64,000 nucleotides of DNA from Cryptosporangium arvum DSM 44712 (GTDB lineage: Bacteria > Actinomycetota > Actinomycetes > Mycobacteriales > Cryptosporangiaceae). Shown piece after piece: positions 1-64,000 of the stretch. The DNA lies in the NCBI RefSeq assembly GCF_000585375.1, contig NZ_KK073874.1:3906001-3970000 (forward strand). Direction: 5' to 3'. The notes beneath the pieces are model-generated. The model searched no databases. It was not told the origin of the DNA and saw only the letters and a program-made list of their open reading frames with translations. Numbering within the stretch: the first letter of the stretch is position 1; each line of letters starts with the position of its first letter. A program made the position numbers and the translations under genes.

Positions 1-15
1 TATTTCGGGGGGATC

Positions 16-1104
16 ATGCCGGTCGAAATCGCGCTGTGGCGCGCTGATACCGACCCGCCATCTCGTCTGGCGCCCACGGGTGTGCCGCTGGAGTCCCAGC
101 TCGAGCAGCTCATCGAGACCGACCCGGCAATCCTCGGCGAACCCTTGCTGCTGATCGGCCGACAGGTGCCGACCGGCTACGGCACGTTCATCGACCTGCT
201 CGCGGTCGATGCCGAGGGTGGTCTGCACGTCCTGGAGCTCAAACGCGCCCGGACGCCGCGGGAAGTCGTAGCGCAGACCCTGGACTACGGATCCTGGGTG
301 GTCGGGCTCAGCCACTCCGACGTCCATGAAGTGTTCGCCGGCTACCGGCCCGGCCTCCCGTTCGAGGCGGCCTTCGCCGAGCGGTTCGGAGCAGCCCCGC
401 CCGACGAACTCAACACCCGCCAGCATCTGACGATCGTCGCCAGTGACATCGACCCAGCGACCGAACGCATCGTGTCCTACCTCAACACCGGCTTCGCTGT
501 ACCGGTCAATGTCTTGTTCTTCCGCTACTTCACCGACGCAGATCGCTCCTACCTAGCCCGTACCTGGCTTCTCGACGACGCGCCCAGCATCGGCGGCCGC
601 CCGACGGGCACACGCCGCGGCACTCGCGAGGAGTGGAACGGACAGGACTGGTACGTCGCGTTCGGCGAAGAGGCCGGCTCACGGAATTGGGACGACGCGC
701 GCAGCTACGGCTTCGTCTCGGCCGGCGGCGGGACATGGTTCACCAAGACGCTACGAGCGCTTCCGGTCGGCGCCCGCATCTTCGTCCATATTCCCAAGAA
801 CGGGTACGTCGGCGTCGGAATCGTCGCCGGCCCCGCTCAGACATCCACCGACGCGGTCCTGACGATCAACCTCGACCGGCAGCAGTTCACCGACCTCGCC
901 CTGCAGGGGTCCTACCGGCTCGGCGAACCGATCGACCCGGACCACGCCGAGTACATCGTCCCCGTGGAGTGGATCCATACCCGCGACCGCGATCAGGCGA
1001 TCTGGCAGCGCGGAATGTTCGCCAACCAGAACAGCGCGTGCAAACTGCGTAACCAATTCACTCTCGACGCGCTCAGCCGCGCCTTCGGCCTCGAGAACGG
1101 CTGA
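16..1104 (+). CDS. PD-(D/E)XK-type nuclease with C-terminal PUA/EVE-like domain
   Basis: The first half (about residues 20-110) carries the core of a NucS/DUF91-like restriction-type nuclease: an acidic FIDLLAV strand followed by LHVLELKRAR, the D-(x)n-E-x-K metal-binding pattern, and then a helix with a QTLDY segment. The second half (about residues 205-335, starting near EEWNGQDWYV) alternates strands such as GARIFVHIPKNGYVGVG, which resembles a PUA/EVE-type nucleic-acid or modified-base reader. At 362 aa it is longer than actinobacterial NucS mismatch endonuclease (about 220 aa), so it is a relative, not NucS itself. The start is ATG with GGGGGGATC just upstream. It stands alone and is convergent with the lipoprotein gene. 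The nuclease fold is well supported by motif; the substrate is unknown. Confidence 0.75.
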   Translation: MPVEIALWRADTDPPSRLAPTGVPLESQLEQLIETDPAILGEPLLLIGRQVPTGYGTFIDLLAVDAEGGLHVLELKRARTPREVVAQTLDYGSWVVGLSHSDVHEVFAGYRPGLPFEAAFAERFGAAPPDELNTRQHLTIVASDIDPATERIVSYLNTGFAVPVNVLFFRYFTDADRSYLARTWLLDDAPSIGGRPTGTRRGTREEWNGQDWYVAFGEEAGSRNWDDARSYGFVSAGGGTWFTKTLRALPVGARIFVHIPKNGYVGVGIVAGPAQTSTDAVLTINLDRQQFTDLALQGSYRLGEPIDPDHAEYIVPVEWIHTRDRDQAIWQRGMFANQNSACKLRNQFTLDALSRAFGLENG

Positions 1105-1181
1105 CGAGTGACGCGCTCAACTGCCGGGCGCCACGCGTCGGTCGTACCGCACGGATCGTCTGCGCTTCGGGAGTTCGGACG

Positions 1182-2657
1182 TCACTCGAGGAGACCGATG
1201 CTGGCGAGCACCGCCGAGCGGTAGAGCACCAGCGGGTCAGCCGACCCGTCCAGGCGCACGAGGACGATCTGGTCCCGCGCGCCGAGCGACGCCCGGCCGC
1301 CGGCGCCATCGCGGAGCGACACGACGACGTGTCTTCCGTCCGGGGTCGCGACGATCTCGCCGAGCCGTTGATCGTCGCCGACGTCGAGGAGCTCGGTGCG
1401 TCGGCCGTAGATGTCCGCCACGAGGAGGGCGTCGTTCCGCTCGTACAGCATGCGGCCACGGGTCAGCGCGAGCCTCGGCTGCGCGTGCGACGGTGCCCTG
1501 GTGACGTCACCACCCGCAGTGAGTGTGAGAACTTCACCCCCGGGTGAGAACCGCAGTCCGGCCGGGGAATCCGCGTCCATCCCGGCGACACCGGTAGCCG
1601 CCGGCGTCGCCTTCACCGCACGGAGCTGAGCGATGGCCAGATCCGACGACCAGACGCGGGTGGGCGACGGCGTCCCGAGGTCGGGATCCTCGTCCACCTC
1701 CGCGATCAGCGCGTAGTCCCCCGCGAACGTCGCGGTGACTCTCCCGAGGTCCGCCGGCCCGCCGATGATGGGGCGGACCTTCCCGCTCGGAAGGTCGACG
1801 ACGAGCAGGCGGGCGTCCGCCGTCGCCACGGCGTAGCGCCCGTCCCGGGCCAACGACACGTCACCGACCGGGCGCACCAGCGTCCGGACCGTACCCGCCG
1901 GGCTGATCAGGCTGAGCGCCCGGAGCCCTCGCACCAGATGCACGGCGACGAACGCCCCCTCGGCGAACACACCCCGCGTGAACGCCGGGACGGTCGTGCG
2001 CACGGCGCCCGTCGCCGTGTCGGCGATCACGAGCGAGCCCGACCGTTTCGCCGCCAGGTACCGGCCGTCCGACGACACCGCGGTCGGATACTCCGGCAGC
2101 CCCACCGCCTTCGACGGCGCGCCGGACGCCAGATCGATGCCGCCGAAGCGCGCGCTCGCCCCCTCGGCCCAGTACGCCCCACCGTCACGAGCGAGTTCGC
2201 AGGTACCCGCGGGCCGGTTGGTTCGCCGATCCGGTCCGATGGTGAGGCAGCCGGTGCCGGTGGCGGTGACCGTGGCCGAGAGGGGGAACACGCGATCGGG
2301 GTGGACGGAGTCCGGCAGCGTCACATCGAATACCCGCCCTCCGCTCAACAAGGCCGATCGCCGTTCGTCGCCCGGCCACCGGGCAACGGTCGGCAGCGTG
2401 GGGTTCCCCTGCGCGAGCCGCACGTGCTGCCGGACGGGCGCGACACCGGCGATCTCGTCGCCGAAACGCGCGACCGCCCGCAGCCCGGGGAGGTCGGTGC
2501 GCGACCCGTCCGGCGTCAAGAACACGGCCGGGCCCAGCCCGGTCACCCCCGCCGGGAGTGCGTTGACCCGCTCCGGCAGCGATTCGTCGGCGCGGGACCC
2601 GACACAGCCGCCGGCCGCCAGCACCAGGACCACCACTGCCGCCACCACCCGCTTCAC
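1182..2657 (-). CDS. Lipoprotein with beta-propeller-like repeats
   Basis: With the GTG start at 2657 the product begins VKRVV, then a hydrophobic stretch and the lipobox LAAGGC, a typical short lipoprotein signal. A start at 2753 would add 32 residues before the signal and is less likely. The rest (about 490 aa) is a series of strand-rich repeats with phrases such as SSDGRYLAAKRSG, SLARDGRYAVATADAR and ATPDGRHVVVSLRDG, the pattern of WD40/TolB-like propellers. No enzyme motif is visible. It would be anchored outside the membrane. It lies 147 bp downstream of the signal peptidase gene on the same strand, so it may belong to the export locus, but the link is positional only. Confidence 0.7.
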   Translation of the reverse strand: MKRVVAAVVVLVLAAGGCVGSRADESLPERVNALPAGVTGLGPAVFLTPDGSRTDLPGLRAVARFGDEIAGVAPVRQHVRLAQGNPTLPTVARWPGDERRSALLSGGRVFDVTLPDSVHPDRVFPLSATVTATGTGCLTIGPDRRTNRPAGTCELARDGGAYWAEGASARFGGIDLASGAPSKAVGLPEYPTAVSSDGRYLAAKRSGSLVIADTATGAVRTTVPAFTRGVFAEGAFVAVHLVRGLRALSLISPAGTVRTLVRPVGDVSLARDGRYAVATADARLLVVDLPSGKVRPIIGGPADLGRVTATFAGDYALIAEVDEDPDLGTPSPTRVWSSDLAIAQLRAVKATPAATGVAGMDADSPAGLRFSPGGEVLTLTAGGDVTRAPSHAQPRLALTRGRMLYERNDALLVADIYGRRTELLDVGDDQRLGEIVATPDGRHVVVSLRDGAGGRASLGARDQIVLVRLDGSADPLVLYRSAVLASIGLLE

Positions 2658-2804
2658 GCCGTGACCCACACCCGGTGGGCCGACGGGGGCACGCCGCACT
2701 GCCGCCCCGAACGTCCGGGCGAACGCACTGACGTCGGTGGACCCCACTCTCACCGCGATCTCCCCTGGACGGCGCCGGCAACGTCAACAGGGTCATCGCA
2801 CACA

Positions 2805-3281
2805 TCAGCCGTGTCCGCAGCAGATCCGTGCAGACTGCCGCCGCTGTGCCCGCGGACGCACGACGGCGCCGAGGAGGTTGCCGCCGGCGAAGTAGCCGAA
2901 CTGACGCGAGTCCGTCCCCGCCGGATTGTCGCCGAGGACGACCAGGCAGTCGTCGGGCACCACGTCCTCGGCGACCGCACCCAACGCCGGTACCCGCGTT
3001 CGGGGGACGGGATCGCCCGGCGCGGCCGCGACCCGTTTGATGACCCAGAACGGGTCGTCGATGGGCGGCGGCCCGCCCAGTCGCTTACCCGCGAGGATCA
3101 CGATCACCTGCCCGGCCCGGACCGCGGAGACGTGGCAGCGACGCACCAGGACCCGGTCACCGGAACGGTACGTGGGCTCCATGCTGAAGCCGGTGACCCG
3201 GACCACCACCAGGTTCCGCCGGACCCACACCGCGGCGGCGAGCACGCCACCGATCGGTGCCAGCGCCGCGACGATGTTCAC
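2805..3281 (-). CDS. S26 family signal peptidase
   Basis: This 158-aa protein has an N-terminal membrane segment (about residues 3-20), the catalytic serine in GFSMEPTY (Ser33), the general-base lysine in VIKRVAAAPGD (Lys82) and the box-E-like GDNPAGTDSRQFGYF. It is a complete, minimal type I signal peptidase of the S26 family, shorter than housekeeping LepB. The GTG start at 3281 overlaps the TGA of the ABC transporter gene (GTGA), so the two are translationally coupled. Dedicated S26 peptidases next to an ABC exporter and a small precursor peptide usually trim the exported peptide; here the candidate is the Cys-rich peptide at 5645-5821, which has an Ala-rich site before its first cysteine. 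Confidence 0.88.
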   Translation of the reverse strand: MNIVAALAPIGGVLAAAVWVRRNLVVVRVTGFSMEPTYRSGDRVLVRRCHVSAVRAGQVIVILAGKRLGGPPPIDDPFWVIKRVAAAPGDPVPRTRVPALGAVAEDVVPDDCLVVLGDNPAGTDSRQFGYFAGGNLLGAVVRPRAQRRQSARICCGHG

Positions 3282-5158
3282 GGTGCCGCCTCGACCGTCG
3301 CTTGATCTTCGAGGTAGCCGGTGGCCTGCAGCAGGAACAGGTGAGCGTAGATCCCGCCGGTGTTCATCAGGTCGGCGTGCGTGCCCTCCTCCACGACGAC
3401 GCCGTCGTCCATCACCGCGATGGCGTCGGCGTTCCGGATCGAGCCGAGACGGTGGGAGATGAGCACGCTGGTGCGCCCGGCGCGGTGCCGCTGCAGTCCG
3501 GCATGGATGCGGTACTCCGCCTCGGCGTCCATGCCGGACGACGGCTCGTCCAGGATCATCAGGTCGCGGCCGTCGCGCATGAAGGCGCGGGCGACCGCGA
3601 GCCGCTGCCACTGGCCGCCGGAGAGGACCACCCCGGTGGTGGGATCCTCGCGGTCGGTCTCGGTCATGAAGATCCGCGACAGCAGCGTCTGATAGCCGGC
3701 CGGGAGACCGGCGAGTTCGTCGTCGACACCGGCCCGCTGCGCCGCGGTGCGGATGCGGTCCTCGTCGTCGATCGCGGTGACGTCGCCGACGCCGATGTTC
3801 TCCGCCGCGGTCAGGTCGTACTCGACGAAGTCCTGGAAGACGGCGGTCACCCGCTCCCGCAGCGACGCCGGGTCGAGGTCGCGCAGGTCGACGCCGTCCC
3901 AGTACACCGCGCCCCGCTCCGGGTCGTAGAACCGGCACAGCAGCTTGATCAGCGTGCTCTTCCCGGAACCATTCCGCCCGACGAGCGCGGTCGCCCGGCC
4001 GACGGGGATCGTCAGGTTGACGCCGCGCAGCGCCCAGGGCGCGTCCGGTGTGTACCGGAACCACACGTCGCGCAGCTCGATGCCCTCGCGCAGCGGTGGC
4101 GCCTGCCGGGGGTGCGCGACGGCCGGTAGGTCGGACGGGCCGGTGACCACGGCACGGTAGTGGTCGAAGATCAGGAACTTCTGATGAAGCAGCGTGAACT
4201 GCCCGATCGCGTTCGACAGCGCGCTCTGCACTCCGGCGGTCGCACCGATGAACAGCGCGATGTCGCCGATCGACAGGTCACCCTGCCGGGCGGCCCGGAC
4301 CGCCCACACCAGGCCGCCGCCGGCGACCGCGGCGCCGAGCAGCGCGAGCCCGCCCTGCACGGCGAGCTCCCGGCGGTCGACGGCGCGGCGCGCGGCGTCG
4401 GCCTTGCGGCGTTCGGTGAGCATCCGCCTCTGCAGGAAGCCCGCGATCCCGAAGAGCCGGGTCTCCTTCGCGGCGTTGGCCCGCAGCAGCAGCTCGCGGT
4501 AGAACAGCTCACGGCGCTCGTTCGGACTGATCGTGAACGTCATGTCGGCGCGTCGGCGGGACAGCGCGAGTTCGGCGAAGAGCACCGGGATCGCGGCGAC
4601 CACGACGACGACCGCCATCACCGGGCTGATCACCACGAGCGACACCAGGAAACCGACCAGCGCGAGCACGGACCGGGCGGCGCCGAGACCACCGGCGACG
4701 ACGTCGGCGGGTCCGCGTTCGGACATCACCGCCATCTGGAGCCGGTCGAGGAACGCGGGCTGCTCGAACCGGACCAGCCCGATCAGCCGCCCGACCGACC
4801 CGTGCAGCCGTTCGATCGCGGTCAGGCTCGCCGTCCGGTTCAACTCGGCCTGCAGGTACTGGTCCAGTTGCGGCAGCGTCGCGGTCACGACGCCGGCGAG
4901 CGCCACGCCGGTGGCGAGTCCGACGAGGAGACCGGCCGGTCCGCCGGCGACGATCTGGTCGATCACGGCCCGGGTCAACCAGGTGACGGCGACCGGAGCC
5001 GCGGCACCGACCAGCGCCGAGACGGCCAGCAGCACCACGGCGCGGGGCGAGGCCAGCCAGGCGATGCGGACGGCCATCAGCGCGGCCGCCCGTGGCGACA
5101 CGTCCGGCGCCGTCGGTCCGGCGGCGGGTGGCATCCCGCCGGGTGGCGGCGTGGTCAC
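3278..5158 (-). CDS. ABC exporter, fused membrane and ATPase domains
   Basis: The 626-aa half transporter has six predicted membrane helices in the first 300 residues, followed by a nucleotide-binding domain: Walker A GRNGSGKST (about residue 393), Q-loop VFQDFVEYD, signature LSGGQWQRLAVARA, Walker B LMILDEPSSG and the switch histidine in SVLISHRLG. There is no N-terminal C39 protease domain, which fits with cleavage by the separate S26 peptidase. GTG at 5158 overlaps the stop of the upstream gene by 4 nt. It probably works as a homodimer exporting a peptide; the substrate is inferred from the neighbourhood only. Confidence 0.9.
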   Translation of the reverse strand: MTTPPPGGMPPAAGPTAPDVSPRAAALMAVRIAWLASPRAVVLLAVSALVGAAAPVAVTWLTRAVIDQIVAGGPAGLLVGLATGVALAGVVTATLPQLDQYLQAELNRTASLTAIERLHGSVGRLIGLVRFEQPAFLDRLQMAVMSERGPADVVAGGLGAARSVLALVGFLVSLVVISPVMAVVVVVAAIPVLFAELALSRRRADMTFTISPNERRELFYRELLLRANAAKETRLFGIAGFLQRRMLTERRKADAARRAVDRRELAVQGGLALLGAAVAGGGLVWAVRAARQGDLSIGDIALFIGATAGVQSALSNAIGQFTLLHQKFLIFDHYRAVVTGPSDLPAVAHPRQAPPLREGIELRDVWFRYTPDAPWALRGVNLTIPVGRATALVGRNGSGKSTLIKLLCRFYDPERGAVYWDGVDLRDLDPASLRERVTAVFQDFVEYDLTAAENIGVGDVTAIDDEDRIRTAAQRAGVDDELAGLPAGYQTLLSRIFMTETDREDPTTGVVLSGGQWQRLAVARAFMRDGRDLMILDEPSSGMDAEAEYRIHAGLQRHRAGRTSVLISHRLGSIRNADAIAVMDDGVVVEEGTHADLMNTGGIYAHLFLLQATGYLEDQATVEAAP

Positions 5159-5409
5159 GGGATCGGGACCGGCGTCAGCTCACCCAGCACGGCGGCAGCC
5201 GCCTCGCGGGTGCCCATGACGACGGCGATGACCCGGGACGCACCGCTGGGGAAGAAGTCCGTAGCCGTGCTTCCGACCGGCAGCACGGCGTCGTGCGGGC
5301 CCGGGACGGCGCTGACCTGGCGGAGCGTGCGGACGACCCCGAGGGTCAGCAGGAGGTTGAGCAGACCGAGCACACCCACGGCGAGGACGGCGGCGACGAG
5401 GTAGGGCAC
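5155..5409 (-). CDS. Short membrane protein, shrunken TlpA/thioredoxin-like partner
   Basis: The 84-aa product starts with a membrane anchor (PYLVAAVLAVGVLGLLNLLL) followed by GVVRTLRQ, which matches the N-terminus of the membrane-anchored TlpA-like proteins that sit beside MauE in actinomycetes. Those are normally about 180-200 aa with a FFSPGCxPC redox motif. Here the text runs from TDFFPSG directly to ASRVIAVVMGTREAAAAVL and then stops, so the CxxC segment and the C-terminal half appear to be missing. GTG at 5409 has a GAGAGGA ribosome site and the stop overlaps the ABC gene. It may keep only a structural role or be a translated relic. The family assignment is from memory of the anchor sequence. 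Confidence 0.55.
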   Translation of the reverse strand: MPYLVAAVLAVGVLGLLNLLLTLGVVRTLRQVSAVPGPHDAVLPVGSTATDFFPSGASRVIAVVMGTREAAAAVLGELTPVPIP

Positions 5410-5410
5410 G

Positions 5411-5581
5411 TCAGATCCTCTCCGTCGCGGGACCCGTCCCGACCGGCGTCGACCGGTCGGAGAGGAGGTCCGCGACGTCGTCGAAGGAGATCGTGAGAAC
5501 AGCGAGGACGAGGGGGCAGAAGATGGCGACGCCGACGCGCGCACCCGAGCACGAGATGGGCGCACGAACATCCGCCTCCAC
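5411..5581 (-). pseudogene. Possible MauE/DoxX-type membrane protein remnant
   Basis: The stretch between the Cys-rich peptide gene and the TlpA-like gene is open to the TGA at 5411-5413 and encodes, from a GTG at 5581, about 56 residues including one hydrophobic segment (GVAIFCPLVLAVLTISF) with an ISCSG segment just before it. In homologous actinomycete loci this position holds MauE, whose last helix follows a cysteine pair. This could be the tail of a deleted mauE. Its stop lies 1 nt before the next GTG, a normal operon junction, which argues that a real gene once ended here. Coding status is uncertain. Confidence 0.3.
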
Positions 5582-5644
5582 GGTGCGGCCGCTGCCGGCG
5601 CGCCGCCGGACCGGAACGGACCCGGTCCGGCGGCGACGGCGAAC

Positions 5645-5821
5645 TCAGCAGGTGCCGCAGCCGCGGCACTGCTTCACGTAGCCGCCGCTGGACTGCCAGA
5701 CCCAGTAGCACATCCTTCCGATGTAGGAGGACTGGCAGGAGTACTCGCAGAACGACGACGCCGCCGCCGCGGAGGTGGTCGGAACGAACAGGGACAACAG
5801 ACGGTCCGCAAGCCGGGTCAT
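5645..5821 (-). CDS. Small six-cysteine precursor peptide
   Basis: This 58-aa peptide starts at ATG 5821 with a strong AAGGAG site 7 nt upstream. The leader MTRLADRLLSLFVPTTSAAAA is amphipathic and ends in an alanine-rich stretch, like a signal-peptidase site. The remainder carries cysteines at 25, 29, 38, 52, 55 and 58, aromatic residues (YWVW) and a CRGCGTC end. Small Cys-rich proteins of this layout often lie upstream of MauE and TlpA-like redox genes in actinomycetes. Downstream on the same strand come an ABC exporter and a type I signal peptidase; upstream lies a SARP regulator. It is probably secreted and disulfide-bonded. Antimicrobial or signalling activity is only a guess. Confidence 0.75.
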   Translation of the reverse strand: MTRLADRLLSLFVPTTSAAAASSFCEYSCQSSYIGRMCYWVWQSSGGYVKQCRGCGTC

Positions 5822-5940
5822 GTACTGCTCCTTCGCTCGGACTGGTCGGTGAAGCCTCGCCACGATAAGCAGGCCGGCTCACCGTCAGCAATGCACAAAA
5901 GCGCAGCTCAGAGGCGTCTTCTACGCCGGTTCCACCGGAA

Positions 5941-7857
5941 CTAAACGGGGCGCCGGCCGACCGCAGCCGTGCCGACGACCGGAGGACGGAGGAACGCCGG
6001 CCGTGCGCGGGGGGCGGTCCGTCTGGGGGGTGTGCACAGCACGGGCGTCGCGTGTTCCTTCGCGAACAGCCGGGTCAGCGTGTGGACGCGGTACCAGGGT
6101 CGCCCGTACCGGTCCACCCCGGCGGTCGCGAGCAATCGTTGATCGACCAGCGCGCGCAACGCCTCCTCCGCGCTGGCCTCGTCGAAGCCGGAGACCACGT
6201 CGGCGACCCAGCCGGGGAAACTGACGACCTCGAGCATCGCGAGCCGCTGCAGCATCAACCGGGCCCGGTCGTCGAGCAGGACCCAGCCTTTCCGGATCGC
6301 CGCCCGGACGTCGAGGTCGCGCAGGTGCAGCTCGTCCAGCCGACGGCGTTCCTCGCCCATCTTGGCGAGGAGCCAGGTGAGCGACGTCTCGGGGGTGGCC
6401 GCGGCGCGGGCCGCGACGATGCGTACGGCGAGGGGAAGCCGACCGCACAGCTCGATCAGCCGCCGCGCCGCGTGCCGCTCCGCCTCCAGACGAGCGGTGC
6501 CGACCGCCCGCTCCAGCAGGCGCCACGCCTCGTCGAACGTGAACACGTCCAGGTCGACGAGCCGGCAGCCGGCCAGGCCGGACAGGCACGTGCGACTGGT
6601 CACGACCACCGCGCATCCGGCACCACCGGGGATCAGTGTCCGCACGTCCTGCTCCCGGTGGGCGTTCTGCACCAGGAGCAGGACGCGCCGGTCGGCGACT
6701 CGGCTGCGGAGCAGCGCAGCGCATTCGTCCGCACCGTTCGGAATGACGGAATCGGGTACTCCCGACGCTCGCAGGAACCCGGCGAGCACACCGCGGAGAT
6801 CCGCGATCCGTCCGGGACCCCCGTCGAGATCCGCGTAGAGCTGGCCGTCCGGATAGGCCCGGCGCAGATCGTGGGCGAGCCGGACCGCGAGCGCGCTCTT
6901 CCCGACCCCGGGCGGCCCGGAGATCGCCAACACGCGGACGGTCGTCGGATCCGCCGCATCCAGCGCCTGCCGGCCGAACCGCAGCTCCGCCTCCCGCCCG
7001 ACGAAGTCCGCCAGGTCGGCGGGTGTCTGCGCGGGCGCCGTCCAGCGGTCGGCACCGTCCGGCCGGCGAGCACGGGGTGCGGGACTCATCGTCTGATCGA
7101 CGTGCTCCGCCGCCAGTACATCGCGGTGCACGGCGCGCAGTTGCGGTCCGGGAACGATGCCGAACCGGTCGACGAGCCGGTCGTAGGTGACCCGGTAGGC
7201 GTCCAGTGCCTCGGCCCGCCGCCCGGTGGCGGCCAGGGCGCGCATCCACTGCCCGGCCAGCCGTTCCCGGGTCGGATGCTCGGCCACCAGCGCGCGGAGC
7301 TCCCCGAGGACCGCGCTCTGACGGTGGGCGCGCAGATCCGCTTCGATCCGCGCCTCCAGCGCCACCAGCCGCCGCTCCTCCAGGGCCGCGGCGTACGCCG
7401 CTCCGGTGCGGGTCGGCGGTACGTCCACGAGCGCCGGTCCCCGGTACAGGGCGAGCGCATCGGTCAACAGCAGCGAGGCGTCCTCCGCGTCGCCTCGCTG
7501 CAGCGCCTGGTGTCCCGCCACGCAGATCGCGTCGAAGCGGTGGACGTCGACGGCTTCCGGCGGCAGGTCGAGTCGGTAGCCACGGCCGTGCCCGACGACG
7601 CAACTCGCGCCGTCCGCCCCGAACGTCCGTCGTAGCGTCAGCACGTACCCCCGCACGAGGCTGTCGGCCGACGCCGGCGGTCCGTCGCCCCAGATCTCGG
7701 CGACGAGCCGATCGAGTGGCACGAGCTGACCGAGTTGTACGACGAGCACGGCGAGCAGCGCGCGAACCTTCGCGCCGGCGACCAGCCGCCACTCGTCACC
7801 GTTGTGGATCTCCATCGAACCAAGACAGCGACAGCGCAGAGTTGTCATTGTCGGCAA
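5941..7857 (-). CDS. SARP-family transcription regulator with NB-ARC ATPase
   Basis: The 638-aa protein has an OmpR-like winged-helix domain (about residues 8-98, ending GHGRGYRLDLP), the BTAD domain typical of SARP activators (about 105-250, RAEALDAYRVTYDRLVDRFG) and a P-loop ATPase domain with ISGPPGVGKSALAV (Lys320). The C-terminal TPR region of full AfsR proteins is absent, so it is a short AfsR-like form. A TTG at 7857 lies 5 nt after GGAGGGG; an ATG at 7848 is the alternative start. It is on the same strand as, and 120 bp upstream of, the Cys-rich peptide gene, so it is the natural candidate activator of that locus. Confidence 0.88.
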   Translation of the reverse strand: MPTMTTLRCRCLGSMEIHNGDEWRLVAGAKVRALLAVLVVQLGQLVPLDRLVAEIWGDGPPASADSLVRGYVLTLRRTFGADGASCVVGHGRGYRLDLPPEAVDVHRFDAICVAGHQALQRGDAEDASLLLTDALALYRGPALVDVPPTRTGAAYAAALEERRLVALEARIEADLRAHRQSAVLGELRALVAEHPTRERLAGQWMRALAATGRRAEALDAYRVTYDRLVDRFGIVPGPQLRAVHRDVLAAEHVDQTMSPAPRARRPDGADRWTAPAQTPADLADFVGREAELRFGRQALDAADPTTVRVLAISGPPGVGKSALAVRLAHDLRRAYPDGQLYADLDGGPGRIADLRGVLAGFLRASGVPDSVIPNGADECAALLRSRVADRRVLLLVQNAHREQDVRTLIPGGAGCAVVVTSRTCLSGLAGCRLVDLDVFTFDEAWRLLERAVGTARLEAERHAARRLIELCGRLPLAVRIVAARAAATPETSLTWLLAKMGEERRRLDELHLRDLDVRAAIRKGWVLLDDRARLMLQRLAMLEVVSFPGWVADVVSGFDEASAEEALRALVDQRLLATAGVDRYGRPWYRVHTLTRLFAKEHATPVLCTPPRRTAPRARPAFLRPPVVGTAAVGRRPV

Positions 7858-8312
7858 TCACCCCTCCGGGGGAGTCGATGCGCAGCGTGGGGACTTGATC
7901 TGTCCTTTCCTGACGGTGAGTCGTCCGATGCCAACGCGGCGCAGTATTACTCCCCGAGTGGTCGGCGTGGGCGAGAGCAGCCGATACTGTGCCCGGAGTT
8001 GAGGGTTCCCACAGCAGTGACAACCCGGTCGGCCTTCAGCCCACGTGTGGACCGCTCACGATGCGGAGCTCAGCGGGGCGCCGGCCGGGCGACGTCACCG
8101 CGGATACCGCGTCCGTGCCCCGGGTCGTGGTGGGCGGTGCCGCGGTCACCCACGCCGTGAGCCGGTCGAGGCCGACTGCGGCCCGGTGCCCGATGACGCG
8201 GTCGTCGTGGCCCTCGGCGTGCACGAGGTCCACGGTGAGCCCTTCCGGCCGGCGGTGGGCGGGTGGACCCGGGGATCTCACTCCCGAAATCTCCGGAGGC
8301 CGGGATGCGCCG
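7858..8312. other. Gene-poor stretch, possible hydrolase-tail remnant
   Basis: This 455-bp interval holds no convincing gene. On the minus strand 8036-8281 is open and reads EGLTVDLVHAEGHDDRVIGH and DRLTAWVTA, which recalls the tail of alpha/beta-hydrolase-like proteins, but start, ribosome site and most of the fold are lacking. It is best seen as an eroded fragment plus the promoter of the SARP gene. Confidence 0.35.
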
Positions 8313-9026
8313 TCAGCGCGGAGCCCGGTCGGCCTCCGGGTGAACCGGCAGCGGCCGGCTCGCGATCAGGCCACGGCGGTCGGACCAGCGGAACACCCGC
8401 CGAATCGGGTTCGAGCGCGCTCCCTTGACCGACTGCCGGACATCGACGGCGCCGGAGCGGGCGTCGATGCCTTGCACGACCCACTTCGCGTTCGCCTTGA
8501 ACTCCGTGGACGTCACGTAGTCGCGGACGTAGGGCCGGTAGTTGATCTTGCCGTGGTAGCCGTACACCTTCTTGAAGCTGTAGACGTAGTACCAGGTGTA
8601 GCCGACGGTGGTTTTGGTCGTCAGGCAGTTGAACTGGATCAGCTGGTCCGGCTGACCGTCCCGGGTCACATCGGCGGTGTCGACCTTGCGGACGTAGATC
8701 GAGTGGCGGCCGAGCTGGACCTTCCCGAAGTCGCTCTCGGCCGGCGTCTGCCGCTGGAACGACAGCCGCCCACCGGGGCACCTGCTGCCGTCCGGCAGGC
8801 GCGGGGTCGTCCACGGCACGTCCAGCGTCGCCTTCCGCCAGTCGAACTTCTCCGGCGAACTCGCGATCGTGAGCGACCGCTGGCCCGGCGGGGGCGCGCT
8901 CGCTGCCGTGGTCGGCGTCCCGGCCGCGGCCGCCGGGGCGCTGATCGCCGCACCTCCGGTCGCCGCGGCCACGACCGCGATCGCGGCCGCAGCAGCCCAC
9001 CGGCTACGTATTGTCCTGCTGGTCAT
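8313..9026 (-). CDS. Secreted protein of unknown function
   Basis: ATG at 9026 follows GGGGAGAA by 5 nt. The first 35 residues are a Sec signal peptide (MTSRTIRSRW, a long alanine/valine core, then SAPAAAAG). The mature protein (about 200 aa) is rich in tyrosine, lysine and strands (YTWYYVYSFKKVYGYHGK, YVRDYVTSTEF) and contains one DVTRDGQPDQLIQFNC segment that resembles an FG-GAP/calcium-loop motif. Two cysteines in the mature chain could pair. I do not recognise the family. Confidence 0.7.
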   Translation of the reverse strand: MTSRTIRSRWAAAAAIAVVAAATGGAAISAPAAAAGTPTTAASAPPPGQRSLTIASSPEKFDWRKATLDVPWTTPRLPDGSRCPGGRLSFQRQTPAESDFGKVQLGRHSIYVRKVDTADVTRDGQPDQLIQFNCLTTKTTVGYTWYYVYSFKKVYGYHGKINYRPYVRDYVTSTEFKANAKWVVQGIDARSGAVDVRQSVKGARSNPIRRVFRWSDRRGLIASRPLPVHPEADRAPR

Positions 9027-9295
9027 CTCGGTTCTCCCCGTTCCCACCGGATCGTCCGGTGACATCGGAGAGCATGCGCACGGCGTCGGGCGCCTCGCCA
9101 TTCGTCGTCGGCTGTCTGACAGGCACGCAACGGAACGACACCCGCTCGGTGGCGGAGCGGACGGTGCGTGCTGGGCCTGTCGGCCTCGTAAGAGGGACCC
9201 CTGGGCCTGGTGCGTGCCGTCGCTACGATCCTGATCGGACGGCCGACGGCCGAACGTTCGACTCCACGGGGAGTTGTGAAGACAAGGAGACGTCC

Positions 9296-9520
9296 GTGAA
9301 GCGATGGATCGCACGACTAGCCGTTCCGGTGATGATCGGCGGCGCGACGCTGGGGATCGCGGCCCCGGCCTCGGCGGGACAGTGGGTGTCAGGCGGGCAC
9401 TACGAGTACCTCAGCGGGTGTCTCAACGTCGGAGCCGCTCGGTACGCGCACGGGCTCTACGAGAGGTACGCCTGCGAGCGTGACTCGCCGGGATATCTGC
9501 TTCGGGGCTACATCGCCTGA
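9296..9520 (+). CDS. Small secreted two-cysteine protein
   Basis: GTG at 9296 follows AAGGAG by 6 nt. The 74-aa product has a clear signal peptide (VKRWIARLAVPVMIGGATLG, cleavage after APASAG) and a mature chain of about 45 residues with two cysteines 18 residues apart (GCLNVG and YACERD) and a C-terminal GYLLRGYIA. It has the same layout as the product of 22441-22674: signal peptide, G-x-Y near the start, first Cys in a helix-like segment, Y-x-C second Cys, and a hydrophobic, aromatic tail. Such mini-proteins are common in filamentous actinomycetes; the role is unknown. A strong hairpin follows the stop. Confidence 0.75.
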   Translation: MKRWIARLAVPVMIGGATLGIAAPASAGQWVSGGHYEYLSGCLNVGAARYAHGLYERYACERDSPGYLLRGYIA

Positions 9521-9529
9521 GTCATCCCC

Positions 9530-9560
9530 GGGCGCCGCGGTCTTACCGGCCGCGGCGCCC
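9530..9560 (+). terminator. Hairpin after small secreted protein gene
   Basis: An 11-bp perfect GC stem (GGGCGCCGCGG paired with CCGCGGCGCCC) with a 9-nt loop begins 9 nt after the stop codon at 9520. There is no T-run, as is usual for intrinsic terminators in high-GC actinomycetes. Confidence 0.7.
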
Positions 9561-9694
9561 ACGCCTTCACTTCGACCCACAGCTCGTTGAGCCCACGCAG
9601 CCAGTAACGGTGCATCCGAGCGTTCTCCGTGGTTCGCCGAGCCGGTGCGTCGGTGGTCCGGGGATGCCGTGGACCGGCGACTCGTAGCGCCGCG

Positions 9695-10435
9695 CTACAG
9701 GATGGTTCGTCCACCGTCGACGGCCAGCGTCGCCCCGGTGATGTAGCTGGCCCTGGGCGAGGCCAGGAACGCCACCGCCTCCGCGATCTCGTGGGGTTGA
9801 GCGGCGCGGCCGAGGACGCTGTTCTTCGTTCCGATGGCCTCGACGGTTTCCCGCCCGCTGGCGTTCACGACGCCATCCGAGAGGAAGGTTCCGGGTGCGA
9901 CGGTGTTGAAGCGGACACCCGACGCCGCGAACTCCTTCGCCCAGGTACGGGTGAAGGATTCCATCGCGGCCTTGGTGCCGCTGTACACCCCGAGGCCGGG
10001 TTCGGCCTGCCGGACCGCGTGGGTGGAGATGTTCACGACGCTGCCGCCTCCCCGCTCGATCATCGTCGGCAGCAGCGCCTTGGTCAGGAAGTACGGCGCT
10101 CGTACGTTCACCGCGAACAGCAGGTCGAAGGGCTCGGTCTCCTGCTCGAGGGTGTGCGCTGCGGGAAAGATGCCGGCGTTGTTGACGAGAACGTCGACGG
10201 GGCCCGCGGCCTCGGCCAGGCCCTGGACCGAGGCGGAATCGGCCAGGTCGGCCCGGACGAAGCGCGCGGTGCCTCCGGCTGCCTCGATCTCGCGCACGAC
10301 GGTGCTCCCGCGTTCGCTGTCGCGCCCGGAGACGATCACCGATGCGCCTCGTTCGGCGAGCAGCCGCGCCGTCGCGCGCCCGGCGCCGTTGGTGGTGGAG
10401 CCGGTCACCAGCGCGACGAGATTCTCGAAATCCAT
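9695..10435 (-). CDS. Short-chain dehydrogenase/reductase
   Basis: The 246-aa SDR has the cofactor motif VTGSTTNGAGRA, the structural VLVNNAGIF, the catalytic serine in VVNISTHA, the YSGTKAA Tyr/Lys pair and a C-terminal YITGATLAVDGGRT, as in FabG-like classical SDRs. ATG 10435 follows GGGGGAAA. An unusual TN insertion sits inside the glycine-rich loop. It is transcribed away from a LysR gene, a common arrangement in which the LysR protein controls the SDR. Substrate unknown. Confidence 0.88.
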   Translation of the reverse strand: MDFENLVALVTGSTTNGAGRATARLLAERGASVIVSGRDSERGSTVVREIEAAGGTARFVRADLADSASVQGLAEAAGPVDVLVNNAGIFPAAHTLEQETEPFDLLFAVNVRAPYFLTKALLPTMIERGGGSVVNISTHAVRQAEPGLGVYSGTKAAMESFTRTWAKEFAASGVRFNTVAPGTFLSDGVVNASGRETVEAIGTKNSVLGRAAQPHEIAEAVAFLASPRASYITGATLAVDGGRTIL

Positions 10436-10532
10436 AGGATTTTCCCCCTGTAGTAATGGACGTTTCTCCCGGTGGCGCCGGCCGGTGGGAGGAGAGCTCC
10501 GCAACCGCGAGCCACGCTATGAGGGGACAGCC

Positions 10533-10566
10533 ATAGAATCAAATAATCGAATACGATGATCTATAT
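10533..10566. promoter_or_regulatory. AT-rich divergent promoter with imperfect inverted repeat
   Basis: Between the SDR and LysR starts lies a conspicuously AT-rich patch. ATAGAATC at 10533-10540 is mirrored by GATCTAT at 10558-10564, an imperfect dyad of the size LysR-type regulators bind, and TATATAA-like sequence at 10561-10567 could serve as a -10 element. Its position between divergent genes supports an operator role; binding is inferred. Confidence 0.45.
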
Positions 10567-10601
10567 AAGTGTTCTCTATGTCAGTTCGGAGCAGTGGGCA
10601 C

Positions 10602-11510
10602 GTGAACCTGCGGCAGTACGAATACGCCCTGACCGTCGCCGAAGAAGGCTCCATGACGGCGGCAGCGGAGCGCCTGCGCGTATCGCAACCGTCCTTGTCG
10701 CAGCAGATCGGCGCTCTGGAGAAGCACCTGGGCGTTCGGCTGTTCACCCGCACCCCGAGCGGAATGGCGGTGACGGTCGCCGGGCGGGCTTTCCTCGCGG
10801 AGGCGAGGATCGCGACCACCGCATCCCGCCGGGCACTCGCGGCAGCCCGCGCGGCCGACGGAGATCTGGCCGGCGAACTCATCATCGCGGTGCACATGGG
10901 TCTGGGTGCGCGCCAGCTGCCCCGGGCGCTGGGGCGACTGCGTCAGCGCTACCCGAAGCTCCGGGTGACCCTCCACGAGGAGCCCGATCCCACGGAGATG
11001 GAGCGACTGGCCCGGGAGGGCACCCTGGACGCCATTCTCGTGCACCGGATCCCCGCCGGGTGCACGTTCGACACCCATGTGCTGGGCGAGGAGTCCTACG
11101 TCGCCGTGCTGCCGGACGGGCATCCGAAGCTGGCCGGCGGGACGGCCCTGAGCCTCGACGATCTGGTGACGGAGGGATGGGTGCGATTCCGCCGAACGAG
11201 CAAGCTCGACGACTATCTCGCCCGACTGCTCGACGACACGGGAACCAGCCCGACCATCGTGGCCAGCGCCTCGCAGATCACCACCGCGGTGCGACTCGCG
11301 GCGCAAGGCCTCGGCGTCACCGTGGTCCCGGCCTCGGCCGTCCCCGAAGGCCTCGAAAGGCTGGCCCGTCCTCTTCTGCCGCCGCTCACCGAGCCGGTTC
11401 TGCTCGGGTTGCGGCGCCACCCGGGGCCGGCGGAGAAGGTGCTGCTCGACCACCTCCGCCAGGAGGACTGGCGCGGCGTGGACGTCCCTGCCCCACCGGC
11501 GTCGACCTGA
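10602..11510 (+). CDS. LysR-family transcription regulator
   Basis: The product begins VNLRQYEYALTVAEEGSMTA, the classic LysR winged-helix N-terminus with recognition helix SQPSLSQQIGALEKHLG, followed by a substrate-binding domain (about residues 85-290, with ASQITTAVRLAAQGLGVTVV). GTG 10602 is chosen because LysR proteins start at this point and a GGAG lies 10 nt upstream; an in-frame ATG at 10578 is an alternative. It is divergent from the SDR at 9695-10435, which it probably controls together with itself. The effector is unknown. Confidence 0.88.
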   Translation: MNLRQYEYALTVAEEGSMTAAAERLRVSQPSLSQQIGALEKHLGVRLFTRTPSGMAVTVAGRAFLAEARIATTASRRALAAARAADGDLAGELIIAVHMGLGARQLPRALGRLRQRYPKLRVTLHEEPDPTEMERLAREGTLDAILVHRIPAGCTFDTHVLGEESYVAVLPDGHPKLAGGTALSLDDLVTEGWVRFRRTSKLDDYLARLLDDTGTSPTIVASASQITTAVRLAAQGLGVTVVPASAVPEGLERLARPLLPPLTEPVLLGLRRHPGPAEKVLLDHLRQEDWRGVDVPAPPAST

Positions 11511-11656
11511 CCTGCGCGGGCGAGGTCGCGATCGCCGAGGCCGGCACCCGCCTGGTCATCGCGGTCGGCGACGCGCAGCCGGGCCGGACGCCACCGGGAG
11601 TCGCTCCGCACGGACGTTCTCGGGGCCACTGTCGGTTTGCGTTACGGTGGTGCCCC

Positions 11657-11881
11657 GTGAAGCGACAGCGGGTGGGCTCCTCGCTCGTGGAGGACGTGCA
11701 GGCCGAGCCGCGGGAAGAGGTTCTGCCGGGGTTGCACTCCCTGCCCGATGCCGTCCGGGACTCCGTGGTCGCCGCCTACCAGCGCGCCCTCACCCCGGTG
11801 TTCCTCTACCTGGTACCGCTGTTCGCCGTCGGTGTCGTGCTGGCCCTTCCTTTGCCGGAGAAGGAGCTCGCGGACACCTGA
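11657..11881 (+). pseudogene. C-terminal remnant of an MFS drug exporter
   Basis: Only about 75 codons are left. The segment LPDAVRDSVVAAYQRALTPV followed by FLYLVPLFAVGVVLALPLPE and ending KELADT is the last helix and cytoplasmic tail of a 14-helix (DHA2/EmrB-type) MFS transporter. The upstream DNA in this frame does not continue the protein, so about 85% of the gene is lost. The GTG at 11657 may simply be an internal valine. Confidence 0.65.
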
Positions 11882-11981
11882 TGTGCCGACCACCCGCATG
11901 CGTCGAAGGGGTGATCGCGCCCTGACCTGACCCGGGTTCCCCGGTCGTGTGGCGGCGGGACGCCGGTAGTGTTCCCGGATC

Positions 11982-12457
11982 GTGGAGTCGACCTGGTGGA
12001 CGTGCTCGGCCGCGTTCGGGGCAGATCTGCTGATCGCGGTGGTGACCTCGCCGGCGGGGGTGTCGGGGCGGTCTTCCTGCTGCCGGTGCGGCTGAGCGTG
12101 TTGCCGGTGCGGTGACTCCGACGAATTCGTTGTTCAACGTGGTGGCCGGGCCGGGTGCGCTGTGGCGGTATGCCCGTACCGGGCAGCTGCGCGGCCGGTT
12201 GACCCGGCAGTTGCCCTGGTCTCTGGCGGTGTTTCCGGACGGTGCGACGCCGACCGGCGACTCCGAGGCGGGAGTGGCCCGGTGCGGTGATCACCGGGCT
12301 GGCGCCCCGTACTGGGAGCTCGGGCTGCTCGCCGGCGCCGGCGGACTGGTCGGCGGGTACGCCGGGTCCGGCTGCAGCCGAGGCTCCCGAGACGCTGCTG
12401 CGGGTCCTGCTGGGCGTCGTCGCGACTGGTACCGGTCTGCTGTACCTGGTCCGGTGA
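11982..12457 (+). pseudogene. Degraded TauE/SafE-family membrane permease
   Basis: Pieces of one TauE/SafE (DUF81) permease are spread over three frames. DLLIAVVTSPAGVSG (from 11982) is followed after a frameshift by FLLPVRLSVLPVR. TPTNSLFNVVAGPGALWRYA with RTGQLRGRLTRQL starts near 12115. YWELGLLAGAGGLVGGYAG ends near 12366. The tail APETLLRVLLGVVATGTGLL, ending in YLVR, appears in another frame to 12457. The middle of the protein is missing. It lies next to arsC and may once have belonged to the arsenic or sulfur export set. Confidence 0.7.
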
Positions 12458-12468
12458 GCCGCCGGATG

Positions 12469-12909
12469 TCAGCGGCGAGTCAGGTCGGTGAGCAGGGTCT
12501 CGACGTGGCCGCGGATCTCGTCGCGGATTTTCCGGACGACGCCGACGTCCTGGCCGGCGGGGTCGGTGAGGTTCCAGTCTTCGTAGCGTTTGCCGGGGAA
12601 CACGGGGCAGGCGTCGCCGCAGCCCATGGTGATGACGACGTCGGAGGCTCGGACGTCGTCGACGGTGAGGATCGTGGGTTTCTGGTCGGTGAGGTCGATG
12701 CCGACCTCGCGCATCGCCTCGACCGCGGCGGGGTTGATCGTCTCGGCGGGCGCCGACCCGGCTGACCGGACCTCGACGGTGTCACCGGCCAGGTGGGTGA
12801 GCCATCCGGCGGCCATCTGGGAGCGCCCGGCATTGTGGACGCAGACGAACAGAACGCTGGGCTTGCCGCCCAGTGCGGTCTCCGCGCCGGTCGACGGCAT
12901 TTCGGTCAT
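12469..12909 (-). CDS. arsC: Arsenate reductase, low-molecular-weight phosphatase fold
   Basis: The 146-aa protein opens with SVLFVCVHNAGRSQMAAGW, the CX5R phosphate loop of thioredoxin/mycothiol-linked ArsC, and carries the redox pair region ITMGCGDACPVFPGKRYEDW and the NLTDPAGQD catalytic aspartate loop. It reduces arsenate to arsenite in the cytosol. ATG 12909 lies 2 nt after the TGA of the aquaporin gene, so it is the last gene of the arsM-aqpS-arsC operon. The two C-terminal-side cysteines (GCGDAC) suggest a disulfide-relay mechanism. Confidence 0.92.
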   Translation of the reverse strand: MTEMPSTGAETALGGKPSVLFVCVHNAGRSQMAAGWLTHLAGDTVEVRSAGSAPAETINPAAVEAMREVGIDLTDQKPTILTVDDVRASDVVITMGCGDACPVFPGKRYEDWNLTDPAGQDVGVVRKIRDEIRGHVETLLTDLTRR

Positions 12910-12911
12910 CG

Positions 12912-13715
12912 TCAGTTCCTCTCGGGGAGCACGGTGCGGTTTTCCGTGATGTCGTCGTGGTGCGTGACGAAAGGGTCGTCGTCCACGATGTTCCTGCCGG
13001 TGGGGTAGAGCGCGGCGACGAGGCCGACGGCCAGGACGAGGCCGAGGAGTTGGGCGGCGACGAAGGCCGGGACCGAGGCGGGCGCGATGCCGGCGACGGT
13101 GTCGCTGAACGCGCGGCCGATCGTGACGGCGGGGTTCGCGAAGCTGGTGGAGGAGGTGAACCAGTAGGCGCCGCCGATCCACGCCGCGACCGCGGCCGGG
13201 GCGAGGGCGGTGCGGTGCGAGTAGGTCAGTGCGGCGATGAGCAGGAGCAGCCCGGTGGTGGCGACGATCTCGCCGAGCCAGAGCGGCCCGCCGGTCCGGT
13301 CGTGCGAGGCCGCGGTGACCGCCGGGAGGCCGAACATGGTGTTGGCCAGGATCGCGCCGCCGATCGCGCCGAGGACCTGCGCGGCGGTATAGACGGCCAG
13401 CTCGGACGGGCGCAGGCCGGTCCCGGTCCGGCGGCCCAGCCACCAGTCCGCCGCGGAGACCACCGGATTGAAGTGCGCGCCGGACACCGGCCCGAACATC
13501 AGGATCAGCGCCGCCAGCGCGAACACCGTCGCCAGCGAGTTGGCCAGCAACTGCAACCCCGGCTGCCCCGGGGCCAGCCGGACGGCCATGATCCCCGACC
13601 CGATCACGGCGGTGACCAGCAGACCGGTGCCGAGGAACTCCGCGAGTAGCCGACGGCTCAGTTCCACCCCGGCGGTGGGCGCGGGGCGGATCTGCGGGGC
13701 GGGATCAGCTGCCAC
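12912..13715 (-). CDS. aqpS: Arsenic-linked aquaglyceroporin
   Basis: The 267-aa protein has six membrane helices and the two pore motifs of the MIP family: NPV in GAHFNPVVSAAD and NPA in TSFANPAVTIGR. MIP channels inside ars operons carry arsenite out of the cell down its gradient, taking the place of ArsB/Acr3; no such pump is seen here. The GTG at 13715 overlaps the TAG of arsM by 1 nt (TAGTG). A histidine-rich, acidic tail follows the last helix. The gene symbol is by analogy with the AqpS arrangement. Confidence 0.88.
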   Translation of the reverse strand: MAADPAPQIRPAPTAGVELSRRLLAEFLGTGLLVTAVIGSGIMAVRLAPGQPGLQLLANSLATVFALAALILMFGPVSGAHFNPVVSAADWWLGRRTGTGLRPSELAVYTAAQVLGAIGGAILANTMFGLPAVTAASHDRTGGPLWLGEIVATTGLLLLIAALTYSHRTALAPAAVAAWIGGAYWFTSSTSFANPAVTIGRAFSDTVAGIAPASVPAFVAAQLLGLVLAVGLVAALYPTGRNIVDDDPFVTHHDDITENRTVLPERN

Positions 13716-14587
13716 TAGCAGCAGCCGCCGGACGACCGGTCCGTCGTCCGACCGGTCGCGGTGAGTTCGGTCGCGGTGAGTTCGGTCGCGGTGAGATCGG
13801 CCGCTGGGGCGGTGGGTTTGGTGGCGCGGATGATCGCGCCGTGCAGCCCGTCCCCGGCTTCGTGGGTGAACGCCACGCTGGCGTCGGTGAAACCGGCCGC
13901 GGCCAGGCCGTCGAGGTACTCGGTGCGGGAGAGCGCCCCGGCGATGCAGCCGACGTAGCTGCCGCGTTCGGCCCGGTCGGCCGCGCTGAGGTGGTCCTCG
14001 GCGACGACGTCGCTGATCCCGATCCGCCCGCCCGGGGCGAGCACCCGGAACATCTCGGCCAGCACCGCGCTCTTGTCGGTGGACAGGTTGATCACGCAGT
14101 TGGAGATCACCACGTCGATCGAGCCGGCCGGCAGCGGGATCGCCTCGATCTGGCCCTTGAGGAACTCGACGTTCGTCGCTCCGGCTTTCGCCGCGTTCGC
14201 GCGGGCCAGCGCGAGCATCTCGTCGGTCATGTCCAGACCGAACGCCCGGCCGGTCGGCCCGACCCGGCGGGCGGAGAGCAGCACGTCGATGCCGCCACCG
14301 GACCCGAGGTCCAGGACGCGTTCGCCGGGTTCGAGGTCAGCGACCGCGAGCGGGTTGCCGCAGCCCAGCGACGCCGCGACGGCCTCGGCGGGCAGACCGT
14401 CGGTGTCGTCGCCGTAGAGGCCGGCACCGAACCGCTCGTCGATCTCCAACGCCTCCGGCGGCCCGCTCCGGTCGCTCGGGCCGCAACACGACGCGTCGTC
14501 GGTCGCCCCGTCGAGAACCGTCAGCGCCGCCTGGGCGTAGCGGTCGCGGACCTGCTCGCGCAGGGCGTTCTGCGTGTCGTCGCTCAT
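13715..14587 (-). CDS. arsM: Arsenite S-adenosylmethionine methyltransferase
   Basis: The 290-aa class I methyltransferase shows the SAM motif RVLDLGSGGGIDVLL and the conserved arsenic-binding cysteines of ArsM: SCCGPS near residue 35, SNCVINLS near 165 and YVGCIAGAL near 215. It turns arsenite into methylated, partly volatile species. The C-terminus is unusual: after the catalytic domain comes a run of three TATEL/TATGR-like repeats and a final SSGGCC. ATG 14587 is used; an in-frame ATG at 14599 is possible. It is the first gene of the minus-strand operon, divergent from arsR. Confidence 0.92.
   Translation of the reverse strand: MSDDTQNALREQVRDRYAQAALTVLDGATDDASCCGPSDRSGPPEALEIDERFGAGLYGDDTDGLPAEAVAASLGCGNPLAVADLEPGERVLDLGSGGGIDVLLSARRVGPTGRAFGLDMTDEMLALARANAAKAGATNVEFLKGQIEAIPLPAGSIDVVISNCVINLSTDKSAVLAEMFRVLAPGGRIGISDVVAEDHLSAADRAERGSYVGCIAGALSRTEYLDGLAAAGFTDASVAFTHEAGDGLHGAIIRATKPTAPAADLTATELTATELTATGRTTDRSSGGCC
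13754..13798. repeat. Three 15-bp tandem repeats in the arsM 3' end
   Basis: GGTCGCGGTGAGTTC is repeated three times head to tail (the third copy has one change), encoding the repeated TATEL-like pentapeptides of the ArsM tail. It is in frame and so length-variable without breaking the gene. Confidence 0.9.
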
Positions 14588-14606
14588 GACACCATCCATC
14601 CGTAGA

Positions 14607-14661
14607 TATTGATGACCGTCGATGTGTGCCACTGTTGCTGATCCATCGACACTCGTCAATG
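14607..14661. promoter_or_regulatory. Paired ArsR operator candidates between arsM and arsR
   Basis: TATTGATGACCGTCGATG (14607-14624) and CATCGACACTCGTCAATG (14644-14661) are inverted relative to each other and match at 13 of 18 positions, both with TTGA and TCGATG ends typical of ArsR/SmtB sites. They occupy the 93-bp gap between the divergent arsM and arsR starts, so one repressor could control both directions. Confidence 0.7.
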
Positions 14662-14680
14662 CCTGAGGCAGACTGGGGTC

Positions 14681-15055
14681 ATGGCGACCTCTCCGGTGAC
14701 CGCGCCGACCCGCCCGGACGCGACCTCCGACGCGGCGTTGTGCTGCGCCCCGATCACCGGGACGCCGCTGTCCGCGTCGGAAGCGGACCAGCTCGCGGCG
14801 CTGCTCAAAGCCATCGCCGAGCCCACCCGGTTGCGGCTGTTGTCGCTGGTGGCCGCGCACGAGGGCGGCGAAGCGTGCGTCTGCGACCTGACCGACCCGG
14901 TCGGGCTCTCGCAGCCAACGGTGTCCCATCACCTCAAGGTCCTGGTCGATGCCGGTCTGCTGACCCGGGAGAAGCGCGGCGTCTGGGCGTACTACCGCCT
15001 CGTGCCCGGTCGGCTGTCCCAGATCAGCCAGGCACTGTCGGTGGCCTGCTGCTAG
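14681..15055 (+). CDS. arsR: ArsR/SmtB-family arsenite-responsive repressor
   Basis: The 124-aa protein has the winged-helix core AIAEPTRLRLLSLVA and the recognition helix SQPTVSHHLKVLVDAGLL. A CVC pair sits at the start of the alpha-3 region (GEACVCDLTD), the place of the ELCVCDL metal switch; additional CC pairs lie at both ends (ALCCAP near residue 21 and a terminal ACC). Arsenite binding to the cysteines would release it from the operator pair upstream. Divergent from arsM-aqpS-arsC. Confidence 0.92.
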   Translation: MATSPVTAPTRPDATSDAALCCAPITGTPLSASEADQLAALLKAIAEPTRLRLLSLVAAHEGGEACVCDLTDPVGLSQPTVSHHLKVLVDAGLLTREKRGVWAYYRLVPGRLSQISQALSVACC

Positions 15056-15423
15056 GCCGCGTCCTGCGGCTCCGCCCATCGAGATTCGCAGGACACCACC
15101 TAGCCAGGGGCTGGTGCTCGCGGGAACGGTGATCGCAACGCGGTCGATGGCGGCGCCGTCAGCGCGCGGCGATTCCGGCCGGGCCCGAGGCGGCGACGGA
15201 ACACAGCGGAGGGCCGGGCCCGCTGCCGGGATCTCGGCAAGCGACGGCCGAGGTCGGGGCGGCGCTCCGCGCGAGGCGGAGTCGGAGGCCGCGCGCGCCG
15301 CACCCTGGGCTCACCCGGGATTTTAACGGTCGTCTCAGATTCGCTCGGTGCGAGATGTAGCTCGTACCTCGGAGGCTCGCGATGGCCGTCGACGCCGCGC
15401 CGTCACGCGAGCGTCACCGTTTC
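15056..15423. other. Non-coding stretch after arsR
   Basis: There is no gene in these 368 bp. GTCCTGCG at 15061-15068 pairs with CGCAGGAC at 15087-15094, a modest hairpin 6 nt after the arsR stop that may end its transcript. The remainder is GC-rich without clear coding signal in either strand. Confidence 0.5.
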
Positions 15424-18144
15424 TCATAAGTGGTTGAGGGCGTCGCGCAGGCCGGCCCGGGAGGTCACGCCCAGTTTGGGGAAGACGCGGTAGAGATGAG
15501 CGCCGACCGTGCGGTGGGACAGGTAGAGGCGCTGAGCGATCTGTTTATTGGTCAGGCCGGCGGCGGCCAGGTTGGCGATCTCCATTTCCTGGGTGGTCAG
15601 GGCGGCCGGCGGTCGGTCGGCGGCCGTCGGCCGGTGTCCGGCGGCGCGCAGTTCCCCGACGGTCCGGTCCAGCCACGGTTCGGCGCCTATCGCGGCGAAA
15701 CCGGTTCGGGCCGCCAGCAGATGCGTGCCGGCGCGGCTGTACTCCTTGCGCCGGCGCAGCTTTTCGGCGAACACGAGCCGGATGCGTGACGAATCGAAGA
15801 GCCAGCGCTCGGTGGCGGGGTCGGCCAACGCCTGCTCGAGCCGGTCGCCGGCCTCGTCGTCGAGGACGAGCGCGTCGACGCCGTGCTGGATCAGCCGCAT
15901 GCGGGTGGACAGCGCGGCGACGTCCGCGGTGCGCATGGCCTCGGCGTGGGCCCGCGCCTCGGCCGTCCGGCCGGTGCGCTGAGCGGCCTCGACCACGTCG
16001 AGCATCACCCACATGGCGGTCGGCGCGTACGGCGCCAGCACGCCGGCCGGGCTGATGGTTGTCGCGTGCCGGTAGGCGGCCTCGAAGTCGCCCGCGGCCG
16101 CGGCGGCCAGCGTGCGGGGGAGATGTGCGACGGCCAGCATCGCCGCGACGCCGCGCGGCGCCGCCCAGTGAGTGATCTCGTCGGCCAGGTCGTACGCCTC
16201 GCCGAACCGCCCCCGGCCGGCGGCGACGACGGCCCGGTTCAGCAGGAAGTACCACCGCAGGAAGGGAAGCCCGCTCTCGTCCGCGACGCGCTCACCTTCG
16301 GCGGCGAGTTCTTCGACCTCGTCCCAGCGCCCGGTGTAGTAGTCGTCCTCGCAGAGGTGCATCAGCCCGCTCACCTGCCACTGGGGCGCGCCGCCTTCGC
16401 GGCCCTGACGCACGAGCCGCCACGAATGCTCGCGAAGGTCGCCCAGCCGGCTGAGGTGAGCCGAGGCGGTACCCGTGCGAACGATCCGGGTCAGGTCCGT
16501 CTCGCCGGGCAGGGCCGCGATCAGTGCCTCGAGATCGGGCAGGGCCGCCGCAGCGGTGCGAACGGGGTCGGTGAAGGTCCGGCTCAGCACCGACAGGAGG
16601 TCGCCCGGTTCCGGCTGGAGCCTGGCCAGCAGGCGGTGGAAGGTGGCCCAGTGATCGGGACTGCTCGCGAACGAGGAGAGCAGCAGCAGGGTGTGCATGG
16701 CTTCGTCGAGGGCCTGGTCGTCGGCCCGCCAGCCGTGTTCGCCGGTCTCGATGGCCCCGGCGAGCAGGCGGTGCGCGGTGCGGACGTCGCCGTCACCGTT
16801 GATCATCAACAGGGCGGTCGCGTTGGCGGCGTGCAGCGCACCGGCGGGGCCCTGGCTCATCGACCGCGCGTCGGCCAGCAACGTCGTGGCGTCGCCGGCG
16901 ACGCCGGCTTCCGCGCCGGTGTACGCGGCCTCGGCCAGCCGTCGGGCCGCGTCCTCGGGCGTGCTGCTCATTTCGGCAGCGCGTACGAGCGCGGCGACGG
17001 CACCGAAGGCGTCGCCGCGACGCAACACCACGTGCGCGGCCTCTTCGAGCTCCGCGGCGACCACCTCGTCCGGGCCGACTGTGGCCGCGGCGAGATGCCA
17101 GGCGCGGCGCTCCGGGTCGCCCGGCAGCGCGGCGGCGATGGCTTGGTGGGCCTGTTGACGCTCCTCGGAGGTCGACATCGCGACGATTGCCGACTGGATC
17201 AGCGGGTGGCCGAAGACGATGCGCCCGCCGGCGTCGTTGACGCGCACGAGCTGGGCCCGATCGGCGGCGGCGAGGGGGGCCAGGTCGGCCAGGCCGCGCA
17301 GGGTGCGCAGGTCACCGCTTCCTTCGAACGTGGCGAGCAGGAGCAGCAGGCGAGTGGACTCGGGCAGACCCGCGATGCGGGTGGCGAAGATGGTCTGCAG
17401 CCGGTCGCTGAGCGGCACCACGTCGGCCGGCGGGGTGGAGTCGGTGAGGCTACCCGGCAGTTCCAGCAAGGCCAGCGGGTTGCCTTGGGCGAGGTCGAGC
17501 AGGCGCTGCCGCACGCGGTCGGTCAGGGCCGGGAAACGTGTATCGACCAGCCGGGCGGAAGCCTCGTCGCTCAGGGGGTCGACGGTGACCTCGGTCAGGC
17601 CGCGCGAGTCGAGGAAGCTTTCCGTCCCGGTGCGCGAGGCGGCGATGACGCCGACGGGCGTTCCCCGTACGCGTCGGGCGACGAACCCGAGCACGACGGC
17701 ACTGGGCCGGTCGACCCATTGGACGTCGTCGACGATGAGGAGCGCGGGCTTCTTCTTGGCGACGGTCGTGAGCAGCATCAGGGCGGCGTTGCACACGAGC
17801 AGGGCGGCGGGCGCCGGGCCGGAACCGAAGCCGAGAGCGACGGTGAGGGCGTCGCGCAGCGCCGGCGGCAGCTTCTGCATGTCGGTGTACAGCGGCAGCA
17901 GCAGTTGGTTCAGCAGTGAGTAGCTGATCTCCGCCTCGAACTCGGAGCCGTTCGCCGGCAGCACCCGCATGCCTTCGGCGTCAGCAAGATCCGCGGCCGC
18001 GGCCAACAGCGCCGATTTGCCGACGCCGGGCTCGCCTCGGACCATGCGCATGTCACCGCCGTGGCGGATCGACTGCAGAAAGCGGCGGATGTTGGCCAGC
18101 TCGACCTCGCGGCCGAACAACGTCTCCAGCTCGGCGTGCGGCAT
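15424..18144 (-). CDS. LAL-type LuxR regulator with AAA ATPase
   Basis: The 906-aa protein is a large ATP-binding LuxR (MalT-like). FGREVELANIRRFL introduces the ATPase, with Walker A GEPGVGKSALL (Lys43) and Walker B ALLIVDDVQWVD. A long helical TPR-like middle follows, and the last 60 residues form a LuxR helix-turn-helix (LTTQEMEIANLAAAGLTNKQ then IAQRLYLSHRTVGAHLYRVF). Such proteins activate catabolic or secondary-metabolite genes; the target is not obvious here. The ATG at 18144 is the only sensible start, and its A is the last base of a 14-bp palindrome. Confidence 0.9.
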   Translation of the reverse strand: MPHAELETLFGREVELANIRRFLQSIRHGGDMRMVRGEPGVGKSALLAAAADLADAEGMRVLPANGSEFEAEISYSLLNQLLLPLYTDMQKLPPALRDALTVALGFGSGPAPAALLVCNAALMLLTTVAKKKPALLIVDDVQWVDRPSAVVLGFVARRVRGTPVGVIAASRTGTESFLDSRGLTEVTVDPLSDEASARLVDTRFPALTDRVRQRLLDLAQGNPLALLELPGSLTDSTPPADVVPLSDRLQTIFATRIAGLPESTRLLLLLATFEGSGDLRTLRGLADLAPLAAADRAQLVRVNDAGGRIVFGHPLIQSAIVAMSTSEERQQAHQAIAAALPGDPERRAWHLAAATVGPDEVVAAELEEAAHVVLRRGDAFGAVAALVRAAEMSSTPEDAARRLAEAAYTGAEAGVAGDATTLLADARSMSQGPAGALHAANATALLMINGDGDVRTAHRLLAGAIETGEHGWRADDQALDEAMHTLLLLSSFASSPDHWATFHRLLARLQPEPGDLLSVLSRTFTDPVRTAAAALPDLEALIAALPGETDLTRIVRTGTASAHLSRLGDLREHSWRLVRQGREGGAPQWQVSGLMHLCEDDYYTGRWDEVEELAAEGERVADESGLPFLRWYFLLNRAVVAAGRGRFGEAYDLADEITHWAAPRGVAAMLAVAHLPRTLAAAAAGDFEAAYRHATTISPAGVLAPYAPTAMWVMLDVVEAAQRTGRTAEARAHAEAMRTADVAALSTRMRLIQHGVDALVLDDEAGDRLEQALADPATERWLFDSSRIRLVFAEKLRRRKEYSRAGTHLLAARTGFAAIGAEPWLDRTVGELRAAGHRPTAADRPPAALTTQEMEIANLAAAGLTNKQIAQRLYLSHRTVGAHLYRVFPKLGVTSRAGLRDALNHL

Positions 18145-18157
18145 GCAATATATTGCA
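18144..18157 (-). promoter_or_regulatory. Palindrome TGCAATATATTGCA over the LuxR start codon
   Basis: A perfect 14-bp palindrome, very AT-rich in a GC-rich background, ends with the A of the LuxR ATG. An almost identical element (13 of 14 bases) sits in the same register at the GntR gene (23909-23922). It is most likely an operator that can block both transcription and translation initiation. Confidence 0.65.
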
Positions 18158-18742
18158 CTCGGCGGAGCGGGCCGGTGTCAATGCTCGGCGCGGCCGGTGC
18201 CTTCGTGGCATGCACGAATTTGCCGGAAACGGGCTCCGTCCGGCGTTGGCGGCGCAGCACGGCCGCTGCTCTTGGTGGAAGGAGCGGACCGGGCGGGCCG
18301 CGAACGCCGCGCCGCGCCCCGGACCGCTGTCCGCCGGTAGCGTCAGCCGCCATGAACTGCGGTTTCCCCCATGCGGCCGATCGAGCGCCTGATCGTTCAC
18401 CGGTCCCGGCCGGGCCGGGCGACGGTCGCGGGACGACTCCGCCACGGCCACGGCGACCGGTCCGACCGCGCCGCGAGGCGCAGCTACCGGGCCGACGCCG
18501 TGCACGAGAAGCCGACGGGATCGGGCCGATCGGGCACGGCCGCCTGGGCTCGAGGCCCGGGCGAACGGGCGCTACCGGCCAGACCCTCGGCCCGGCCGGT
18601 GCGGGCCGCGACGCGGCTGGCCGCGGCGATGGTCGTCAGGCGAGACCTCGTCGCCGCGCTCGACGGCGGGCGACTGAACTCGGAGCCGCCCCGCCCGTCT
18701 GTGGGGGCGAACCGGAGCACCACAACGAGAGCGGTGATCTGC
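18158..18742. other. Long intergenic region between LuxR and cupin genes
   Basis: This 585-bp stretch has open frames on both strands but only arginine- and proline-rich shadow peptides, no ribosome sites at likely starts and no recognisable domain. It should contain the divergent promoters of the LuxR gene and the cupin gene. Nothing else can be supported. Confidence 0.5.
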
Positions 18743-19279
18743 ATGAACCCGCAAGTACCGATTCCCGGGCCCGACGACCCCATCTGGACCGCCGCCCGGG
18801 GGTTCGTCGTTCGTCGGAAGGAGGGACCGCTGAAACTCCTCAACGGCGGACAGGAACAGGGCCGCGTCAAAGTCACCGGAGATCGCACGGACGGCCGACT
18901 TGGCCTGCTCGAGCTGTACGTCGCACCGGGATTCGGCAACATCGCCCATGCCCACGGCGACGAGGACGAGGCGTTCTACGTCGAGTCGGGTGAGTTCCGC
19001 TTCGTCAACGGCTCGACCCAGGTCGACGCCGGTCCCGGAGACTTCGTCTACATACCCCGTGGCACCCGGCACGCGTTCAAGAACATGACCGACGACACCG
19101 GCACGCTGCTGGTGTTCTACACGCCGGCCGGTCCCGAACAGTTCTTCCTGGACTACGGCGACGATCCCGACCCGACGGGTGCGATGCCGCCGGCCTGGAC
19201 GCCCGAGCGGATCGCCGCGATCGTCGCCGAGCAGGATCCCCACAAGGTGATCCCGCTCCCCGGCCCGGACTGGGACTGA
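18743..19279 (+). CDS. Cupin-domain protein
   Basis: The 178-aa protein has a single cupin barrel: motif 1 GFGNIAHAHGDEDEAFYVESG (metal ligands His, His, Glu, with a spare aspartate) and motif 2 DFVYIPRGTRHAFKN with the last histidine. It resembles quercetin-dioxygenase-like or polyketide-type cupins. ATG 18743 has a weak GAGAG site. It might act on a small aromatic or polyketide-like molecule; the next gene is a P450 remnant, which would fit an eroded oxidation locus. Function not assigned. Confidence 0.8.
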   Translation: MNPQVPIPGPDDPIWTAARGFVVRRKEGPLKLLNGGQEQGRVKVTGDRTDGRLGLLELYVAPGFGNIAHAHGDEDEAFYVESGEFRFVNGSTQVDAGPGDFVYIPRGTRHAFKNMTDDTGTLLVFYTPAGPEQFFLDYGDDPDPTGAMPPAWTPERIAAIVAEQDPHKVIPLPGPDWD

Positions 19280-19383
19280 GAACCGCGCCCCCGGGCCGTG
19301 CGCCGCCGATCGATCGGCACGGCGCGTGAGCTCGGGGGCGATGTCACCGTCATCCTCTCCGGAGGGTCGGTACCGAGCCGGTC

Positions 19384-19850
19384 CCCGGAGCCCCGGCGGC
19401 GTTGGCGGAGCTGCGAACCGGGGGGCCGATCCGGCGGGTGCGGCTGGGAAGTAGGAAGAATCCCGAGCCCGCCCTGGCGGCTCTGAAAGCGGCCGGTTTC
19501 ACCTCGCACAAGGTGGGTGAGGGCTTCGGAGGCTCCATGCTGTTCTCCGATCCGCCGGACCACACCCGCCTGCGTCGACTCGTGACCCCGGTGTTCAGCG
19601 GCCGCCGCATCGCCCTGCTGGCCGGCCGGATCGAAGCGATCGCGGACGAGCTTCTCGACGCGATGGCGTCGCGGGACGAGGTGGATCTGGTGGAGGCGCA
19701 CTGCGCGCCGTTGCCGATGACCGTCATCTGCGAGTTGCTCGGCGTGCCGGTTCGCCGCCGAGGACCTCGAGCTCGGCGGCGTACGCATCCGCCAAGGCGA
19801 CGTGGTGGTCGTCTACCTGGGTGCGGCCAGCCGGGACGCACCTCCCTCCT
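19384..19850 (+). pseudogene. Cytochrome P450 remnant with internal deletion
   Basis: The first part reads as an actinobacterial P450: AELRTGGPIRRVRLG, then GGSMLFSDPPDHTRLRRLV (the C-helix DPPxHTRLR signature), FSGRRIALLAGRIEAIADEL and PLPMTVICELLGVPV. After about 19754 the frame shifts and the text jumps to AEDLELGGVRIRQGDVVVVY, a stretch that lies more than 150 residues later in a normal P450. The I-helix, the ExxR motif and the heme-binding cysteine loop are missing, so no enzyme can be made. Confidence 0.8.
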
Positions 19851-19971
19851 GCGACGTTTTCCCGGGCTGCGCCCGGCGGTCCCGCTTTCCGACGTGCCGT
19901 GGATCCCGGCCGGAATGATGCGCGGACCCCTGCGTCTGCCCGTTCGCCGGTGAGGGTGGGCCGCCGCACCG

Positions 19972-21375
19972 TCAGCGGGGGAGGTGATCCTTGGTGCGGG
20001 GGCGAGCTCGTCGACGGGTGGGCGCCGGACGTGCGATGAGGTCGCCGAGCGCCACACCCGCCGCGACGGCCAGCCCGATGGAGAGGGCTAGCACGAGGGT
20101 CACCAAGCCGCTCACCACGTCGTCGCCGGCCAGTTGGTAGAAGCCCCGGTAGGCGGTCAGGCCCGGGAGGAGGGGAATGATCCCGGACAGCACGATCACC
20201 TGCGTGCGCCGGCCGGAACCCCGCCGGGACAGACCCGTCGCGAGGCCGACGACCGTGGCCGCCACACCACTGGCGGCCACGGGGCCGACGTCAGTGAGCA
20301 TGATGACGGCGGCATAGGCCGCCCACGCCGTTCCTCCGACGACGAAGGCGGCCGGTAGGGAACGCAGCGGTGCATAGCCGGCCAGCGCGAACAGGGCCGC
20401 GGACAGCGCCGCGGCGACGGTGGTGAGGACGAAGCCGGCCATGTCGGCCCGGAGCGGCTCGGCCGGGTCGAGGTCGAGGTCGAACACGAGGCCCAGCTTG
20501 AGGCCGAGGATGACGCCGACCAGCAGCCCGGCCGACAGCAGCGTGATCTCCGCCGCGCGGCCGGCCGCCGTCACGTAGAAGCCGGAGATGGCGTCCTGAA
20601 CCGTTCCCACCAACGTCAAGCCCGACAGCAGGGCGGTGAGGCCGGCCGCGATGACCAGTGACGGCTGGGTGTCGCCGGGCAGAGCGCCGGCCGCGAGCAG
20701 GCCGAGCGTCGCGACGGTCGACATCAGGGCGCCGGTGACCTGCAGGAAGAACGGCGCGACGTCCCGGCGCTGGAGGACGACCCCGAGGCGGTCGATGAGT
20801 GCGGTCACCGCGAAGGCCGTCGCCGCGATGACCGCCGAGCCGCCGAGCAGCACCGCCACCGCGGCGGCCAGCCCGGCCAGCCCCGCGGTGGCGACCCAGC
20901 GTGGGTACGGATGCCGGGCGTTCACCGCCTCGCTCACGGCGGCCACGGCGGCCGGGACGGTCATCCGCGATCGTGTCACCTGGTCGACGATGCCGGTGAT
21001 CAGGGCGATGCGCGTCAGGTCGGTGGTGCCGTAGGTGGCGAGCCGCATCGTGGTCACCGGCGCGGCCACGTTGCCCCGGTGAAAGCACATCGTGATCGCG
21101 TTGAACGTGATGTCGACGTCGACCGTCGGCAAACCGCACGCGGCCGCCAGCCCGGTCATCGTGGCCGAGGTCTCACCGACTGGTTCGCCGGTGGACAGCA
21201 ACACCTCGCCGACCTGTATGCAGAGGTCGAGGACCTCGAGCACCTGGGCGTCCGTCGGCACGTCCGGCCCGAGGTGGCGCAGCAGCTCGACGGTGGGCTC
21301 GCCGCCGCGCAGCAGGACCTGCGCTTCACGCGCGACGGCGCCGCGGGCCCACCGGACGAGGGATCCGGGTCGCAT
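19972..21375 (-). CDS. thrE: Threonine/serine exporter family protein, ThrE type
   Basis: The 467-aa protein fuses the two halves of the ThrE family (DUF1212 and DUF3815). A soluble N-terminal part (about residues 30-150, with GLPTVDVDITFNAITMCFHR) is followed by about ten membrane helices with GTVQDAISGFYVTAAGRAAE and SGIIPLLPGLTAYRGFYQL. Corynebacterial ThrE exports threonine and serine. ATG 21375 has a GAGGAGAGGA site. The region upstream (21376-21616) is non-coding. It shows no operon link. Confidence 0.85.
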   Translation of the reverse strand: MRPGSLVRWARGAVAREAQVLLRGGEPTVELLRHLGPDVPTDAQVLEVLDLCIQVGEVLLSTGEPVGETSATMTGLAAACGLPTVDVDITFNAITMCFHRGNVAAPVTTMRLATYGTTDLTRIALITGIVDQVTRSRMTVPAAVAAVSEAVNARHPYPRWVATAGLAGLAAAVAVLLGGSAVIAATAFAVTALIDRLGVVLQRRDVAPFFLQVTGALMSTVATLGLLAAGALPGDTQPSLVIAAGLTALLSGLTLVGTVQDAISGFYVTAAGRAAEITLLSAGLLVGVILGLKLGLVFDLDLDPAEPLRADMAGFVLTTVAAALSAALFALAGYAPLRSLPAAFVVGGTAWAAYAAVIMLTDVGPVAASGVAATVVGLATGLSRRGSGRRTQVIVLSGIIPLLPGLTAYRGFYQLAGDDVVSGLVTLVLALSIGLAVAAGVALGDLIARPAPTRRRARPRTKDHLPR

Positions 21376-21616
21376 GTGTCGTCCTCTCCTCGTCCCGGCC
21401 GGCCGGCCGGATCCGCGCCGCCAGGTCTACCTGGCTCAGGCGCGGCCCGTCTTCCGACACGGTGACCTCCGCCGTCCACCGGCGCCCGGGCGTCCCGATC
21501 CGGGCGCCGACCCGCTCCGCAAGCGGCAGCCGGAGGCGATCGCAGGCCGGGAAGCGGCGGGGGTACGGCTGCGGGCGGCCGTGCGCGAGACGTCACTCAT
21601 GCGGCCTCGCCGGCCC

Positions 21617-22159
21617 TCAACTGCCGAGCAGCGCCGCGCGCAGCGACCGCACGGCGTAGTGGGCGCGGGACTTGACGGTGCCCACGGGGACGCCGAGGTG
21701 GGTGGCGGTCTCGTCGAGGGAGCGGCCTCGGACGTAGATCTCGTCGAGAACCGTGCGGTGGGCGGGGCTGAGGCCGTCGACGGCCTGGCGCAGGGTGAGC
21801 CGAGCGACGACGGTCTCGGCCGCTCCGTTGCCGGTCGCCGTGGGCTCGCTGTCGCGCATGCTCACCTCGGCGGGACGTGACTGGCGCTTGCGGTGGACGT
21901 CGATGGCGAGCCGGCGGGCGACAGTGAACAGCCAGCGTCGCTGGGATGCGGGTTCGGTGGGGACCGCGTCGAGGCTGCGCCAAGCGCGAAGCATGGTCTC
22001 CTGAACGAGATCCTCGGCGGTGTAGGCCGTGCCGGGGGAGACGAGACCACGCAAGAAGTGCAGCAGCGCGTTGCCGTTGTTGCGGTGGATCTCGCGCATG
22101 TGTTCCGCGCGAACGGCCGGTGGGACGACGCTGCCGCGATTCAGCGTGGTGGTGGTCAT
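21617..22159 (-). CDS. ECF sigma factor
   Basis: The 180-aa protein has region 2 (YTAEDLVQETMLRAWRSLDA, then RRWLFTVARRLAIDVHRKRQ) and region 4 (SPAHRTVLDEIYVRGRSLDE followed by TATHLGVPVGTVKSRAHYAV). It resembles actinobacterial SigL/SigK-like group IV factors that control cell-envelope or secreted functions. No anti-sigma gene is next to it; the 281 bp upstream are non-coding up to the terminator of the small secreted protein gene. ATG 22159. Confidence 0.88.
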   Translation of the reverse strand: MTTTTLNRGSVVPPAVRAEHMREIHRNNGNALLHFLRGLVSPGTAYTAEDLVQETMLRAWRSLDAVPTEPASQRRWLFTVARRLAIDVHRKRQSRPAEVSMRDSEPTATGNGAAETVVARLTLRQAVDGLSPAHRTVLDEIYVRGRSLDETATHLGVPVGTVKSRAHYAVRSLRAALLGS

Positions 22160-22352
22160 GGTCGGGCCCCGTAGTGTTCTTCGACTGGTCGCGCCGAACG
22201 CTACGAGGGGTGCCGTGAACTGCTACTTCAACGGTAGTGACACGGAAGTGCCACCGGTCCCGACGACGTCGGGCGCCACGACGCGCGGATTTGGTCAGCG
22301 CCGCTGACCGTGCCTACCGCACCGTCCCGCGGCCCGGCTTCGACGGCGCGGC

Positions 22353-22385
22353 GCCCCCGACCGCGAACGGGTGGCGGTCGGGGGC
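22353..22385 (-). terminator. Hairpin after the second small secreted protein gene
   Basis: A 12-bp perfect stem (GCCCCCGACCGC and its complement) with a 9-nt loop lies 55 nt beyond the stop of the minus-strand gene at 22441. Strong GC stem, no T-run. Confidence 0.65.
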
Positions 22386-22440
22386 ACTGCGCTGCATGAA
22401 GCGGGTACCCGCTCCGACGTTGGTCCCGTACTCCGATCGG

Positions 22441-22674
22441 TCAGTAGTCGGGGTTGTAGTTGAAGTACCACAGGTTGTTCCCCGAAGGGCCGATGTTCCA
22501 GCACTGACGAGTAATGCGGTAGTAGCGCGCGTAGTTGCTCTGCTCCTGAATGCAGGCGCTCCGCGACGTGTAGGGCCCCTTGACTTCGACCGCCGCTTGG
22601 GCTGGTGCCGCACCTCCGACAAGCAGGCCGCCCAGCATGAGTGTGCCCAACGTTGCCCCGAACAACTTCCGCAT
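22441..22674 (-). CDS. Small secreted two-cysteine protein
   Basis: This 77-aa protein has a textbook signal peptide (MRKLFGATLGTLMLGGLLVG, then GAAPAQA) and a mature chain of about 48 residues: VKGPYTSRSACIQEQSNYAR, YYRITRQCWNIG, then LWYFNYNPDY. The two cysteines are 18 residues apart, the same spacing as in the product of 9296-9520, and both chains end in an aromatic, strand-like tail. GGAGAG lies 6 nt before the ATG. Probably a single-disulfide extracellular mini-protein; function unknown. Confidence 0.78.
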   Translation of the reverse strand: MRKLFGATLGTLMLGGLLVGGAAPAQAAVEVKGPYTSRSACIQEQSNYARYYRITRQCWNIGPSGNNLWYFNYNPDY

Positions 22675-22933
22675 GATCTCTCTCCGATCGACGAGAAGTC
22701 TTACCTGGCGCTCCGGACTCCATCACTGGGCACTACACGCTGACTACACATTGGACACAAGCTCCTGTAGACGCTGTCCCGCGCGCAGAGGTCCGCCCAC
22801 GCGTGAGGACGTGATCGAGACCTCTGGGCCAGGTGGGGCGCGGATTGAACGACGCTGCGTTGCCGACGTCGGACAGGTGAGACGGGTGTGGTCCCGTCCT
22901 CGAACCGGCTGCCCTGACCTTGGAGGCATCACC

Positions 22934-23911
22934 ATGGCCCGCCCGATCGTCGCCGACCTTCCGCTGACGACGCTGCGATTGTCCCAGGACGGCCCGGTGC
23001 TGACCGTCCGGATCGATGCCCCGCCGCACGACTACATGACCGCCGCGATGCAGCAGGACTTCCTGGACCTGGTCCGCGCCGTCGACGCCGATGGCACGGT
23101 CCGGGCCGTCGTCGTGACCGGAGCCGGACCGGGCCGGTACCTCGCCCACTACGACATCGGTGACCTCCTCGTCGCGGCGGAGGCCGCGCCGCTGCTGCCG
23201 CGGCCGGCGGCTCGGCTGCTGCTGGGCGCGGTCCGCGCCGTCACCGCGGCCGGTGGCGAGCGCCTGATCGACCGGTCCCGGCTGTCCGGAATCCTGGCGA
23301 TCACCCGGTTCCACGAGCTGGTCACGCGGCTGCTTCGATCCCGGGTGATCTGGATCGCCGCCATCGACGGTCCGTGCGGAGGGGGCGGCCTGGAGATGTC
23401 GGTCTGCTTCGACATCCGGGTCGCTGCCGACACCGCGTCATTTCTGCTGCCGGAGCTGTCGATCGGGCTCACCACCACCGTCGGCGCCCAACGCCTGGTC
23501 CACCTCATGGGGCCGGCCCGGGCGCTGCGGATGATGCTCGAGGCCCGGGCCTGGTCGGCCGCGGAGGCGCAGGACGCGGGGTTGGTCGAACGGGTGCTCC
23601 CGGCCGGGGACGTCGTCGTCGAGGCCCAGGCGATGGCGGCCCGGTACGCGCGCCGCTCGCCGACCGCGGTGGCGGCGCAGAAGCGCATCATCAACACGGC
23701 CTACGACGTCGGTCTGCGGGCCGGCCTCACGGAGGAGGGTGTCGCGCAGATGACCAACGTGCCGACCGCGCGCACCCGCGCGTCCCTGCGGACCTGGTTG
23801 TCGATGCAGAGCGCGGACGGCGCTTCGGTGTTCCGCACCGACCCGGAACCGTGGGCGGACGGCACCGCGGTGGCGGAGACCTCTTTGACTACTGCTCGCG
23901 ACGCGGTGTGA
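22934..23911 (+). CDS. Enoyl-CoA hydratase/isomerase family protein
   Basis: The 325-aa crotonase-fold protein contains the oxyanion-hole segments GPGRYLAHYDIGDL and AAIDGPCGGGGLEMSVCFDI with ELSIGLTTTVGAQRL. It is longer than typical EchA (about 260 aa) because of an insertion (about residues 85-120) between the two oxyanion segments, and the second catalytic acidic residue is not clear, so the exact reaction is open. ATG 22934 has GGAGG 7 nt upstream. The stop codon lies inside the palindrome that covers the start of the next gene, a GntR regulator; the two are an operon. Confidence 0.82.
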   Translation: MARPIVADLPLTTLRLSQDGPVLTVRIDAPPHDYMTAAMQQDFLDLVRAVDADGTVRAVVVTGAGPGRYLAHYDIGDLLVAAEAAPLLPRPAARLLLGAVRAVTAAGGERLIDRSRLSGILAITRFHELVTRLLRSRVIWIAAIDGPCGGGGLEMSVCFDIRVAADTASFLLPELSIGLTTTVGAQRLVHLMGPARALRMMLEARAWSAAEAQDAGLVERVLPAGDVVVEAQAMAARYARRSPTAVAAQKRIINTAYDVGLRAGLTEEGVAQMTNVPTARTRASLRTWLSMQSADGASVFRTDPEPWADGTAVAETSLTTARDAV

Positions 23912-23922
23912 AATATATTGCA
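23909..23922 (+). promoter_or_regulatory. Near-palindrome TGAAATATATTGCA over the GntR start codon
   Basis: Thirteen of fourteen bases match the palindrome at 18144-18157, and in both places the last A is the A of the ATG. Here the first three bases are also the TGA stop of the enoyl-CoA hydratase gene. Probably an operator for the GntR regulator or for a third regulator common to both genes. Confidence 0.6.
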
Positions 23923-24602
23923 TGCCGATTCCAGAGGATGTGGGCGTCATCGCGCGACCGCTGTTGCGTGAGAACGCCTACCGGTCGATCCGGGACGCGA
24001 TCGTCGACGGCACCCTGGCCCCGGGGGAGCGGCTGAACGACGCGGAACTGGCGCAGTGGCTGGGGGTGAGCCGGACGCCGATCCGTGAGGCGCTGACCCG
24101 GCTCGAGGAGAGCGGACTCGTCCAGACCAAGCCCGGTCGCTACACGATCGTCAGCCCTCTCGACACGCGCGCCGCCCGGGCGGCGCAGACGGTGACCGCC
24201 GCGATGCACGAACTGGCCGTGCGGGAGGCGGTGCCCCACCTGTCGTCCGCCGAGATCGAGGCGATGCGGCAGGCGAACGTCCGCTTCGCCGGTGCTCTGC
24301 GAGCCGACGAGGTGGACGCGGCGATCGCGGCCGACGACGAGTTCCACAACGTCGCGGTGACGGCCTGCGCCAACCCGGCCGTGCGCACGGTGCTCGAGCA
24401 GTTCACCCCGGTGCTGCGCCGGCTGGAGCGACTGCGCTTCTCGTCGTTGATCGGACGCGGCTCGGTGGCCACCCACGATCGCATCATCGCGCTCTGCGAG
24501 GCGGGCGACGCCGAGGGTGCGGCGGCTGCGGCCCGCGACAACTGGCTGAGCCTGAGCGAAGTGTTCGACGTCGACGACTCGGACGCTCCGCGCGCGCAGT
24601 GA
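23922..24602 (+). CDS. GntR-family regulator, FadR/FCD type
   Basis: The 226-aa protein has a GntR winged helix (YRSIRDAIVDGTLAPGERLN, then DAELAQWLGVSRTPIREALT) and an all-helical FCD effector domain with the metal-binding pattern spread over ADDEFHNVAV, the THDRIIALCEAGD segment and flanking residues. FCD regulators sense acyl-CoAs, organic acids or sugars. It is 11 nt downstream of the enoyl-CoA hydratase gene and probably controls that gene. The start codon has no clear Shine-Dalgarno; the palindrome takes its place. Confidence 0.88.
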   Translation: MPIPEDVGVIARPLLRENAYRSIRDAIVDGTLAPGERLNDAELAQWLGVSRTPIREALTRLEESGLVQTKPGRYTIVSPLDTRAARAAQTVTAAMHELAVREAVPHLSSAEIEAMRQANVRFAGALRADEVDAAIAADDEFHNVAVTACANPAVRTVLEQFTPVLRRLERLRFSSLIGRGSVATHDRIIALCEAGDAEGAAAAARDNWLSLSEVFDVDDSDAPRAQ

Positions 24603-24887
24603 CGACGTCGCGGCACCGCGCCGAGGCGGACCGCGCGGATACCGGAACACCATCGGTCGAATGACTTAACGACACCGGGGCGACGCGGCCGCCGGACCGC
24701 CCCGGAATCGCCGTCGGCCGTCGGCCGGAGCCCGCCCGTCCACGCCGTCGGCCGGCGCGGCGGGGATCCGGGCCGCTCCACGGACAGGCGAATGACTGAT
24801 TCGGCCGCCGGGCCGGCCGCCCAGTCTGTATCTCAGCAGCGGCCGCCCGCCGGGCGCTCCGCCACCGCTCGTCGTCAGGGAGCCCAC

Positions 24888-25589
24888 ATGAAGCCCACCA
24901 TCGTCCTGGTCCACGGGGCCTTCGCCGAGTCCGCCAGCTGGAACGGCGTCATCAGCCGGCTGCAGGCGGCCGGTCACCCCACCATCGCGGCCGGGAACCC
25001 GCTGCGCAGCCTGTCCGGTGACGCCGCCTCCGTCGCCAGTCTGCTCGCCACCATCGACGGCCCGATCGTGCTGGTCGGCCACTCTTACGGGGGCGCCGTG
25101 GCGTCCAACGCCGCGGTCGGCAACGACAACGTCAAGGCTCTGGTCTACGTGGCCGCGCTGGCCCCCGACAAGGGTGAGAACGTGCCCGACCTGACCGGCA
25201 AGTTCCCCGGCGCCACGCTGGGCGACCATCTCCGCGAGGTGCCGCTGGGTGACGGCACCGCCGACGCCTTCGTGGTGCCGGAGCACTATCACGAGCACTT
25301 CGCCGCCGATCTGACGGCTGAGGAGGCCGCTCTCGCCGCCGCCACGCAGCGGCCGTTCAACAGCAACGCGGTGACCGAGGCCTCGGCCGAGCCGGCCTGG
25401 AAGACGATCCCGTCCTGGTTCATCTCGCCCGAGCTCGACCGGGCCATTCCGCTCGAGGTGTTCCGTTTCATGGCCGCGCGCGCCAACGCCCGCGAGGCGG
25501 TCGAGGTCCCCGGCGCGTCCCACGCTCTGCCGGTGTCCCAGCCGCAGCGGGTGGCCGACTTCATTCTCCAGGCCGCGGCCTCGGCCTGA
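24888..25589 (+). CDS. Alpha/beta-fold hydrolase
   Basis: The 233-aa protein begins PTIVLVHGAFAESASWNG and has the nucleophile elbow VGHSYGGAVA (Ser), an aspartate near SPELDRAIP and the catalytic histidine in VPGASHALPVSQP. It matches the small EstC/salicylate-esterase-like group of actinobacterial hydrolases. ATG 24888 follows AGGGAG; the preceding open stretch from 24792 lacks any ribosome site. It stands alone; the 285 bp upstream are non-coding. Confidence 0.87.
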   Translation: MKPTIVLVHGAFAESASWNGVISRLQAAGHPTIAAGNPLRSLSGDAASVASLLATIDGPIVLVGHSYGGAVASNAAVGNDNVKALVYVAALAPDKGENVPDLTGKFPGATLGDHLREVPLGDGTADAFVVPEHYHEHFAADLTAEEAALAAATQRPFNSNAVTEASAEPAWKTIPSWFISPELDRAIPLEVFRFMAARANAREAVEVPGASHALPVSQPQRVADFILQAAASA

Positions 25590-25767
25590 CTCCGACGGGG
25601 CGACTCAGGTAAGTCCGGACGACCGCCGGTACGGCCGTCGTCGCGGGCGTGGTGGCCGCCGTGATCGACCAGGCTGCTCGCGCCACCACACGCTGACCAT
25701 CGGTTGCCGCCCGGCCGCCAGGCCGGCCCGGCGGCAACCGTCCCGGCGGAGAAGGGAGGTGGATTTC

Positions 25768-28020
25768 GTGCCGGTGATCGACGACGGCGGAACAGCGTTG
25801 TGGTTCGGCGTGCTCGGGCCGGTGCAGGTCCGGCGGCAGGGTGCGGAGATCGATCTCGGCCCCCGTCAGCAGCGGCTCATCCTCGCGCTGTTGCTGGCGA
25901 ACGCGGGACAGCCGGTGGGCATCAACGACATCGTCGACGTGCTCTGGGATCAGCGGCCGCCACCGAGCGCCGTCAACGTCGTGCACCGTTACGTGGGGGC
26001 GATCCGGCGATCGTTCGAACCGGGGCTCGCTCCCCGGTCCGCCGGGCGCTGGCTGCTGGGCGACGCCGCCGGATACCGAATGCGCGTCGACGCCGAGAAT
26101 CTGGATCTGCTGCACGTCCGGCGGCTCGCCGAGCAGGCCCGGTCCGACGAGGAAGCCGGTCGGCTCACCGAGGCGATGTCGGCCTACGAGACCGCGCTGG
26201 GCCGCTGGCGGGGGCCCTGCGCCGGAATTTCGGAGCTGGCGACCTTCGACCACCTGGCCTTCGGCGTCGTGGATCACGAATGCGCCGATCTGGTGCGCGC
26301 GGCCGCCACGCTGGCCGTGCGTCTCGACCGGGCCCGATCCGTGCTCTCCGTCCTCCGGCGCATGGCCGAGCAACGGCCGTGGGACGAGGCGTTGCAAGCC
26401 CAGCTGCTGCTGGCACTGTCCGCCGACGGCAAGCGGGCAGAAGCCATCACGCTGTACCAGAACGTGCGGGGACGCCTCGCCGACGAGCTGGGTGTGGACC
26501 CCGGTGAGGAACTCCGCGAGGCGTTTCAGCGGGTCCTGCGACAGGACTCCGCCGAGCCGGGCCCGTCGCCGGTGCCGGGCCGGTTGCGGATCGCCGGCGT
26601 CCGGGCGACCCACCGCGTGCTTCCGGCGCAGCTACCGGCCGATCTACCGCACTTCACCGGCCGGGACGAGGCCCGGCACCGGACGCTGAGCGTGGTCAAC
26701 GGCCAGGTCCTGGCCAGGGTGTCCATGCCGGTGCTGGCCATCGACGGCATCCCCGGCATCGGGAAGACCTCACTCGCCATCCATCTGTCCCACCAACTCG
26801 CCGACGCCCACCCCGACGGGCAGCTCTACGTCGACCTCCGGGGGTTCGACCCCGGCCGGGTCGCGTTACCGCCGGCGGAGGCACTTCACCTGTTCCTCAA
26901 CGCGCTCGGCGTGCCCGACGCGGAGATTCCGGCGAACCTGGACGCCCGCTCCGGCCTCTACCGCAGCGTACTGGCCGGTCGCCGGATCCTGATCCTGCTC
27001 GACAACGCCCACGACGTCGAGCAGGTACGCCCGCTGTTGCCGGGCGCCCCTGGCTGCCTGGTGCTGGTCACGAGCCGTCGGCGCCTCACCGGGCTGGCCA
27101 CCGCGCACGGCGCCCGCCTGATGACGCTCGACGTGCTGTCGGCCGACGAGGCGCGTGCCTTCCTCATCGCGCGTGTCGGCGCGGCCCGTACGGCGGACGA
27201 CCCGCGGGCACTGGACGAGATCGTCGAGCGCTGCGGCCGTCTCCCGCTCGCGCTGGCCGTGGTCGCCGCCCGGGCGCTGACCCACCCGGATCTCCGGCTG
27301 ACCGACGTCGCCCGGGAACTGCGCGAGACCCGGGGAAGCCTGGACGGCTTCTCGGGCGACGACGTGAGCAGCGACATCCGGACCGTTTTCTCCTGGTCCT
27401 ATCAGCGGCTGGGTGTTCGCGCGGCCCGGACGTTCCGCCTGTTGTCGCTGCACCCCGGCGCCGACGTCACCCTGTCGGCGATGGCCGGGCTCGCTGGTGA
27501 GCCGCCGGCGGAGATGCGGGCCCTGGCCGGGGAGCTCGTGCGTACCGGGCTGATCACCGAGTACCGGCCGGGACGGTTCAGCACGCACGACCTGATCCGC
27601 GCCTACGCGCAGGAACTGATGCGTTCGCACGACGACGAGCCGGACCGGGACCGGGCGACGCGCCGGCTCGTCCAGCACCACCAGCTGGCGGCCGACCGGC
27701 TGCTCGACCCGACGACTCCGCGGGAACCGCCACCGACAGTCGTCGCCCCGGCTCGGAACGCTGCCGACGAGGCCGTCGCCTGGCTGACCGCCGACCGCGA
27801 GGTGCTCACGGCGACGGTCCATCGGGAGATCGACGAGGGCCGCCCGGCCACGACGGCTCGGGCCTGTCCGCGGGCGGCCTCCGCGGCCAGGGATCACCCG
27901 GGTCGCGCTCACGGGTCTCGCAGTACCCTCGGTCCGGTCACGTTCGCTCAGGGGAACCATCCCGACTCGGTGGCCCGGCTGCGCGTCCCGCGCCGGTACG
28001 GGCCGCAGCCACCCCGGTAG
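25768..28020 (+). CDS. Truncated SARP-family regulator with foreign 3' end
   Basis: The start GTG 25768 lies 8 nt after GGGAGG. The product (750 aa) has an OmpR-like DNA-binding domain (FGVLGPVQVRRQGAEIDLGP), a BTAD domain (RAEAITLYQNVRGRLADELG), an NB-ARC ATPase (AIDGIPGIGKTSLAIHLSHQ; ILILLDNAHDVEQV) and its winged-helix end (FRLLSLHPGADVTLSAMAGL). The usual C-terminal TPR array is missing: after EVLTATVHREIDEG the sequence loses homology and ends RLRVPRRYGPQPPR. That last stretch and its TAG stop are homologous to a DUF3291 gene (57374-57426). The regulator may still bind DNA, but its sensing half is lost. Confidence 0.8.
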   Translation: MPVIDDGGTALWFGVLGPVQVRRQGAEIDLGPRQQRLILALLLANAGQPVGINDIVDVLWDQRPPPSAVNVVHRYVGAIRRSFEPGLAPRSAGRWLLGDAAGYRMRVDAENLDLLHVRRLAEQARSDEEAGRLTEAMSAYETALGRWRGPCAGISELATFDHLAFGVVDHECADLVRAAATLAVRLDRARSVLSVLRRMAEQRPWDEALQAQLLLALSADGKRAEAITLYQNVRGRLADELGVDPGEELREAFQRVLRQDSAEPGPSPVPGRLRIAGVRATHRVLPAQLPADLPHFTGRDEARHRTLSVVNGQVLARVSMPVLAIDGIPGIGKTSLAIHLSHQLADAHPDGQLYVDLRGFDPGRVALPPAEALHLFLNALGVPDAEIPANLDARSGLYRSVLAGRRILILLDNAHDVEQVRPLLPGAPGCLVLVTSRRRLTGLATAHGARLMTLDVLSADEARAFLIARVGAARTADDPRALDEIVERCGRLPLALAVVAARALTHPDLRLTDVARELRETRGSLDGFSGDDVSSDIRTVFSWSYQRLGVRAARTFRLLSLHPGADVTLSAMAGLAGEPPAEMRALAGELVRTGLITEYRPGRFSTHDLIRAYAQELMRSHDDEPDRDRATRRLVQHHQLAADRLLDPTTPREPPPTVVAPARNAADEAVAWLTADREVLTATVHREIDEGRPATTARACPRAASAARDHPGRAHGSRSTLGPVTFAQGNHPDSVARLRVPRRYGPQPPR

Positions 28021-28045
28021 GGGGCGCGGTCCACCGGGCGGGAGC
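27961..28045 (+). repeat. DUF3291-gene remnant homologous to 57374-57426
   Basis: Bases 27961-28013 match 57374-57426 at 48 of 53 positions, including an unbroken 24-base identity around CCGGTACGGGCCGCAGCC. Similarity resumes at CGGTAG and continues past the stop codon (GCGCGGTC then ACCGGG), with about 65 bp of the DUF3291 gene missing in between. So the SARP gene now ends inside a partial DUF3291 copy. Confidence 0.7.
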
Positions 28046-28225
28046 GAGGGTCGTGGATCCGGCGCACGACGGCGAGGCGACGGGGTGTGCTTTCCGGCCC
28101 TCGGGGTGTGGCTGCGACCTCGACGGCGTCCCGACCGGCGGCTCCTCACCGGCGTCGCGGACGCCGACGCCGTCCGCTCGCTGGGAACCCGGCACCTCGC
28201 CCGGGATCTGACCGGCGCTGTCGGG

Positions 28226-28830
28226 TCAGTGGAGTGTTCCGTAGTCGATGCGCAGGGCTGATGCCATGGCTCGCACGTTCGACCGGGCGAGGTTGTCGAA
28301 CGGTACCCAGCCGGGGAAGACGACGTCGATCAGATCAACGTCCGCTGGTGGGGCGCGTAGATGAACAGGTTCCCGGGAGAGTGGTTGGGCCCTCGGTAGT
28401 CGAGTCGCAGCTCCTGGTCTCCCACGGTCAGAACGTGGCTGTCGTCGACGATCCCGGTGGGCTGCGGCCGGTGCTCGTCGTTCAGCCGGGAGAGCAGCGC
28501 GGCGGTGTCACGGTGGGCCCATCACTGGGCGTCCCGCGGATAGATCGACGCTGCGCCGATGTGATCGAAGTGGTGGTGACTGTGGACGACGTGGGTCACC
28601 GGCCTGCTGGTGACTTCAGCGACGGCGGGCAGGATGGAGCGCCCGAGAGCCGGCGGGGCGTCGACCGCGATCACGCCGTCGTCGGTCACCAGGAACATCA
28701 TCTGGTAGACGCCGTCGGTCACGAGGTGTAACCCGTCGCCGATTTCCTGGCGCAGGTACCCGTGCTCGGGGATGGCCGGACCTTCGGCCCCCGAAGGCAC
28801 CGGCGCGAACGAAGGAAGATTCGAGGTCAT
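28226..28830 (-). pseudogene. Broken metallo-beta-lactamase-fold hydrolase
   Basis: The first 102 codons (from ATG 28830, good AAGGAGAG site) encode a normal MBL N-terminus with VTHVVHSHHHFDHIGAASIY, the HxHxDH zinc motif. An in-frame TGA at 28522-28524 interrupts it. The same frame continues DTAALLSRLNDEHRPQPTG and ELRLDYRGPNHSPGNLFIY up to about 28340. There a one-base slip leads to the tail IDVVFPGWVPFDNLARSNVR in another frame, ending at 28226. One nonsense and one frameshift mutation, otherwise well preserved: a young pseudogene. Confidence 0.8.
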
Positions 28831-28831
28831 C

Positions 28832-29213
28832 TCAGCTCTCCTTGACAGTGGTGTGATCGGTCTTGCGGATGGGGTCGGGTACGCCGGAGCCCGGAGACCA
28901 CTGACCGGACAGGTTCATGCTCCAGCTCGTCGAGGGCACGATTTTCAGGACTTCCTGACCGTGGCGGCGGACGAACTCGGCGGTGCCGTGGACGCGGAGG
29001 TACCGAGGGGTCCAGGGCCGATGGGACTTCAGATCGTCGATGGTCAAGGCGACCCTGGTGTTGCCGTCGCGTACGTTGCGGGCGCGGCGCGTATTGGCCG
29101 GTCGGAAGCCGCTGCGCGCACAGGTCGAAGACGTCTGGTCGGACCTCGAAGCCGCTGTCACCCGCAACCTCGATGCGGGGCAGGAAGCCCAACTGCTCCA
29201 GCTGCTCGAACAA
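28832..29213 (-). pseudogene. Broken PPOX/F420-dependent oxidoreductase-like gene
   Basis: Two overlapping frames share one protein of the pyridoxamine-oxidase-like F420 family. FEQLEQLGFLPRIEVAGDSG with FEVRPDVFDLCAQ in the first is followed, after a frameshift near 29095, by RNVRDGNTRVALTIDDLKSH and then RPWTPRYLRVHGTAEFV in the second, ending with TGA at 28832. The stop is 1 nt before the MBL ATG, so the two broken genes once formed an operon. Confidence 0.7.
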
Positions 29214-29689
29214 AGCCGAAGCGGCTCTGATACCCGTCGCTGCCCATGCGGAGCCCGACGGGATGGCTCAGCTCTGATCGAACTGGCGTCGGGCCGGCCG
29301 GCCCCTCTCCGCGAATCCTTCACCACACCGCCCTTCCCCTCAAGCGTGCGAGTCCGGACGCGCAGCCGCGGACGGATCGCATCGGTCCCACCCGGCGGTC
29401 AGGATGCTGACGGCTCCGCACCGACCGGCCCGGCCGACCGGGACCGCACGGCCGCGGCGACCCGTCTCCTGGTGAGCGGGAACGGCGATCGTGGAGGGCG
29501 GATGGATCTCCGTAGCGTCGTGGCGGACATCACGTCTTGTGAAGGTCCGTGTCATCGAGGCGGTCGCTCCGCCGACCCGGTTCGCGCGTGGCCGGCACTG
29601 CCTGGGGCTGGCTGACTCCTTTCGCGACGGCGAGGTCGGTGTAGGTGAGTCGGAGCATCGTCCGTGCGGTGAACATCGCCGACTCCTTG
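29214..29689. other. Non-coding region upstream of kstR2
   Basis: No gene is supported in these 476 bp. Open frames give arginine-rich peptides without domains or ribosome sites. It separates the broken MBL/PPOX pair from the steroid cluster. Confidence 0.5.
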
Positions 29690-29703
29690 AGCAATTGCTT
29701 GTT
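29690..29703. promoter_or_regulatory. KstR2-like operator upstream of kstR2
   Basis: AGCAATTGCTTGTT fits the published KstR2 consensus AnCAAGnnCTTGnT with one mismatch. It lies 45 bp before the kstR2 ATG, where autoregulation is expected. Confidence 0.65.
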
Positions 29704-29747
29704 CGGTAAGCTCGTCAGCGGGCAGGACCGGGGGAAGGGAGCAGTCC

Positions 29748-30377
29748 ATGGTCTCGACGGAGTCGGTGCCGCGCTCGAAGCGCCGCGCCACGTCCCAGAA
29801 GTCGCTCGGACGCCGGAGCGAGTTGCTCGCGATCGCCGCGGAGATGTTCGCGACCCGCGGCTACGCGCAGACGACCGTGCGGGACATCGGCGACGCCGCG
29901 GGCATCCTGTCCGGCAGCCTCTATCACCACTTCGACTCCAAAGAGGCGATGCTCGACGAGATCCTCCGGGACTTCATGGGCAGCCTCCACAGTGCGTTCG
30001 CCGCGATCGCCGCCGAGGAAGAGGGGCCGCGGCAGGTACTCGAGGGACTCATCCGCTACTCCATCGCCACGATCCACGACCGCCCGCACGCCGTCGCGCT
30101 CTATCAGAACGAGTCGTCGCTGCTCGCTCACCTGCCGGATTTCTCCTACGTGGCCCAGATCAGCGCCGACATCGCGAAGATCTGGCTGGACGTGCTCGCG
30201 GCCGGCCGGGAGGCGGGCACCTTCCGGCGCGACCTGGAGCCGGGTATCGCCTATCGGTTCATCCGGGACTCGGTGTGGGGGTCGGTCCGCTGGTACTCCC
30301 CGGACGGCGCGCTCGACCACGAGACGGTAGCCGAGCAGTACCAGAAGATGTTGTTCGGCGGCCTGCTCGCCGAGTGA
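29748..30377 (+). CDS. kstR2: TetR-family repressor KstR2 of HIP catabolism
   Basis: The 209-aa protein has the TetR helix-turn-helix TTVRDIGDAAGILSGSLYHH FDSKEAMLDEIL and the C-terminal signature FIRDSVWGSVRWYSPDGAL, which closely follows mycobacterial KstR2 (FIRDTTWVSVRWYRPGGPL). KstR2 is released from DNA by HIP-CoA, the activated steroid C/D-ring intermediate. Identity is supported by the neighbourhood: ipdA, ipdB, ipdC, echA20, fadA6 and fadE30 homologues, plus boxes of KstR2 type. ATG 29748 follows AAGGGAG. It is convergent with ipdB. Confidence 0.92.
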   Translation: MVSTESVPRSKRRATSQKSLGRRSELLAIAAEMFATRGYAQTTVRDIGDAAGILSGSLYHHFDSKEAMLDEILRDFMGSLHSAFAAIAAEEEGPRQVLEGLIRYSIATIHDRPHAVALYQNESSLLAHLPDFSYVAQISADIAKIWLDVLAAGREAGTFRRDLEPGIAYRFIRDSVWGSVRWYSPDGALDHETVAEQYQKMLFGGLLAE

Positions 30378-30380
30378 GCG

Positions 30381-31142
30381 TCAGCCCCGCACCTCCCGAT
30401 CACGCAGGCCCTCCGGGTCGATCACGGCCCGGATCAGCCGCAGTTCGTCCGGGGTGGGCTGCCGGGTCGGCGGTGCGTCGGAGCAGTCGATCGGGAATCC
30501 GGTGTTGGCCTTCACCTCCTCGGCGGTGACGTCGGGGTGCAGCGAACGGACCTCCAGGCGACCGTCGGCGTCGTAGCCGAGCACCGCCAGGTTCGTGACG
30601 ACCACGCCGAGGTCGTGATACTTCAACGAGCCGCTCGGATGCGCCCGTGCCCGGTCGTTGCCGACCCCGCAGACGACGTCGACGTGCTCCACGAACACCT
30701 TCGCCGAGTGCCGGGACACCCAGTAGTCGGTGCGGTGGTTGACGGTGTTGCCCGGCGCGCCCCGGGCTCCGATCAGCTGGCGCTTCGGGCGATCCCAGTC
30801 GCCGATCAGCGAGATGTTCTGATTGCCGTACCGGTCGATCTGGCTGGCGCCCATCATGCTCTGGCGACGTCCGGAGTTCAGGATGTCGAAGATCGCGCGG
30901 AACGGCGCCCAGCCCTCGATCTGGCCGCCGGTGGCGGCGGTGCCGCCCAGCGGCGGCGGCTCGCTCATCAGGAACGCTTCGCCGTCGGTGAGCACCAGGT
31001 CGGGGGAGTGGGTGAGACGGGCCAGGCGGGCGCTGATCGTGGGAACGGTGCCGACGGCGTGTGCGAGTACCTCGCCGGCGCCGCGCCAGGCGTCGGCGCA
31101 GGCGATCACGCAGATCTCGGCCCGGGTGACGTCGTCGCTCAT
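30381..31142 (-). CDS. ipdB: IpdB, beta subunit of the COCHEA-CoA ring hydrolase
   Basis: The 253-aa protein has a class I CoA-transferase fold (LVLTDGEAFLMSEPPPLGGT; MMGASQIDRYGNQNISLIGD; GAPGNTVNHRTDYWV). In steroid degraders IpdAB no longer transfers CoA but opens the last carbon ring of COCHEA-CoA by hydrolysis. ATG 31142 overlaps the TGA of ipdA (ATGA), so the two subunits are coupled. It is the last gene of the minus-strand operon starting at 34794. Confidence 0.9.
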   Translation of the reverse strand: MSDDVTRAEICVIACADAWRGAGEVLAHAVGTVPTISARLARLTHSPDLVLTDGEAFLMSEPPPLGGTAATGGQIEGWAPFRAIFDILNSGRRQSMMGASQIDRYGNQNISLIGDWDRPKRQLIGARGAPGNTVNHRTDYWVSRHSAKVFVEHVDVVCGVGNDRARAHPSGSLKYHDLGVVVTNLAVLGYDADGRLEVRSLHPDVTAEEVKANTGFPIDCSDAPPTRQPTPDELRLIRAVIDPEGLRDREVRG

Positions 31143-32005
31143 GCCGGTGCTCCTTCCAGCGCGTGGTTGCGCACGGCGGCCTGGTACTGGTCTTCGTCAC
31201 CGGCGAGGTAGGCGGCCGCGAACGCCCGCCAGGCGTCGGGATCACCGGCGCTCGCGACGTAGTGCCGCTGGAACGCCTCGTCGCGGTCGTAGTCCGGGAC
31301 GCACGAGGTGAAGTGGGCGCCGTTCGGCGCTTCCACGACCGCACGGGTGAACAGGCGGCTGACCAGCAGCGACTGCGGCGGGGCGGTGGCCGTCAGATCG
31401 GCCGTCGACACGATCTTCTCCACCGAGAGGATGGTCCGGTCGGCGGCCATCGCGAGCACGTCGTCGAAGTACGGGTCGGGGCCCAGGTACTGGCCGTTGC
31501 CGGCGGCGTCGCCGCGGTTGAGGTGGATCAGTGCGACGTCGAGCCGGATGCCCGGCACCGCCACGTACACCTCGTCGTCGTACGGGGACGCGACCGTGCG
31601 TAGTTCGGGGTTGCGGCGCATGACGTCGCTCTCCAACCCGGCCCGGGTCGGCAGGAACGACAAGCGGCTCGCCCCGGCCCGCAGCGCGGCGACGAACATG
31701 CCCTCGTCGTACTCGGTGACCGGCAGGCCGTGCTGCTCCCGCGCGGCCCGGAAGTGCGGGTCGAGCGGGATGCTGTCCAGCGAGACGAACCCGTAGACGA
31801 CCCGGCGCACCTTCCCGGCGGCGCAGAGCAGCCCGACGTCCGGACCGCCGAAGCTGACCACGGTCAGGTCCGTGACGTCGCTGCGCAGCAACTGCCGCAC
31901 GAGGGCCATCGGTTTGCGCCGGGAGCCCCAGCCGCCGATGCCGATCGTCATGCCCGACTCGACGTGGCCCGCCACGTCGGCCAGCGCCAGGGTCTTGTCG
32001 CCCAT
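31139..32005 (-). CDS. ipdA: IpdA, alpha subunit of the COCHEA-CoA ring hydrolase
   Basis: The 288-aa protein has the glycine-rich CoA-binding start GMTIGIGGWGSRRKPMALVR and the strand SVEKIVS typical of alpha-type CoA-transferase chains, close to IpdA of mycobacteria in length. Together with IpdB it cleaves the remaining steroid-derived ring in the HIP pathway. It follows the VOC gene by 9 nt. Cytosolic. Confidence 0.9.
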   Translation of the reverse strand: MGDKTLALADVAGHVESGMTIGIGGWGSRRKPMALVRQLLRSDVTDLTVVSFGGPDVGLLCAAGKVRRVVYGFVSLDSIPLDPHFRAAREQHGLPVTEYDEGMFVAALRAGASRLSFLPTRAGLESDVMRRNPELRTVASPYDDEVYVAVPGIRLDVALIHLNRGDAAGNGQYLGPDPYFDDVLAMAADRTILSVEKIVSTADLTATAPPQSLLVSRLFTRAVVEAPNGAHFTSCVPDYDRDEAFQRHYVASAGDPDAWRAFAAAYLAGDEDQYQAAVRNHALEGAPA

Positions 32006-32014
32006 CCGGTCTCC

Positions 32015-32266
32015 CTACTCGTTCGCTGAGGGGTCGGCCGCCGACTCGTGCGGCGGCTCGACCAGCTCGACGCGGATCCGGTCCGGGTCGAGGACGTAGA
32101 CGCAGCGGTGCCCGGCCAGCGGAGCACTCGCCACGATCGGTTCGGAGAGCGCCCGCACGCTGCGTTCGAACGGCCCGAGCCGGTCGCCGCCGAGGAGGTC
32201 GGCGTAGAAGTCGGTCGAGCGCTCCAGGTCGCTCACGGTGAGTCCGACGTGATGGATCGCGCTCAC
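32015..32266 (-). CDS. Short VOC-fold protein with internal deletion
   Basis: The 83-aa protein starts like a glyoxalase/VOC protein (IHHVGLTVSDLERSTDFYAD, then LLGGDR) and ends like one (RCVYVLDPDRIRVELVEPP). The roughly 45-55 residues normally between the two beta-alpha-beta modules are missing, although the frame is kept. GTG 32266 overlaps the stop of the acyl-CoA dehydrogenase gene (GTGA). It may not fold as a full VOC domain and could be a relic inside an active operon. Confidence 0.6.
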   Translation of the reverse strand: MSAIHHVGLTVSDLERSTDFYADLLGGDRLGPFERSVRALSEPIVASAPLAGHRCVYVLDPDRIRVELVEPPHESAADPSANE

Positions 32267-33357
32267 ACGTACTCCAGCAGCCGTCGACGGTGTTCGCGCG
32301 CGGAGCCGAACAGCTGAGCGGTGGCGTGCGCGCGTTTGAAGTACAGGTGGGCGTCGTGCTCCCAGGTGATCGCGATGCCGCCGTGCAGCTGAACCATCTC
32401 GGCGGTCACCGCGCTGAACGCGTCGGAGCACCATGCCTTCGCGCACGCGGCCCGGTAGGGCAGGTCGTCCGGGTCGTGCGCGGCGGCCCGTGCGGCGGCG
32501 AGGAACATCGAGCGGGCGGTCTCGACCTGGACGTACAGGTCCGCGACCCGATGCTTGAGCGCTTGGAACGACCCCAGCGGCCGGCCGAACTGGACCCGCG
32601 TCGTCAAGTGTTCGACGGTGCGGTCGAGGGCGGTCTGGGCCGCGCCCACCTGCAGGGCGGTGATCGCGACCGCCGCGACGTCGCGCAGCCGGGACAGCGC
32701 GGGCCCGGCGTCGGTGGCGAGTGGGGTCGCGGGTGCGCCGTCGACGTGGACGGTCGCGAATCGGAGGGTCGGATCCAGGGCGGGTGTCGGATCGCGCCGG
32801 ACGCCGCTTCCGGCTTCGAAGAGGCCGACGCCGTCCGGGGTCGTCGCGACCACGAGGAGCACGTCCGCGTCGGTGCCGTCGAGCACGAGCGGGGAGGTGC
32901 CGGAGAGGCGCCAGCCGTCGTCGGTCCGCTCGGCCCGTACGTCGCTGCCGTCGGTCCGCCACCGGCCGCGGGTGTCGGCCCAGGCGAGCGCGCCGGTGGT
33001 GCGCCCCTCGGCGAGACCGGGGAGGAGACGGGCGCGATCCTCGGGGCCGGCGGCGGCGAGGATCGCCTGTGCCGCGAGCACGCCCGAGCCCAACAGCGGC
33101 GACGGCGTCAGCTCTGCGCCGAGCCTTTCGAGCACCACGAACGTCTCCACCAGCGTGAAACCGGCCCCACCGTCGTCCTCGGGGATCGCCAGCGCGGCGG
33201 CACCGATCTGCTCGCAGAGCGTCGTCCACAAGGTCGTGTCGTAGCCGAGCGGGGACGCGACGGCCGCGCGCAGGTCGACGACCTCGGACCGGCGCCGGAC
33301 CAGGCGGGTCACCGCGTCGGCGAGCGCCTTTTGATCGTCGTCGAGTTCGGAGCGCAT
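32263..33357 (-). CDS. Acyl-CoA dehydrogenase subunit (FadE33-like)
   Basis: The 364-aa protein has the acyl-CoA dehydrogenase layout: helical N-terminus with AIPEDDGGAGFTLVETFVVL, a beta middle domain, and the C-terminal FAD-contact segment RVQFGRPLGSFQALKHRVAD and VQLHGGIAITWEHDAHLYFK. In mycobacteria the HIP pathway uses heteromeric FadE31/32/33 enzymes encoded side by side; this is the last of that set by position. ATG 33357 overlaps the TGA of the upstream acyl-CoA dehydrogenase gene. Which half-site it supplies cannot be decided by eye. Confidence 0.85.
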   Translation of the reverse strand: MRSELDDDQKALADAVTRLVRRRSEVVDLRAAVASPLGYDTTLWTTLCEQIGAAALAIPEDDGGAGFTLVETFVVLERLGAELTPSPLLGSGVLAAQAILAAAGPEDRARLLPGLAEGRTTGALAWADTRGRWRTDGSDVRAERTDDGWRLSGTSPLVLDGTDADVLLVVATTPDGVGLFEAGSGVRRDPTPALDPTLRFATVHVDGAPATPLATDAGPALSRLRDVAAVAITALQVGAAQTALDRTVEHLTTRVQFGRPLGSFQALKHRVADLYVQVETARSMFLAAARAAAHDPDDLPYRAACAKAWCSDAFSAVTAEMVQLHGGIAITWEHDAHLYFKRAHATAQLFGSAREHRRRLLEYV

Positions 33358-34316
33358 CAGGCCCCCCGCAGGGCCGTCGCGACCCGGGCCCGGTGGAACG
33401 CCGGGGTGCCCCAGGCGCCGACCAGCGCGCGGACCCGGAGTAGCCAGAGGCTCAGGTCGAACTCGCGGGTGTAGCCGATCGCGCCGTGCAACTGCAGCGC
33501 GGTTCGGGCGGCGCGGTGGGCCGCGTCGGACGCGAGAACCTTCGCGCCGGAGGCCTCCGCCGAGCCGTGTCCGGCGGCCAGTGCGCGGGCGGCCCCGTGC
33601 ACGAGTGGGCGCGCGAAGTCCAGACCGACGAGGACGTCCGCGAGCGCGTGTTTGACGGCCTGGTACTCGCCGACGACCCGGCCGAACTGGCGACGAGTAC
33701 CCACGTAGGTGACCGTGTCGTCGAGCAGCCGCTGGCCGGCGCCGACCAGCCACGCGGCTGCGCCCAGCGTCACCGCGTCGACCGCGCGACCGTCGACCCG
33801 GCCGAGGTTCTCCACCGGGGTGAGGGCCGAGAGCCGCCGCGCCGGGTCGACCGACCGCAGCGGGTCGCCCGCGCGGGCACGCGCGAGCGTCTCGTCGGTG
33901 AGCAGATAGACGTGGGTCGCGGTGTCGGTGTCCAGTGCGTACGGGGCCCAGGGCGGCGCGGCGCAGGTGATGCGGGCGGTGCCCTTCGCCAGTTCGGGCA
34001 GGACCGTCGGGTCGGCGTCGGCGAGCAGGGCGGGGGCGAGCGCGACGGTCTCGATCCACGGCCCCGGTACGCCGTGGTAGCCGAGCCGCTCGAGCGCCAC
34101 CGCGACGTCGAGCGGCGTGCCGCCGAGACCGCCGTGCTCCTCGGGGATGCCCAGCCCGGTGACGCCGAGCTCGGCCAGGCGCGCCCAGAGTCGCAGGCCT
34201 CCGGCCGGGTCCCCGTCGGCCCACCTGCGGGTCACCCGGGGGACGTCCGCGGCCGTGAGCAGCGCATCGAGCGCATCGCCGAAAGCGCGTTGTTCCTCGG
34301 AGAGTGCGAACCTCAT
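33357..34316 (-). CDS. Acyl-CoA dehydrogenase subunit (FadE32-like)
   Basis: The 319-aa protein begins FALSEEQRAFGDALDALL, then LGIPEEHGGLGGTPLDVAVA, and carries RRQFGRVVGEYQAVKHALAD and TALQLHGAIGYTREFDLSLW. Its length equals that of mycobacterial FadE32/FadE33, which form alpha2beta2 enzymes acting on ring-opened HIP thioesters. ATG 34316 overlaps the TGA of the 51-codon mini-gene upstream (ATGA). Subunit naming is by position and length. Confidence 0.85.
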   Translation of the reverse strand: MRFALSEEQRAFGDALDALLTAADVPRVTRRWADGDPAGGLRLWARLAELGVTGLGIPEEHGGLGGTPLDVAVALERLGYHGVPGPWIETVALAPALLADADPTVLPELAKGTARITCAAPPWAPYALDTDTATHVYLLTDETLARARAGDPLRSVDPARRLSALTPVENLGRVDGRAVDAVTLGAAAWLVGAGQRLLDDTVTYVGTRRQFGRVVGEYQAVKHALADVLVGLDFARPLVHGAARALAAGHGSAEASGAKVLASDAAHRAARTALQLHGAIGYTREFDLSLWLLRVRALVGAWGTPAFHRARVATALRGA

Positions 34317-34468
34317 GCCGTGGCCCTCCGGTCGCTGCCGCGGGGAAGCCCCAGGAGTCGTTCGGCGTCGGTGAGGCCGATGCCGATACCGATGCCGGGA
34401 TCGCGGCGGTCCGGGTCGCCCATCGCGTCCGGATCGCCGAGGAACACCGGCCCGCTGGGAGCGGTCAC
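34313..34468 (-). CDS. 51-codon mini-gene, possible FadE31 end remnant
   Basis: A GTG at 34468 overlaps the stop of the truncated enoyl-CoA hydratase gene, and the TGA at 34313 overlaps the start of the FadE32-like gene, so both ends are normal 4-nt operon junctions. The product contains GIGIGIGLTDAERLLGLPRG; an AERxLGLPR end is typical of acyl-CoA dehydrogenases. In mycobacteria fadE31 occupies this position. I infer a large in-frame deletion that left the two ends of a fadE31-like gene, but a genuine small protein cannot be excluded. Confidence 0.45.
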   Translation of the reverse strand: MTAPSGPVFLGDPDAMGDPDRRDPGIGIGIGLTDAERLLGLPRGSDRRATA

Positions 34469-34794
34469 GCGGGGCTCCCGGCGCGCTGTGCGGCCTCCGC
34501 GGCGGCCTGCTTGTCGGTCGCGGCCTTGCGCTGGAACGGTTCGTCGATGTCGCGGCCGGGGGTGCCGATGTCGTGACCGCCGCTGAAGTGTCTGCCGTTC
34601 CCGGCGAGCACGATGACCTTGACCGTGTCGTCGTCGACGGCGCGGACGAACGCCGCGTCGAGAGCGTAGGTGACCTTGGAGTTCTGGGCGTTCGTGTACT
34701 TCGGACGGTTGACCGTGACGACCGCGACCGGGCCCCGCACCTCGTAGGTGACGACCGGTTCGCCGTCCTCGACGTGGGGCTCGAATGTCGTCAT
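34465..34794 (-). pseudogene. Truncated enoyl-CoA hydratase, first gene of the ipdAB operon
   Basis: ATG 34794 has a perfect AGGAGG 7 nt upstream. The product is a crotonase N-terminus: PVAVVTVNRPKYTNAQNSKV and VIVLAGNGRHFSGGHDIGTP, then GRDIDEPFQRKA. After about 90 residues it switches to an alanine/glutamine-rich tail (TDKQAAAEAAQRAGSPA) and stops at 109 aa, while the family is about 290 aa. The second oxyanion loop and all catalytic acids are absent. It directly follows the KstR2-like box and is still well placed for translation. Confidence 0.7.
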
Positions 34795-34835
34795 GAACGT
34801 TCCTCCTGGATCAGCTGCTTCGACGCACGCTACCA

Positions 34836-34849
34836 AACAAGTGCTTGGT
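34836..34849. promoter_or_regulatory. KstR2-like operator between the ipdAB and fadE30 operons
   Basis: AACAAGTGCTTGGT is a full match to the KstR2 consensus AnCAAGnnCTTGnT. It lies between the divergent enoyl-CoA hydratase (34794) and fadE30 (34889) starts, 41 and 39 bp away, so one bound dimer could repress both directions. Confidence 0.8.
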
Positions 34850-34888
34850 GAAGTAGGGTCCGATGGTGGCAGTGACAAGGAGGAGCCC

Positions 34889-36073
34889 GTGGGACTGACT
34901 CGCTCGTCCGAGGACGCCTTCCCGGAGGAGAGAGCATTCCGCGAAGAGGTCCGGACCTGGCTCGCCGACAACCTGACCGGTGAGTTCGCCGCGCTGCGCG
35001 GGCTCGGCGGATCCGGGCGGGAGCACGAGGCCTACGACGAGCGGATCGGGTGGAACCGGCATCTCGCCACGCACGGCTGGACGTGCCTGGGGTGGCCGAC
35101 GGAGTACGGCGGCCGGGGGCTGAGCCTGCTCCAGCAGGTGGTCTTCCACGAGGAGTACGCCCGGGCCGACGCGCCCGCACGCGTCAATCACCTCGGTGAG
35201 GAACTGCTCGGCCCGACGCTGATCGCGCTGGGCAGCGAGGCCCAGAAGGCACGCTTCCTGCCCCGGATCGTCGACGTGACCGAGCTGTGGTGCCAGGGTT
35301 ACTCCGAGCCCGAGGCCGGGTCCGACCTGTCGAACGTCCGCACGCGGGCGCGTCGGGACGGCGAGGAGTGGGTGATCGACGGGCAGAAGATCTGGACGTC
35401 GCTGGCCCACCACGCCGACTGGTGTTTCGCGGTGGTTCGTACCGAGCCGGGCTCGCGTCGGCACGCCGGGCTGTCCTACCTGCTGGTCCCGCTGGATCAG
35501 CCGGGCGTCGAGATCCGGCCGATCCAACAGCTGACCGGCACGTCGGAGTTCAACGAGGTGTTCTTCTCCGGGGCGCGCACGCGTGCCGACCTCGTCGTGG
35601 GTGAGCCCGGCGACGGGTGGCGGGTCGCGATGGCCACGCTCGGCTTCGAGCGCGGTGTCTCGACGATCGGACAGCAGGTCGGCTTCGCGCGCGAGCTGGC
35701 GGTGATCGTCGCCGAGGCCCGGGCCAACGGCTCGTTCGACGATCCGTTGATCGCCGACCGGATCGCCCGCGCCAAACTGGGCCTCGAGGTGCTGCGTACG
35801 CACGCGTTGCGGACGTTGTCCGGCGATCCGGGACCCGGTGCGGGCCCGGTGCAGAAGCTGCTCTGGGCCCGCTGGCACCGGGACCTCGGCGAGCTGGCGA
35901 TGGGCGTGCGTGGCGCCGCCGGGCTCACCGTCGGGCCGCCGTACGACCTCGACGACGCCCAGACGCTCTATTTGTTCTCCCGCGCCGACACGCTCTACGG
36001 CGGTTCGGACGAGGTGCAGCGCACCATCCTCGCCGAGCGGGTGCTCGGCCTACCGAAGGAGCCCCGCCCGTGA
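34889..36073 (+). CDS. fadE30: Acyl-CoA dehydrogenase FadE30
   Basis: GTG 34889 follows an AAGGAGGAG site. The 394-aa protein shows LGWPTEYGGRGLSLLQQVVF, the FAD-binding WCQGYSEPEAGSDLSNVRTR, IDGQKIWTSLAHHADWCFAV, and the C-terminal TLYGGSDEVQRTILAERVLG with LPKEP. The product sits first in the plus-strand operon of the HIP cluster as Rv3560c does, where FadE30 oxidises the propionyl side chain of (5-hydroxy)-HIP-CoA. Cytosolic flavoenzyme. Overlaps the next gene by 4 nt. Confidence 0.9.
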   Translation: MGLTRSSEDAFPEERAFREEVRTWLADNLTGEFAALRGLGGSGREHEAYDERIGWNRHLATHGWTCLGWPTEYGGRGLSLLQQVVFHEEYARADAPARVNHLGEELLGPTLIALGSEAQKARFLPRIVDVTELWCQGYSEPEAGSDLSNVRTRARRDGEEWVIDGQKIWTSLAHHADWCFAVVRTEPGSRRHAGLSYLLVPLDQPGVEIRPIQQLTGTSEFNEVFFSGARTRADLVVGEPGDGWRVAMATLGFERGVSTIGQQVGFARELAVIVAEARANGSFDDPLIADRIARAKLGLEVLRTHALRTLSGDPGPGAGPVQKLLWARWHRDLGELAMGVRGAAGLTVGPPYDLDDAQTLYLFSRADTLYGGSDEVQRTILAERVLGLPKEPRP

Positions 36074-36849
36074 TTCCTCAGTACGTGCCGGGTCACTCGC
36101 TGCTGGCCGACCGCACGGTGGTGGTGACCGCCGCGGCCGGCGCCGGTATCGGGGCAGCGGTCGCCCGCAAGTGCTTGGAGGAGGACGCGCGCGCGGTGGT
36201 GCTCGGCGACGTCCACAAGCGCCGGCTCGACGAGGCGGTCGAGACGCTCCGGGCCGAGTTCGGCGCTTCCCGGGTGGACGCGGTCCTCTGCGACGTCACG
36301 AACGAGGAGGACGTGACGACGCTCCTGGACGCCGCGGAGCCGTTCGGCGGCGTCGACGTGCTGGTCAACAACGCCGGGCTCGGTGGCACCGCGTCGATCC
36401 TCGAAATGACCGACGAACAGTGGTCCAGGGTGCTGGACATCACGCTCACCGGCACCATGCGCTGCACCCGGGCGGTCGGCCGCCGGCTGGTGGCCGCCGG
36501 ACGCGCGGGCGTGATCGTCAACAACGCGTCGGTCGTCGGCTGGCGGGCCCAGGCCGGGCAGGCGCACTACGCCGCCGCGAAGGCGGGGGTGATGGCGTTG
36601 ACCCGGTGCTCGGCGATCGATCTGGCTCCGCACGGCATCCGCGTCAACGCCGTTTCGCCGAGCCTGGCGATGCACCCGTTCCTCGCCAAGGTCACCACCG
36701 ACGAAGCACTCGCCGAGCTCACCGCCCGGGAGGCGTTCGGGCGGGCCGCGGAGCCGTGGGAGGTCGCCAACGTGATCGTGTTCCTCGCCAGTGCCTACTC
36801 GTCGTACCTGACCGGCGAGGTCGTCTCCGTCAGCAGCCAGCACCCCTGA
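36070..36849 (+). CDS. ipdF: Short-chain dehydrogenase of HIP degradation (IpdF-like)
   Basis: The 259-aa SDR has VVVTAAAGAGIGAAVARKCL (cofactor loop, with A for the usual G after VT), VLVNNAGLGG, the catalytic serine in VIVNNASVVG, YAAAKAGVMA (Tyr/Lys) and SPSLAMHPFLAKV. It lies between fadE30 and fadA6, as does Rv3559c, whose product IpdF oxidises the 5-hydroxyl of a HIP-derived acyl-CoA. GTG 36070 overlaps the fadE30 stop. Assignment is by position plus family. Confidence 0.82.
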   Translation: MIPQYVPGHSLLADRTVVVTAAAGAGIGAAVARKCLEEDARAVVLGDVHKRRLDEAVETLRAEFGASRVDAVLCDVTNEEDVTTLLDAAEPFGGVDVLVNNAGLGGTASILEMTDEQWSRVLDITLTGTMRCTRAVGRRLVAAGRAGVIVNNASVVGWRAQAGQAHYAAAKAGVMALTRCSAIDLAPHGIRVNAVSPSLAMHPFLAKVTTDEALAELTAREAFGRAAEPWEVANVIVFLASAYSSYLTGEVVSVSSQHP

Positions 36850-36858
36850 GGAGTTCCC

Positions 36859-38010
36859 GTGCCAGAGGCCTACATCGTCGAGGCGGTCCGCACCCCGGTG
36901 GGGAGGCGGGGCGGCTCGCTGGCGGGCATGCACTCCGCCGATCTCGGCGGCCACGCGCTGGCCGCGTTGATGCGCCGCAGTGGCGTCGACCCGGCCGCGG
37001 TCGACGACGTCATCCTCGGTTGCTGCGACACGATCGGCTCCCAGGCCGGTGACGTCGCGCGGACCGCGTGGCTGGTCGCCGGGCTACCCGACCACGTCCC
37101 CGGGGTGACGATCGACCGGCAGTGCGGTTCGTCGCAGCAGGCGGTGCACTTCGCCGCGCAGGCGGTGATGTCCGGGACCGCGGACCTGGTCGTCGCCGGG
37201 GGCGTGCAGAACATGTCCGCGATCCCGATCTCCTCGGCGATGGTCGTCGGGCAGCAGTTCGGGTTCGCGACGCCGTTCGCCGAATCGCCGGGGTGGCGGG
37301 CCCGCTACGGCGATCAGGAGGTCTCCCAGTTCCGGTCCGCGGAGATGATCGCGGAGAAGTGGGGGATCTCCCGGCAGCGGATGGAGGAGTTCGCGCTGGC
37401 GTCGCACACCCGGGCGCTGGCCGCGATCGACGCCGGGCACTTCGCGCGGGAGATCGAGCCGGTCGGGGACTTCACGACCGACGAGGGGCCGCGCCGGGGG
37501 ACGTCGCCGGAGAAGATGGCGGGGCTGGCGCCGCTCCGGGCGGGCGGGCGGCTCACCGCGGCGCTCGCGTCCCAGATCAGCGATGCGGCCAGCGCGATGC
37601 TGATCGCGTCGGAGGCCGCCGTGAGGACCCACGGGCTCGCGCCCAGGGCGCGGGTGCACCACCTCGGCGTGCTGGCCGACGATCCGGTGTGGATGCTCAC
37701 CGGCCCGATCCCGGCCACCCGGCGAGCGCTGGAGAAAACCGGGATGAAGATCGACGACATCGACCTGTTCGAGGTGAACGAGGCGTTCGCGTCGGTCGTG
37801 CTGGCCTGGGCGCAGGAACTCGGCGCCGATCTGGACAAGACCAACGTCAACGGCGGCGCGATCGCGCTCGGCCATCCGATCGGCGCGACCGGCACCCGGC
37901 TGATGACCAGCCTGCTGCACGAGCTCGAGCGCACCGGCGGCCGCTACGGCCTCCAGGTCATGTGCGAGGGCGGCGGCCAGGCCAACGTCACGATCCTCGA
38001 GCGGCTCTGA
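36859..38010 (+). CDS. fadA6: Thiolase FadA6
   Basis: The 383-aa thiolase has the nucleophile in VTIDRQCGSSQQAVHFAAQA (Cys), the histidine loop NVNGGAIALGHPIGATGTRL and the second cysteine in LQVMCEGGGQANVTILERL. It cleaves beta-keto thioesters at the end of ring C/D breakdown, releasing acetyl-CoA. GTG 36859 follows AGGAG and is 9 nt after the SDR stop, so it is third in the fadE30 operon. Convergent with ipdC; a hairpin lies between. Confidence 0.92.
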   Translation: MPEAYIVEAVRTPVGRRGGSLAGMHSADLGGHALAALMRRSGVDPAAVDDVILGCCDTIGSQAGDVARTAWLVAGLPDHVPGVTIDRQCGSSQQAVHFAAQAVMSGTADLVVAGGVQNMSAIPISSAMVVGQQFGFATPFAESPGWRARYGDQEVSQFRSAEMIAEKWGISRQRMEEFALASHTRALAAIDAGHFAREIEPVGDFTTDEGPRRGTSPEKMAGLAPLRAGGRLTAALASQISDAASAMLIASEAAVRTHGLAPRARVHHLGVLADDPVWMLTGPIPATRRALEKTGMKIDDIDLFEVNEAFASVVLAWAQELGADLDKTNVNGGAIALGHPIGATGTRLMTSLLHELERTGGRYGLQVMCEGGGQANVTILERL

Positions 38011-38040
38011 CCCACCGGCGCGGCGCCGGTGACCCGGCGT

Positions 38041-38073
38041 CGCGGTACGTCGACGGGGGGTCCACGTACCGCG
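38041..38073. terminator. Shared hairpin between fadA6 and ipdC
   Basis: CGCGGTACGT (38041-38050) pairs perfectly with ACGTACCGCG (38064-38073) around a 13-nt loop, midway between the convergent stops at 38010 and 38090. It can act for both transcripts. A second, smaller dyad (CACCGGC/GCCGGTG) lies at about 38013-38031. Confidence 0.7.
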
Positions 38074-38089
38074 TGGCCCCCCGCACGCG

Positions 38090-39214
38090 TCAGCGTTTCG
38101 GCGGCGGGCCCGGCTCCGCGCCCGGCTCCGCGCCCGCCGGGGTGGGCGGGACGAGGGCCGCGTGGGCGGCGGTGAGGTGGGTCACCGCGTCGGCGACGAT
38201 CCGGGCCACGAGCTCCTCGCACGAGGGGAGGTCGTCGATCACGCCGACGGCCTGTCCGGACGCGAGCATCCCGGCCGAGGTGTCGCCGTCGACGAGGCCG
38301 GCCTTGAGCAGCATCGGGGTGTTCGCGGCCTGCATCGTCTGCGTCCACGACCGGTCGCTGCCGCGCGTCATCGACCAGCCGTCGGAGACCAGCGAGCGCC
38401 AGGACGCGCCGCTCATCCGCTTGTAGGCCAGCGCGCGACGGACCGTGGACGCGGCCCGGCGCACGCGGTTCCCGGACTCCAGGGCCTCGATGAACGGCGT
38501 GCGCAGCAGGCGGTGCGGCATGCCGTCGGCCTTCGTGGTCACGACCGTGCCGGTGAGGCCGAACTCCAGGTACTTCTGTTTGATCGCGTCCGGTACCGCG
38601 CTGTCGCTGGTGAGCAGGAAGCGGGTGCCCATACCGATGCCGGCGGCGCCGTAGGAGAGTGCGGCGGCCAGCCCGCGCCCGTCGAAGAACCCGCCCGCCG
38701 CGATGACCGGGATGTCGACCGCGTCGAGCACCGAGGGCAGGAGCAGCGTCGTGGGGACCGGGCCGGTGTGGCCGCCGCCCTCACCGCCCTGCACCAGCAC
38801 GAGGTCCGCGCCCCAGGAGGCGACCTTGCGGGCGTGCTTGGCCGCACCGACTGACGGCATGACGACGACGTCGTGCTCCTTCAGCCTCGCGATGAGCTCG
38901 GGTTTGGGTGCGAGCGCGAACGACGCCACCTTGACGCCGTACCGGATGAGCAGGTCCACCCGGGCGCCGGCGTCGCTCGCGTCCGCGCGGAGGTTGACGC
39001 CGAACGGGCGGTCGGTGCGCTCCTGAACCTCCAGGATCGCCTTCTCCAGCTGATCGATGCTCATCGTCGCCGAGGCGAGCAGGCCGAGGGCGCCGGCCTC
39101 GGCCGTGGCCGAGACCAGCCGCGGCCCGGCGACCCACCCCATTCCGGTCTGGACGATCGGGTGCTCGACCCCGGTCAGCTCGGTGAGCGGCGTCGAGAAA
39201 CGGGTGGCGGTCAC
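38090..39214 (-). CDS. ipdC: IpdC, nitronate-monooxygenase-fold flavin enzyme
   Basis: The 374-aa TIM-barrel protein starts HPIVQTGMGWVAGPRLVSAT and has the FMN-binding GADLVLVQGGEGGGHTGPVP, VIAAGGFFDGRGLAAALSYG and GAAGIGMGTRFLLTSDSAVP. It belongs to the NMO/FabK-like group; IpdC is required in HIP degradation for introducing unsaturation into the 5-hydroxy-HIP-derived CoA ester. GTG 39214 overlaps the stop of echA20. The proline/glycine-rich tail after residue 350 (GAEPGAEPG) is a short repeat. Confidence 0.88.
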   Translation of the reverse strand: MTATRFSTPLTELTGVEHPIVQTGMGWVAGPRLVSATAEAGALGLLASATMSIDQLEKAILEVQERTDRPFGVNLRADASDAGARVDLLIRYGVKVASFALAPKPELIARLKEHDVVVMPSVGAAKHARKVASWGADLVLVQGGEGGGHTGPVPTTLLLPSVLDAVDIPVIAAGGFFDGRGLAAALSYGAAGIGMGTRFLLTSDSAVPDAIKQKYLEFGLTGTVVTTKADGMPHRLLRTPFIEALESGNRVRRAASTVRRALAYKRMSGASWRSLVSDGWSMTRGSDRSWTQTMQAANTPMLLKAGLVDGDTSAGMLASGQAVGVIDDLPSCEELVARIVADAVTHLTAAHAALVPPTPAGAEPGAEPGPPPKR

Positions 39215-39960
39215 GGTTTGCCGTCGCGCACGAACGCGTCGCGGTGCTCGTCGGCGACCCCGGCGAGGTTGAGCTCGAACGTGAAGCCCTGCTCGAACCG
39301 GTAGCTGCGGTTGACGTCCACCGGCTCGATGCCGTTGAGCGCTTCCTTCGCGGCGCGGATCACCCGGGTGTCCTTGGCCGCGATCTCCCGCGCCACCTCG
39401 AGCGTCGCGTCCTGCAGCTTGTCCCGCGGTACGACGTCGAGCACCGACCCGTGGCGCTGCAGTTCGGCCGCGGGGATCGTGCGGCCGGTGAAATACATCG
39501 TGCGCATGAGCTGCTGCGGTACCAGCCGGGAGAGGTGCGTCGCGGCTCCGAGTGCGCCCCGGTCGACCTCGGGCACGCCGAAGTACGCGTCCTCGCTCGC
39601 GACCAGCGTGTCGCAGGTGCCGACCAGGCCGACGCCGCCGCCGAGGCAGAAACCGTGCACGGACGCGATGACCGGCACCGGGCATTCGTAGATCGCCTTG
39701 AACGCGGCGTAACACCCTTTGTTCGCGCCGATCAGCGCGTCGAAGCCGGTCGTACGCTGCATTTCTTTGATGTCGACGCCGGCGTTGAACCCGCGCCCCT
39801 CGGCCCGGAGCACGACCACGTGCACGGTGGGGTCGTCCCCGAGTGATCGCATGGCGTCGGCGATAGCGGACCAGCCGGCGACGGGCACTGCGTTGACCGG
39901 CGGATAGTCCATCGTGACGACGCCGATCGTGCCGTCCACGAGCTGGATCGAAAGAGTCAT
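39211..39960 (-). CDS. echA20: EchA20, crotonase-fold ring-D hydrolase
   Basis: The 249-aa protein shows VVLRAEGRGFNAGVDIKEMQ and ASVHGFCLGGGVGLVGTCDT as oxyanion segments and PEVDRGALGAATHLSRLVP. In the HIP pathway EchA20 hydrolytically opens ring D rather than hydrating a double bond. Position beside ipdC, as in mycobacteria, supports this. ATG 39960; the promoter region with two KstR2-like half-conserved boxes lies just upstream. Confidence 0.88.
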   Translation of the reverse strand: MTLSIQLVDGTIGVVTMDYPPVNAVPVAGWSAIADAMRSLGDDPTVHVVVLRAEGRGFNAGVDIKEMQRTTGFDALIGANKGCYAAFKAIYECPVPVIASVHGFCLGGGVGLVGTCDTLVASEDAYFGVPEVDRGALGAATHLSRLVPQQLMRTMYFTGRTIPAAELQRHGSVLDVVPRDKLQDATLEVAREIAAKDTRVIRAAKEALNGIEPVDVNRSYRFEQGFTFELNLAGVADEHRDAFVRDGKP

Positions 39961-39977
39961 GGCTCGTTTCCTAACCT

Positions 39978-40010
39978 AGCGATTGCTTGGTAGCGTAGCA
40001 GTCGCTTGGT
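39978..40010. promoter_or_regulatory. Two direct KstR2-like boxes between echA20 and an SDR gene
   Basis: AGCGATTGCTTGGT (39978-39991) and AGCAGTCGCTTGGT (39997-40010) each keep the CTTGnT half of the KstR2 consensus and have two mismatches in the other half. They are repeated 19 bp apart, about two helix turns, inside the divergent promoter region of echA20 and the SDR at 40042. Confidence 0.6.
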
Positions 40011-40041
40011 CAGCGGAAGCCTGGCTTGTGAAGGAGCGTGG

Positions 40042-40986
40042 ATGACCGGCATCCTCGAAGGCCGCGTTGCCATCGTCACCGGCGCGGGCCGCGGGCTGGG
40101 TCGCGCGCACGCGTTGGAGCTCGCCCGGCAGGGGGCCGCGGTGGTGGTCAACGACCTCGGCACGTCAGGTTCGGGCGAGGGGGCGTCGAGGACGCCGGCC
40201 GAGCAGGTCGCGGCGGCGATCAGGGCCGCCGGGGGCGAGGCGGTGACGAACGGCGCCGACGTCGCCGATTTCGCGGCCGCGGAGGCGTTGGTCGCGCAGG
40301 CCGTCGAGACGTTCGGCGGGCTGGACGTCCTGGTCAACAACGCCGGCTTCGTCCGGGACCGGATGCTCGTCAACACGTCCGAAGAGGAGTGGGACGCGGT
40401 GGTCCGCGTCCACCTCAAAGGACATTTCGCGATGCTGCGGCACGCGGCGGCGTACTGGCGACGCGAGGCGAAGGCCGGGCGGCCCCGGGCGGCCCGGGTG
40501 ATCAACACGTCCTCCGGCGCGGGCCTGCAGGGCAGCGTGGGCCAGGGCACGTACTCGGCGGCCAAGGCGGGCATCGCCGGGCTCACGCTGGTCGCGGCCG
40601 AAGAGCTCGCGCCGTACGGGGTCACGGTCAACGCGATCGCCCCGTCCGCGCGGACCCGGATGACCGACGGGCCGTTCGCGACGAAGATGGCCAAGCCCGC
40701 CGACGGTTTCGACGCGATGGACCCGGCGAACGTGTCCCCGGTCGTCGCGTGGCTCGCGAGCGCCGAAGCCGGTGACGTCACCGGACGCGTGATCGAGATC
40801 GAAGGCGGGCAGATCTGCGTCGAGGACGCCTGGCGGCACGGGCCGGCCCACGATCTGGGTGCCCGCTGGGACGCCGCTGACGTCGGCCCGGCCCTGCGGG
40901 AGCTGCTGGGCCGCGCCGCCGCTCCCGAGCCGGTCTACGGCGCCCGCCCGGCCCCGGCGGCTCAGCCCGACGGGGCGCGGGCGTGA
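40042..40986 (+). CDS. SDR-family dehydrogenase of the steroid cluster (Rv3548c-like)
   Basis: The 314-aa SDR has VAIVTGAGRGLGRAHALELA, VVVNDLGTSGSGEGASR (the insertion typical of hydroxyacyl-CoA-type SDRs), VLVNNAGFVRDRML, INTSSGAGLQG and YSAAKAGIAGLTL. Length and neighbourhood match the mycobacterial KstR2-regulated Rv3548c. It probably oxidises a hydroxyacyl-CoA intermediate. ATG 40042 follows AAGGAG. Overlaps the MaoC-like gene by 4 nt. Confidence 0.85.
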   Translation: MTGILEGRVAIVTGAGRGLGRAHALELARQGAAVVVNDLGTSGSGEGASRTPAEQVAAAIRAAGGEAVTNGADVADFAAAEALVAQAVETFGGLDVLVNNAGFVRDRMLVNTSEEEWDAVVRVHLKGHFAMLRHAAAYWRREAKAGRPRAARVINTSSGAGLQGSVGQGTYSAAKAGIAGLTLVAAEELAPYGVTVNAIAPSARTRMTDGPFATKMAKPADGFDAMDPANVSPVVAWLASAEAGDVTGRVIEIEGGQICVEDAWRHGPAHDLGARWDAADVGPALRELLGRAAAPEPVYGARPAPAAQPDGARA

Positions 40987-41777
40987 GCCCGGCGACGGCC
41001 GGGGACTGGGCCGGCCGCCCGCTCGGCGACCGCACCGTGCGCTGGACCGAGCGGGACGCGATCCTCTACGCGCTGGCGGTCGGCGCCCGCCCGGATCAGC
41101 TCGACCTGGTCTACGAGAAGCACCTGAGGGTCCTGCCGCCGTTCGCGCTCACGCTCGCCCAGTGGGCACCCGATGCGCTCGGCTCCGCCGGTGCGTTCGA
41201 CGTCGGCACCACCCTGCACGGCGCCCAGCGGCTCACCGTCCTCGAGCCCCTGCCGCCGGCCGGGGAACTGACGCTCGCCGCGCGAGTCGGCGACGTCTGG
41301 GACAAAGGCAGCGCGGCGATCTTCGACGTCGTCGTCGAGAGCCGCTGTTTCGTCGCCACCTGGACCCTGTTCGCCCCGGGCCGCGGCGGCTTCGGCGGCG
41401 AGCGCGGGCCCGGCCGTCCCGCGCCGCCGGACACCCCGCCGACCAGCACCGCCGCGGTGTCGATCGCACCGAACGTCGCGGTGCTCTACCGGCTGCTCGG
41501 CGACACGCACGCCATCCACGTCGATCCGGAGGCAGCAGCCGGTATCGGCCAGCCGCGCCCGATCCTGCACGGCCTGGCCACGCTGGCGATCGCGTCCGTC
41601 GCCCTGGCCGAGGAGGTGGGCGCCCACCCCGCCGACCTGAGCGAACTCTCCGGCCGCTTCGCCGCGCCGGTGTTTCCCGGCGAGACCGTGACCGTCCGCG
41701 GTTACGCCGGGGGAGCGTTCGACGTGCTCTCCGAGCGGGGCGCCGCGGTCGACGGCGGCACGGTCCGCTTCGCCTGA
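40983..41777 (+). CDS. MaoC-like 2-enoyl-CoA hydratase
   Basis: The 264-aa double hot-dog protein has an inactive N-terminal fold (RTVRWTERDAILYALAVGAR) and a C-terminal fold with the hydratase-2 motif LYRLLGDTHAIHVDPEAA followed by RPILHGLATLAIA, giving the Asp and His of the active site. It is similar in layout to Rv3538 (ChsH3)-type steroid enoyl-CoA hydratases, though a little shorter. GTG 40983 overlaps the SDR stop (GTGA); both should be made together under KstR2 control. Confidence 0.85.
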   Translation: MSPATAGDWAGRPLGDRTVRWTERDAILYALAVGARPDQLDLVYEKHLRVLPPFALTLAQWAPDALGSAGAFDVGTTLHGAQRLTVLEPLPPAGELTLAARVGDVWDKGSAAIFDVVVESRCFVATWTLFAPGRGGFGGERGPGRPAPPDTPPTSTAAVSIAPNVAVLYRLLGDTHAIHVDPEAAAGIGQPRPILHGLATLAIASVALAEEVGAHPADLSELSGRFAAPVFPGETVTVRGYAGGAFDVLSERGAAVDGGTVRFA

Positions 41778-42331
41778 GCGGGCTCCCGGTGAGCGGGAAC
41801 GAGTCTGGTTCGGCGCCACGCTCGCTCCCGACGATGAACACATGTCATCCGCACCCCTGCTACGGCTTTGGCGCTGCGGACCGGCAGCCGCCGGGGGCGT
41901 TCGGGCGAGCGCGTTCCGGATTCCGGTGTCGCCGGTCGGAACCCCCGACGGTCATGGAGAACCCGCACTTCGCCCCCCGTGGGGTGTTCGTGCCGAACTC
42001 CGCCGGGACTCTTCGGCTGCGTCGCCGGGCGAGCCGCAGGCGCCCCGGAACCGGTCGAGGCTGTAGGTCCCCGCGCACCTCCGCGCGGTGATCCGATCAC
42101 CGACTCGGCCGGAGTGCGACCGGATCCGGCACGTGATGTCCAGAGTCTCGGTGGTACGCCCGGCCAGTGGACTACGGATGAGGCCCCGAATCGCGAAGGC
42201 CGATGGCATTAGCCTTCAGTCCGCGCTTCGACGCCGTCGAAGGCTGGGGCCCCCGTCAGGGCTGAGCGCCTGCACCGACCGGCCGGTTGCGGACCCGCCG
42301 GGACGTCAGGAGAGCGGTACGGCCGCGCTGC
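41778..42331. other. Non-coding region after the steroid cluster
   Basis: These 554 bp contain no supported gene. Several overlapping frames give proline- and arginine-rich peptides. It lies between the end of the MaoC-like gene and the stop of the minus-strand TetR gene and marks the edge of the steroid cluster. Confidence 0.5.
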
Positions 42332-42922
42332 TCAGGATGCCTGCCCGTCAGAACCGGCCGGGAGCTGAACGGATGCGAGTGCGCGAACCACGAGGTCCTC
42401 GATGAGTTCCGGGGTCGCGACCAGTCCTTCGAAGGCGATGCGCACGAAGATCCCGCCGGCGAGGAGAGCCAGAACCGGGTCGACGTCCCGGGCGTCGAGG
42501 TGGGTTTCCAGAACCGTCCGAAGCATTCGTGTGCCCGTGTCGTAGAGCAAACGACGCAGCTCTTCGACGACCGGATCGGTTCCCGAACGCTCGATGACAC
42601 CACCGAGGACGCGGGCGAGGCGTCCGGTCAGATCCTGGGCGAAGTCGGTCAACCCCGTGACGAGGTCGGTTCGGAGGTCGCCGCCGGGCTCGGGGTGCCG
42701 AGCCTCGTCGCAGATCTGTGTCACGGCGTCCCGGATCAGGTCGAGACGCGTCGGCCAGTGCGCGTACAGCGTCGCCTTCGAGTAGCCGGCGCGCCGGGCC
42801 ACCTCCGCATGGGTGACCGTGTCCCACCCGCCCGACATCAGCAGGTCCGCAGCCGTGCGGACCACGTCGCGGTGCGTTCGCGCGACGCGGGGATCGACTG
42901 AGGCGTCCGGGTCCGTGCCCAT
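42332..42922 (-). CDS. TetR-family transcription regulator
   Basis: The 196-aa protein has the TetR helix-turn-helix VTHAEVARRAGYSKATLYAH WPTRLDLIRD, followed by a helical ligand domain ending ELIEDLVVRALASVQ. ATG 42922 is chosen because an upstream ATG (42967) lies inside the palindromic operator. It is divergent from an MBL-fold hydrolase gene which it probably represses. Ligand unknown. Confidence 0.85.
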   Translation of the reverse strand: MGTDPDASVDPRVARTHRDVVRTAADLLMSGGWDTVTHAEVARRAGYSKATLYAHWPTRLDLIRDAVTQICDEARHPEPGGDLRTDLVTGLTDFAQDLTGRLARVLGGVIERSGTDPVVEELRRLLYDTGTRMLRTVLETHLDARDVDPVLALLAGGIFVRIAFEGLVATPELIEDLVVRALASVQLPAGSDGQAS

Positions 42923-42957
42923 GAACCAAGTGTATTCAATCAACCTGCGATCGCATA

Positions 42958-42978
42958 TACTGAACAATGTGTTCAGTA
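42958..42978. promoter_or_regulatory. TetR operator: 9-bp inverted repeat
   Basis: TACTGAACA (42958-42966), a 3-nt spacer ATG, then TGTTCAGTA (42970-42978): a perfect 21-bp dyad in an AT-rich patch between the divergent TetR (42922) and MBL (43007) starts. Size and place fit a TetR dimer site controlling both genes. Confidence 0.8.
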
Positions 42979-43006
42979 GTTATCTCCTCGTCTAGGGAGT
43001 TTCCCG

Positions 43007-43846
43007 GTGCCAGCGCTCACCCCTCTGCCCGCGGCCACGCCGCCGGTGACCATGACCATCCATCAACTGCCCACCGGCTCGTACTCGACGAAGGCGAACA
43101 TGGCGCTTCGCGGCGGCTCACGCCGCGAGACGGTCCAGTTCGCGGCCACGGCCGTTCTCGTCCAGCACCCGTCCGGCGACGTCCTGATCGACGCGGGGCT
43201 CGGCCGGGACGTGGAGAAGCACCAGCAGATGCTGCCCGGGTACCGCCGCGTGGAGCACCGGGTCGGCTCTCCGGTGGTCGATCAACTGGCGGCCGCCGGG
43301 TACGACCCGCACCGGCTGTCGGGAATTCTCATCACCCATTCGCACTGGGACCACGTCAGCGGTGTCCCCGACCTGGCCGCGCCCGTCCTGATCACCGCCG
43401 CGGAGGTGACCTATGCCAAGAAGCAAGGCGCCGACAAGATCTTCACGTCGTTCTCGCCCGGCCACCCGTTACGCGAGTACACGTTCGACGGCGGCCCTTA
43501 CCTCGGCTTCGCGCAGAGCCACGACCTCTACGGGGACGGGTCCATCGTCATCGTCCCGGCGGCCGGGCACACCACGGGATCGGTGATCGTTTTCGTCGCC
43601 CTCCCGTCCGGTGAGCGCTATGCCTTCATCGGCGATCTCACCTGGCGACTCGAGGGCATCGAAAAGAACATCGAGCGCCTCTTCCTGATGCGGCTGTTCG
43701 CCGACAGCGACCGCAAGCAGGTGACCGTGGACCGGGAACGCATCATCGCGATCGCCGACCTCGTCCGGGTGGTGCCGGCCCACGACGAGCGAGGCTTCGC
43801 CGGCATTCCTCTGCTCGTCCAGGAGGCTGGTCGCGGACCGGTGTGA
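43007..43846 (+). CDS. MBL-fold metallohydrolase (lactonase-like)
   Basis: The 279-aa protein has the zinc motif ILITHSHWDHVSGVPDL, a second-sphere histidine in VPAAGHTTGSVIVFV, aspartate in RYAFIGDLTWRL and a last histidine in RVVPAHDERGF, all needed for a dinuclear MBL hydrolase. The layout is that of AHL-lactonase/Zn-hydrolase proteins; the true substrate is unknown. GTG 43007 follows AGGGAG. It sits opposite the TetR gene across the 21-bp operator. Confidence 0.85.
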   Translation: MPALTPLPAATPPVTMTIHQLPTGSYSTKANMALRGGSRRETVQFAATAVLVQHPSGDVLIDAGLGRDVEKHQQMLPGYRRVEHRVGSPVVDQLAAAGYDPHRLSGILITHSHWDHVSGVPDLAAPVLITAAEVTYAKKQGADKIFTSFSPGHPLREYTFDGGPYLGFAQSHDLYGDGSIVIVPAAGHTTGSVIVFVALPSGERYAFIGDLTWRLEGIEKNIERLFLMRLFADSDRKQVTVDRERIIAIADLVRVVPAHDERGFAGIPLLVQEAGRGPV

Positions 43847-43900
43847 CGGCCGAGGCCGCCGCGGCCGTCGGGGCGCCGCGACGACCCGCGGTCGCCCGCC

Positions 43901-44110
43901 GCCGCCGCTGATCGGCTCGTCCGCGTGCTCGCAGCCGTGGACGACCTGCCGCGCGCTCAGCGTGAGGCGGTCCAGCTGTTCCTGTTGGGCGAGACCTCGG
44001 TCCAGGACGCCGCTCAGATCCTGGGGATCTCCGTGCACAGCGTGCAATCGCGGCTGGCCAGGGCACGCGGGCGACTCAACCGGATGACGGCCCAGGAGCG
44101 AGATGACTGA
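43901..44110 (+). pseudogene. ECF sigma factor C-terminal remnant
   Basis: Only region 4 is left: LAAVDDLPRAQREAVQLFLL, GETSVQDAAQILGISVHSVQ and SRLARARGRLNRM. The region 2 half, which binds the -10 element, is missing and the upstream DNA is a GC-rich filler. The reading frame ends in TGA at 44108-44110 inside the start of the partner gene, the usual overlap of a sigma/partner operon. Confidence 0.7.
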
Positions 44111-45240
44111 CTCAGGCGACTTCCCCCGCCTCCCGCAGCGGTTCGCGCTGCGGCGCGCCGCCGTGTGCACGAGGCGCTGATGCAACCTCCACGCCGTCGG
44201 TCCGGCCTGACGGTCGCGGCCGGAGTCGGTGCGGCGGCCGCGGTCTTCGCGGTGAAGATGCTGGCCGGCGCGCTGCAGCCGAACACCGCACCCGACGGCG
44301 TGGACCTGGCGCAAGCAACGGCAGCGCCCGCCGGCCCGGATGTTCCGGCGAACCTGAAAGCGCCACCCGTGGAGCAGAGGTACCACGTCCGCACGGGCGC
44401 CTCCGCCGATGACGTGAACCGGTGTCGCCAGGCCGCCGCGCCCACCACTGTCGGCACCCCGTTGTTCACCGCAGCGGCGCGGGGGGCGACCATGGTGGTG
44501 TTCGGAGCCGGAACGTGCCTCGGTTCTGTGAGCTGACACCCGAGACGGTGTCCCTCTCACCCGCTGCCGGCGGGAGCGCCGTACTGACCTACGCCTCCCG
44601 ATTCGGAACGGTGGCGGGAACGGTCGACCCGGACGTGCCGACCCTCGACGTCCTGGACCGTGCGCTGCGCTACCCGACGACTGATCACGGCGAGCCTGCG
44701 GTAGTGCGTGACGGGGTCTTCGTCCTGCCCAACGGCGTGACGGCACAGCCGGGCACGCTCACTCTGCGCGTCGGAGCGACACCGGCCCGACGAGCGGCCG
44801 GCGTGACCGTCGACGCCACGCGCGTGCCGAGCGGCGTCTCGACGCGAACGGACCGGCCGCAACCCTCGGTATCGCCGGGTGACTTCGCTCGGTGCGGTGA
44901 CCGACCCGGGGTTCCTCCGCTGGTCGATGCCCACGCGTGGCGGCCAACGGTCACGGTCGACCTCGGCTCCGGCGAACTCCTGCGGCTGGCGCGCACGGTC
45001 TTCTACGACTTCTCCGCGGAGAAGCACGGCAGCGACACGGCTGCCGTCACCGGGCTCGTCACCGACGAGCGGTCCACGAAGGTTTCCCTCGGTGGCCGGG
45101 GTCACCGGACGATTTCCGTTCCGGTGGTCGGCGGCACGCTCGTCCTACCGGGAGTGAACCTCGGCCGCCTCCCCACTCACCGTGGTGACGCGTGTGCGAA
45201 ACGCCGACACGAGATGTTGTGTGTGACTTCTGTGGCGTAC
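44103..45240 (+). pseudogene. Frameshifted membrane-anchored partner of the ECF remnant
   Basis: ATG 44103 overlaps the sigma remnant. The reading passes through three frames. MTDSGDFPRLPQRFALRRAA stops at 44180. A second frame gives RRRSGLTVAAGVGAAAAVFA (a membrane segment), PPVEQRYHVRTGASADDVNR and GATMVVFGAGTCL, stopping at 44536. A third gives RFCELTPETVSLSPAAGGSA, VLPNGVTAQPGTLTLRVG and KVSLGGRGHRTISVPVV. At least two frameshifts are present. The extracellular part looks strand-rich. Not recognised beyond sigma-linked membrane protein. Confidence 0.6.
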
Positions 45241-45248
45241 CTAGATAT

Positions 45249-45459
45249 GGTGGCGAGCGCAGCTGGTTCGGCCGTCCCGCCAGGACGGTCGTGGCAACAG
45301 GGAACCCGGTGGGAATCCGGGACTGCCCCGCAGCGGTGAGTGGGAACGACCGCCGTCAATCAAGCACTGGGCCGGCCACGGCCTGGGAAGCGACGGCCAG
45401 TAGGAACGCCCGTCCGGCTCCGGCCGGCCGGAAACAGCCCACGAGTCCGAAGACCTGCC
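45249..45459 (+). promoter_or_regulatory. Cobalamin riboswitch upstream of nrdAB
   Basis: The leader contains the hallmarks of the adenosylcobalamin riboswitch: AATCCGGGACTGCCCCGC, CAGCGGTGAGTGGGAACGAC, a GCCAGTAGGAA segment and the 3' core AGTCCGAAGACCTGCC. It lies 135 nt before the nrdA GTG. Cobalamin binding should reduce expression of the B12-independent ribonucleotide reductase, as known for Streptomyces nrdAB. Bases 45299-45459 are identical, except for one position, to the metE riboswitch at 51457-51617. Confidence 0.93.
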
Positions 45460-45593
45460 AGCGCGCCGGACCGGTATCGGTCCGGCGGTCGGAGGCCGCG
45501 CGGGACGGCTGATGCCAGCTCCGCACGCCGTTGTGCGCCGATGGTGTCTGTTCTCGCGTGTCCTCAGGAGGACTTACTCGCGAGGAGAGAGTT

Positions 45594-47969
45594 GTGACAA
45601 CCGCCGAGGTCGCGCCGGAGACACCGGTCCAGCGCAGGCCCCAGATGCACGTCACCAAGCGCAACGGCGACGCCGAGCCGGTGGACGTCAACAAGATCGT
45701 CAAAGCCGTGGAGCGCTGGGCCGACGACCTCACCGACGTCGATCCGCTGCGGGTCGCGACGAAGACGATCAGCGGTCTCTACGACGGTGCGACCACGGCC
45801 GAGCTCGACCAGCTCAGCATCCAGACCGCGGCCGAGATGATCGGCGAGGAGCCGCAGTACTCCCGTCTCGCCGCCCGCCTCCTCGCCGGCTACCTCGACA
45901 AAGAGGTCCGCGGGCAGGGCATCGCGTCCTTCAGCCAGTCGATCGCGCTGGGCCACGAACAGGGCCTGATCGGCGACGAGACCGCCGCGTTCGTCAAGAA
46001 GAACGCCCGTAAGCTCGACGACGCGATCGACGAGTCCAACGACCTGCGCTTCGAGTACTTCGGCCTGCGGACGGTGGCCGACCGGTACCTGCTGCGCCAC
46101 CCCCACGCCCGGCTGGTCGTCGAGACTCCGCAGTACTGGCTGTTGCGGGTCGCCTGCGGCCTGAGCACCACCGCCAAGGAAGCCATCGGCTTCTACCGGC
46201 TGCTCGCGAGCCTCGCGTACCTGCCGAGCTCGCCGACCCTGTTCAACTCCGGCACCCGTCACACCCAGATGTCGAGCTGCTACCTGGTCGACTCGCCGAA
46301 GGACGAACTGGACTCGATCTACCAGCGGTACGCGCAGGTGGCGAACCTGAGCAAGTTCGCCGGGGGCATCGGTATCGGGTTCTCCCGCGTCCGCGGCCGC
46401 GGTGCGCTGATCCGCGGGACGAACGGCCAGTCCAACGGCATCGTCCCGTTCCTGCGCACGCTCGACGCCTCGGTGGCGGCGGTCAACCAGGGCGGCCGAC
46501 GCAAGGGCGCGGCCTGCGTCTACCTCGAGCCGTGGCACCCCGACATCGAGGAGTTCCTCGAGCTGCGCGACAACACCGGCGAGGACGCCCGCCGGACCCA
46601 CAACCTCAACCTCGCGAACTGGATCCCGGACCTGTTCATGCGCCGGGTCGAGGAAGACGGCCTGTGGTCGCTGTTCGACCCCGACGAGTTCCCGGACTTC
46701 CCCGATCTGTGGGGCGAGGACTTCGAGCGGGCCTACGAGGCCGCCGAGCAGGCCGGCCGCGAAGTCCGGAAAATCAAGGCCCGCGACCTGTACGGCAAGA
46801 TGATGCGCACGCTCGCCCAGACCGGCAACGGCTGGATGACGTTCAAAGACGCCTCCAACCGCCTCGCGAACCAGACCGCCGACAAGAAAAACGTCGTCCA
46901 CCTCTCCAACCTCTGCACCGAGATCATCGAGGTCTCCAGCGACGACGAGACCGCCGTCTGCAACCTCGGTTCGGTCAACCTCGCCGCGCACGTCGCGGGC
47001 ACGGACCTGGACTGGGAGAAGCTGCGCGCGACGGTGCGCACCGCGGTGGTCTTCCTGGACCGCGTGATCGACATCAACTTCTATCCGACCCCGCAGGCCG
47101 CGGCGAGCAACCCGCGCTGGCGCCCGGTCGGCCTCGGCGTGATGGGGCTGCAGGACGTGTTCTTCGCCCTGCGGCTCCCGTTCGACGGAGCGGACGCCAA
47201 AGCGCTGTCCACGAAGATCGCCGAGGAGATCTACCTCACCGCACTCGAGGCCTCCGCGGACCTGGCCGAGCAGTTCGGCGCGCACCCGGCGTTCGCCGAC
47301 ACCCGGGCGGCCCGCGGCGACCTGCAGCCCGACCTCTGGAACGTCGAGACCAGCGGCGAACGCTGGGACGCCCTCCGGACGCGGGTCGGCACCACCGGTC
47401 TGCGCAACTCGCTGCTGATCGCGATCGCCCCCACCGCCACGATCGCGTCCATCGCCGGCTGCTACGAGTGCATCGAGCCGCAGGTCTCCAACCTGTTCAA
47501 GCGCGAGACGCTCTCCGGCGAGTTCCTCCAGATCAACTCCGCGCTGGTCCGCGAGCTGAAGGACCGTGGCCTGTGGACGGCCGAGGTACGCAACGCGATC
47601 AAGCAGGCCGACGGCTCGGTCCAGGGCATCACCGCGCTGCCGGCCGAGGTCCGTGAGCTGTACCGCACGGCCTGGGAACTGCCTCAGCGCGCGCTGATCG
47701 ACCTCGCCGCCGCCCGGGCGCCGTTCATCGACCAGTCGCAGTCGCTGAACCTGTTCCTGGCCTCGCCGACGATCGGCAAGCTCTCCTCGATGTACTCCTA
47801 CGCCTGGAAGACCGGGCTCAAGAGCACCTACTACCTGCGGTCACGCCCGGCGACTCGCATCCAGCAGGCGACGGTTGCCGTCGCCGCGCCCAGCACACCC
47901 GAGCCCGAAATCAGCGAAGCCATCGCCTGTTCGCTGGAGAACCCCGAGTCCTGCGAGGCCTGCCAGTAA
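45594..47969 (+). CDS. nrdA: Ribonucleoside-diphosphate reductase, alpha subunit
   Basis: The 791-aa protein has an N-terminal ATP-cone (MHVTKRNGDAEPVDVNKIVK), the class I large-subunit core with SSCYLVDSPKDELDSIYQ, NLCTEIIEVSSDDETAVCNL (active-site cysteine and the N-x-C-x-E radical residues) and the radical-transfer tyrosine region SMYSYAWKTGLKSTYYLRSR. A C-terminal CEACQ supplies the redox pair re-reduced by thioredoxin. GTG 45594 follows GAGGAGAG. It makes deoxynucleotides aerobically with NrdB and is controlled by the riboswitch upstream. Confidence 0.96.
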   Translation: MTTAEVAPETPVQRRPQMHVTKRNGDAEPVDVNKIVKAVERWADDLTDVDPLRVATKTISGLYDGATTAELDQLSIQTAAEMIGEEPQYSRLAARLLAGYLDKEVRGQGIASFSQSIALGHEQGLIGDETAAFVKKNARKLDDAIDESNDLRFEYFGLRTVADRYLLRHPHARLVVETPQYWLLRVACGLSTTAKEAIGFYRLLASLAYLPSSPTLFNSGTRHTQMSSCYLVDSPKDELDSIYQRYAQVANLSKFAGGIGIGFSRVRGRGALIRGTNGQSNGIVPFLRTLDASVAAVNQGGRRKGAACVYLEPWHPDIEEFLELRDNTGEDARRTHNLNLANWIPDLFMRRVEEDGLWSLFDPDEFPDFPDLWGEDFERAYEAAEQAGREVRKIKARDLYGKMMRTLAQTGNGWMTFKDASNRLANQTADKKNVVHLSNLCTEIIEVSSDDETAVCNLGSVNLAAHVAGTDLDWEKLRATVRTAVVFLDRVIDINFYPTPQAAASNPRWRPVGLGVMGLQDVFFALRLPFDGADAKALSTKIAEEIYLTALEASADLAEQFGAHPAFADTRAARGDLQPDLWNVETSGERWDALRTRVGTTGLRNSLLIAIAPTATIASIAGCYECIEPQVSNLFKRETLSGEFLQINSALVRELKDRGLWTAEVRNAIKQADGSVQGITALPAEVRELYRTAWELPQRALIDLAAARAPFIDQSQSLNLFLASPTIGKLSSMYSYAWKTGLKSTYYLRSRPATRIQQATVAVAAPSTPEPEISEAIACSLENPESCEACQ

Positions 47970-48964
47970 TGCTTCTCGACCCCGGCATGGACCTCACGTT
48001 GCGTCCCATGCGTTACCCGCACTTCTTCGACCGTTTCAAGGACGCGATCAAGAACACCTGGACCGTCGAGGAGGTCGACCTCCACACCGACCTGCGCGAC
48101 CTCGCGAAGCTGTCGCCGGCCGAGCGGCACCTGGTGTCCCGGCTCGTGGCGTTCTTCGCCACCGGCGACACGATCGTCGCCAACAACCTCGTGCTCAACC
48201 TGTACCAGCACGTGAACTCGCCCGAAGGGCGGCTCTACCTCTCCCGGCAACTGTTCGAGGAGGCCGTGCACGTCCAGTTCTACCTGAATCTCTTGGACAC
48301 CTACGTCCCCGACGAGAACGAGCGCTTCGAGGCGTTCGCCGCCGTCGAGAACATCCCGTCGATCGCGCGGAAGGCCGAGTTCTGCTTCCGCTGGATCGAC
48401 TCGCTCGGCGACCTGCACCGCCTCGAAACCCGGGCCGACCGCAGGAAGTTCCTGCTCAACCTGATCTGTTTCGCCGCGTGCATCGAAGGGCTGTTCTTCT
48501 ACGGCGCCTTCGCCTACGTCTACTTCCTGCGTTCGCGCGGCCTGCTCCACGGCCTGGCCTCCGGCACGAACTGGGTGTTCCGCGACGAGTCGATGCACAT
48601 GGCGTTCGCGTTCGACGTCGTCGAAACCGCTCGCCGCGAAGAGCCCGATCTCTTCGACGACGAGATGGCCCAGCAGGTCCGGGACATGCTCGCCGAAGCC
48701 GTCGAGTGCGAGACCCAGTTCGCCGAGGACCTCGTCGGGCCGGGCGTGCCGGGCCTGTCGCTCATCGACATGCGCGAGTACCTGCAGCACGTCGCGGACC
48801 GGCGGCTGCTGCAGCTCGGGCTCGACCCGATGTACGGGTCGTCGAACCCGTTCGGCTTCATGGACCTGCAGGACGTCCAGGAGTTGTCGAACTTCTTCGA
48901 ACGCCGCGTCTCCGCGTACCAGGTCGCGGTCCCGGGTTCCGTCGCGTTCGACGAAGACTTCTAG
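47969..48964 (+). CDS. nrdB: Ribonucleoside-diphosphate reductase, beta subunit
   Basis: The 331-aa R2 protein carries the di-iron ligands Asp67 (FFATGDTIVANN), Glu98 and His101 in QLFEEAVHVQFYL, and the radical tyrosine Tyr105 in the same segment at the class Ia spacing; the second ligand set lies in CIEGLFFYGAFA and RDESMHMAFAFD. ATG 47969 shares a base with the TAA of nrdA (TAATG). Length and motifs are complete. It ends 17 nt before a strong hairpin. Confidence 0.95.
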   Translation: MLLDPGMDLTLRPMRYPHFFDRFKDAIKNTWTVEEVDLHTDLRDLAKLSPAERHLVSRLVAFFATGDTIVANNLVLNLYQHVNSPEGRLYLSRQLFEEAVHVQFYLNLLDTYVPDENERFEAFAAVENIPSIARKAEFCFRWIDSLGDLHRLETRADRRKFLLNLICFAACIEGLFFYGAFAYVYFLRSRGLLHGLASGTNWVFRDESMHMAFAFDVVETARREEPDLFDDEMAQQVRDMLAEAVECETQFAEDLVGPGVPGLSLIDMREYLQHVADRRLLQLGLDPMYGSSNPFGFMDLQDVQELSNFFERRVSAYQVAVPGSVAFDEDF

Positions 48965-48980
48965 CTCTACGCCTGCCGGG

Positions 48981-49012
48981 CTGGGGCCGGTCGCTCCCGC
49001 GACCGGCCCCAG
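48981..49012. terminator. Shared hairpin between nrdB and metE
   Basis: CTGGGGCCGGTCGC (48981-48994) pairs perfectly over 14 bp with 48999-49012 around the loop TCCC. It begins 17 nt after the nrdB stop and 71 nt beyond the metE stop on the other strand, so it can end both transcripts. Confidence 0.85.
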
Positions 49013-49083
49013 TGGTTCCGGCCGAGTCGTCCCGCTCGTCAGCGGTGGCCGATCACCCACCCTCGCGTGCTGGGGGTGTGCAA

Positions 49084-51330
49084 CTAACTGTCCCGGCGGA
49101 CCTCGGCGGCCGCGGCCACCAGGTGCGCGAGCGAGGCCTCCACCTCCGCGTAGCCGCGGGTCTTGAGCCCGCAGTCGGGGTTGACCCACAACCGCTGCGC
49201 GGGCACGACCGCGACCGCCCGGCGCAGGGCGTCGGTCACCTCGTCCCGGGCGGGTACGCGGGGGGAGTGGATGTCCCAGACACCCGGGCCGACGCCCCGG
49301 CTGTACCCGGCCGCGGCGAGGTCGTCGAGGATCTCCATCTTCGACCGGGACGCCTCGATGCTCGTCACGTCCGCGTCGAGCGCGTCGATGGCGGGCAGCA
49401 CCTCACCGAACTCGGAGTAGCAGAGGTGGGTGTGGATCTGGGTGGAGTCCGCGACCCCGCTGGTCGCCAGCCGGAACGACCCGACCGACCAGTCGAGGTA
49501 GGCCTTCTGGTCGGCCCGGCGCAGCGGCAGGGTCTCCCGCAGCGCCGGCTCGTCGACCTGGATGATCCGGATCCCGGCCGCCTCCAGGTCGTGGCACTCG
49601 TCGCGCAGAGCGAGTGCGACCTGGTTCGCGGTGTCGGCCAGGGGCTGGTCGATCCGGACGAACGACCACGCGAGGATCGTCACCGGACCGGTCAGCATGC
49701 CTTTGACCGGCTTCGAGGTCAGCGACTGCGCGTACGCCGACCACGCCACGGTCATCGGCGCTCGGCGCGTGACGTCGCCGTGGATGATCGGAGGACGGAC
49801 GCAGCGGGAGCCGTAGGACTGGACCCAGCCGCCGACGGTGGCCGCGAACCCGCCGAGCTGCTCCCCGAAGTACTGCACCATGTCGTTGCGCTCGGGCTCG
49901 CCGTGCACGAGTACGTCCAGGCCGAGACGTTCCTGCCGCGCGACGACGTCGGCGATCTCGGCGCGCATCCGCTCCTCGTACCCGGCCGCGTCGAGCCGCC
50001 CGGCGCGGACCTCGGCGCGGGCGTGGCGCAGCGCGTCGGTCTGCGGGAACGACCCGATCGTGGTCGTGGCCAGCGGCGGCAGGTTCAGCCGCTGCTGCTG
50101 GGCGGCGGCCCGGTCGGCGTAGGCACCCCGGCGCGAGTGCTCCGGGCGCAGCGCGTCCAGGCGGGCGCGGACGGTCTGGTCCCGCCATGCCTCGGGTGCC
50201 TCGCCGGGAGAGGCGGGGAGGCCGCCGACGCCGTCGTCCAGGACCTTGCTGAGAGCGACGATCTCGTCGACCTTCTGCCGGGCGAACGCGAGACGCTCCA
50301 CCAGCGCCGGGTCGAGGTCGGTCTCGGCGGCCAGGTCGACCGGCACGTGGAGCAGCGAGCACGAGGTGGAGACCGCGACGTCCTCGGCCAGGCCGCTCAG
50401 CGTGGCGTAGCGCGCGGCCGCCGCGCCGAGGTCGGCGCGCCAGACGTTGTGGCCGTCGACGAGCCCGGCGACGATCGTCGTGCCGCTGACCGTGCCGGTG
50501 CCGGCGAGCCGGTCCAGATCCCGGGCCCCGTTGACCAGGTCGAGGCCCAGCGCGTCGACCCGGGTCTCCAGCAGCGCCGGCAGGGCGTCGTCGAGCGCGC
50601 CGAAGTACGTGGCGACGAAGATCTTCGGCCGGTGCTCGAGCGCGACGAGCCGGGCGTAGGCGGCGCGGAGCGCGTCGATCTCCGCGGGGGTGCGGTCGGC
50701 GTCGTAGGCGGGCTCGTCGAGCTGTACCCACTCGGCGCCGGCGTCGGCCAGCGCGCCCAGGATCTGCGCATGGACCTCGACCAGGTCGTCGAGACGGTCG
50801 AACGGCCGGAAGCCCTCCGGCGCACCGTCGGCGGCCTTGGCCAGCAGGAGGAACGTCGCCGGGCCGATGAGCACCGGCCGGGTCCCGGGTGCTTCCGCCA
50901 GCTCGGCCAGGGCTTTCGCGGGGTCGGCCGCGAAGACGGTGTCCGGGCCGATCTCCGGCACGAGGTAGTGGTAGTTCGTGGCGAACCACTTGGTCAGCTC
51001 GAGCGCGGGCTCGGCGTCCACACCGCGGGCCATCGCGAAGTAGGTGTCCAGGTCGGACAGCCCGAGACGGCGGAACCGCTCCGGAACCGCTCCGACGGCG
51101 ACCGCGGTGTCGAGCACGTGGTCGTAGTAGGAGAACGTGTTGGACGGGATCGCCTCCAGCCCCGCCTCGCGAAGGGTGCGCCACACGTCGGCGCGCAGCT
51201 CAGCCGCGAGGGCGTGCAGGTCGGCTTCGGTGATCCGGCCCGCCCAGTAGCCCTCGACCGCTTTCTTCAGCTCGCGGTGGGGGCCGATGCGGGGATAGCC
51301 GAGGACGGTGCTTCGTCCGAAATTACTCAT
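49084..51330 (-). CDS. metE: Cobalamin-independent methionine synthase
   Basis: The 748-aa protein has both MetE halves: N-terminal [19 protein letters not shown] and the C-terminal catalytic barrel with [34 protein letters not shown], zinc ligands in [10 protein letters not shown] (His, Cys) and [12 protein letters not shown] (Cys), and the [20 protein letters not shown] glutamate. It moves a methyl group from methyl-tetrahydrofolate to homocysteine without B12. ATG 51330 follows AAGGACC. A cobalamin riboswitch upstream should turn it off when MetH can work. Confidence 0.96.
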
Positions 51331-51456
51331 GAGGTCCTTCCCTCGAAGATCCGATGGACCGAAGGAAGGCAGGGGAGGGCACAGCGCAGCCGCCGACCCC
51401 GCCCTGACCCTCCCTCGGGGTCGTCGGCGGCGCACACGGGTCGCGTGCGCGGTGCG

Positions 51457-51666
51457 GGCAGGTCTTCGGACTCGTGGGCTGTTTCCGACCGGCCGGAGCC
51501 GGACGGGCGTTCCTACTGGCCGTCGCTTCCCAGGCCGTGGCCGGCCCAGTGCTTGATTGACGGCGGTCGTTCCCACTCACCGCTGCGGGGCAGTCCCGGA
51601 TTCCCACCGGGTTCCCTCTTACGACGCCCCGTCTGGCTGACGGGGCGAACCAGCACTGCGCTCCAT
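51457..51666 (-). promoter_or_regulatory. Cobalamin riboswitch upstream of metE
   Basis: Read on the minus strand it has the same core as the nrdAB riboswitch: GGGAACCCGGTGGGAATCCG, ACTGCCCCGCAGCGGTGAG and AGTCCGAAGACCTGCC. Over 161 bases (51457-51617) it differs from 45299-45459 at one position; the 5' arm (51618-51666) is different in sequence but keeps the GCTGGTTCG segment. The core ends 126 nt before the metE ATG. The 208 bp between it and the HAD gene are non-coding. Confidence 0.93.
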
Positions 51667-51874
51667 CGTAGACGCCGCACGGGCCCGGAGACCGTCGCAG
51701 GGGCGTTGCTCACGGCCGGGCGCCGGGCACCGCCGGGGAAGCGATCGACTTCCGGGACCAACGACTCACGCGTCACGGCGGGCGATGGGCGCCTGTGGTC
51801 GCCGGCCGTGGCTCGCCTGGGCGGGTGGCGCTCACCGACGCGCCGATCGCGGTCGCGGTGTGCGGCGGAGTCGC

Positions 51875-52537
51875 TCAGCGGCTGGCGCGAGCCAGCGGGG
51901 TGCCGTCGAGGGCCTGGCGGAAGGCGACCAGCGAGTCGAAGACCTGGAGGACACCGGCCTCCTGCAGTTCCCCGACCGAGAAACCGCCGGTACGGACCCC
52001 GAGAGTGGGGATCTGGAGCTTGGCGGCCGCTTGCGCGTCGAAGATCGAGTCCCCGACCATGACCGCGCTGGCTCCCTCGACCTTGGCCAGGGCCGTCGCT
52101 ATGAGGTCGGGCTCGGGCTTGCTCTTCGCCACGTCGTCGGAGGTGGTCCAGGCGTCGGCCAGGGACTTCCCGTCGATGAGGTCGAGAAACCGGTCGACGT
52201 GGTCGGTCCGGCCGGAGCTGGCCAGGACCAGTCGGAAGCCGCGTTCCTTGACCTCGGCCAGCAGATCGTGGGCACCCTCGAACGGCTGGATCTCGTCGAT
52301 GAGCCGGTCGAACTCCTCCGCCCACGCTTTGCGCAGGTCGTCGCCGTGCGCTTCCTCGATGTCCCGGCCCCCGACCTCGGGCACGAACATGTCTCCGCCC
52401 ATCCCGATCCCGCGGTGGATGCGCCACAGCGGATGGGTGATGCCGAAACGGCGGAAGGCACGGAACCACGCCAGAGCGTGCTGGTAGTTGGTGTCCACCA
52501 GGGTTCCGTCGACGTCGAAGATCGCGGTGTCGGCCAT
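51875..52537 (-). CDS. HAD-family phosphatase (phosphoglycolate-phosphatase-like)
   Basis: The 220-aa protein has HAD motif I AIFDVDGTLVDTNYQHALAW, motif II LVLASSGRTDHVDRF, the lysine in AKSKPEPDLI and motif IV VMVGDSIFDAQAAAKL, with a helical C1 cap between (about residues 20-80). It is a soluble small-molecule phosphatase of the Gph/beta-phosphoglucomutase group; substrate not predictable. ATG 52537. The 297 bp upstream to the response-regulator stop hold no gene. Confidence 0.9.
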   Translation of the reverse strand: MADTAIFDVDGTLVDTNYQHALAWFRAFRRFGITHPLWRIHRGIGMGGDMFVPEVGGRDIEEAHGDDLRKAWAEEFDRLIDEIQPFEGAHDLLAEVKERGFRLVLASSGRTDHVDRFLDLIDGKSLADAWTTSDDVAKSKPEPDLIATALAKVEGASAVMVGDSIFDAQAAAKLQIPTLGVRTGGFSVGELQEAGVLQVFDSLVAFRQALDGTPLARASR

Positions 52538-52834
52538 ACAGTGTCTCTACCCGGTCCGACGGTCGTCACGCGTCCCACCAGCAGCATCGCACCCGCGAAT
52601 CCGGCGACGGGCCGGATGTCGGCCAACGACTACGAGCGACTGGAGCAGGGGCACTCGCGGTCCGTGCGGTGGGCCCGTCCGACGACGAGACCACCCATCT
52701 CTGCTGCTGGCCGGCACCTGGACGCACTCGGCTGGATGGGCGTGGGGTTCCCGCTGCCGTCCGAGCTCACCGGCTGGGACCGCCGGACCCGCTCCGGCCC
52801 GGAACTGCCTGCCTACGTCCGCTGAGCCGTCAAC

Positions 52835-53440
52835 TCAGATCCACCCCGCGTCCTTGGCGATACGGATGGCGTCGATGCGATTGCGCGCGTTGAGCTTCAT
52901 GACGACCTTCGTGAGGTAGTTCCGCACGGTGCCGAGGGACACGTGAATCGTCGCGGCGATCTCCTGCGGCTCCGCTCCACCGGCGGCCAGACGCAGAACC
53001 TGGATCTCCCGGGCGGAGAGGGGATTTTCCCCGATGTCCCAGGCGGTGAGGGCCAGTTGGGGGTCGACGACCCGCCGGCCGGAGGCGACCTCACGAACCG
53101 CCTGGACCAGGCGCTCGTACGGGGAGTCCTTGAGCAGGAAACCCGACACGGACAGGGACAGTGCCCGGCGCAGCGTTCCGGGGCGGTCCAGGCCGGTGAG
53201 GATCAACGTTCGGCAACTGGGCAGTCGCGCGTGCATCTCCCGCGCGGCCGACAACCCGTCGAGTACCGGCAGATCGATGTCGATGATCGCGACGTCGGGC
53301 CGGGTGCGGAGGGCCGTCGGCACGATCTCGTCACCGCGGCCGACCTCGCCGACGACGGTCATGTCCGCCTCGAGCCCGAGGAGCGCGGTGAGCGCCCCGC
53401 GCACCATCGTCACGTCCTCGGCGAGCAAGATCTTCAACAC
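52835..53440 (-). CDS. NarL/LuxR-type response regulator
   Basis: The 201-aa protein has a receiver domain (KILLAEDVTMVRGALTALLG with the acidic pocket, IIDIDLPVLDG with the phosphorylated aspartate, LILTGLDRP and FLLKDSPYERLVQAV) and a LuxR helix-turn-helix (LSAREIQVLRLAAGGAEPQE then IAATIHVSLGTVRNYLTKVV). Its GTG start at 53440 lies 7 nt inside the end of the double kinase gene, so the pair is tightly coupled. It resembles DesR-type regulators. Confidence 0.92.
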   Translation of the reverse strand: MLKILLAEDVTMVRGALTALLGLEADMTVVGEVGRGDEIVPTALRTRPDVAIIDIDLPVLDGLSAAREMHARLPSCRTLILTGLDRPGTLRRALSLSVSGFLLKDSPYERLVQAVREVASGRRVVDPQLALTAWDIGENPLSAREIQVLRLAAGGAEPQEIAATIHVSLGTVRNYLTKVVMKLNARNRIDAIRIAKDAGWI

Positions 53441-55902
53441 GACCGTTCCCAGTCTTCGGTCTCGGTGGGCTCCGTCGGTATTTCGATCAGTAGCTCGAAG
53501 GTCCCGTCCGGGTGCGCGTGCGCGACCAGCCTGCCGCCGAGCTGCCCGACCCGTGCGGCGAGGTCCCCGAGGCCGGAGCCGCTTTCGAGGACCGGGTCGG
53601 ACGATCTCGCCGCGCCGTCGTTCGTGACGTCCAGCCGCACGTCGTCCGCAGTGTGGCAGACCCTGATCCGGCACCGGGCCGCATCGCTGTGACGCAGCAC
53701 GTTTGCCACCGCCTCCCGGAGGGCGAGGCTGAGTACCGCGTCCAGCGTGCGCGGCACGGGCCGCGCCGACGCCTCGATCGAGAGGTCCACCCCGGCCGCC
53801 TCCAGGATGGACGCCGCCGAGTCGAGCTCGGCCGAGAAGGAGAGGTACCGGTATCCGCTGGCCGCGGCCCGCACCGTGGCCAGCGCCCGGTGGGAGACCT
53901 CCAGCACCGCGGCCATCTCCGTCCGGGCGAGCTGCGGATCGGTGGCCAGGTGCCGGTGCGCGCTGCGGCAGGCGACCGCGACCTGCGACAGGTCGCGGCC
54001 CAGCAGTTCATCGAGGTCACGTGCGAGTCGTAACCGCTCGCGAGCCACCGCCGCCCGGGCCAGTTCGTCGCGCGTCTGGTTCACCTGCACGACGAGCGAG
54101 GACAGGGAGCCGATGCCGTAGAGGGTCAGGCCGGTCAGCAGGGTGCTGATCACCAGATAGACGTTCCACTGGAACGACCCGGGCTCAAGCGCCGCGAGCG
54201 CGGCGACGGCGACGCCGATCGCGGCGAACAGCAGCCAGCCGCGGCGTCCGGGCAGGGCGAGCAGAACGGTTCCGGCGAGGAACCCGCCCATCGAGCCCCA
54301 CGGGGCGTCCAACCACAGCAGAGGAAGAGCGGCGGCCACCAGTTGCAGCACCAGGGTCCCGGTGCGCAGCCGGCCGGGCAGTCGGCGCCGGCGGCCGAGG
54401 GCGTAGGCGATGAGGACGCTCGCCTGTACCGCCATGCACGCGACGAATCCGATCAGCGAACCGACGGTGATCGGCCGGGACACCACGTTGACGACGGTCA
54501 AGGCCGCATAGCCGACGGTCACCGCCACCGCGACCGACCGGGCCACCCGCAGATGCCAGGGCCGGCCACGTCCGATGCGCGCGGCGGCATCGTCGAGCCC
54601 CGCCTCGTCCAGGGTCGACGCCGGCGCCCGGCGGGATCCGTCGCCCAGCGGCACCTGCGCCGTCAGGCGGAACCACTGTCCCGCGACGGCCACGGTCAGC
54701 GCGCCGCCCACCCCGGCGAGCCGGTCGGCCAGGTTCGTGAGCCCGATGCCCGGCCGCTCCCCGCTGCCCGGACGCTCGCTACCGCCCTGGTCCGGCTCCG
54801 CGCCGTCGCTGTCCACGTGCAGCCGGATCTGCGTCGACCCGCGCCGCACCCGCACGGCGCAGTGCCTGGCCCGGCCGTGCCGCAGCACGTTCGTCGTCGC
54901 CTCACGCAGCACGACGGCGAGGACGTTCTCCACCTCACCCGGCACGTCGCGGGGATCGGCGACCACCTGGAACTCGATGTCCGCGACCGCGAGGATCGAC
55001 TCGGCCGACTCCACCTCGGCCGCGAAGGACATCGGCCCGGACCCGCTCGTCACCATCCGCACATCGGCGAGCGACTGCCTGGTGACCTGCAGGACCGCGG
55101 TCAGCTCCTCCCGGGCGCGTGCGGGGGCCCCGGGCAGGAGCCGGTGCACGAGCTGGCTGCGCAGGGCGATCGCGGAGACATTGAGGCCGAGGAGATCGTG
55201 CAGGTCGCGGGCGATCCGCACCCGTTCCCGGGCGACCGCCGTGCGGGCCAGTTCGCCCCGGCCGGCGAAGACCAGGCCGACCAGGGACGTCAGCGAGCTG
55301 ATCCCGAAGATCATCAGGCCGGCCAGCACCGTGAAGTAGGTCCCGTACAGGATGTCCACCCAGCCCAGGTGGATCGCCCGGAGGCCGATCAGGACGGCGA
55401 CGCCCACGGCGGCGTACAGGAGCCAGCGAACCCGACCGGCGACCGCCAGCAGCATCGAGCCCGCGAGGAACCCGGCCATCGCCGCAGCCTGTGCTCCCAC
55501 CCAGAGCAGAGGCACCAAGGTGACCAGCGTCTGGGCCGTGAGGGTCAGCAGCCTGGTGGGGGCCCGCCAGGTGAGGGGCTCGCGGAACGAATGCAGGAAC
55601 TGCAAAGGCAGCAGGACGACGAGGCAGCCGACGAACGTGGCGAACTGTGGCCACGGAAGCGTCGTCCAGGTGGAGTTGACCGTGTTGACCGCGTAGCCGA
55701 AGAACACGGCCAGCACGATCAGCCGCGCGATGCGCGGGGCCTCCGGACCGACCACGAGCGCGGTCGAGGGGTACCGATGCGGTGACGGCTCCCCTGGGTC
55801 GCGGTCGACGTGGCACCCCGCAGGTTCGAGACCGGCCGCCGCTGACGACGTCGTGCCGGGAAGTCTGCCGGGTGATCGTACCCGGGTCGATCCGATCGTC
55901 AC
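53434..55902 (-). CDS. Tandem double sensor histidine kinase, one half lacking the histidine
   Basis: The 822-aa protein is two DesK/NarX-type kinases joined end to end. Each has five or six membrane helices (about 58-212 and 452-606), a HisKA_3 dimerisation helix and a HATPase domain. In the first unit the phospho-acceptor is present (IARDLHDLLGLNVSA, His235). In the second the same position is aspartate (LARDLDELLGRDLSQ, Asp631). N-boxes remain in both (LREATTNVLRHGRA and LREAVANVLRHSDA), as do glycine loops. The start at GTG 55902 leaves a 55-residue disordered head; a later start is possible. Confidence 0.88.
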   Translation of the reverse strand: MTIGSTRVRSPGRLPGTTSSAAAGLEPAGCHVDRDPGEPSPHRYPSTALVVGPEAPRIARLIVLAVFFGYAVNTVNSTWTTLPWPQFATFVGCLVVLLPLQFLHSFREPLTWRAPTRLLTLTAQTLVTLVPLLWVGAQAAAMAGFLAGSMLLAVAGRVRWLLYAAVGVAVLIGLRAIHLGWVDILYGTYFTVLAGLMIFGISSLTSLVGLVFAGRGELARTAVARERVRIARDLHDLLGLNVSAIALRSQLVHRLLPGAPARAREELTAVLQVTRQSLADVRMVTSGSGPMSFAAEVESAESILAVADIEFQVVADPRDVPGEVENVLAVVLREATTNVLRHGRARHCAVRVRRGSTQIRLHVDSDGAEPDQGGSERPGSGERPGIGLTNLADRLAGVGGALTVAVAGQWFRLTAQVPLGDGSRRAPASTLDEAGLDDAAARIGRGRPWHLRVARSVAVAVTVGYAALTVVNVVSRPITVGSLIGFVACMAVQASVLIAYALGRRRRLPGRLRTGTLVLQLVAAALPLLWLDAPWGSMGGFLAGTVLLALPGRRGWLLFAAIGVAVAALAALEPGSFQWNVYLVISTLLTGLTLYGIGSLSSLVVQVNQTRDELARAAVARERLRLARDLDELLGRDLSQVAVACRSAHRHLATDPQLARTEMAAVLEVSHRALATVRAAASGYRYLSFSAELDSAASILEAAGVDLSIEASARPVPRTLDAVLSLALREAVANVLRHSDAARCRIRVCHTADDVRLDVTNDGAARSSDPVLESGSGLGDLAARVGQLGGRLVAHAHPDGTFELLIEIPTEPTETEDWERSC

Positions 55903-56071
55903 GTCCCTTCACGTGAGGAATTCACATCGCGGCGATGACGTCTGGTGTCGAGGCGTCCGGGGGCCGCTGCCTACCGTGGTGACCACCTCGGCGGGCGAGC
56001 CGGAAGTGGGCACGGAGTTCGCCGTTCCTGCCGTCGGTCACATATCCGAAAACCTCGTGAGGAGGGCATTC

Positions 56072-56521
56072 ATGGCTGCCCGGAAAACGTACTGGAGCAC
56101 GACGATCGTCTTGGTCTTCGTGCTGTTCACCGGTGGCATCGCGGACCTCGTCCGGGCGCAGGCCACGGCCGAGGGGGTCTATCAGCTCGGCTACCCGCCG
56201 ATCTTCCTGACCATCCTCGGCACGTGGAAGGTCCTCGGCGCCGTCGCGCTGCTCGCCCCTCGTTATCCGCGACTCAAGGAATGGGCGTACGCCGGCTGCT
56301 TCTTCAATTTCTCCGGTGCCGTCGTCTCGCACCTCGTCGCCGGCTCCGCCGTCTCTCATGTGGTCATCACCGGAGCGCTCGCCGCCGTCACCCTCGTGTC
56401 CTGGGCGACCCGCCCGGCCGACCGCACGCTGGGCGTGCTCGACGTCGCCGGACGCACCATCGACCCGACCACGTCGCCGCGGCGCATCCCGGTGAAGCCG
56501 GACGCGCTCCCCAGCTCGTGA
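56072..56521 (+). CDS. DoxX-like membrane protein
   Basis: The 149-aa protein has four membrane helices (TTIVLVFVLFTGGIADLV, YPPIFLTILGTWKVLGAVAL, WAYAGCFFNFSGAVVSHLVA, SHVVITGALAAVTLVSWATR) in the DoxX/DUF4870-like pattern. ATG 56072 follows GAGGAGGG by 6 nt. The 23-nt gap to the VOC gene suggests a two-gene operon. Members are small integral membrane proteins of unclear, possibly redox-linked, role. It is divergent from the double kinase gene. Confidence 0.82.
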   Translation: MAARKTYWSTTIVLVFVLFTGGIADLVRAQATAEGVYQLGYPPIFLTILGTWKVLGAVALLAPRYPRLKEWAYAGCFFNFSGAVVSHLVAGSAVSHVVITGALAAVTLVSWATRPADRTLGVLDVAGRTIDPTTSPRRIPVKPDALPSS

Positions 56522-56544
56522 CGCTCAGAGAAAGGACGACAGTC

Positions 56545-56928
56545 ATGCCTCTGCAAGCAACCACCATCATGCTCGGGGTGCAGGACCTGGCCCGGGCCAA
56601 GCGCTTCTACGGTGACGGCCTCGGCTGCACGATCGATCAGGACCAGCCCGGTTTCGTGTCGTTCACGTTGGGGGGAGGGCCGTCGCTGGCGTTGTACCCG
56701 TGGGAGGCGGCCGCGCGTGACGCCGGCGTCCCACCCGCCGGATCGGGCTTCCGTGGCGTCTCGTTCCACTACGTCGTCGACTCCGGCGAGGCCGTTCACC
56801 AGGTTCTGAAGGACGTCACGGAGGCGGGTGGAACCATCGTGCGGGAAGCGGTCGACGCGCCGTGGGGCTGTTCCGGGTACTTCAGCGACCCGGACGGCTA
56901 CCTGTGGAAGGTCGCCGCCGCCGCTTGA
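56545..56928 (+). CDS. VOC/glyoxalase-fold protein
   Basis: The 127-aa protein shows the two beta-alpha-beta modules: MLGVQDLARAKRFYGDGLGC and VSFHYVVDSGEAVHQVLKDV, ending in GYFSDPDGYLWKVAA with the typical acidic ligand position. Length is normal. ATG 56545 follows AAAGGAC. It is of the bleomycin-resistance/dioxygenase-like type and its substrate is unknown. Operon partner of the DoxX-like gene. Confidence 0.87.
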   Translation: MPLQATTIMLGVQDLARAKRFYGDGLGCTIDQDQPGFVSFTLGGGPSLALYPWEAAARDAGVPPAGSGFRGVSFHYVVDSGEAVHQVLKDVTEAGGTIVREAVDAPWGCSGYFSDPDGYLWKVAAAA

Positions 56929-56977
56929 GGCCCGGCCGCCTGGACGAGGCGACCGATCGTCCGGTGGCGTGCCGTCT

Positions 56978-57499
56978 ATGCTCGGCGGGGTGGGCAGTCG
57001 TGAGCCACGGGACGCCCCGCCGGGTGAGCGGTGGGATCTGGCGCAGGCGAACATCGCGCGGTTGCGCCAGCCGCTCGGCGACCCGCGGGTGGCCGAGTTC
57101 GTCGCGGCGCTGGACGCGGTCTACCGCCTCGCGGAGCACTCGCCGGGTTTCGTCTGGCGGTGCGCGACCGACGAGGGCCACCCCGGGGTGGACCCGACTG
57201 ACCCATTGACCGTGGTGAACGTGTCGACCTGGCGTTCGTATCAGGCGCTGCACGAGTTCACTTATCGCAGCCGGCACGGGCATTTCGTGCGCAGGCGCCG
57301 CGAGTGGTTCGATTCGCTGCCCGGTCCCACCACCGTGCTGTGGTGGGCACCGGCGAACGCGCAGCCGACGATTCCCGAAGCGCTGGCCCGGCTGAGCGTC
57401 CTGCGCCGGTACGGGCCGCAGCCACCGGCATTCGGGATTCGTCAGCGTTTCCACCCGGACGGTCGGCCGGAGCGGCCGTGGAGTGGTCGACCTCGGTAG
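56978..57499 (+). CDS. DUF3291 family protein
   Basis: The 173-aa protein contains the DUF3291 pattern: WDLAQANIARLRQPLGDPRV, FVAALDAVYRLAEHSPGFVW, VNVSTWRSYQALHEFTYRSR, then HGHFVRRRREWFDSLPGPTT and ALARLSVLRRYGPQPPAFGI. DUF3291 resembles the dimeric alpha-beta barrel (ABM) fold; the function is unknown. ATG 56978 or GTG 56990 could start it. A partial copy of its 3' end is fused to the SARP gene at 27961-28045. Confidence 0.82.
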   Translation: MLGGVGSREPRDAPPGERWDLAQANIARLRQPLGDPRVAEFVAALDAVYRLAEHSPGFVWRCATDEGHPGVDPTDPLTVVNVSTWRSYQALHEFTYRSRHGHFVRRRREWFDSLPGPTTVLWWAPANAQPTIPEALARLSVLRRYGPQPPAFGIRQRFHPDGRPERPWSGRPR

Positions 57500-57615
57500 G
57501 GCGCGCGGTCGACCGGGAGGTCGGAGTCCGATGCGTCCGGTCGTCGTGCTCGGCGCTCCCGAGCACAGCGCGGGAGCCCGGACGTGATCCGTTGTTCGGC
57601 GGACACGGGCTGCCG

Positions 57616-60438
57616 TCACGGCCGCGCCGCGAGGGTGCGGGCGAGGCGGCCGGCCTCGGTGACCAAGCGGGTGCGACCGCCGCGGAGGGCGACGTCCTCG
57701 AGGTCGGGAATGGTCTCGTGTGCTCCGACCGCGGACGCGGCGGCGCTCGCCAGCGCCAGGAGGTCCGGCCCGCCCGCGCTCGCGGTGAGCGCGGCGGGTA
57801 CGAGGGCACGGGCCGCCGCCCAGACCTCGGCTGCGGCACCCGCGCGCAGCGCCCCGGTCAGCGCCTCGGCGACGCGGCGCAGCACGAGAAGGCCGGCGTC
57901 GTGAAGGGCGGCGAGTTCGTGGCCCACCAGAGCGCCGACGTCGGCGCCGCCGAGGTCGGCGCGCGCGGCCGTGATCACGAACGCGTCGGCGGCCGCGAGT
58001 CGTTCGGCGGGGCGACCGAGCGTGAGGCCGTAGGCGAGGCAGAGCGCGAAGGCCGGACCGAGCGGCCCGGACGCGCGAGCCAGTGACGGCAGTAGCGCGC
58101 CCCGGTCGCTGCGGACACTGCCGTCACTGGCTCCGGCGAGCAGCGGCTGCAGGTGCGCGGCGACCAGTTCGCGGTGGCTGGGCGCGGCCAGTGGCCAGGG
58201 CACCGCGCTCAGTACGTAGTGGAACCCGTCAGCGTGTTCCGGTGGGCGGCTGAGCAGTTCCGGCGGGAGCGTGAGATCAGGATGCGTCAGCAGCGGGAAG
58301 GTCGCGGTGCGCCGGTACGCCCTGGTGGGCCCGCACCCGCACGGCAGGTACGCCTCGTCGAACCGGTTGCCGTGCCGGCACCGCTGCTGCGGGACGTCGA
58401 CGATGCGGATGTCCGGGTCGGCGAGGCCACCGCCGGCCAGCCACCGGGCGAGGGCGCGCCCGGCCGGCGAGCGTAACCGGGCGGCGGCCTCGGCGACCCG
58501 GGGCTCGACCACGCGGGGAAGGCGGAGCAGTGCCTGGGTGAGGTCGTAGGGGCCGGGGCGGGTGCCCGCGGCCTCGGCCGCGGCGACGAGGTCGAGTACG
58601 CGTACCGGGTCGACGTGCCCGTCGACCGTGGCCGGCGTTGCGAGCAGCGCGGCCGGAGGTTCGCCGGCCAGCTGTTCGGCCAGCTCGACCGCGCGTCGAG
58701 CGGTGAGGTGGGACAGGTGGGCCGGATTGCGTTCGTACTCGTTGAGCGCGTATCCCCGGCAGACCCCGGTCACCGCCGACCGCATCATCAGCACCACCGA
58801 ATCGGTCCACTCCGGGAGCAGCGGTGTCAGGGCCGCCGACACCGCGGCCCGGTCGGCGCGCACGAACACGGGCAGGGCGGCGACGAACCGTTCGAACACC
58901 AGGGGATCGGCGCGGTTGCGCAGCAGGGACGCCCCGGCGGCGGCCAACTCGGCCACCGACGCGATCGGCGGCGGCATCGGCGCCGGCGGCGGTATTAGTA
59001 CCGGCCGTGGGATTAGTACCGGCCGTGGGATCAGTACCGGCCGTGGGATCGGTACCGGCCGCGGGATCGGTACCGGCATCGGCGCCGGCAGCGGCAGCGG
59101 TATCAGTGCCGGCGGCGGGATCGGTGCCGGCGGCGGGATCGGTGCCGGTATCGGCGGCGGCGCCGGGTGGGCGGCGGTCCGGTCCACGTCCACGGCCGCG
59201 GCCGCCGCGGCGGTGCCGACGTGCGGTCCGTCCAGCAGCGCGTAGGCCTGGCGGCGCAGGTCGCCGTCGAGAGCGTCGGCGGCGTCGCGCACCATCGCGC
59301 GCCCTTCGGCACCGAACGTGGGCAGGTGTCGGGCGGCCAGCGTGAGGGTGCGCTCGGCCAGGTCGACCGACTCGTTGCCGATACCGGCGGTCAGCGCGGC
59401 GAACACGTGCGGGTCGGGGGTTCGGCGCAGCACCGCGTCGAGCCAGCCGAGCGTCGTCCGGACGAGCTTCTTCTCCGGCCGGGGCAGCACGGCGTATGCG
59501 GCCTCGGAGATCGCGTCGGCGGGAAGCCGACCCGCGTCGTCCGCGGCCCGTAGCGCCACCAGAGCCGAGTCGGCGACGGTCACGTGGGGCGACGACAGCA
59601 TGCCGAGATACTCCTGGCGGTGCTCGGCGTACTCAGCCGTGGTGGGTGCCAGCGACCGGTGGACCCGCACGACGACGCGGACGGCTCCCGGGCGATCGCC
59701 GATACGCAGCCGCAGCAGGACATCAGCGAGCAGCACGGCGCGTGGGTAGTGGCCGTCGGTGACGAGCCGGGCCAGCGCCGGCGGCCACTCCTCACGCAAC
59801 TCGGCGGCCACCCGCGGGATTCGGAACACGTGCGGCAGCAGCAGCGCGGTGTGGGGGTGCGCCCGGAGACGTTCGGTGACGTCGACCCGGCCGATCTCGC
59901 GGATCCAGCCGCGCACGACCGCTTCGGTCGGGGGCGGGGCCAGCCCGGCCGCGGTCAGCAGCCCGCTGACCATCGGCCAGTGCCGGTCGACCTGGGCCGG
60001 TCGCAACCGGTCGGCGAGCGGGCGTGCGACGCTCGCCGGCGCGGGACGCCCCGGGGCGGAGACCACCCGGGTCAGAGCGGCCACCGCCGCGAGCGACGGT
60101 GTCCTCCAGAACCGGTCGGAGCGCAGCCAGGTCACGACGTCGGCCGCGCGTGGCAGGCACGCCGCGCCGGCTATCCGCAACACGTCCTCGCGATTCCGCT
60201 CCAGGGTTTCGTGCCGCCGCCATGAGCGCTGGTATCGGTCGTGGACCTCTCGGAGGTCGAGAGAGGGGCCCGAGTCCTCGTACTGGGGAAAGGCCGGCCG
60301 ATCCGGCCGGTACGCCTTCAGGCGGGGGGCGAGCGCACGCCGCTCGGACTCGGAGAGAGCCAGCAGCGCGTCCGTCGCCTGTTCGACGTGGCCACCCTCG
60401 ACGCACGAGATCAGCTGCTCGAACATGGGGTCGCTCAT
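57616..60438 (-). CDS. DUF6493-type large repeat protein with proline-rich linker
   Basis: The 940-aa protein is alpha-helical and leucine/alanine-rich, with HEAT-like repeats in residues 1-420, a proline-rich linker (about 424-489, PIPRPV repeats), a second helical part and a small zinc-type segment RCRHGNRFDEAYLPCGCG near 690. ATG 60438 overlaps the stop of the SWIM-finger gene (ATGA). In actinomycetes this family occurs next to SWIM-finger proteins and often MoxR/VWA genes; none of the latter is in the window. Function unknown, perhaps a scaffold. Confidence 0.75.
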   Translation of the reverse strand: MSDPMFEQLISCVEGGHVEQATDALLALSESERRALAPRLKAYRPDRPAFPQYEDSGPSLDLREVHDRYQRSWRRHETLERNREDVLRIAGAACLPRAADVVTWLRSDRFWRTPSLAAVAALTRVVSAPGRPAPASVARPLADRLRPAQVDRHWPMVSGLLTAAGLAPPPTEAVVRGWIREIGRVDVTERLRAHPHTALLLPHVFRIPRVAAELREEWPPALARLVTDGHYPRAVLLADVLLRLRIGDRPGAVRVVVRVHRSLAPTTAEYAEHRQEYLGMLSSPHVTVADSALVALRAADDAGRLPADAISEAAYAVLPRPEKKLVRTTLGWLDAVLRRTPDPHVFAALTAGIGNESVDLAERTLTLAARHLPTFGAEGRAMVRDAADALDGDLRRQAYALLDGPHVGTAAAAAAVDVDRTAAHPAPPPIPAPIPPPAPIPPPALIPLPLPAPMPVPIPRPVPIPRPVLIPRPVLIPRPVLIPPPAPMPPPIASVAELAAAGASLLRNRADPLVFERFVAALPVFVRADRAAVSAALTPLLPEWTDSVVLMMRSAVTGVCRGYALNEYERNPAHLSHLTARRAVELAEQLAGEPPAALLATPATVDGHVDPVRVLDLVAAAEAAGTRPGPYDLTQALLRLPRVVEPRVAEAAARLRSPAGRALARWLAGGGLADPDIRIVDVPQQRCRHGNRFDEAYLPCGCGPTRAYRRTATFPLLTHPDLTLPPELLSRPPEHADGFHYVLSAVPWPLAAPSHRELVAAHLQPLLAGASDGSVRSDRGALLPSLARASGPLGPAFALCLAYGLTLGRPAERLAAADAFVITAARADLGGADVGALVGHELAALHDAGLLVLRRVAEALTGALRAGAAAEVWAAARALVPAALTASAGGPDLLALASAAASAVGAHETIPDLEDVALRGGRTRLVTEAGRLARTLAARP
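58994..59083. repeat. 18-bp tandem repeat inside the DUF6493 gene
   Basis: Five head-to-tail copies of ATTAGTACCGGCCGTGGG with small variations at 58994, 59012, 59030, 59048 and 59066 encode the repeated hexapeptide of the proline-rich linker (PRPVLI/PRPVPI). Related, more diverged repeats extend on both sides (about 58970-59165). Confidence 0.9.
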
Positions 60439-61730
60439 GCCGGGCCGCCTGCGGCGAGCAGCGACACGGCGAGGACGTGCTTGCACGGCCCGCGCCGCCC
60501 GTACCGTTCGGACCACCACGGGCAGGTGCACCCCCAGGTGCCGTCGGCGCCGCGGTGCACGAGCCGGGTGCCGACCCGGTAGCCACCCGCGACCGGCTCG
60601 ATCTCGCCGGCGGCGACGAGTGCGCGGGCCGCCGCGTGCCGAGGGTGCGCCACGGCCAGCAGGTCCGGCCGGTAGGGCAGCTCACGGTGGAACCAGCCGG
60701 CCTCGGACCAGTCGTAACCGACGGTGCCGGAGGTGGCAAGCGCCGCGAGGGCACCGCGGACCTGCGCACCCGAGAGTCCCTCGGAGTTGGCCGAGGCGGC
60801 CGGGTCGACGGTTCCGTCCCCGCCGAGTTCGTCGGCGAGCGGGTCGGCCGCCGCGAGGTGCGGCAGCAGACCACCCTCACCGGACAGGCCACGGTTGATC
60901 CCCGGCGACAGCAGCACGGAGAACCGGACGGCGCCCAGGTCGAACTCCCAGCCGCTGGCCGTCGGCGCGCTCCCCGCGGCCACGGGAGGCCCGTAGAGCC
61001 GCAGCGTGCGGGTGAACGGCAGCAGCGGCCGGACGAGGCTGAGCCGGTGCGCCCCCGCCAGACACACCGCGCCCGGCGCGGCGACGGACGTAGCGCGCAC
61101 CGAGCGGCCGGCGGGCACGAACCAGCGATCGTCGCCGCGATGTGCTGGCAGCCGGTGCAGCAGCGCCGCGGCGTGCCCACCGGGAATCTCGGCCCGTAGG
61201 TCGAACCCGGCGGCGAGGAAGCCGGCCTCGGCCAGGCCGCGCAGCCAGCGCTCGGGCAGCGGGACGCGCTTCTCGACGACATGCGCGTTCCGCGTCGTGA
61301 CGGCGAGTTCGTCGGGCCCGATCGTCAACCGCAAGCGATCGCCGCCGCCGACCTGGGTCAGAGCCGTGTAGAGCGGCGGGTTGACGTCGACGTTCGTCGT
61401 GCCGCGCGCACGAATCTCCCCGTCCAACGCGGCCGGCAGCACGTCCAGGCGGGCGTAGAGCCCGCAGCAGCCGGACAACGTCTCGAACCGCAACCGCTCC
61501 TGCGCGCAGGTGACCACCGGATCACGCAACCCCCGGGTGCCGATCTGGTCCCGTCGAAAATCGGCCGCGGCGACGTCGGCCAGCGTGGCGAGGCCCATCG
61601 CGGCCGGCCGCGCCGCGGTGAGGAACCCCGTGAAGTACGACGCGTGACGCCCGGCCGTCTCGAGCACCAGCCCGTCGCCGGCCAGCGCCGAGGGCCGCCG
61701 ATAGACGACCTCCTGGATTCCTGCGGTCAT
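60435..61730 (-). CDS. SWIM zinc-finger protein
   Basis: The 431-aa protein ends with the SWIM motif TWGCTCPWWSERYGRRGPCK-H (CxC then CxH), which binds zinc and contacts nucleic acid or protein. The first 390 residues are a mixed fold with cysteines in RFETLSGCCGLYARLDVL. ATG 61730; the stop overlaps the DUF6493 start. The two form a conserved pair in actinomycetes whose role has not been settled as far as I know. The 77 bp upstream hold the promoter. Confidence 0.83.
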   Translation of the reverse strand: MTAGIQEVVYRRPSALAGDGLVLETAGRHASYFTGFLTAARPAAMGLATLADVAAADFRRDQIGTRGLRDPVVTCAQERLRFETLSGCCGLYARLDVLPAALDGEIRARGTTNVDVNPPLYTALTQVGGGDRLRLTIGPDELAVTTRNAHVVEKRVPLPERWLRGLAEAGFLAAGFDLRAEIPGGHAAALLHRLPAHRGDDRWFVPAGRSVRATSVAAPGAVCLAGAHRLSLVRPLLPFTRTLRLYGPPVAAGSAPTASGWEFDLGAVRFSVLLSPGINRGLSGEGGLLPHLAAADPLADELGGDGTVDPAASANSEGLSGAQVRGALAALATSGTVGYDWSEAGWFHRELPYRPDLLAVAHPRHAAARALVAAGEIEPVAGGYRVGTRLVHRGADGTWGCTCPWWSERYGRRGPCKHVLAVSLLAAGGPA

Positions 61731-61807
61731 GGATCGGCACGGTACTGACGCCCTCCGACAATTCCTGATCCCGATCGCTGCCGACCGAGACCCGCGGCTG
61801 AGCGTCG

Positions 61808-62680
61808 TCAGCGCACCCGGGTGACGGCCTCGGGCCGGGGTGGGACCGCGTCGGGGTGGAGGATCGCGGCGATGGCTTCGACGCCGTCGATCAGGCGGGG
61901 GCCGGGGCGGACGACGAGGCCGTCGGCGTCGATCGCCCAGATCTCGGCGTCCGGGAACCGGTGCGCGATGCCGCGGGCCTGGTCGGTGGCGGCGTCGAGA
62001 TGGGCGCCGCACGGGCTGACGATCACTACGTCCGGCCGCGCTCCGGTCAGCTCGTCCCAGGTGGTGGCGGCGGAGCGGGCTCCCGGCCGGGCCGCGAGCG
62101 GCTCGCCACCGGCGGCGGTCACCAGGTCGGGGATCCAATGCCCGGCCGGGAACGGTGGGTCGATCCACTCGACGACGACCACCCGGGGCCGGGGCCGGGC
62201 GGCGACCGCGTCGCGGACGGCGTCCAGCCGGGCCCGGAGCCGGGCGAGCACTGCCTCGGCTCGCTGCGGGACCCCGGCCCGGAGTCCGACGGCGGAGATC
62301 GTGCGCAGGACGTCGTCCAGGGAATGTGGATCGAGGGAGAGCACGTCGGCGCGGCACCCGAGGTGGTCGAGGGCCCGTTCGACCTGCCCGGAGGGCAGGG
62401 CGCAGACCCGGCAGAGGTCCTGGGTGAGGATCAGGTCCGGCTGCAGGCGCGCCAGCGCACCGGCGTGCAGCGTGTAGACGGCCGGGCCGGCTTCCCGCAC
62501 GTACGCGTCGATGTCGCCCGGTGTCATCCCGCGGGTGTCGCGCCCGCCGACCACGACCGTCTTCTCGCGGCGGGCGTCCGAGGGCTCGTCGCACTCGAAC
62601 GTGACCCCGTGGAGCGACTCGCCCAAGCCGAGGGCGTAGACGATTTCGGTCGCTGAGGGAAGCAGGGACACGACGCGCAC
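61808..62680 (-). CDS. Cobalamin-binding BtuF-like protein without signal peptide
   Basis: The 290-aa protein begins MRVVSLLPSATEIVYALGLG and has the BtuF-type domains VYTLHAGALARLQPDLILTQ, CRVCALPSG, VVVVEWIDPPFPAGHW and RPDVVIVSPCGAHLDAA. It is a type III periplasmic-binding fold, annotated in many actinomycetes as cobalamin-binding protein. No signal peptide or lipobox is present, so it is probably cytosolic and not an uptake receptor. GTG 62680 follows GGATG. No BtuCD genes are adjacent. Interesting in a window with two B12 riboswitches. Confidence 0.82.
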   Translation of the reverse strand: MRVVSLLPSATEIVYALGLGESLHGVTFECDEPSDARREKTVVVGGRDTRGMTPGDIDAYVREAGPAVYTLHAGALARLQPDLILTQDLCRVCALPSGQVERALDHLGCRADVLSLDPHSLDDVLRTISAVGLRAGVPQRAEAVLARLRARLDAVRDAVAARPRPRVVVVEWIDPPFPAGHWIPDLVTAAGGEPLAARPGARSAATTWDELTGARPDVVIVSPCGAHLDAATDQARGIAHRFPDAEIWAIDADGLVVRPGPRLIDGVEAIAAILHPDAVPPRPEAVTRVR

Positions 62681-62728
62681 GTCACCATCCTGCCTCGCCG
62701 GGGTCAGCGGTCCCGGTCCGGTCGGGCG

Positions 62729-63382
62729 TCAGCTCGCGCGGCAGCTGATCTCCATGCCGTCCTCGACCGGGAACGCCACGCTCACGTAGCCGTTGGCCGG
62801 GCTGCGCACGTAGCGCAGGTAGTCGGCCATCGAGTCGAAGGTGGTGTCGTCGGCGACCACCAGTGCCCCCGGGGCCAGCCTCGGCTCGAGCGCGCGCAGC
62901 ACGTCGAGGCAGGCGTCTTTCCACCCGTCCAGCAGCACCAGGCCGATCGGCCCCGGCACGTCGCGCAGCGTCTGACGGGCGTCTCCGGGCAGCAGGGTGA
63001 CCTGGTCGGCGACGCCGGCCTCGGTGAGGTTGTCGCGGGCGGCGGCCAGCTTCGTGGTGCTCAGTTCGCTGCCGTACACGTGCCCGGTGCCGTTGTCGGC
63101 GACCGCGGCGGCGAGGTAGATCGTCGAGATCCCGAAGGAGGTGCCGAACTCGACGACCGTGGTGGGGCGGGCGGAACGCGCGAGGGCGTAGAGGAGGTCG
63201 CCGCCGGCCGCGGAGATCGGCATGTAGACCTCCGCCCGCGACTCGGCGCGCTCGTGGTCCGGTGCGGCGAGGAACGCGCGGGGGTCGGCGAGGTCGGTGA
63301 CCTGCTCGTCGTCGTGCGCGGCGGCGGCGAACAGGCGGTCGAGGACACGGCGGACGGACGGGTGCGTCAAGGTCGTAGTCAT
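62729..63382 (-). CDS. Class I O-methyltransferase
   Basis: The 217-aa protein has the SAM-binding TTVVEFGTSFGISTIYLAAA, VYGSELSTTKLAAARDNL, LLPGDARQTL and the metal/substrate loop GPIGLVLLDGWKDACLDVLR, and it ends VEDGMEISCRAS. This is the caffeoyl-CoA-like O-methyltransferase group, soluble. ATG 63382 lies 2 nt from the end of the 36-bp palindrome shared with the divergent TetR gene, so the gene is presumably repressed by that regulator. Confidence 0.87.
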   Translation of the reverse strand: MTTTLTHPSVRRVLDRLFAAAAHDDEQVTDLADPRAFLAAPDHERAESRAEVYMPISAAGGDLLYALARSARPTTVVEFGTSFGISTIYLAAAVADNGTGHVYGSELSTTKLAAARDNLTEAGVADQVTLLPGDARQTLRDVPGPIGLVLLDGWKDACLDVLRALEPRLAPGALVVADDTTFDSMADYLRYVRSPANGYVSVAFPVEDGMEISCRAS

Positions 63383-63384
63383 TG

Positions 63385-63420
63385 CCCTAGAGTAGACGCA
63401 ACGTTGCGTCCACTCTAGGG
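63385..63420. promoter_or_regulatory. 36-bp palindromic TetR operator
   Basis: The arms CCCTAGAGTAGACGCAAC (63385-63402) and GTTGCGTCCACTCTAGGG (63403-63420) are complementary at 17 of 18 positions. It fills almost the whole gap between the O-methyltransferase ATG (63382) and the TetR ATG (63427), so a bound repressor would block both. Confidence 0.85.
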
Positions 63421-63426
63421 GGACTG

Positions 63427-64000
63427 ATGGGCGATGGTCACCACGGCAACCGGCACGGCCGCAGCGAGGCCGCACGGGAGGCCGTGCTGGAGGCGGCCGA
63501 CGACCTGCTCACCGAGCGGGGCTTCGCCGGAGTGACGGTGGAGGGCATCGCGGCGCGCGCCGGAGTCGCGAAACAGACCATCTACCGGTGGTGGCCCTCC
63601 AAGGTCGACATCCTCCTCGAAGCCCTCGGGTCCGACCTGGCCCAGCACCTCACCCCGGCCGACCGCGGCCCGATCGCCGAGGATCTGCGTGCCCATCTCC
63701 GGGCGCTGGCGCGCTTCCTGACCCGGTCCGATCCGGGAACGGTTCTTCGAGCCCTGGTGGGGCAGGCGCAGCACGACCCGGAGCTGGCGGCGCGGCTGCG
63801 GAGCGAGCAGCTGGCCCCGCAGCGTGAGCGCGAGACGGAGCGGCTGCTCCGCGCCGTCGAGGCCGGTGAGCTCCCGGCGGACCTCGATCCGGGGAGCGCC
63901 GTCGACCAGCTCGTCGGTCCGGTGTACTACCGGGTTCTGGTCACGGGGGAGGCGGTGCTCCCCGCGTTCACCGACGCGCTCGTCGACGGCTTCCTCCGCG
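63427..64000 (+). CDS. TetR-family regulator, cut by the window end
   Basis: From ATG 63427 the frame stays open to the window edge (191 codons). The helix-turn-helix is VTVEGIAARAGVAKQTIYRW followed by WPSKVDILLEAL, and the ligand domain resembles TetR_C_11-type regulators (LTRSDPGTVLRALVGQAQHD, PVYYRVLVTGEAV). Only a few C-terminal residues should be missing. Divergent from the O-methyltransferase across the palindrome. Confidence 0.87.
   Translation, partial: MGDGHHGNRHGRSEAAREAVLEAADDLLTERGFAGVTVEGIAARAGVAKQTIYRWWPSKVDILLEALGSDLAQHLTPADRGPIAEDLRAHLRALARFLTRSDPGTVLRALVGQAQHDPELAARLRSEQLAPQRERETERLLRAVEAGELPADLDPGSAVDQLVGPVYYRVLVTGEAVLPAFTDALVDGFLR

Follow-up and report, generated by a model that had tools for sequence, protein, structure and literature searches.

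A reduced locus for a putative secreted Cys-rich peptide in Cryptosporangium arvum DSM 44712

Closest described systems

Three candidate RiPP families that include MauE, one of them also MauD, were previously identified in Streptomyces by decRiPPter (Kloosterman et al. 2020, PMC7794033). The precursors of these families contain at least eight Cys and MauE/MauD were suggested to modify them, the families being candidates only, with no product (PMC7794033). As stated in the same work, MauE is linked to disulfide formation in the maturation of methylamine dehydrogenase (PMC7794033). We analyzed a locus in a 64,000-nt stretch of the C. arvum genome (the window; NZ_KK073874.1, positions 3,906,001 to 3,970,000) which, judged by description, resembles the decRiPPter families in placing a small Cys-rich precursor beside MauE/MauD homologues, a transporter, a peptidase and a regulator. 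However, those families are from Streptomyces only, whereas the one described here spans several actinobacterial families and has a shared leader and an S26 cleavage site. Two of the decRiPPter features are missing from the window, i.e., MauE (only a tail is present, a full gene being found in the paralogous locus L009) and a precursor with at least eight Cys (six are present, whereas its nearest relatives L009 and L014 have eight), and it is most aptly described as a reduced variant of such loci. With regard to RiPP criteria, a leader and a peptidase are predicted for the window, and modification would consist of disulfides only. The initial annotation stated that no product of such a locus had been described. 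Our search of the literature, mostly without subscription papers, also found none, but clusters combining MauE with Cys-rich precursors were already on record as decRiPPter candidates (PMC7794033).

Three other systems bear comparison. MauE and MauD of methylamine dehydrogenase (PF07291; TIGR02661) are similar in that the paralogue's MauE is recognized by Pfam and the TlpA-like proteins carry CxxC with weak similarity to MauD (best 20.8 bits, against a TIGR02661 cut-off of 188.6), but in the window both redox proteins are reduced to remnants, and the locus contains no methylamine dehydrogenase genes. Actifensins, a group of defensin-like bacteriocins from Actinomyces with the spacing C-X5-12-C-X3-C-X9-10-C-X4-5-C-X-C, are secreted six-Cys actinobacterial peptides of ~4.1 kDa with three disulfides, a leader and ABC transporters nearby (PMC6989792), to which the predicted export and disulfides of the window peptide are comparable. 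In contrast, they have their own 32-aa leader, a subtilisin-like protease and a LuxR regulator, with no mention of S26, MauE or TlpA (PMC6989792), and the window peptide (C-x3-C-x8-C-x13-C-x2-C-x2-C) does not match the Cys spacing of actifensins or C6 defensin-like peptides. Finally, double-glycine exporters of the C39 type (TIGR01193, TIGR03796) share the ABC superfamily and a leader-bearing peptide. Unlike these, the window exporter lacks a C39 peptidase domain (Pfam scan), its peptide's leader lacks a GG site, and cleavage is assigned to a separate S26 enzyme; in an NCBIfam scan that included both models, all scores were far below cut-off.

The locus and its family

The locus occupies positions 2805-7857 of the window on the minus strand, where every component named in the initial annotation was found. 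A SARP-family regulator (5941-7857; Trans_reg_C, BTAD and NB-ARC; Pfam BTAD 7.1e-39, NB-ARC 1.5e-10) is followed by the 58-aa precursor peptide with six Cys (5645-5821), a member of a leader-sharing precursor family, and by a stem-loop just 3' of the peptide stop (5601-5635; perfect 14-bp stem, 7-nt loop). Next come the MauE-tail ORF (5411-5581), in which homology is clear from about 5542 downwards, and an 84-aa remnant of a TlpA/MauD-like membrane protein (5155-5409), delimited by alignment to the full-length gene of the sister species (G002). The series ends with a one-piece ABC exporter of 626 aa, comprising a membrane domain and an NBD (3278-5158; Pfam ABC_tran 4.7e-28), and an S26 (type I signal peptidase-like) membrane peptidase of 158 aa (2805-3281; Pfam Peptidase_S26 2.1e-14). 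The GTGA coupling of exporter and peptidase genes noted earlier was confirmed in the sequence: the exporter stop overlaps the GTG start of S26 at 3278-3281, and the stop of the TlpA remnant overlaps the GTG start of the exporter at 5155-5158. Since the three small ORFs (peptide, MauE tail and TlpA fragment) gave no convincing family match in Pfam or NCBIfam scans, they were identified through comparison with relatives. A lipoprotein-like, beta-propeller-like ORF lies just downstream of S26 (1182-2753, minus strand); considering that the sister species has a different neighbor there, it is outside the conserved locus.

To place the locus, we searched with the window exporter and defined membership of its subfamily by E <= 1e-120, which yielded matches in 49 of the 399 genomes sampled from the order and in 29 of the 395 sampled from the class. 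Iterative profiles were then used to annotate 113 neighborhoods together with loci from the same genome, the sister species and four named loci (Plantactinospora, two Streptomyces and Microbispora). The initial annotation had raised the question of whether homologous loci contain full-length MauE and TlpA-like genes, and 101 of the 122 exporter loci were found to have all four partners, i.e., a Cys-rich precursor, MauE, a TlpA-like protein and S26. Seven loci lacked only a full MauE; in eight, MauE and TlpA were present but S26 or the precursor was not; and the window was the only one without both MauE and TlpA. The window peptide likewise proved to have conserved homologues beside ABC and S26 genes: a homologous precursor was present nearby in 109 of the 122 related exporter loci, as counted with a profile trained iteratively on those very loci, while reversed ORFs gave no match to the precursor profile at E < 0.01.

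The 125 distinct precursors from these loci have a common leader, in most cases bearing a motif of the [AG]DR-[LM]L type, and in 110 of them P-x3-[AV]-x-A precedes the core. They contain 4-11 Cys, and the count is even in 115 of 125 (binomial p about 9e-24), although evenness does not separate an oxidized core from a metal-bound or reduced one. Precursors of close relatives mostly showed dN/dS values of 0.13-0.45, the exceptions being three closely related or short pairs. Among the partner proteins, CxxC is found in 125 of 129 TlpA homologues and CxCF in 116 of 124 MauE proteins, and no further modification gene was enriched in the neighborhoods, which otherwise held generic neighbors only. 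Taken together, the leader, even Cys number, CxxC/CxCF motifs and gene set point to secreted peptides with predicted disulfide bonds. In two related loci, L197 and L199, the full-length TlpA-like protein has CGPT instead of CxxC; precursor, MauE and S26 are present, and the annotation places a second TlpA-like gene upstream of the precursor.

The window precursor (MTRLADRLLSLFVPTTSAAAASSFCEYSCQSSYIGRMCYWVWQSSGGYVKQCRGCGTC) belongs to this family (profile E 5e-11; P-x3-A-x-A present). Its leader, MTRLADRLLSLFVP-TTSAAA, begins with the 11 residues MTRLADRLLSL, which are identical in the precursor of L009. Cleavage is predicted after AAA, or one residue later, to give a core of 37-38 aa. The initial annotation had envisaged three disulfides and 3.5-4 kDa; with three disulfides, the predicted mass of the mature peptide is slightly higher, 4.20-4.27 kDa. 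The corresponding monoisotopic values are 4192.7 Da for a core starting with SSFC and 4263.7 Da for one starting with ASSFC. An alignment to the eight-Cys peptides of L009 and L014 showed that the window peptide is missing positions 4 and 5 of their Cys pattern. The gene keeps its leader, ribosome-binding site, an even number of Cys and the 14-bp stem-loop. Stem-loops with z < -2 within 70 nt downstream were detected for 79 of 127 precursor genes, compared to 18 of 118 S26, 14 of 129 TlpA and 8 of 124 MauE genes of the family. The element is probably a partial terminator or an mRNA stabilizer that would favor precursor over exporter.

None of the precursor, ABC and S26 genes contains a frameshift or stop, and there is no excess of deviations at conserved columns of the window ABC (1 of 104 family-conserved columns) or S26 (0 of 15 columns conserved at 95%), the latter bearing an FSMEPT serine box and an IKR lysine box. 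The exporter groups within the family with those of L009, L014 and L036, the last being the locus of the sister species (tree support 99-100). The window SARP is 60% identical over 597 aa to that of L009, but at 638 aa it is shorter than its closest homologues (1101 and 1073 aa), ~430 C-terminal residues (the TPR part) being absent. However, a length of 600-640 aa is common among SARPs of this family; therefore, the shortened window SARP need not be broken, and we do not take its length as proof of decay.

A genome-wide search with the window peptide returned weak relatives whose neighborhoods were complete loci. In total, the 9.2-Mb genome carries six loci of the family, the window and five others, between 3.91 and 4.36 Mb. 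L009 (C1:4.23 Mb) is complete and has the same gene order as the window, with a SARP of 1101 aa, an eight-Cys peptide, MauE (181 aa, CRCFG), TlpA (181 aa, CPAC), S26 and an ABC exporter 69% identical to that of the window. The others are L010, L011, which comprises two adjacent systems, and L212 (C1:4.36 Mb). Outside the window locus, the genome thus has five full TlpA-like genes and three full MauE genes. The second system of L011 (C1:4084704-4100859, at 8226-12886) is more divergent, with an eight-Cys peptide, a short SARP, ABC, TlpA, MauE and a divergent S26, and its orthologue in the sister species is L154 (peptide dN/dS 0.19). L212 (C1:4352000-4368000, at 7364-10617) encodes TlpA (CEPC), ABC, S26 and an 11-Cys precursor whose cleavage site reads TTAGA|C, with no MauE adjoining.

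Redox gene remnants and selection

A MauE-like tail and a TlpA-like protein without its CxxC part had been reported in the initial annotation, and alignments to the MauE of L009 and the TlpA of the sister species bear out both. The MauE-tail ORF ends with the last ~34-37 residues of a MauE-family protein, the CxCF part and other membrane helices being absent; over 34 aa, it shares 68% identity with the C-terminus (residues 145-178) of the full-length L009 MauE (Pfam MauE 2.7e-17). The sister species has the same locus (L036), with ABC and S26 each about 88% identical to those of the window. There, too, MauE is a tail only, and precursor and SARP are absent, while TlpA is full-length and carries FFSPGCDPC, in which CxxC is CDPC. 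Upstream in L036 is an unrelated ABC-2 type permease gene, directly abutted by the MauE tail. Relative to this TlpA, the window copy shows three gaps, of 15, 132 and 138 nt, each of a length divisible by three. The 132-nt gap (junction 5253/5254) removed the CxxC segment and the 138-nt gap (junction 5169/5170) the FPT (cis-Pro)/C-terminal segment, leaving the N-terminal anchor and the overlap with the exporter start. Considering that both large gaps would be in frame by chance in about 1 of 9 cases, this frame-keeping is suggestive only. The mapped gaps and the reduction of MauE to a tail support the earlier proposal that the redox relay was deleted.

Profile coverage in the window is 0.19 for MauE and 0.32 for TlpA and, since neither is full-length, we filed the window as a reduced derivative of the family. 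In the window, similarity to MauE begins at residue 145, and in the sister species at residue 143; these similar points suggest that the loss of MauE may predate the split of the two species; judging from these alignments, the truncation may be common to both lineages or have arisen twice. Short forms of this kind occur in no other locus of the 122, except for a differently broken TlpA in L195. In that locus, TlpA is represented only by its C-terminal third (8863-9075), MauE and S26 are complete, and no precursor was found.

To assess constraint, we compared the window with the sister species by pairwise dN/dS, which averages the two lineages together. The ABC exporter gave 0.26 [0.19-0.37], whereas the TlpA remnant and the MauE tail gave 1.15 [0.53-4.09] and 0.97 [0.40-4.49], respectively; S26 (residues 1-141) was intermediate at 0.56 [0.25-1.34] and not clearly below 1. 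As a control, we used a complete locus of the same two genomes (the second system of L011 vs. L154), with values of 0.20 for ABC, 0.26 for S26, 0.29 for TlpA, 0.36 for MauE and 0.19 for the peptide. Fisher tests separated the redox remnants both from the window ABC (p 0.001) and from the control redox genes (p 0.011), but did not separate the window ABC from the control ABC (p 0.33). When L009 served as outgroup, the ABC branches showed 33 nonsynonymous and 36 synonymous changes in the window and 30 and 51 in the sister species, a slight, non-significant relaxation. By these measures, the redox remnants look unconstrained and the exporter still constrained. Functional short proteins encoded by the MauE tail and TlpA fragment were considered and rejected on account of dN/dS values of about 1 and because, apart from the broken TlpA in L195, none of the 122 loci has comparable forms. 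Since the sister species' copy is without a peptide, the constraint on its exporter has another cause or is old, at least in part.

Fate of the window peptide

We propose that the locus represents one paralogue of an export system for small disulfide-rich peptides that is widespread among actinobacteria, including many from soil. The precursor, which carries a short conserved leader (.. L[AG]DR[LM]L .. VP...A.A), would be made in the cytoplasm and leave through the dedicated one-piece ABC exporter. Cleavage after A-x-A by the membrane-anchored S26 peptidase would then release the Cys-rich core, whose cysteines, in complete loci, would be oxidized by MauE-like (CxCF) and TlpA/MauD-like (CxxC) proteins. 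The SARP would switch the operon on, and the stem-loop would keep output of precursor higher than that of exporter. MauE may have been reduced to a tail first, as in the sister species, followed by the two in-frame deletions in TlpA in the window lineage. Since precursor, exporter and peptidase are intact, the window peptide is probably still made, and we think it reasonably likely that it is still exported by ABC and cut by S26, with its disulfides formed in trans or spontaneously. Either the redox proteins encoded at the five other loci would supply them, or they would form unaided once the peptide is outside the cell. Some loci that lack MauE belong to genomes encoding MauE at other places (e.g., Plantactinospora mayteni, with three, as well as G008 and G520), which makes the sharing of redox proteins between loci plausible. 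The data are also compatible with a peptide that no longer needs oxidation from its own locus. An antimicrobial or signaling role for the peptide would be a guess.

Alternatively, the locus may be a decaying paralogue, which after losing its redox genes yields no useful product and is becoming a pseudogene cluster, the intact ABC and S26 frames merely reflecting recency. Four separate reductions (MauE, two TlpA segments and the TPR part of SARP) would fit such a course, as would the two Cys missing from the eight-Cys pattern of the nearest relatives, dN/dS values of about 1 for the remnants and the loosely constrained S26. The sister species has no peptide, SARP or most of MauE at the same locus, two other members of the genus gave no match to the peptide, TlpA remnant or exporter subfamily, and the five other family loci make that of the window dispensable. 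However, precursor, ABC and S26 are free of frameshifts and stops, the TlpA gaps are all multiples of three with stop/start coupling to the exporter kept, and constraint on ABC (0.26) equals that of the intact control (0.20). The precursor gene likewise retains its leader, ribosome-binding site, stem-loop and an even number of Cys, and the length of the SARP is a common one. On balance, we regard decay as the main rival, though rather unlikely. A self-contained, streamlined system, in which the peptide evolved to fold without dedicated oxidation, would account for the two Cys fewer than in the nearest relatives (positions 4 and 5) and for the clean exporter operon that is left. Six Cys, however, are also commonly found in precursors whose loci encode both redox proteins in full (44 of 125 precursors have six Cys), other redox pairs exist in the genome, so self-sufficiency need not be assumed, and a single locus of 122 shows the double loss. 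The last of these marks the loss as local rather than as a recurring type; the streamlined type suggested in the initial annotation is therefore not supported and was set aside as a recurring kind, and we consider a streamlined system highly improbable even for this one locus.

Least probable of all, with only a very slight chance of being correct, is that the Cys bind metal or stay reduced, the MauE/TlpA pair of complete loci being a reducing system. Many TlpA-type proteins are reductants. The peptides contain CxxC pairs, and a search of the PDB with the peptide profile gave only CxxC zinc-finger-like matches, the best of which was a zinc-finger protein. That match was weak, with no stretch passing alone, and would be expected of any CxxC...CxxC profile; moreover, the core would be exported into an oxidizing environment, and MauE is linked to disulfide formation in the maturation of methylamine dehydrogenase (PMC7794033). 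Export by ABC, cleavage by S26 and oxidation in trans or spontaneously remain our preferred reading.

Considered more broadly, the family, so far known only as genome-mining candidates, combines a single conserved leader with over 120 Cys-rich cores of great diversity, which makes it an attractive place to look for small disulfide-bonded natural products. We tentatively suggest, at somewhat less than even confidence, that it represents a large, uncharacterized actinobacterial class of disulfide-rich peptides with one leader, one exporter, one S26 step and one MauE/TlpA oxidation line in up to six loci per genome, in which oxidation may be supplied between loci and the window would be a natural redox-less mutant relying on its paralogues. 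The presence of a redox-less copy beside complete ones makes it testable whether the MauE- and TlpA-like proteins are needed for oxidation and can be used by a neighboring locus. Three loci (L102, L108 and L188) have MauE, TlpA and ABC but no S26 or matching precursor, and an adjoining ORF resembles, by eye, an ATP-grasp ligase; these possibly represent a related but different peptide pathway.
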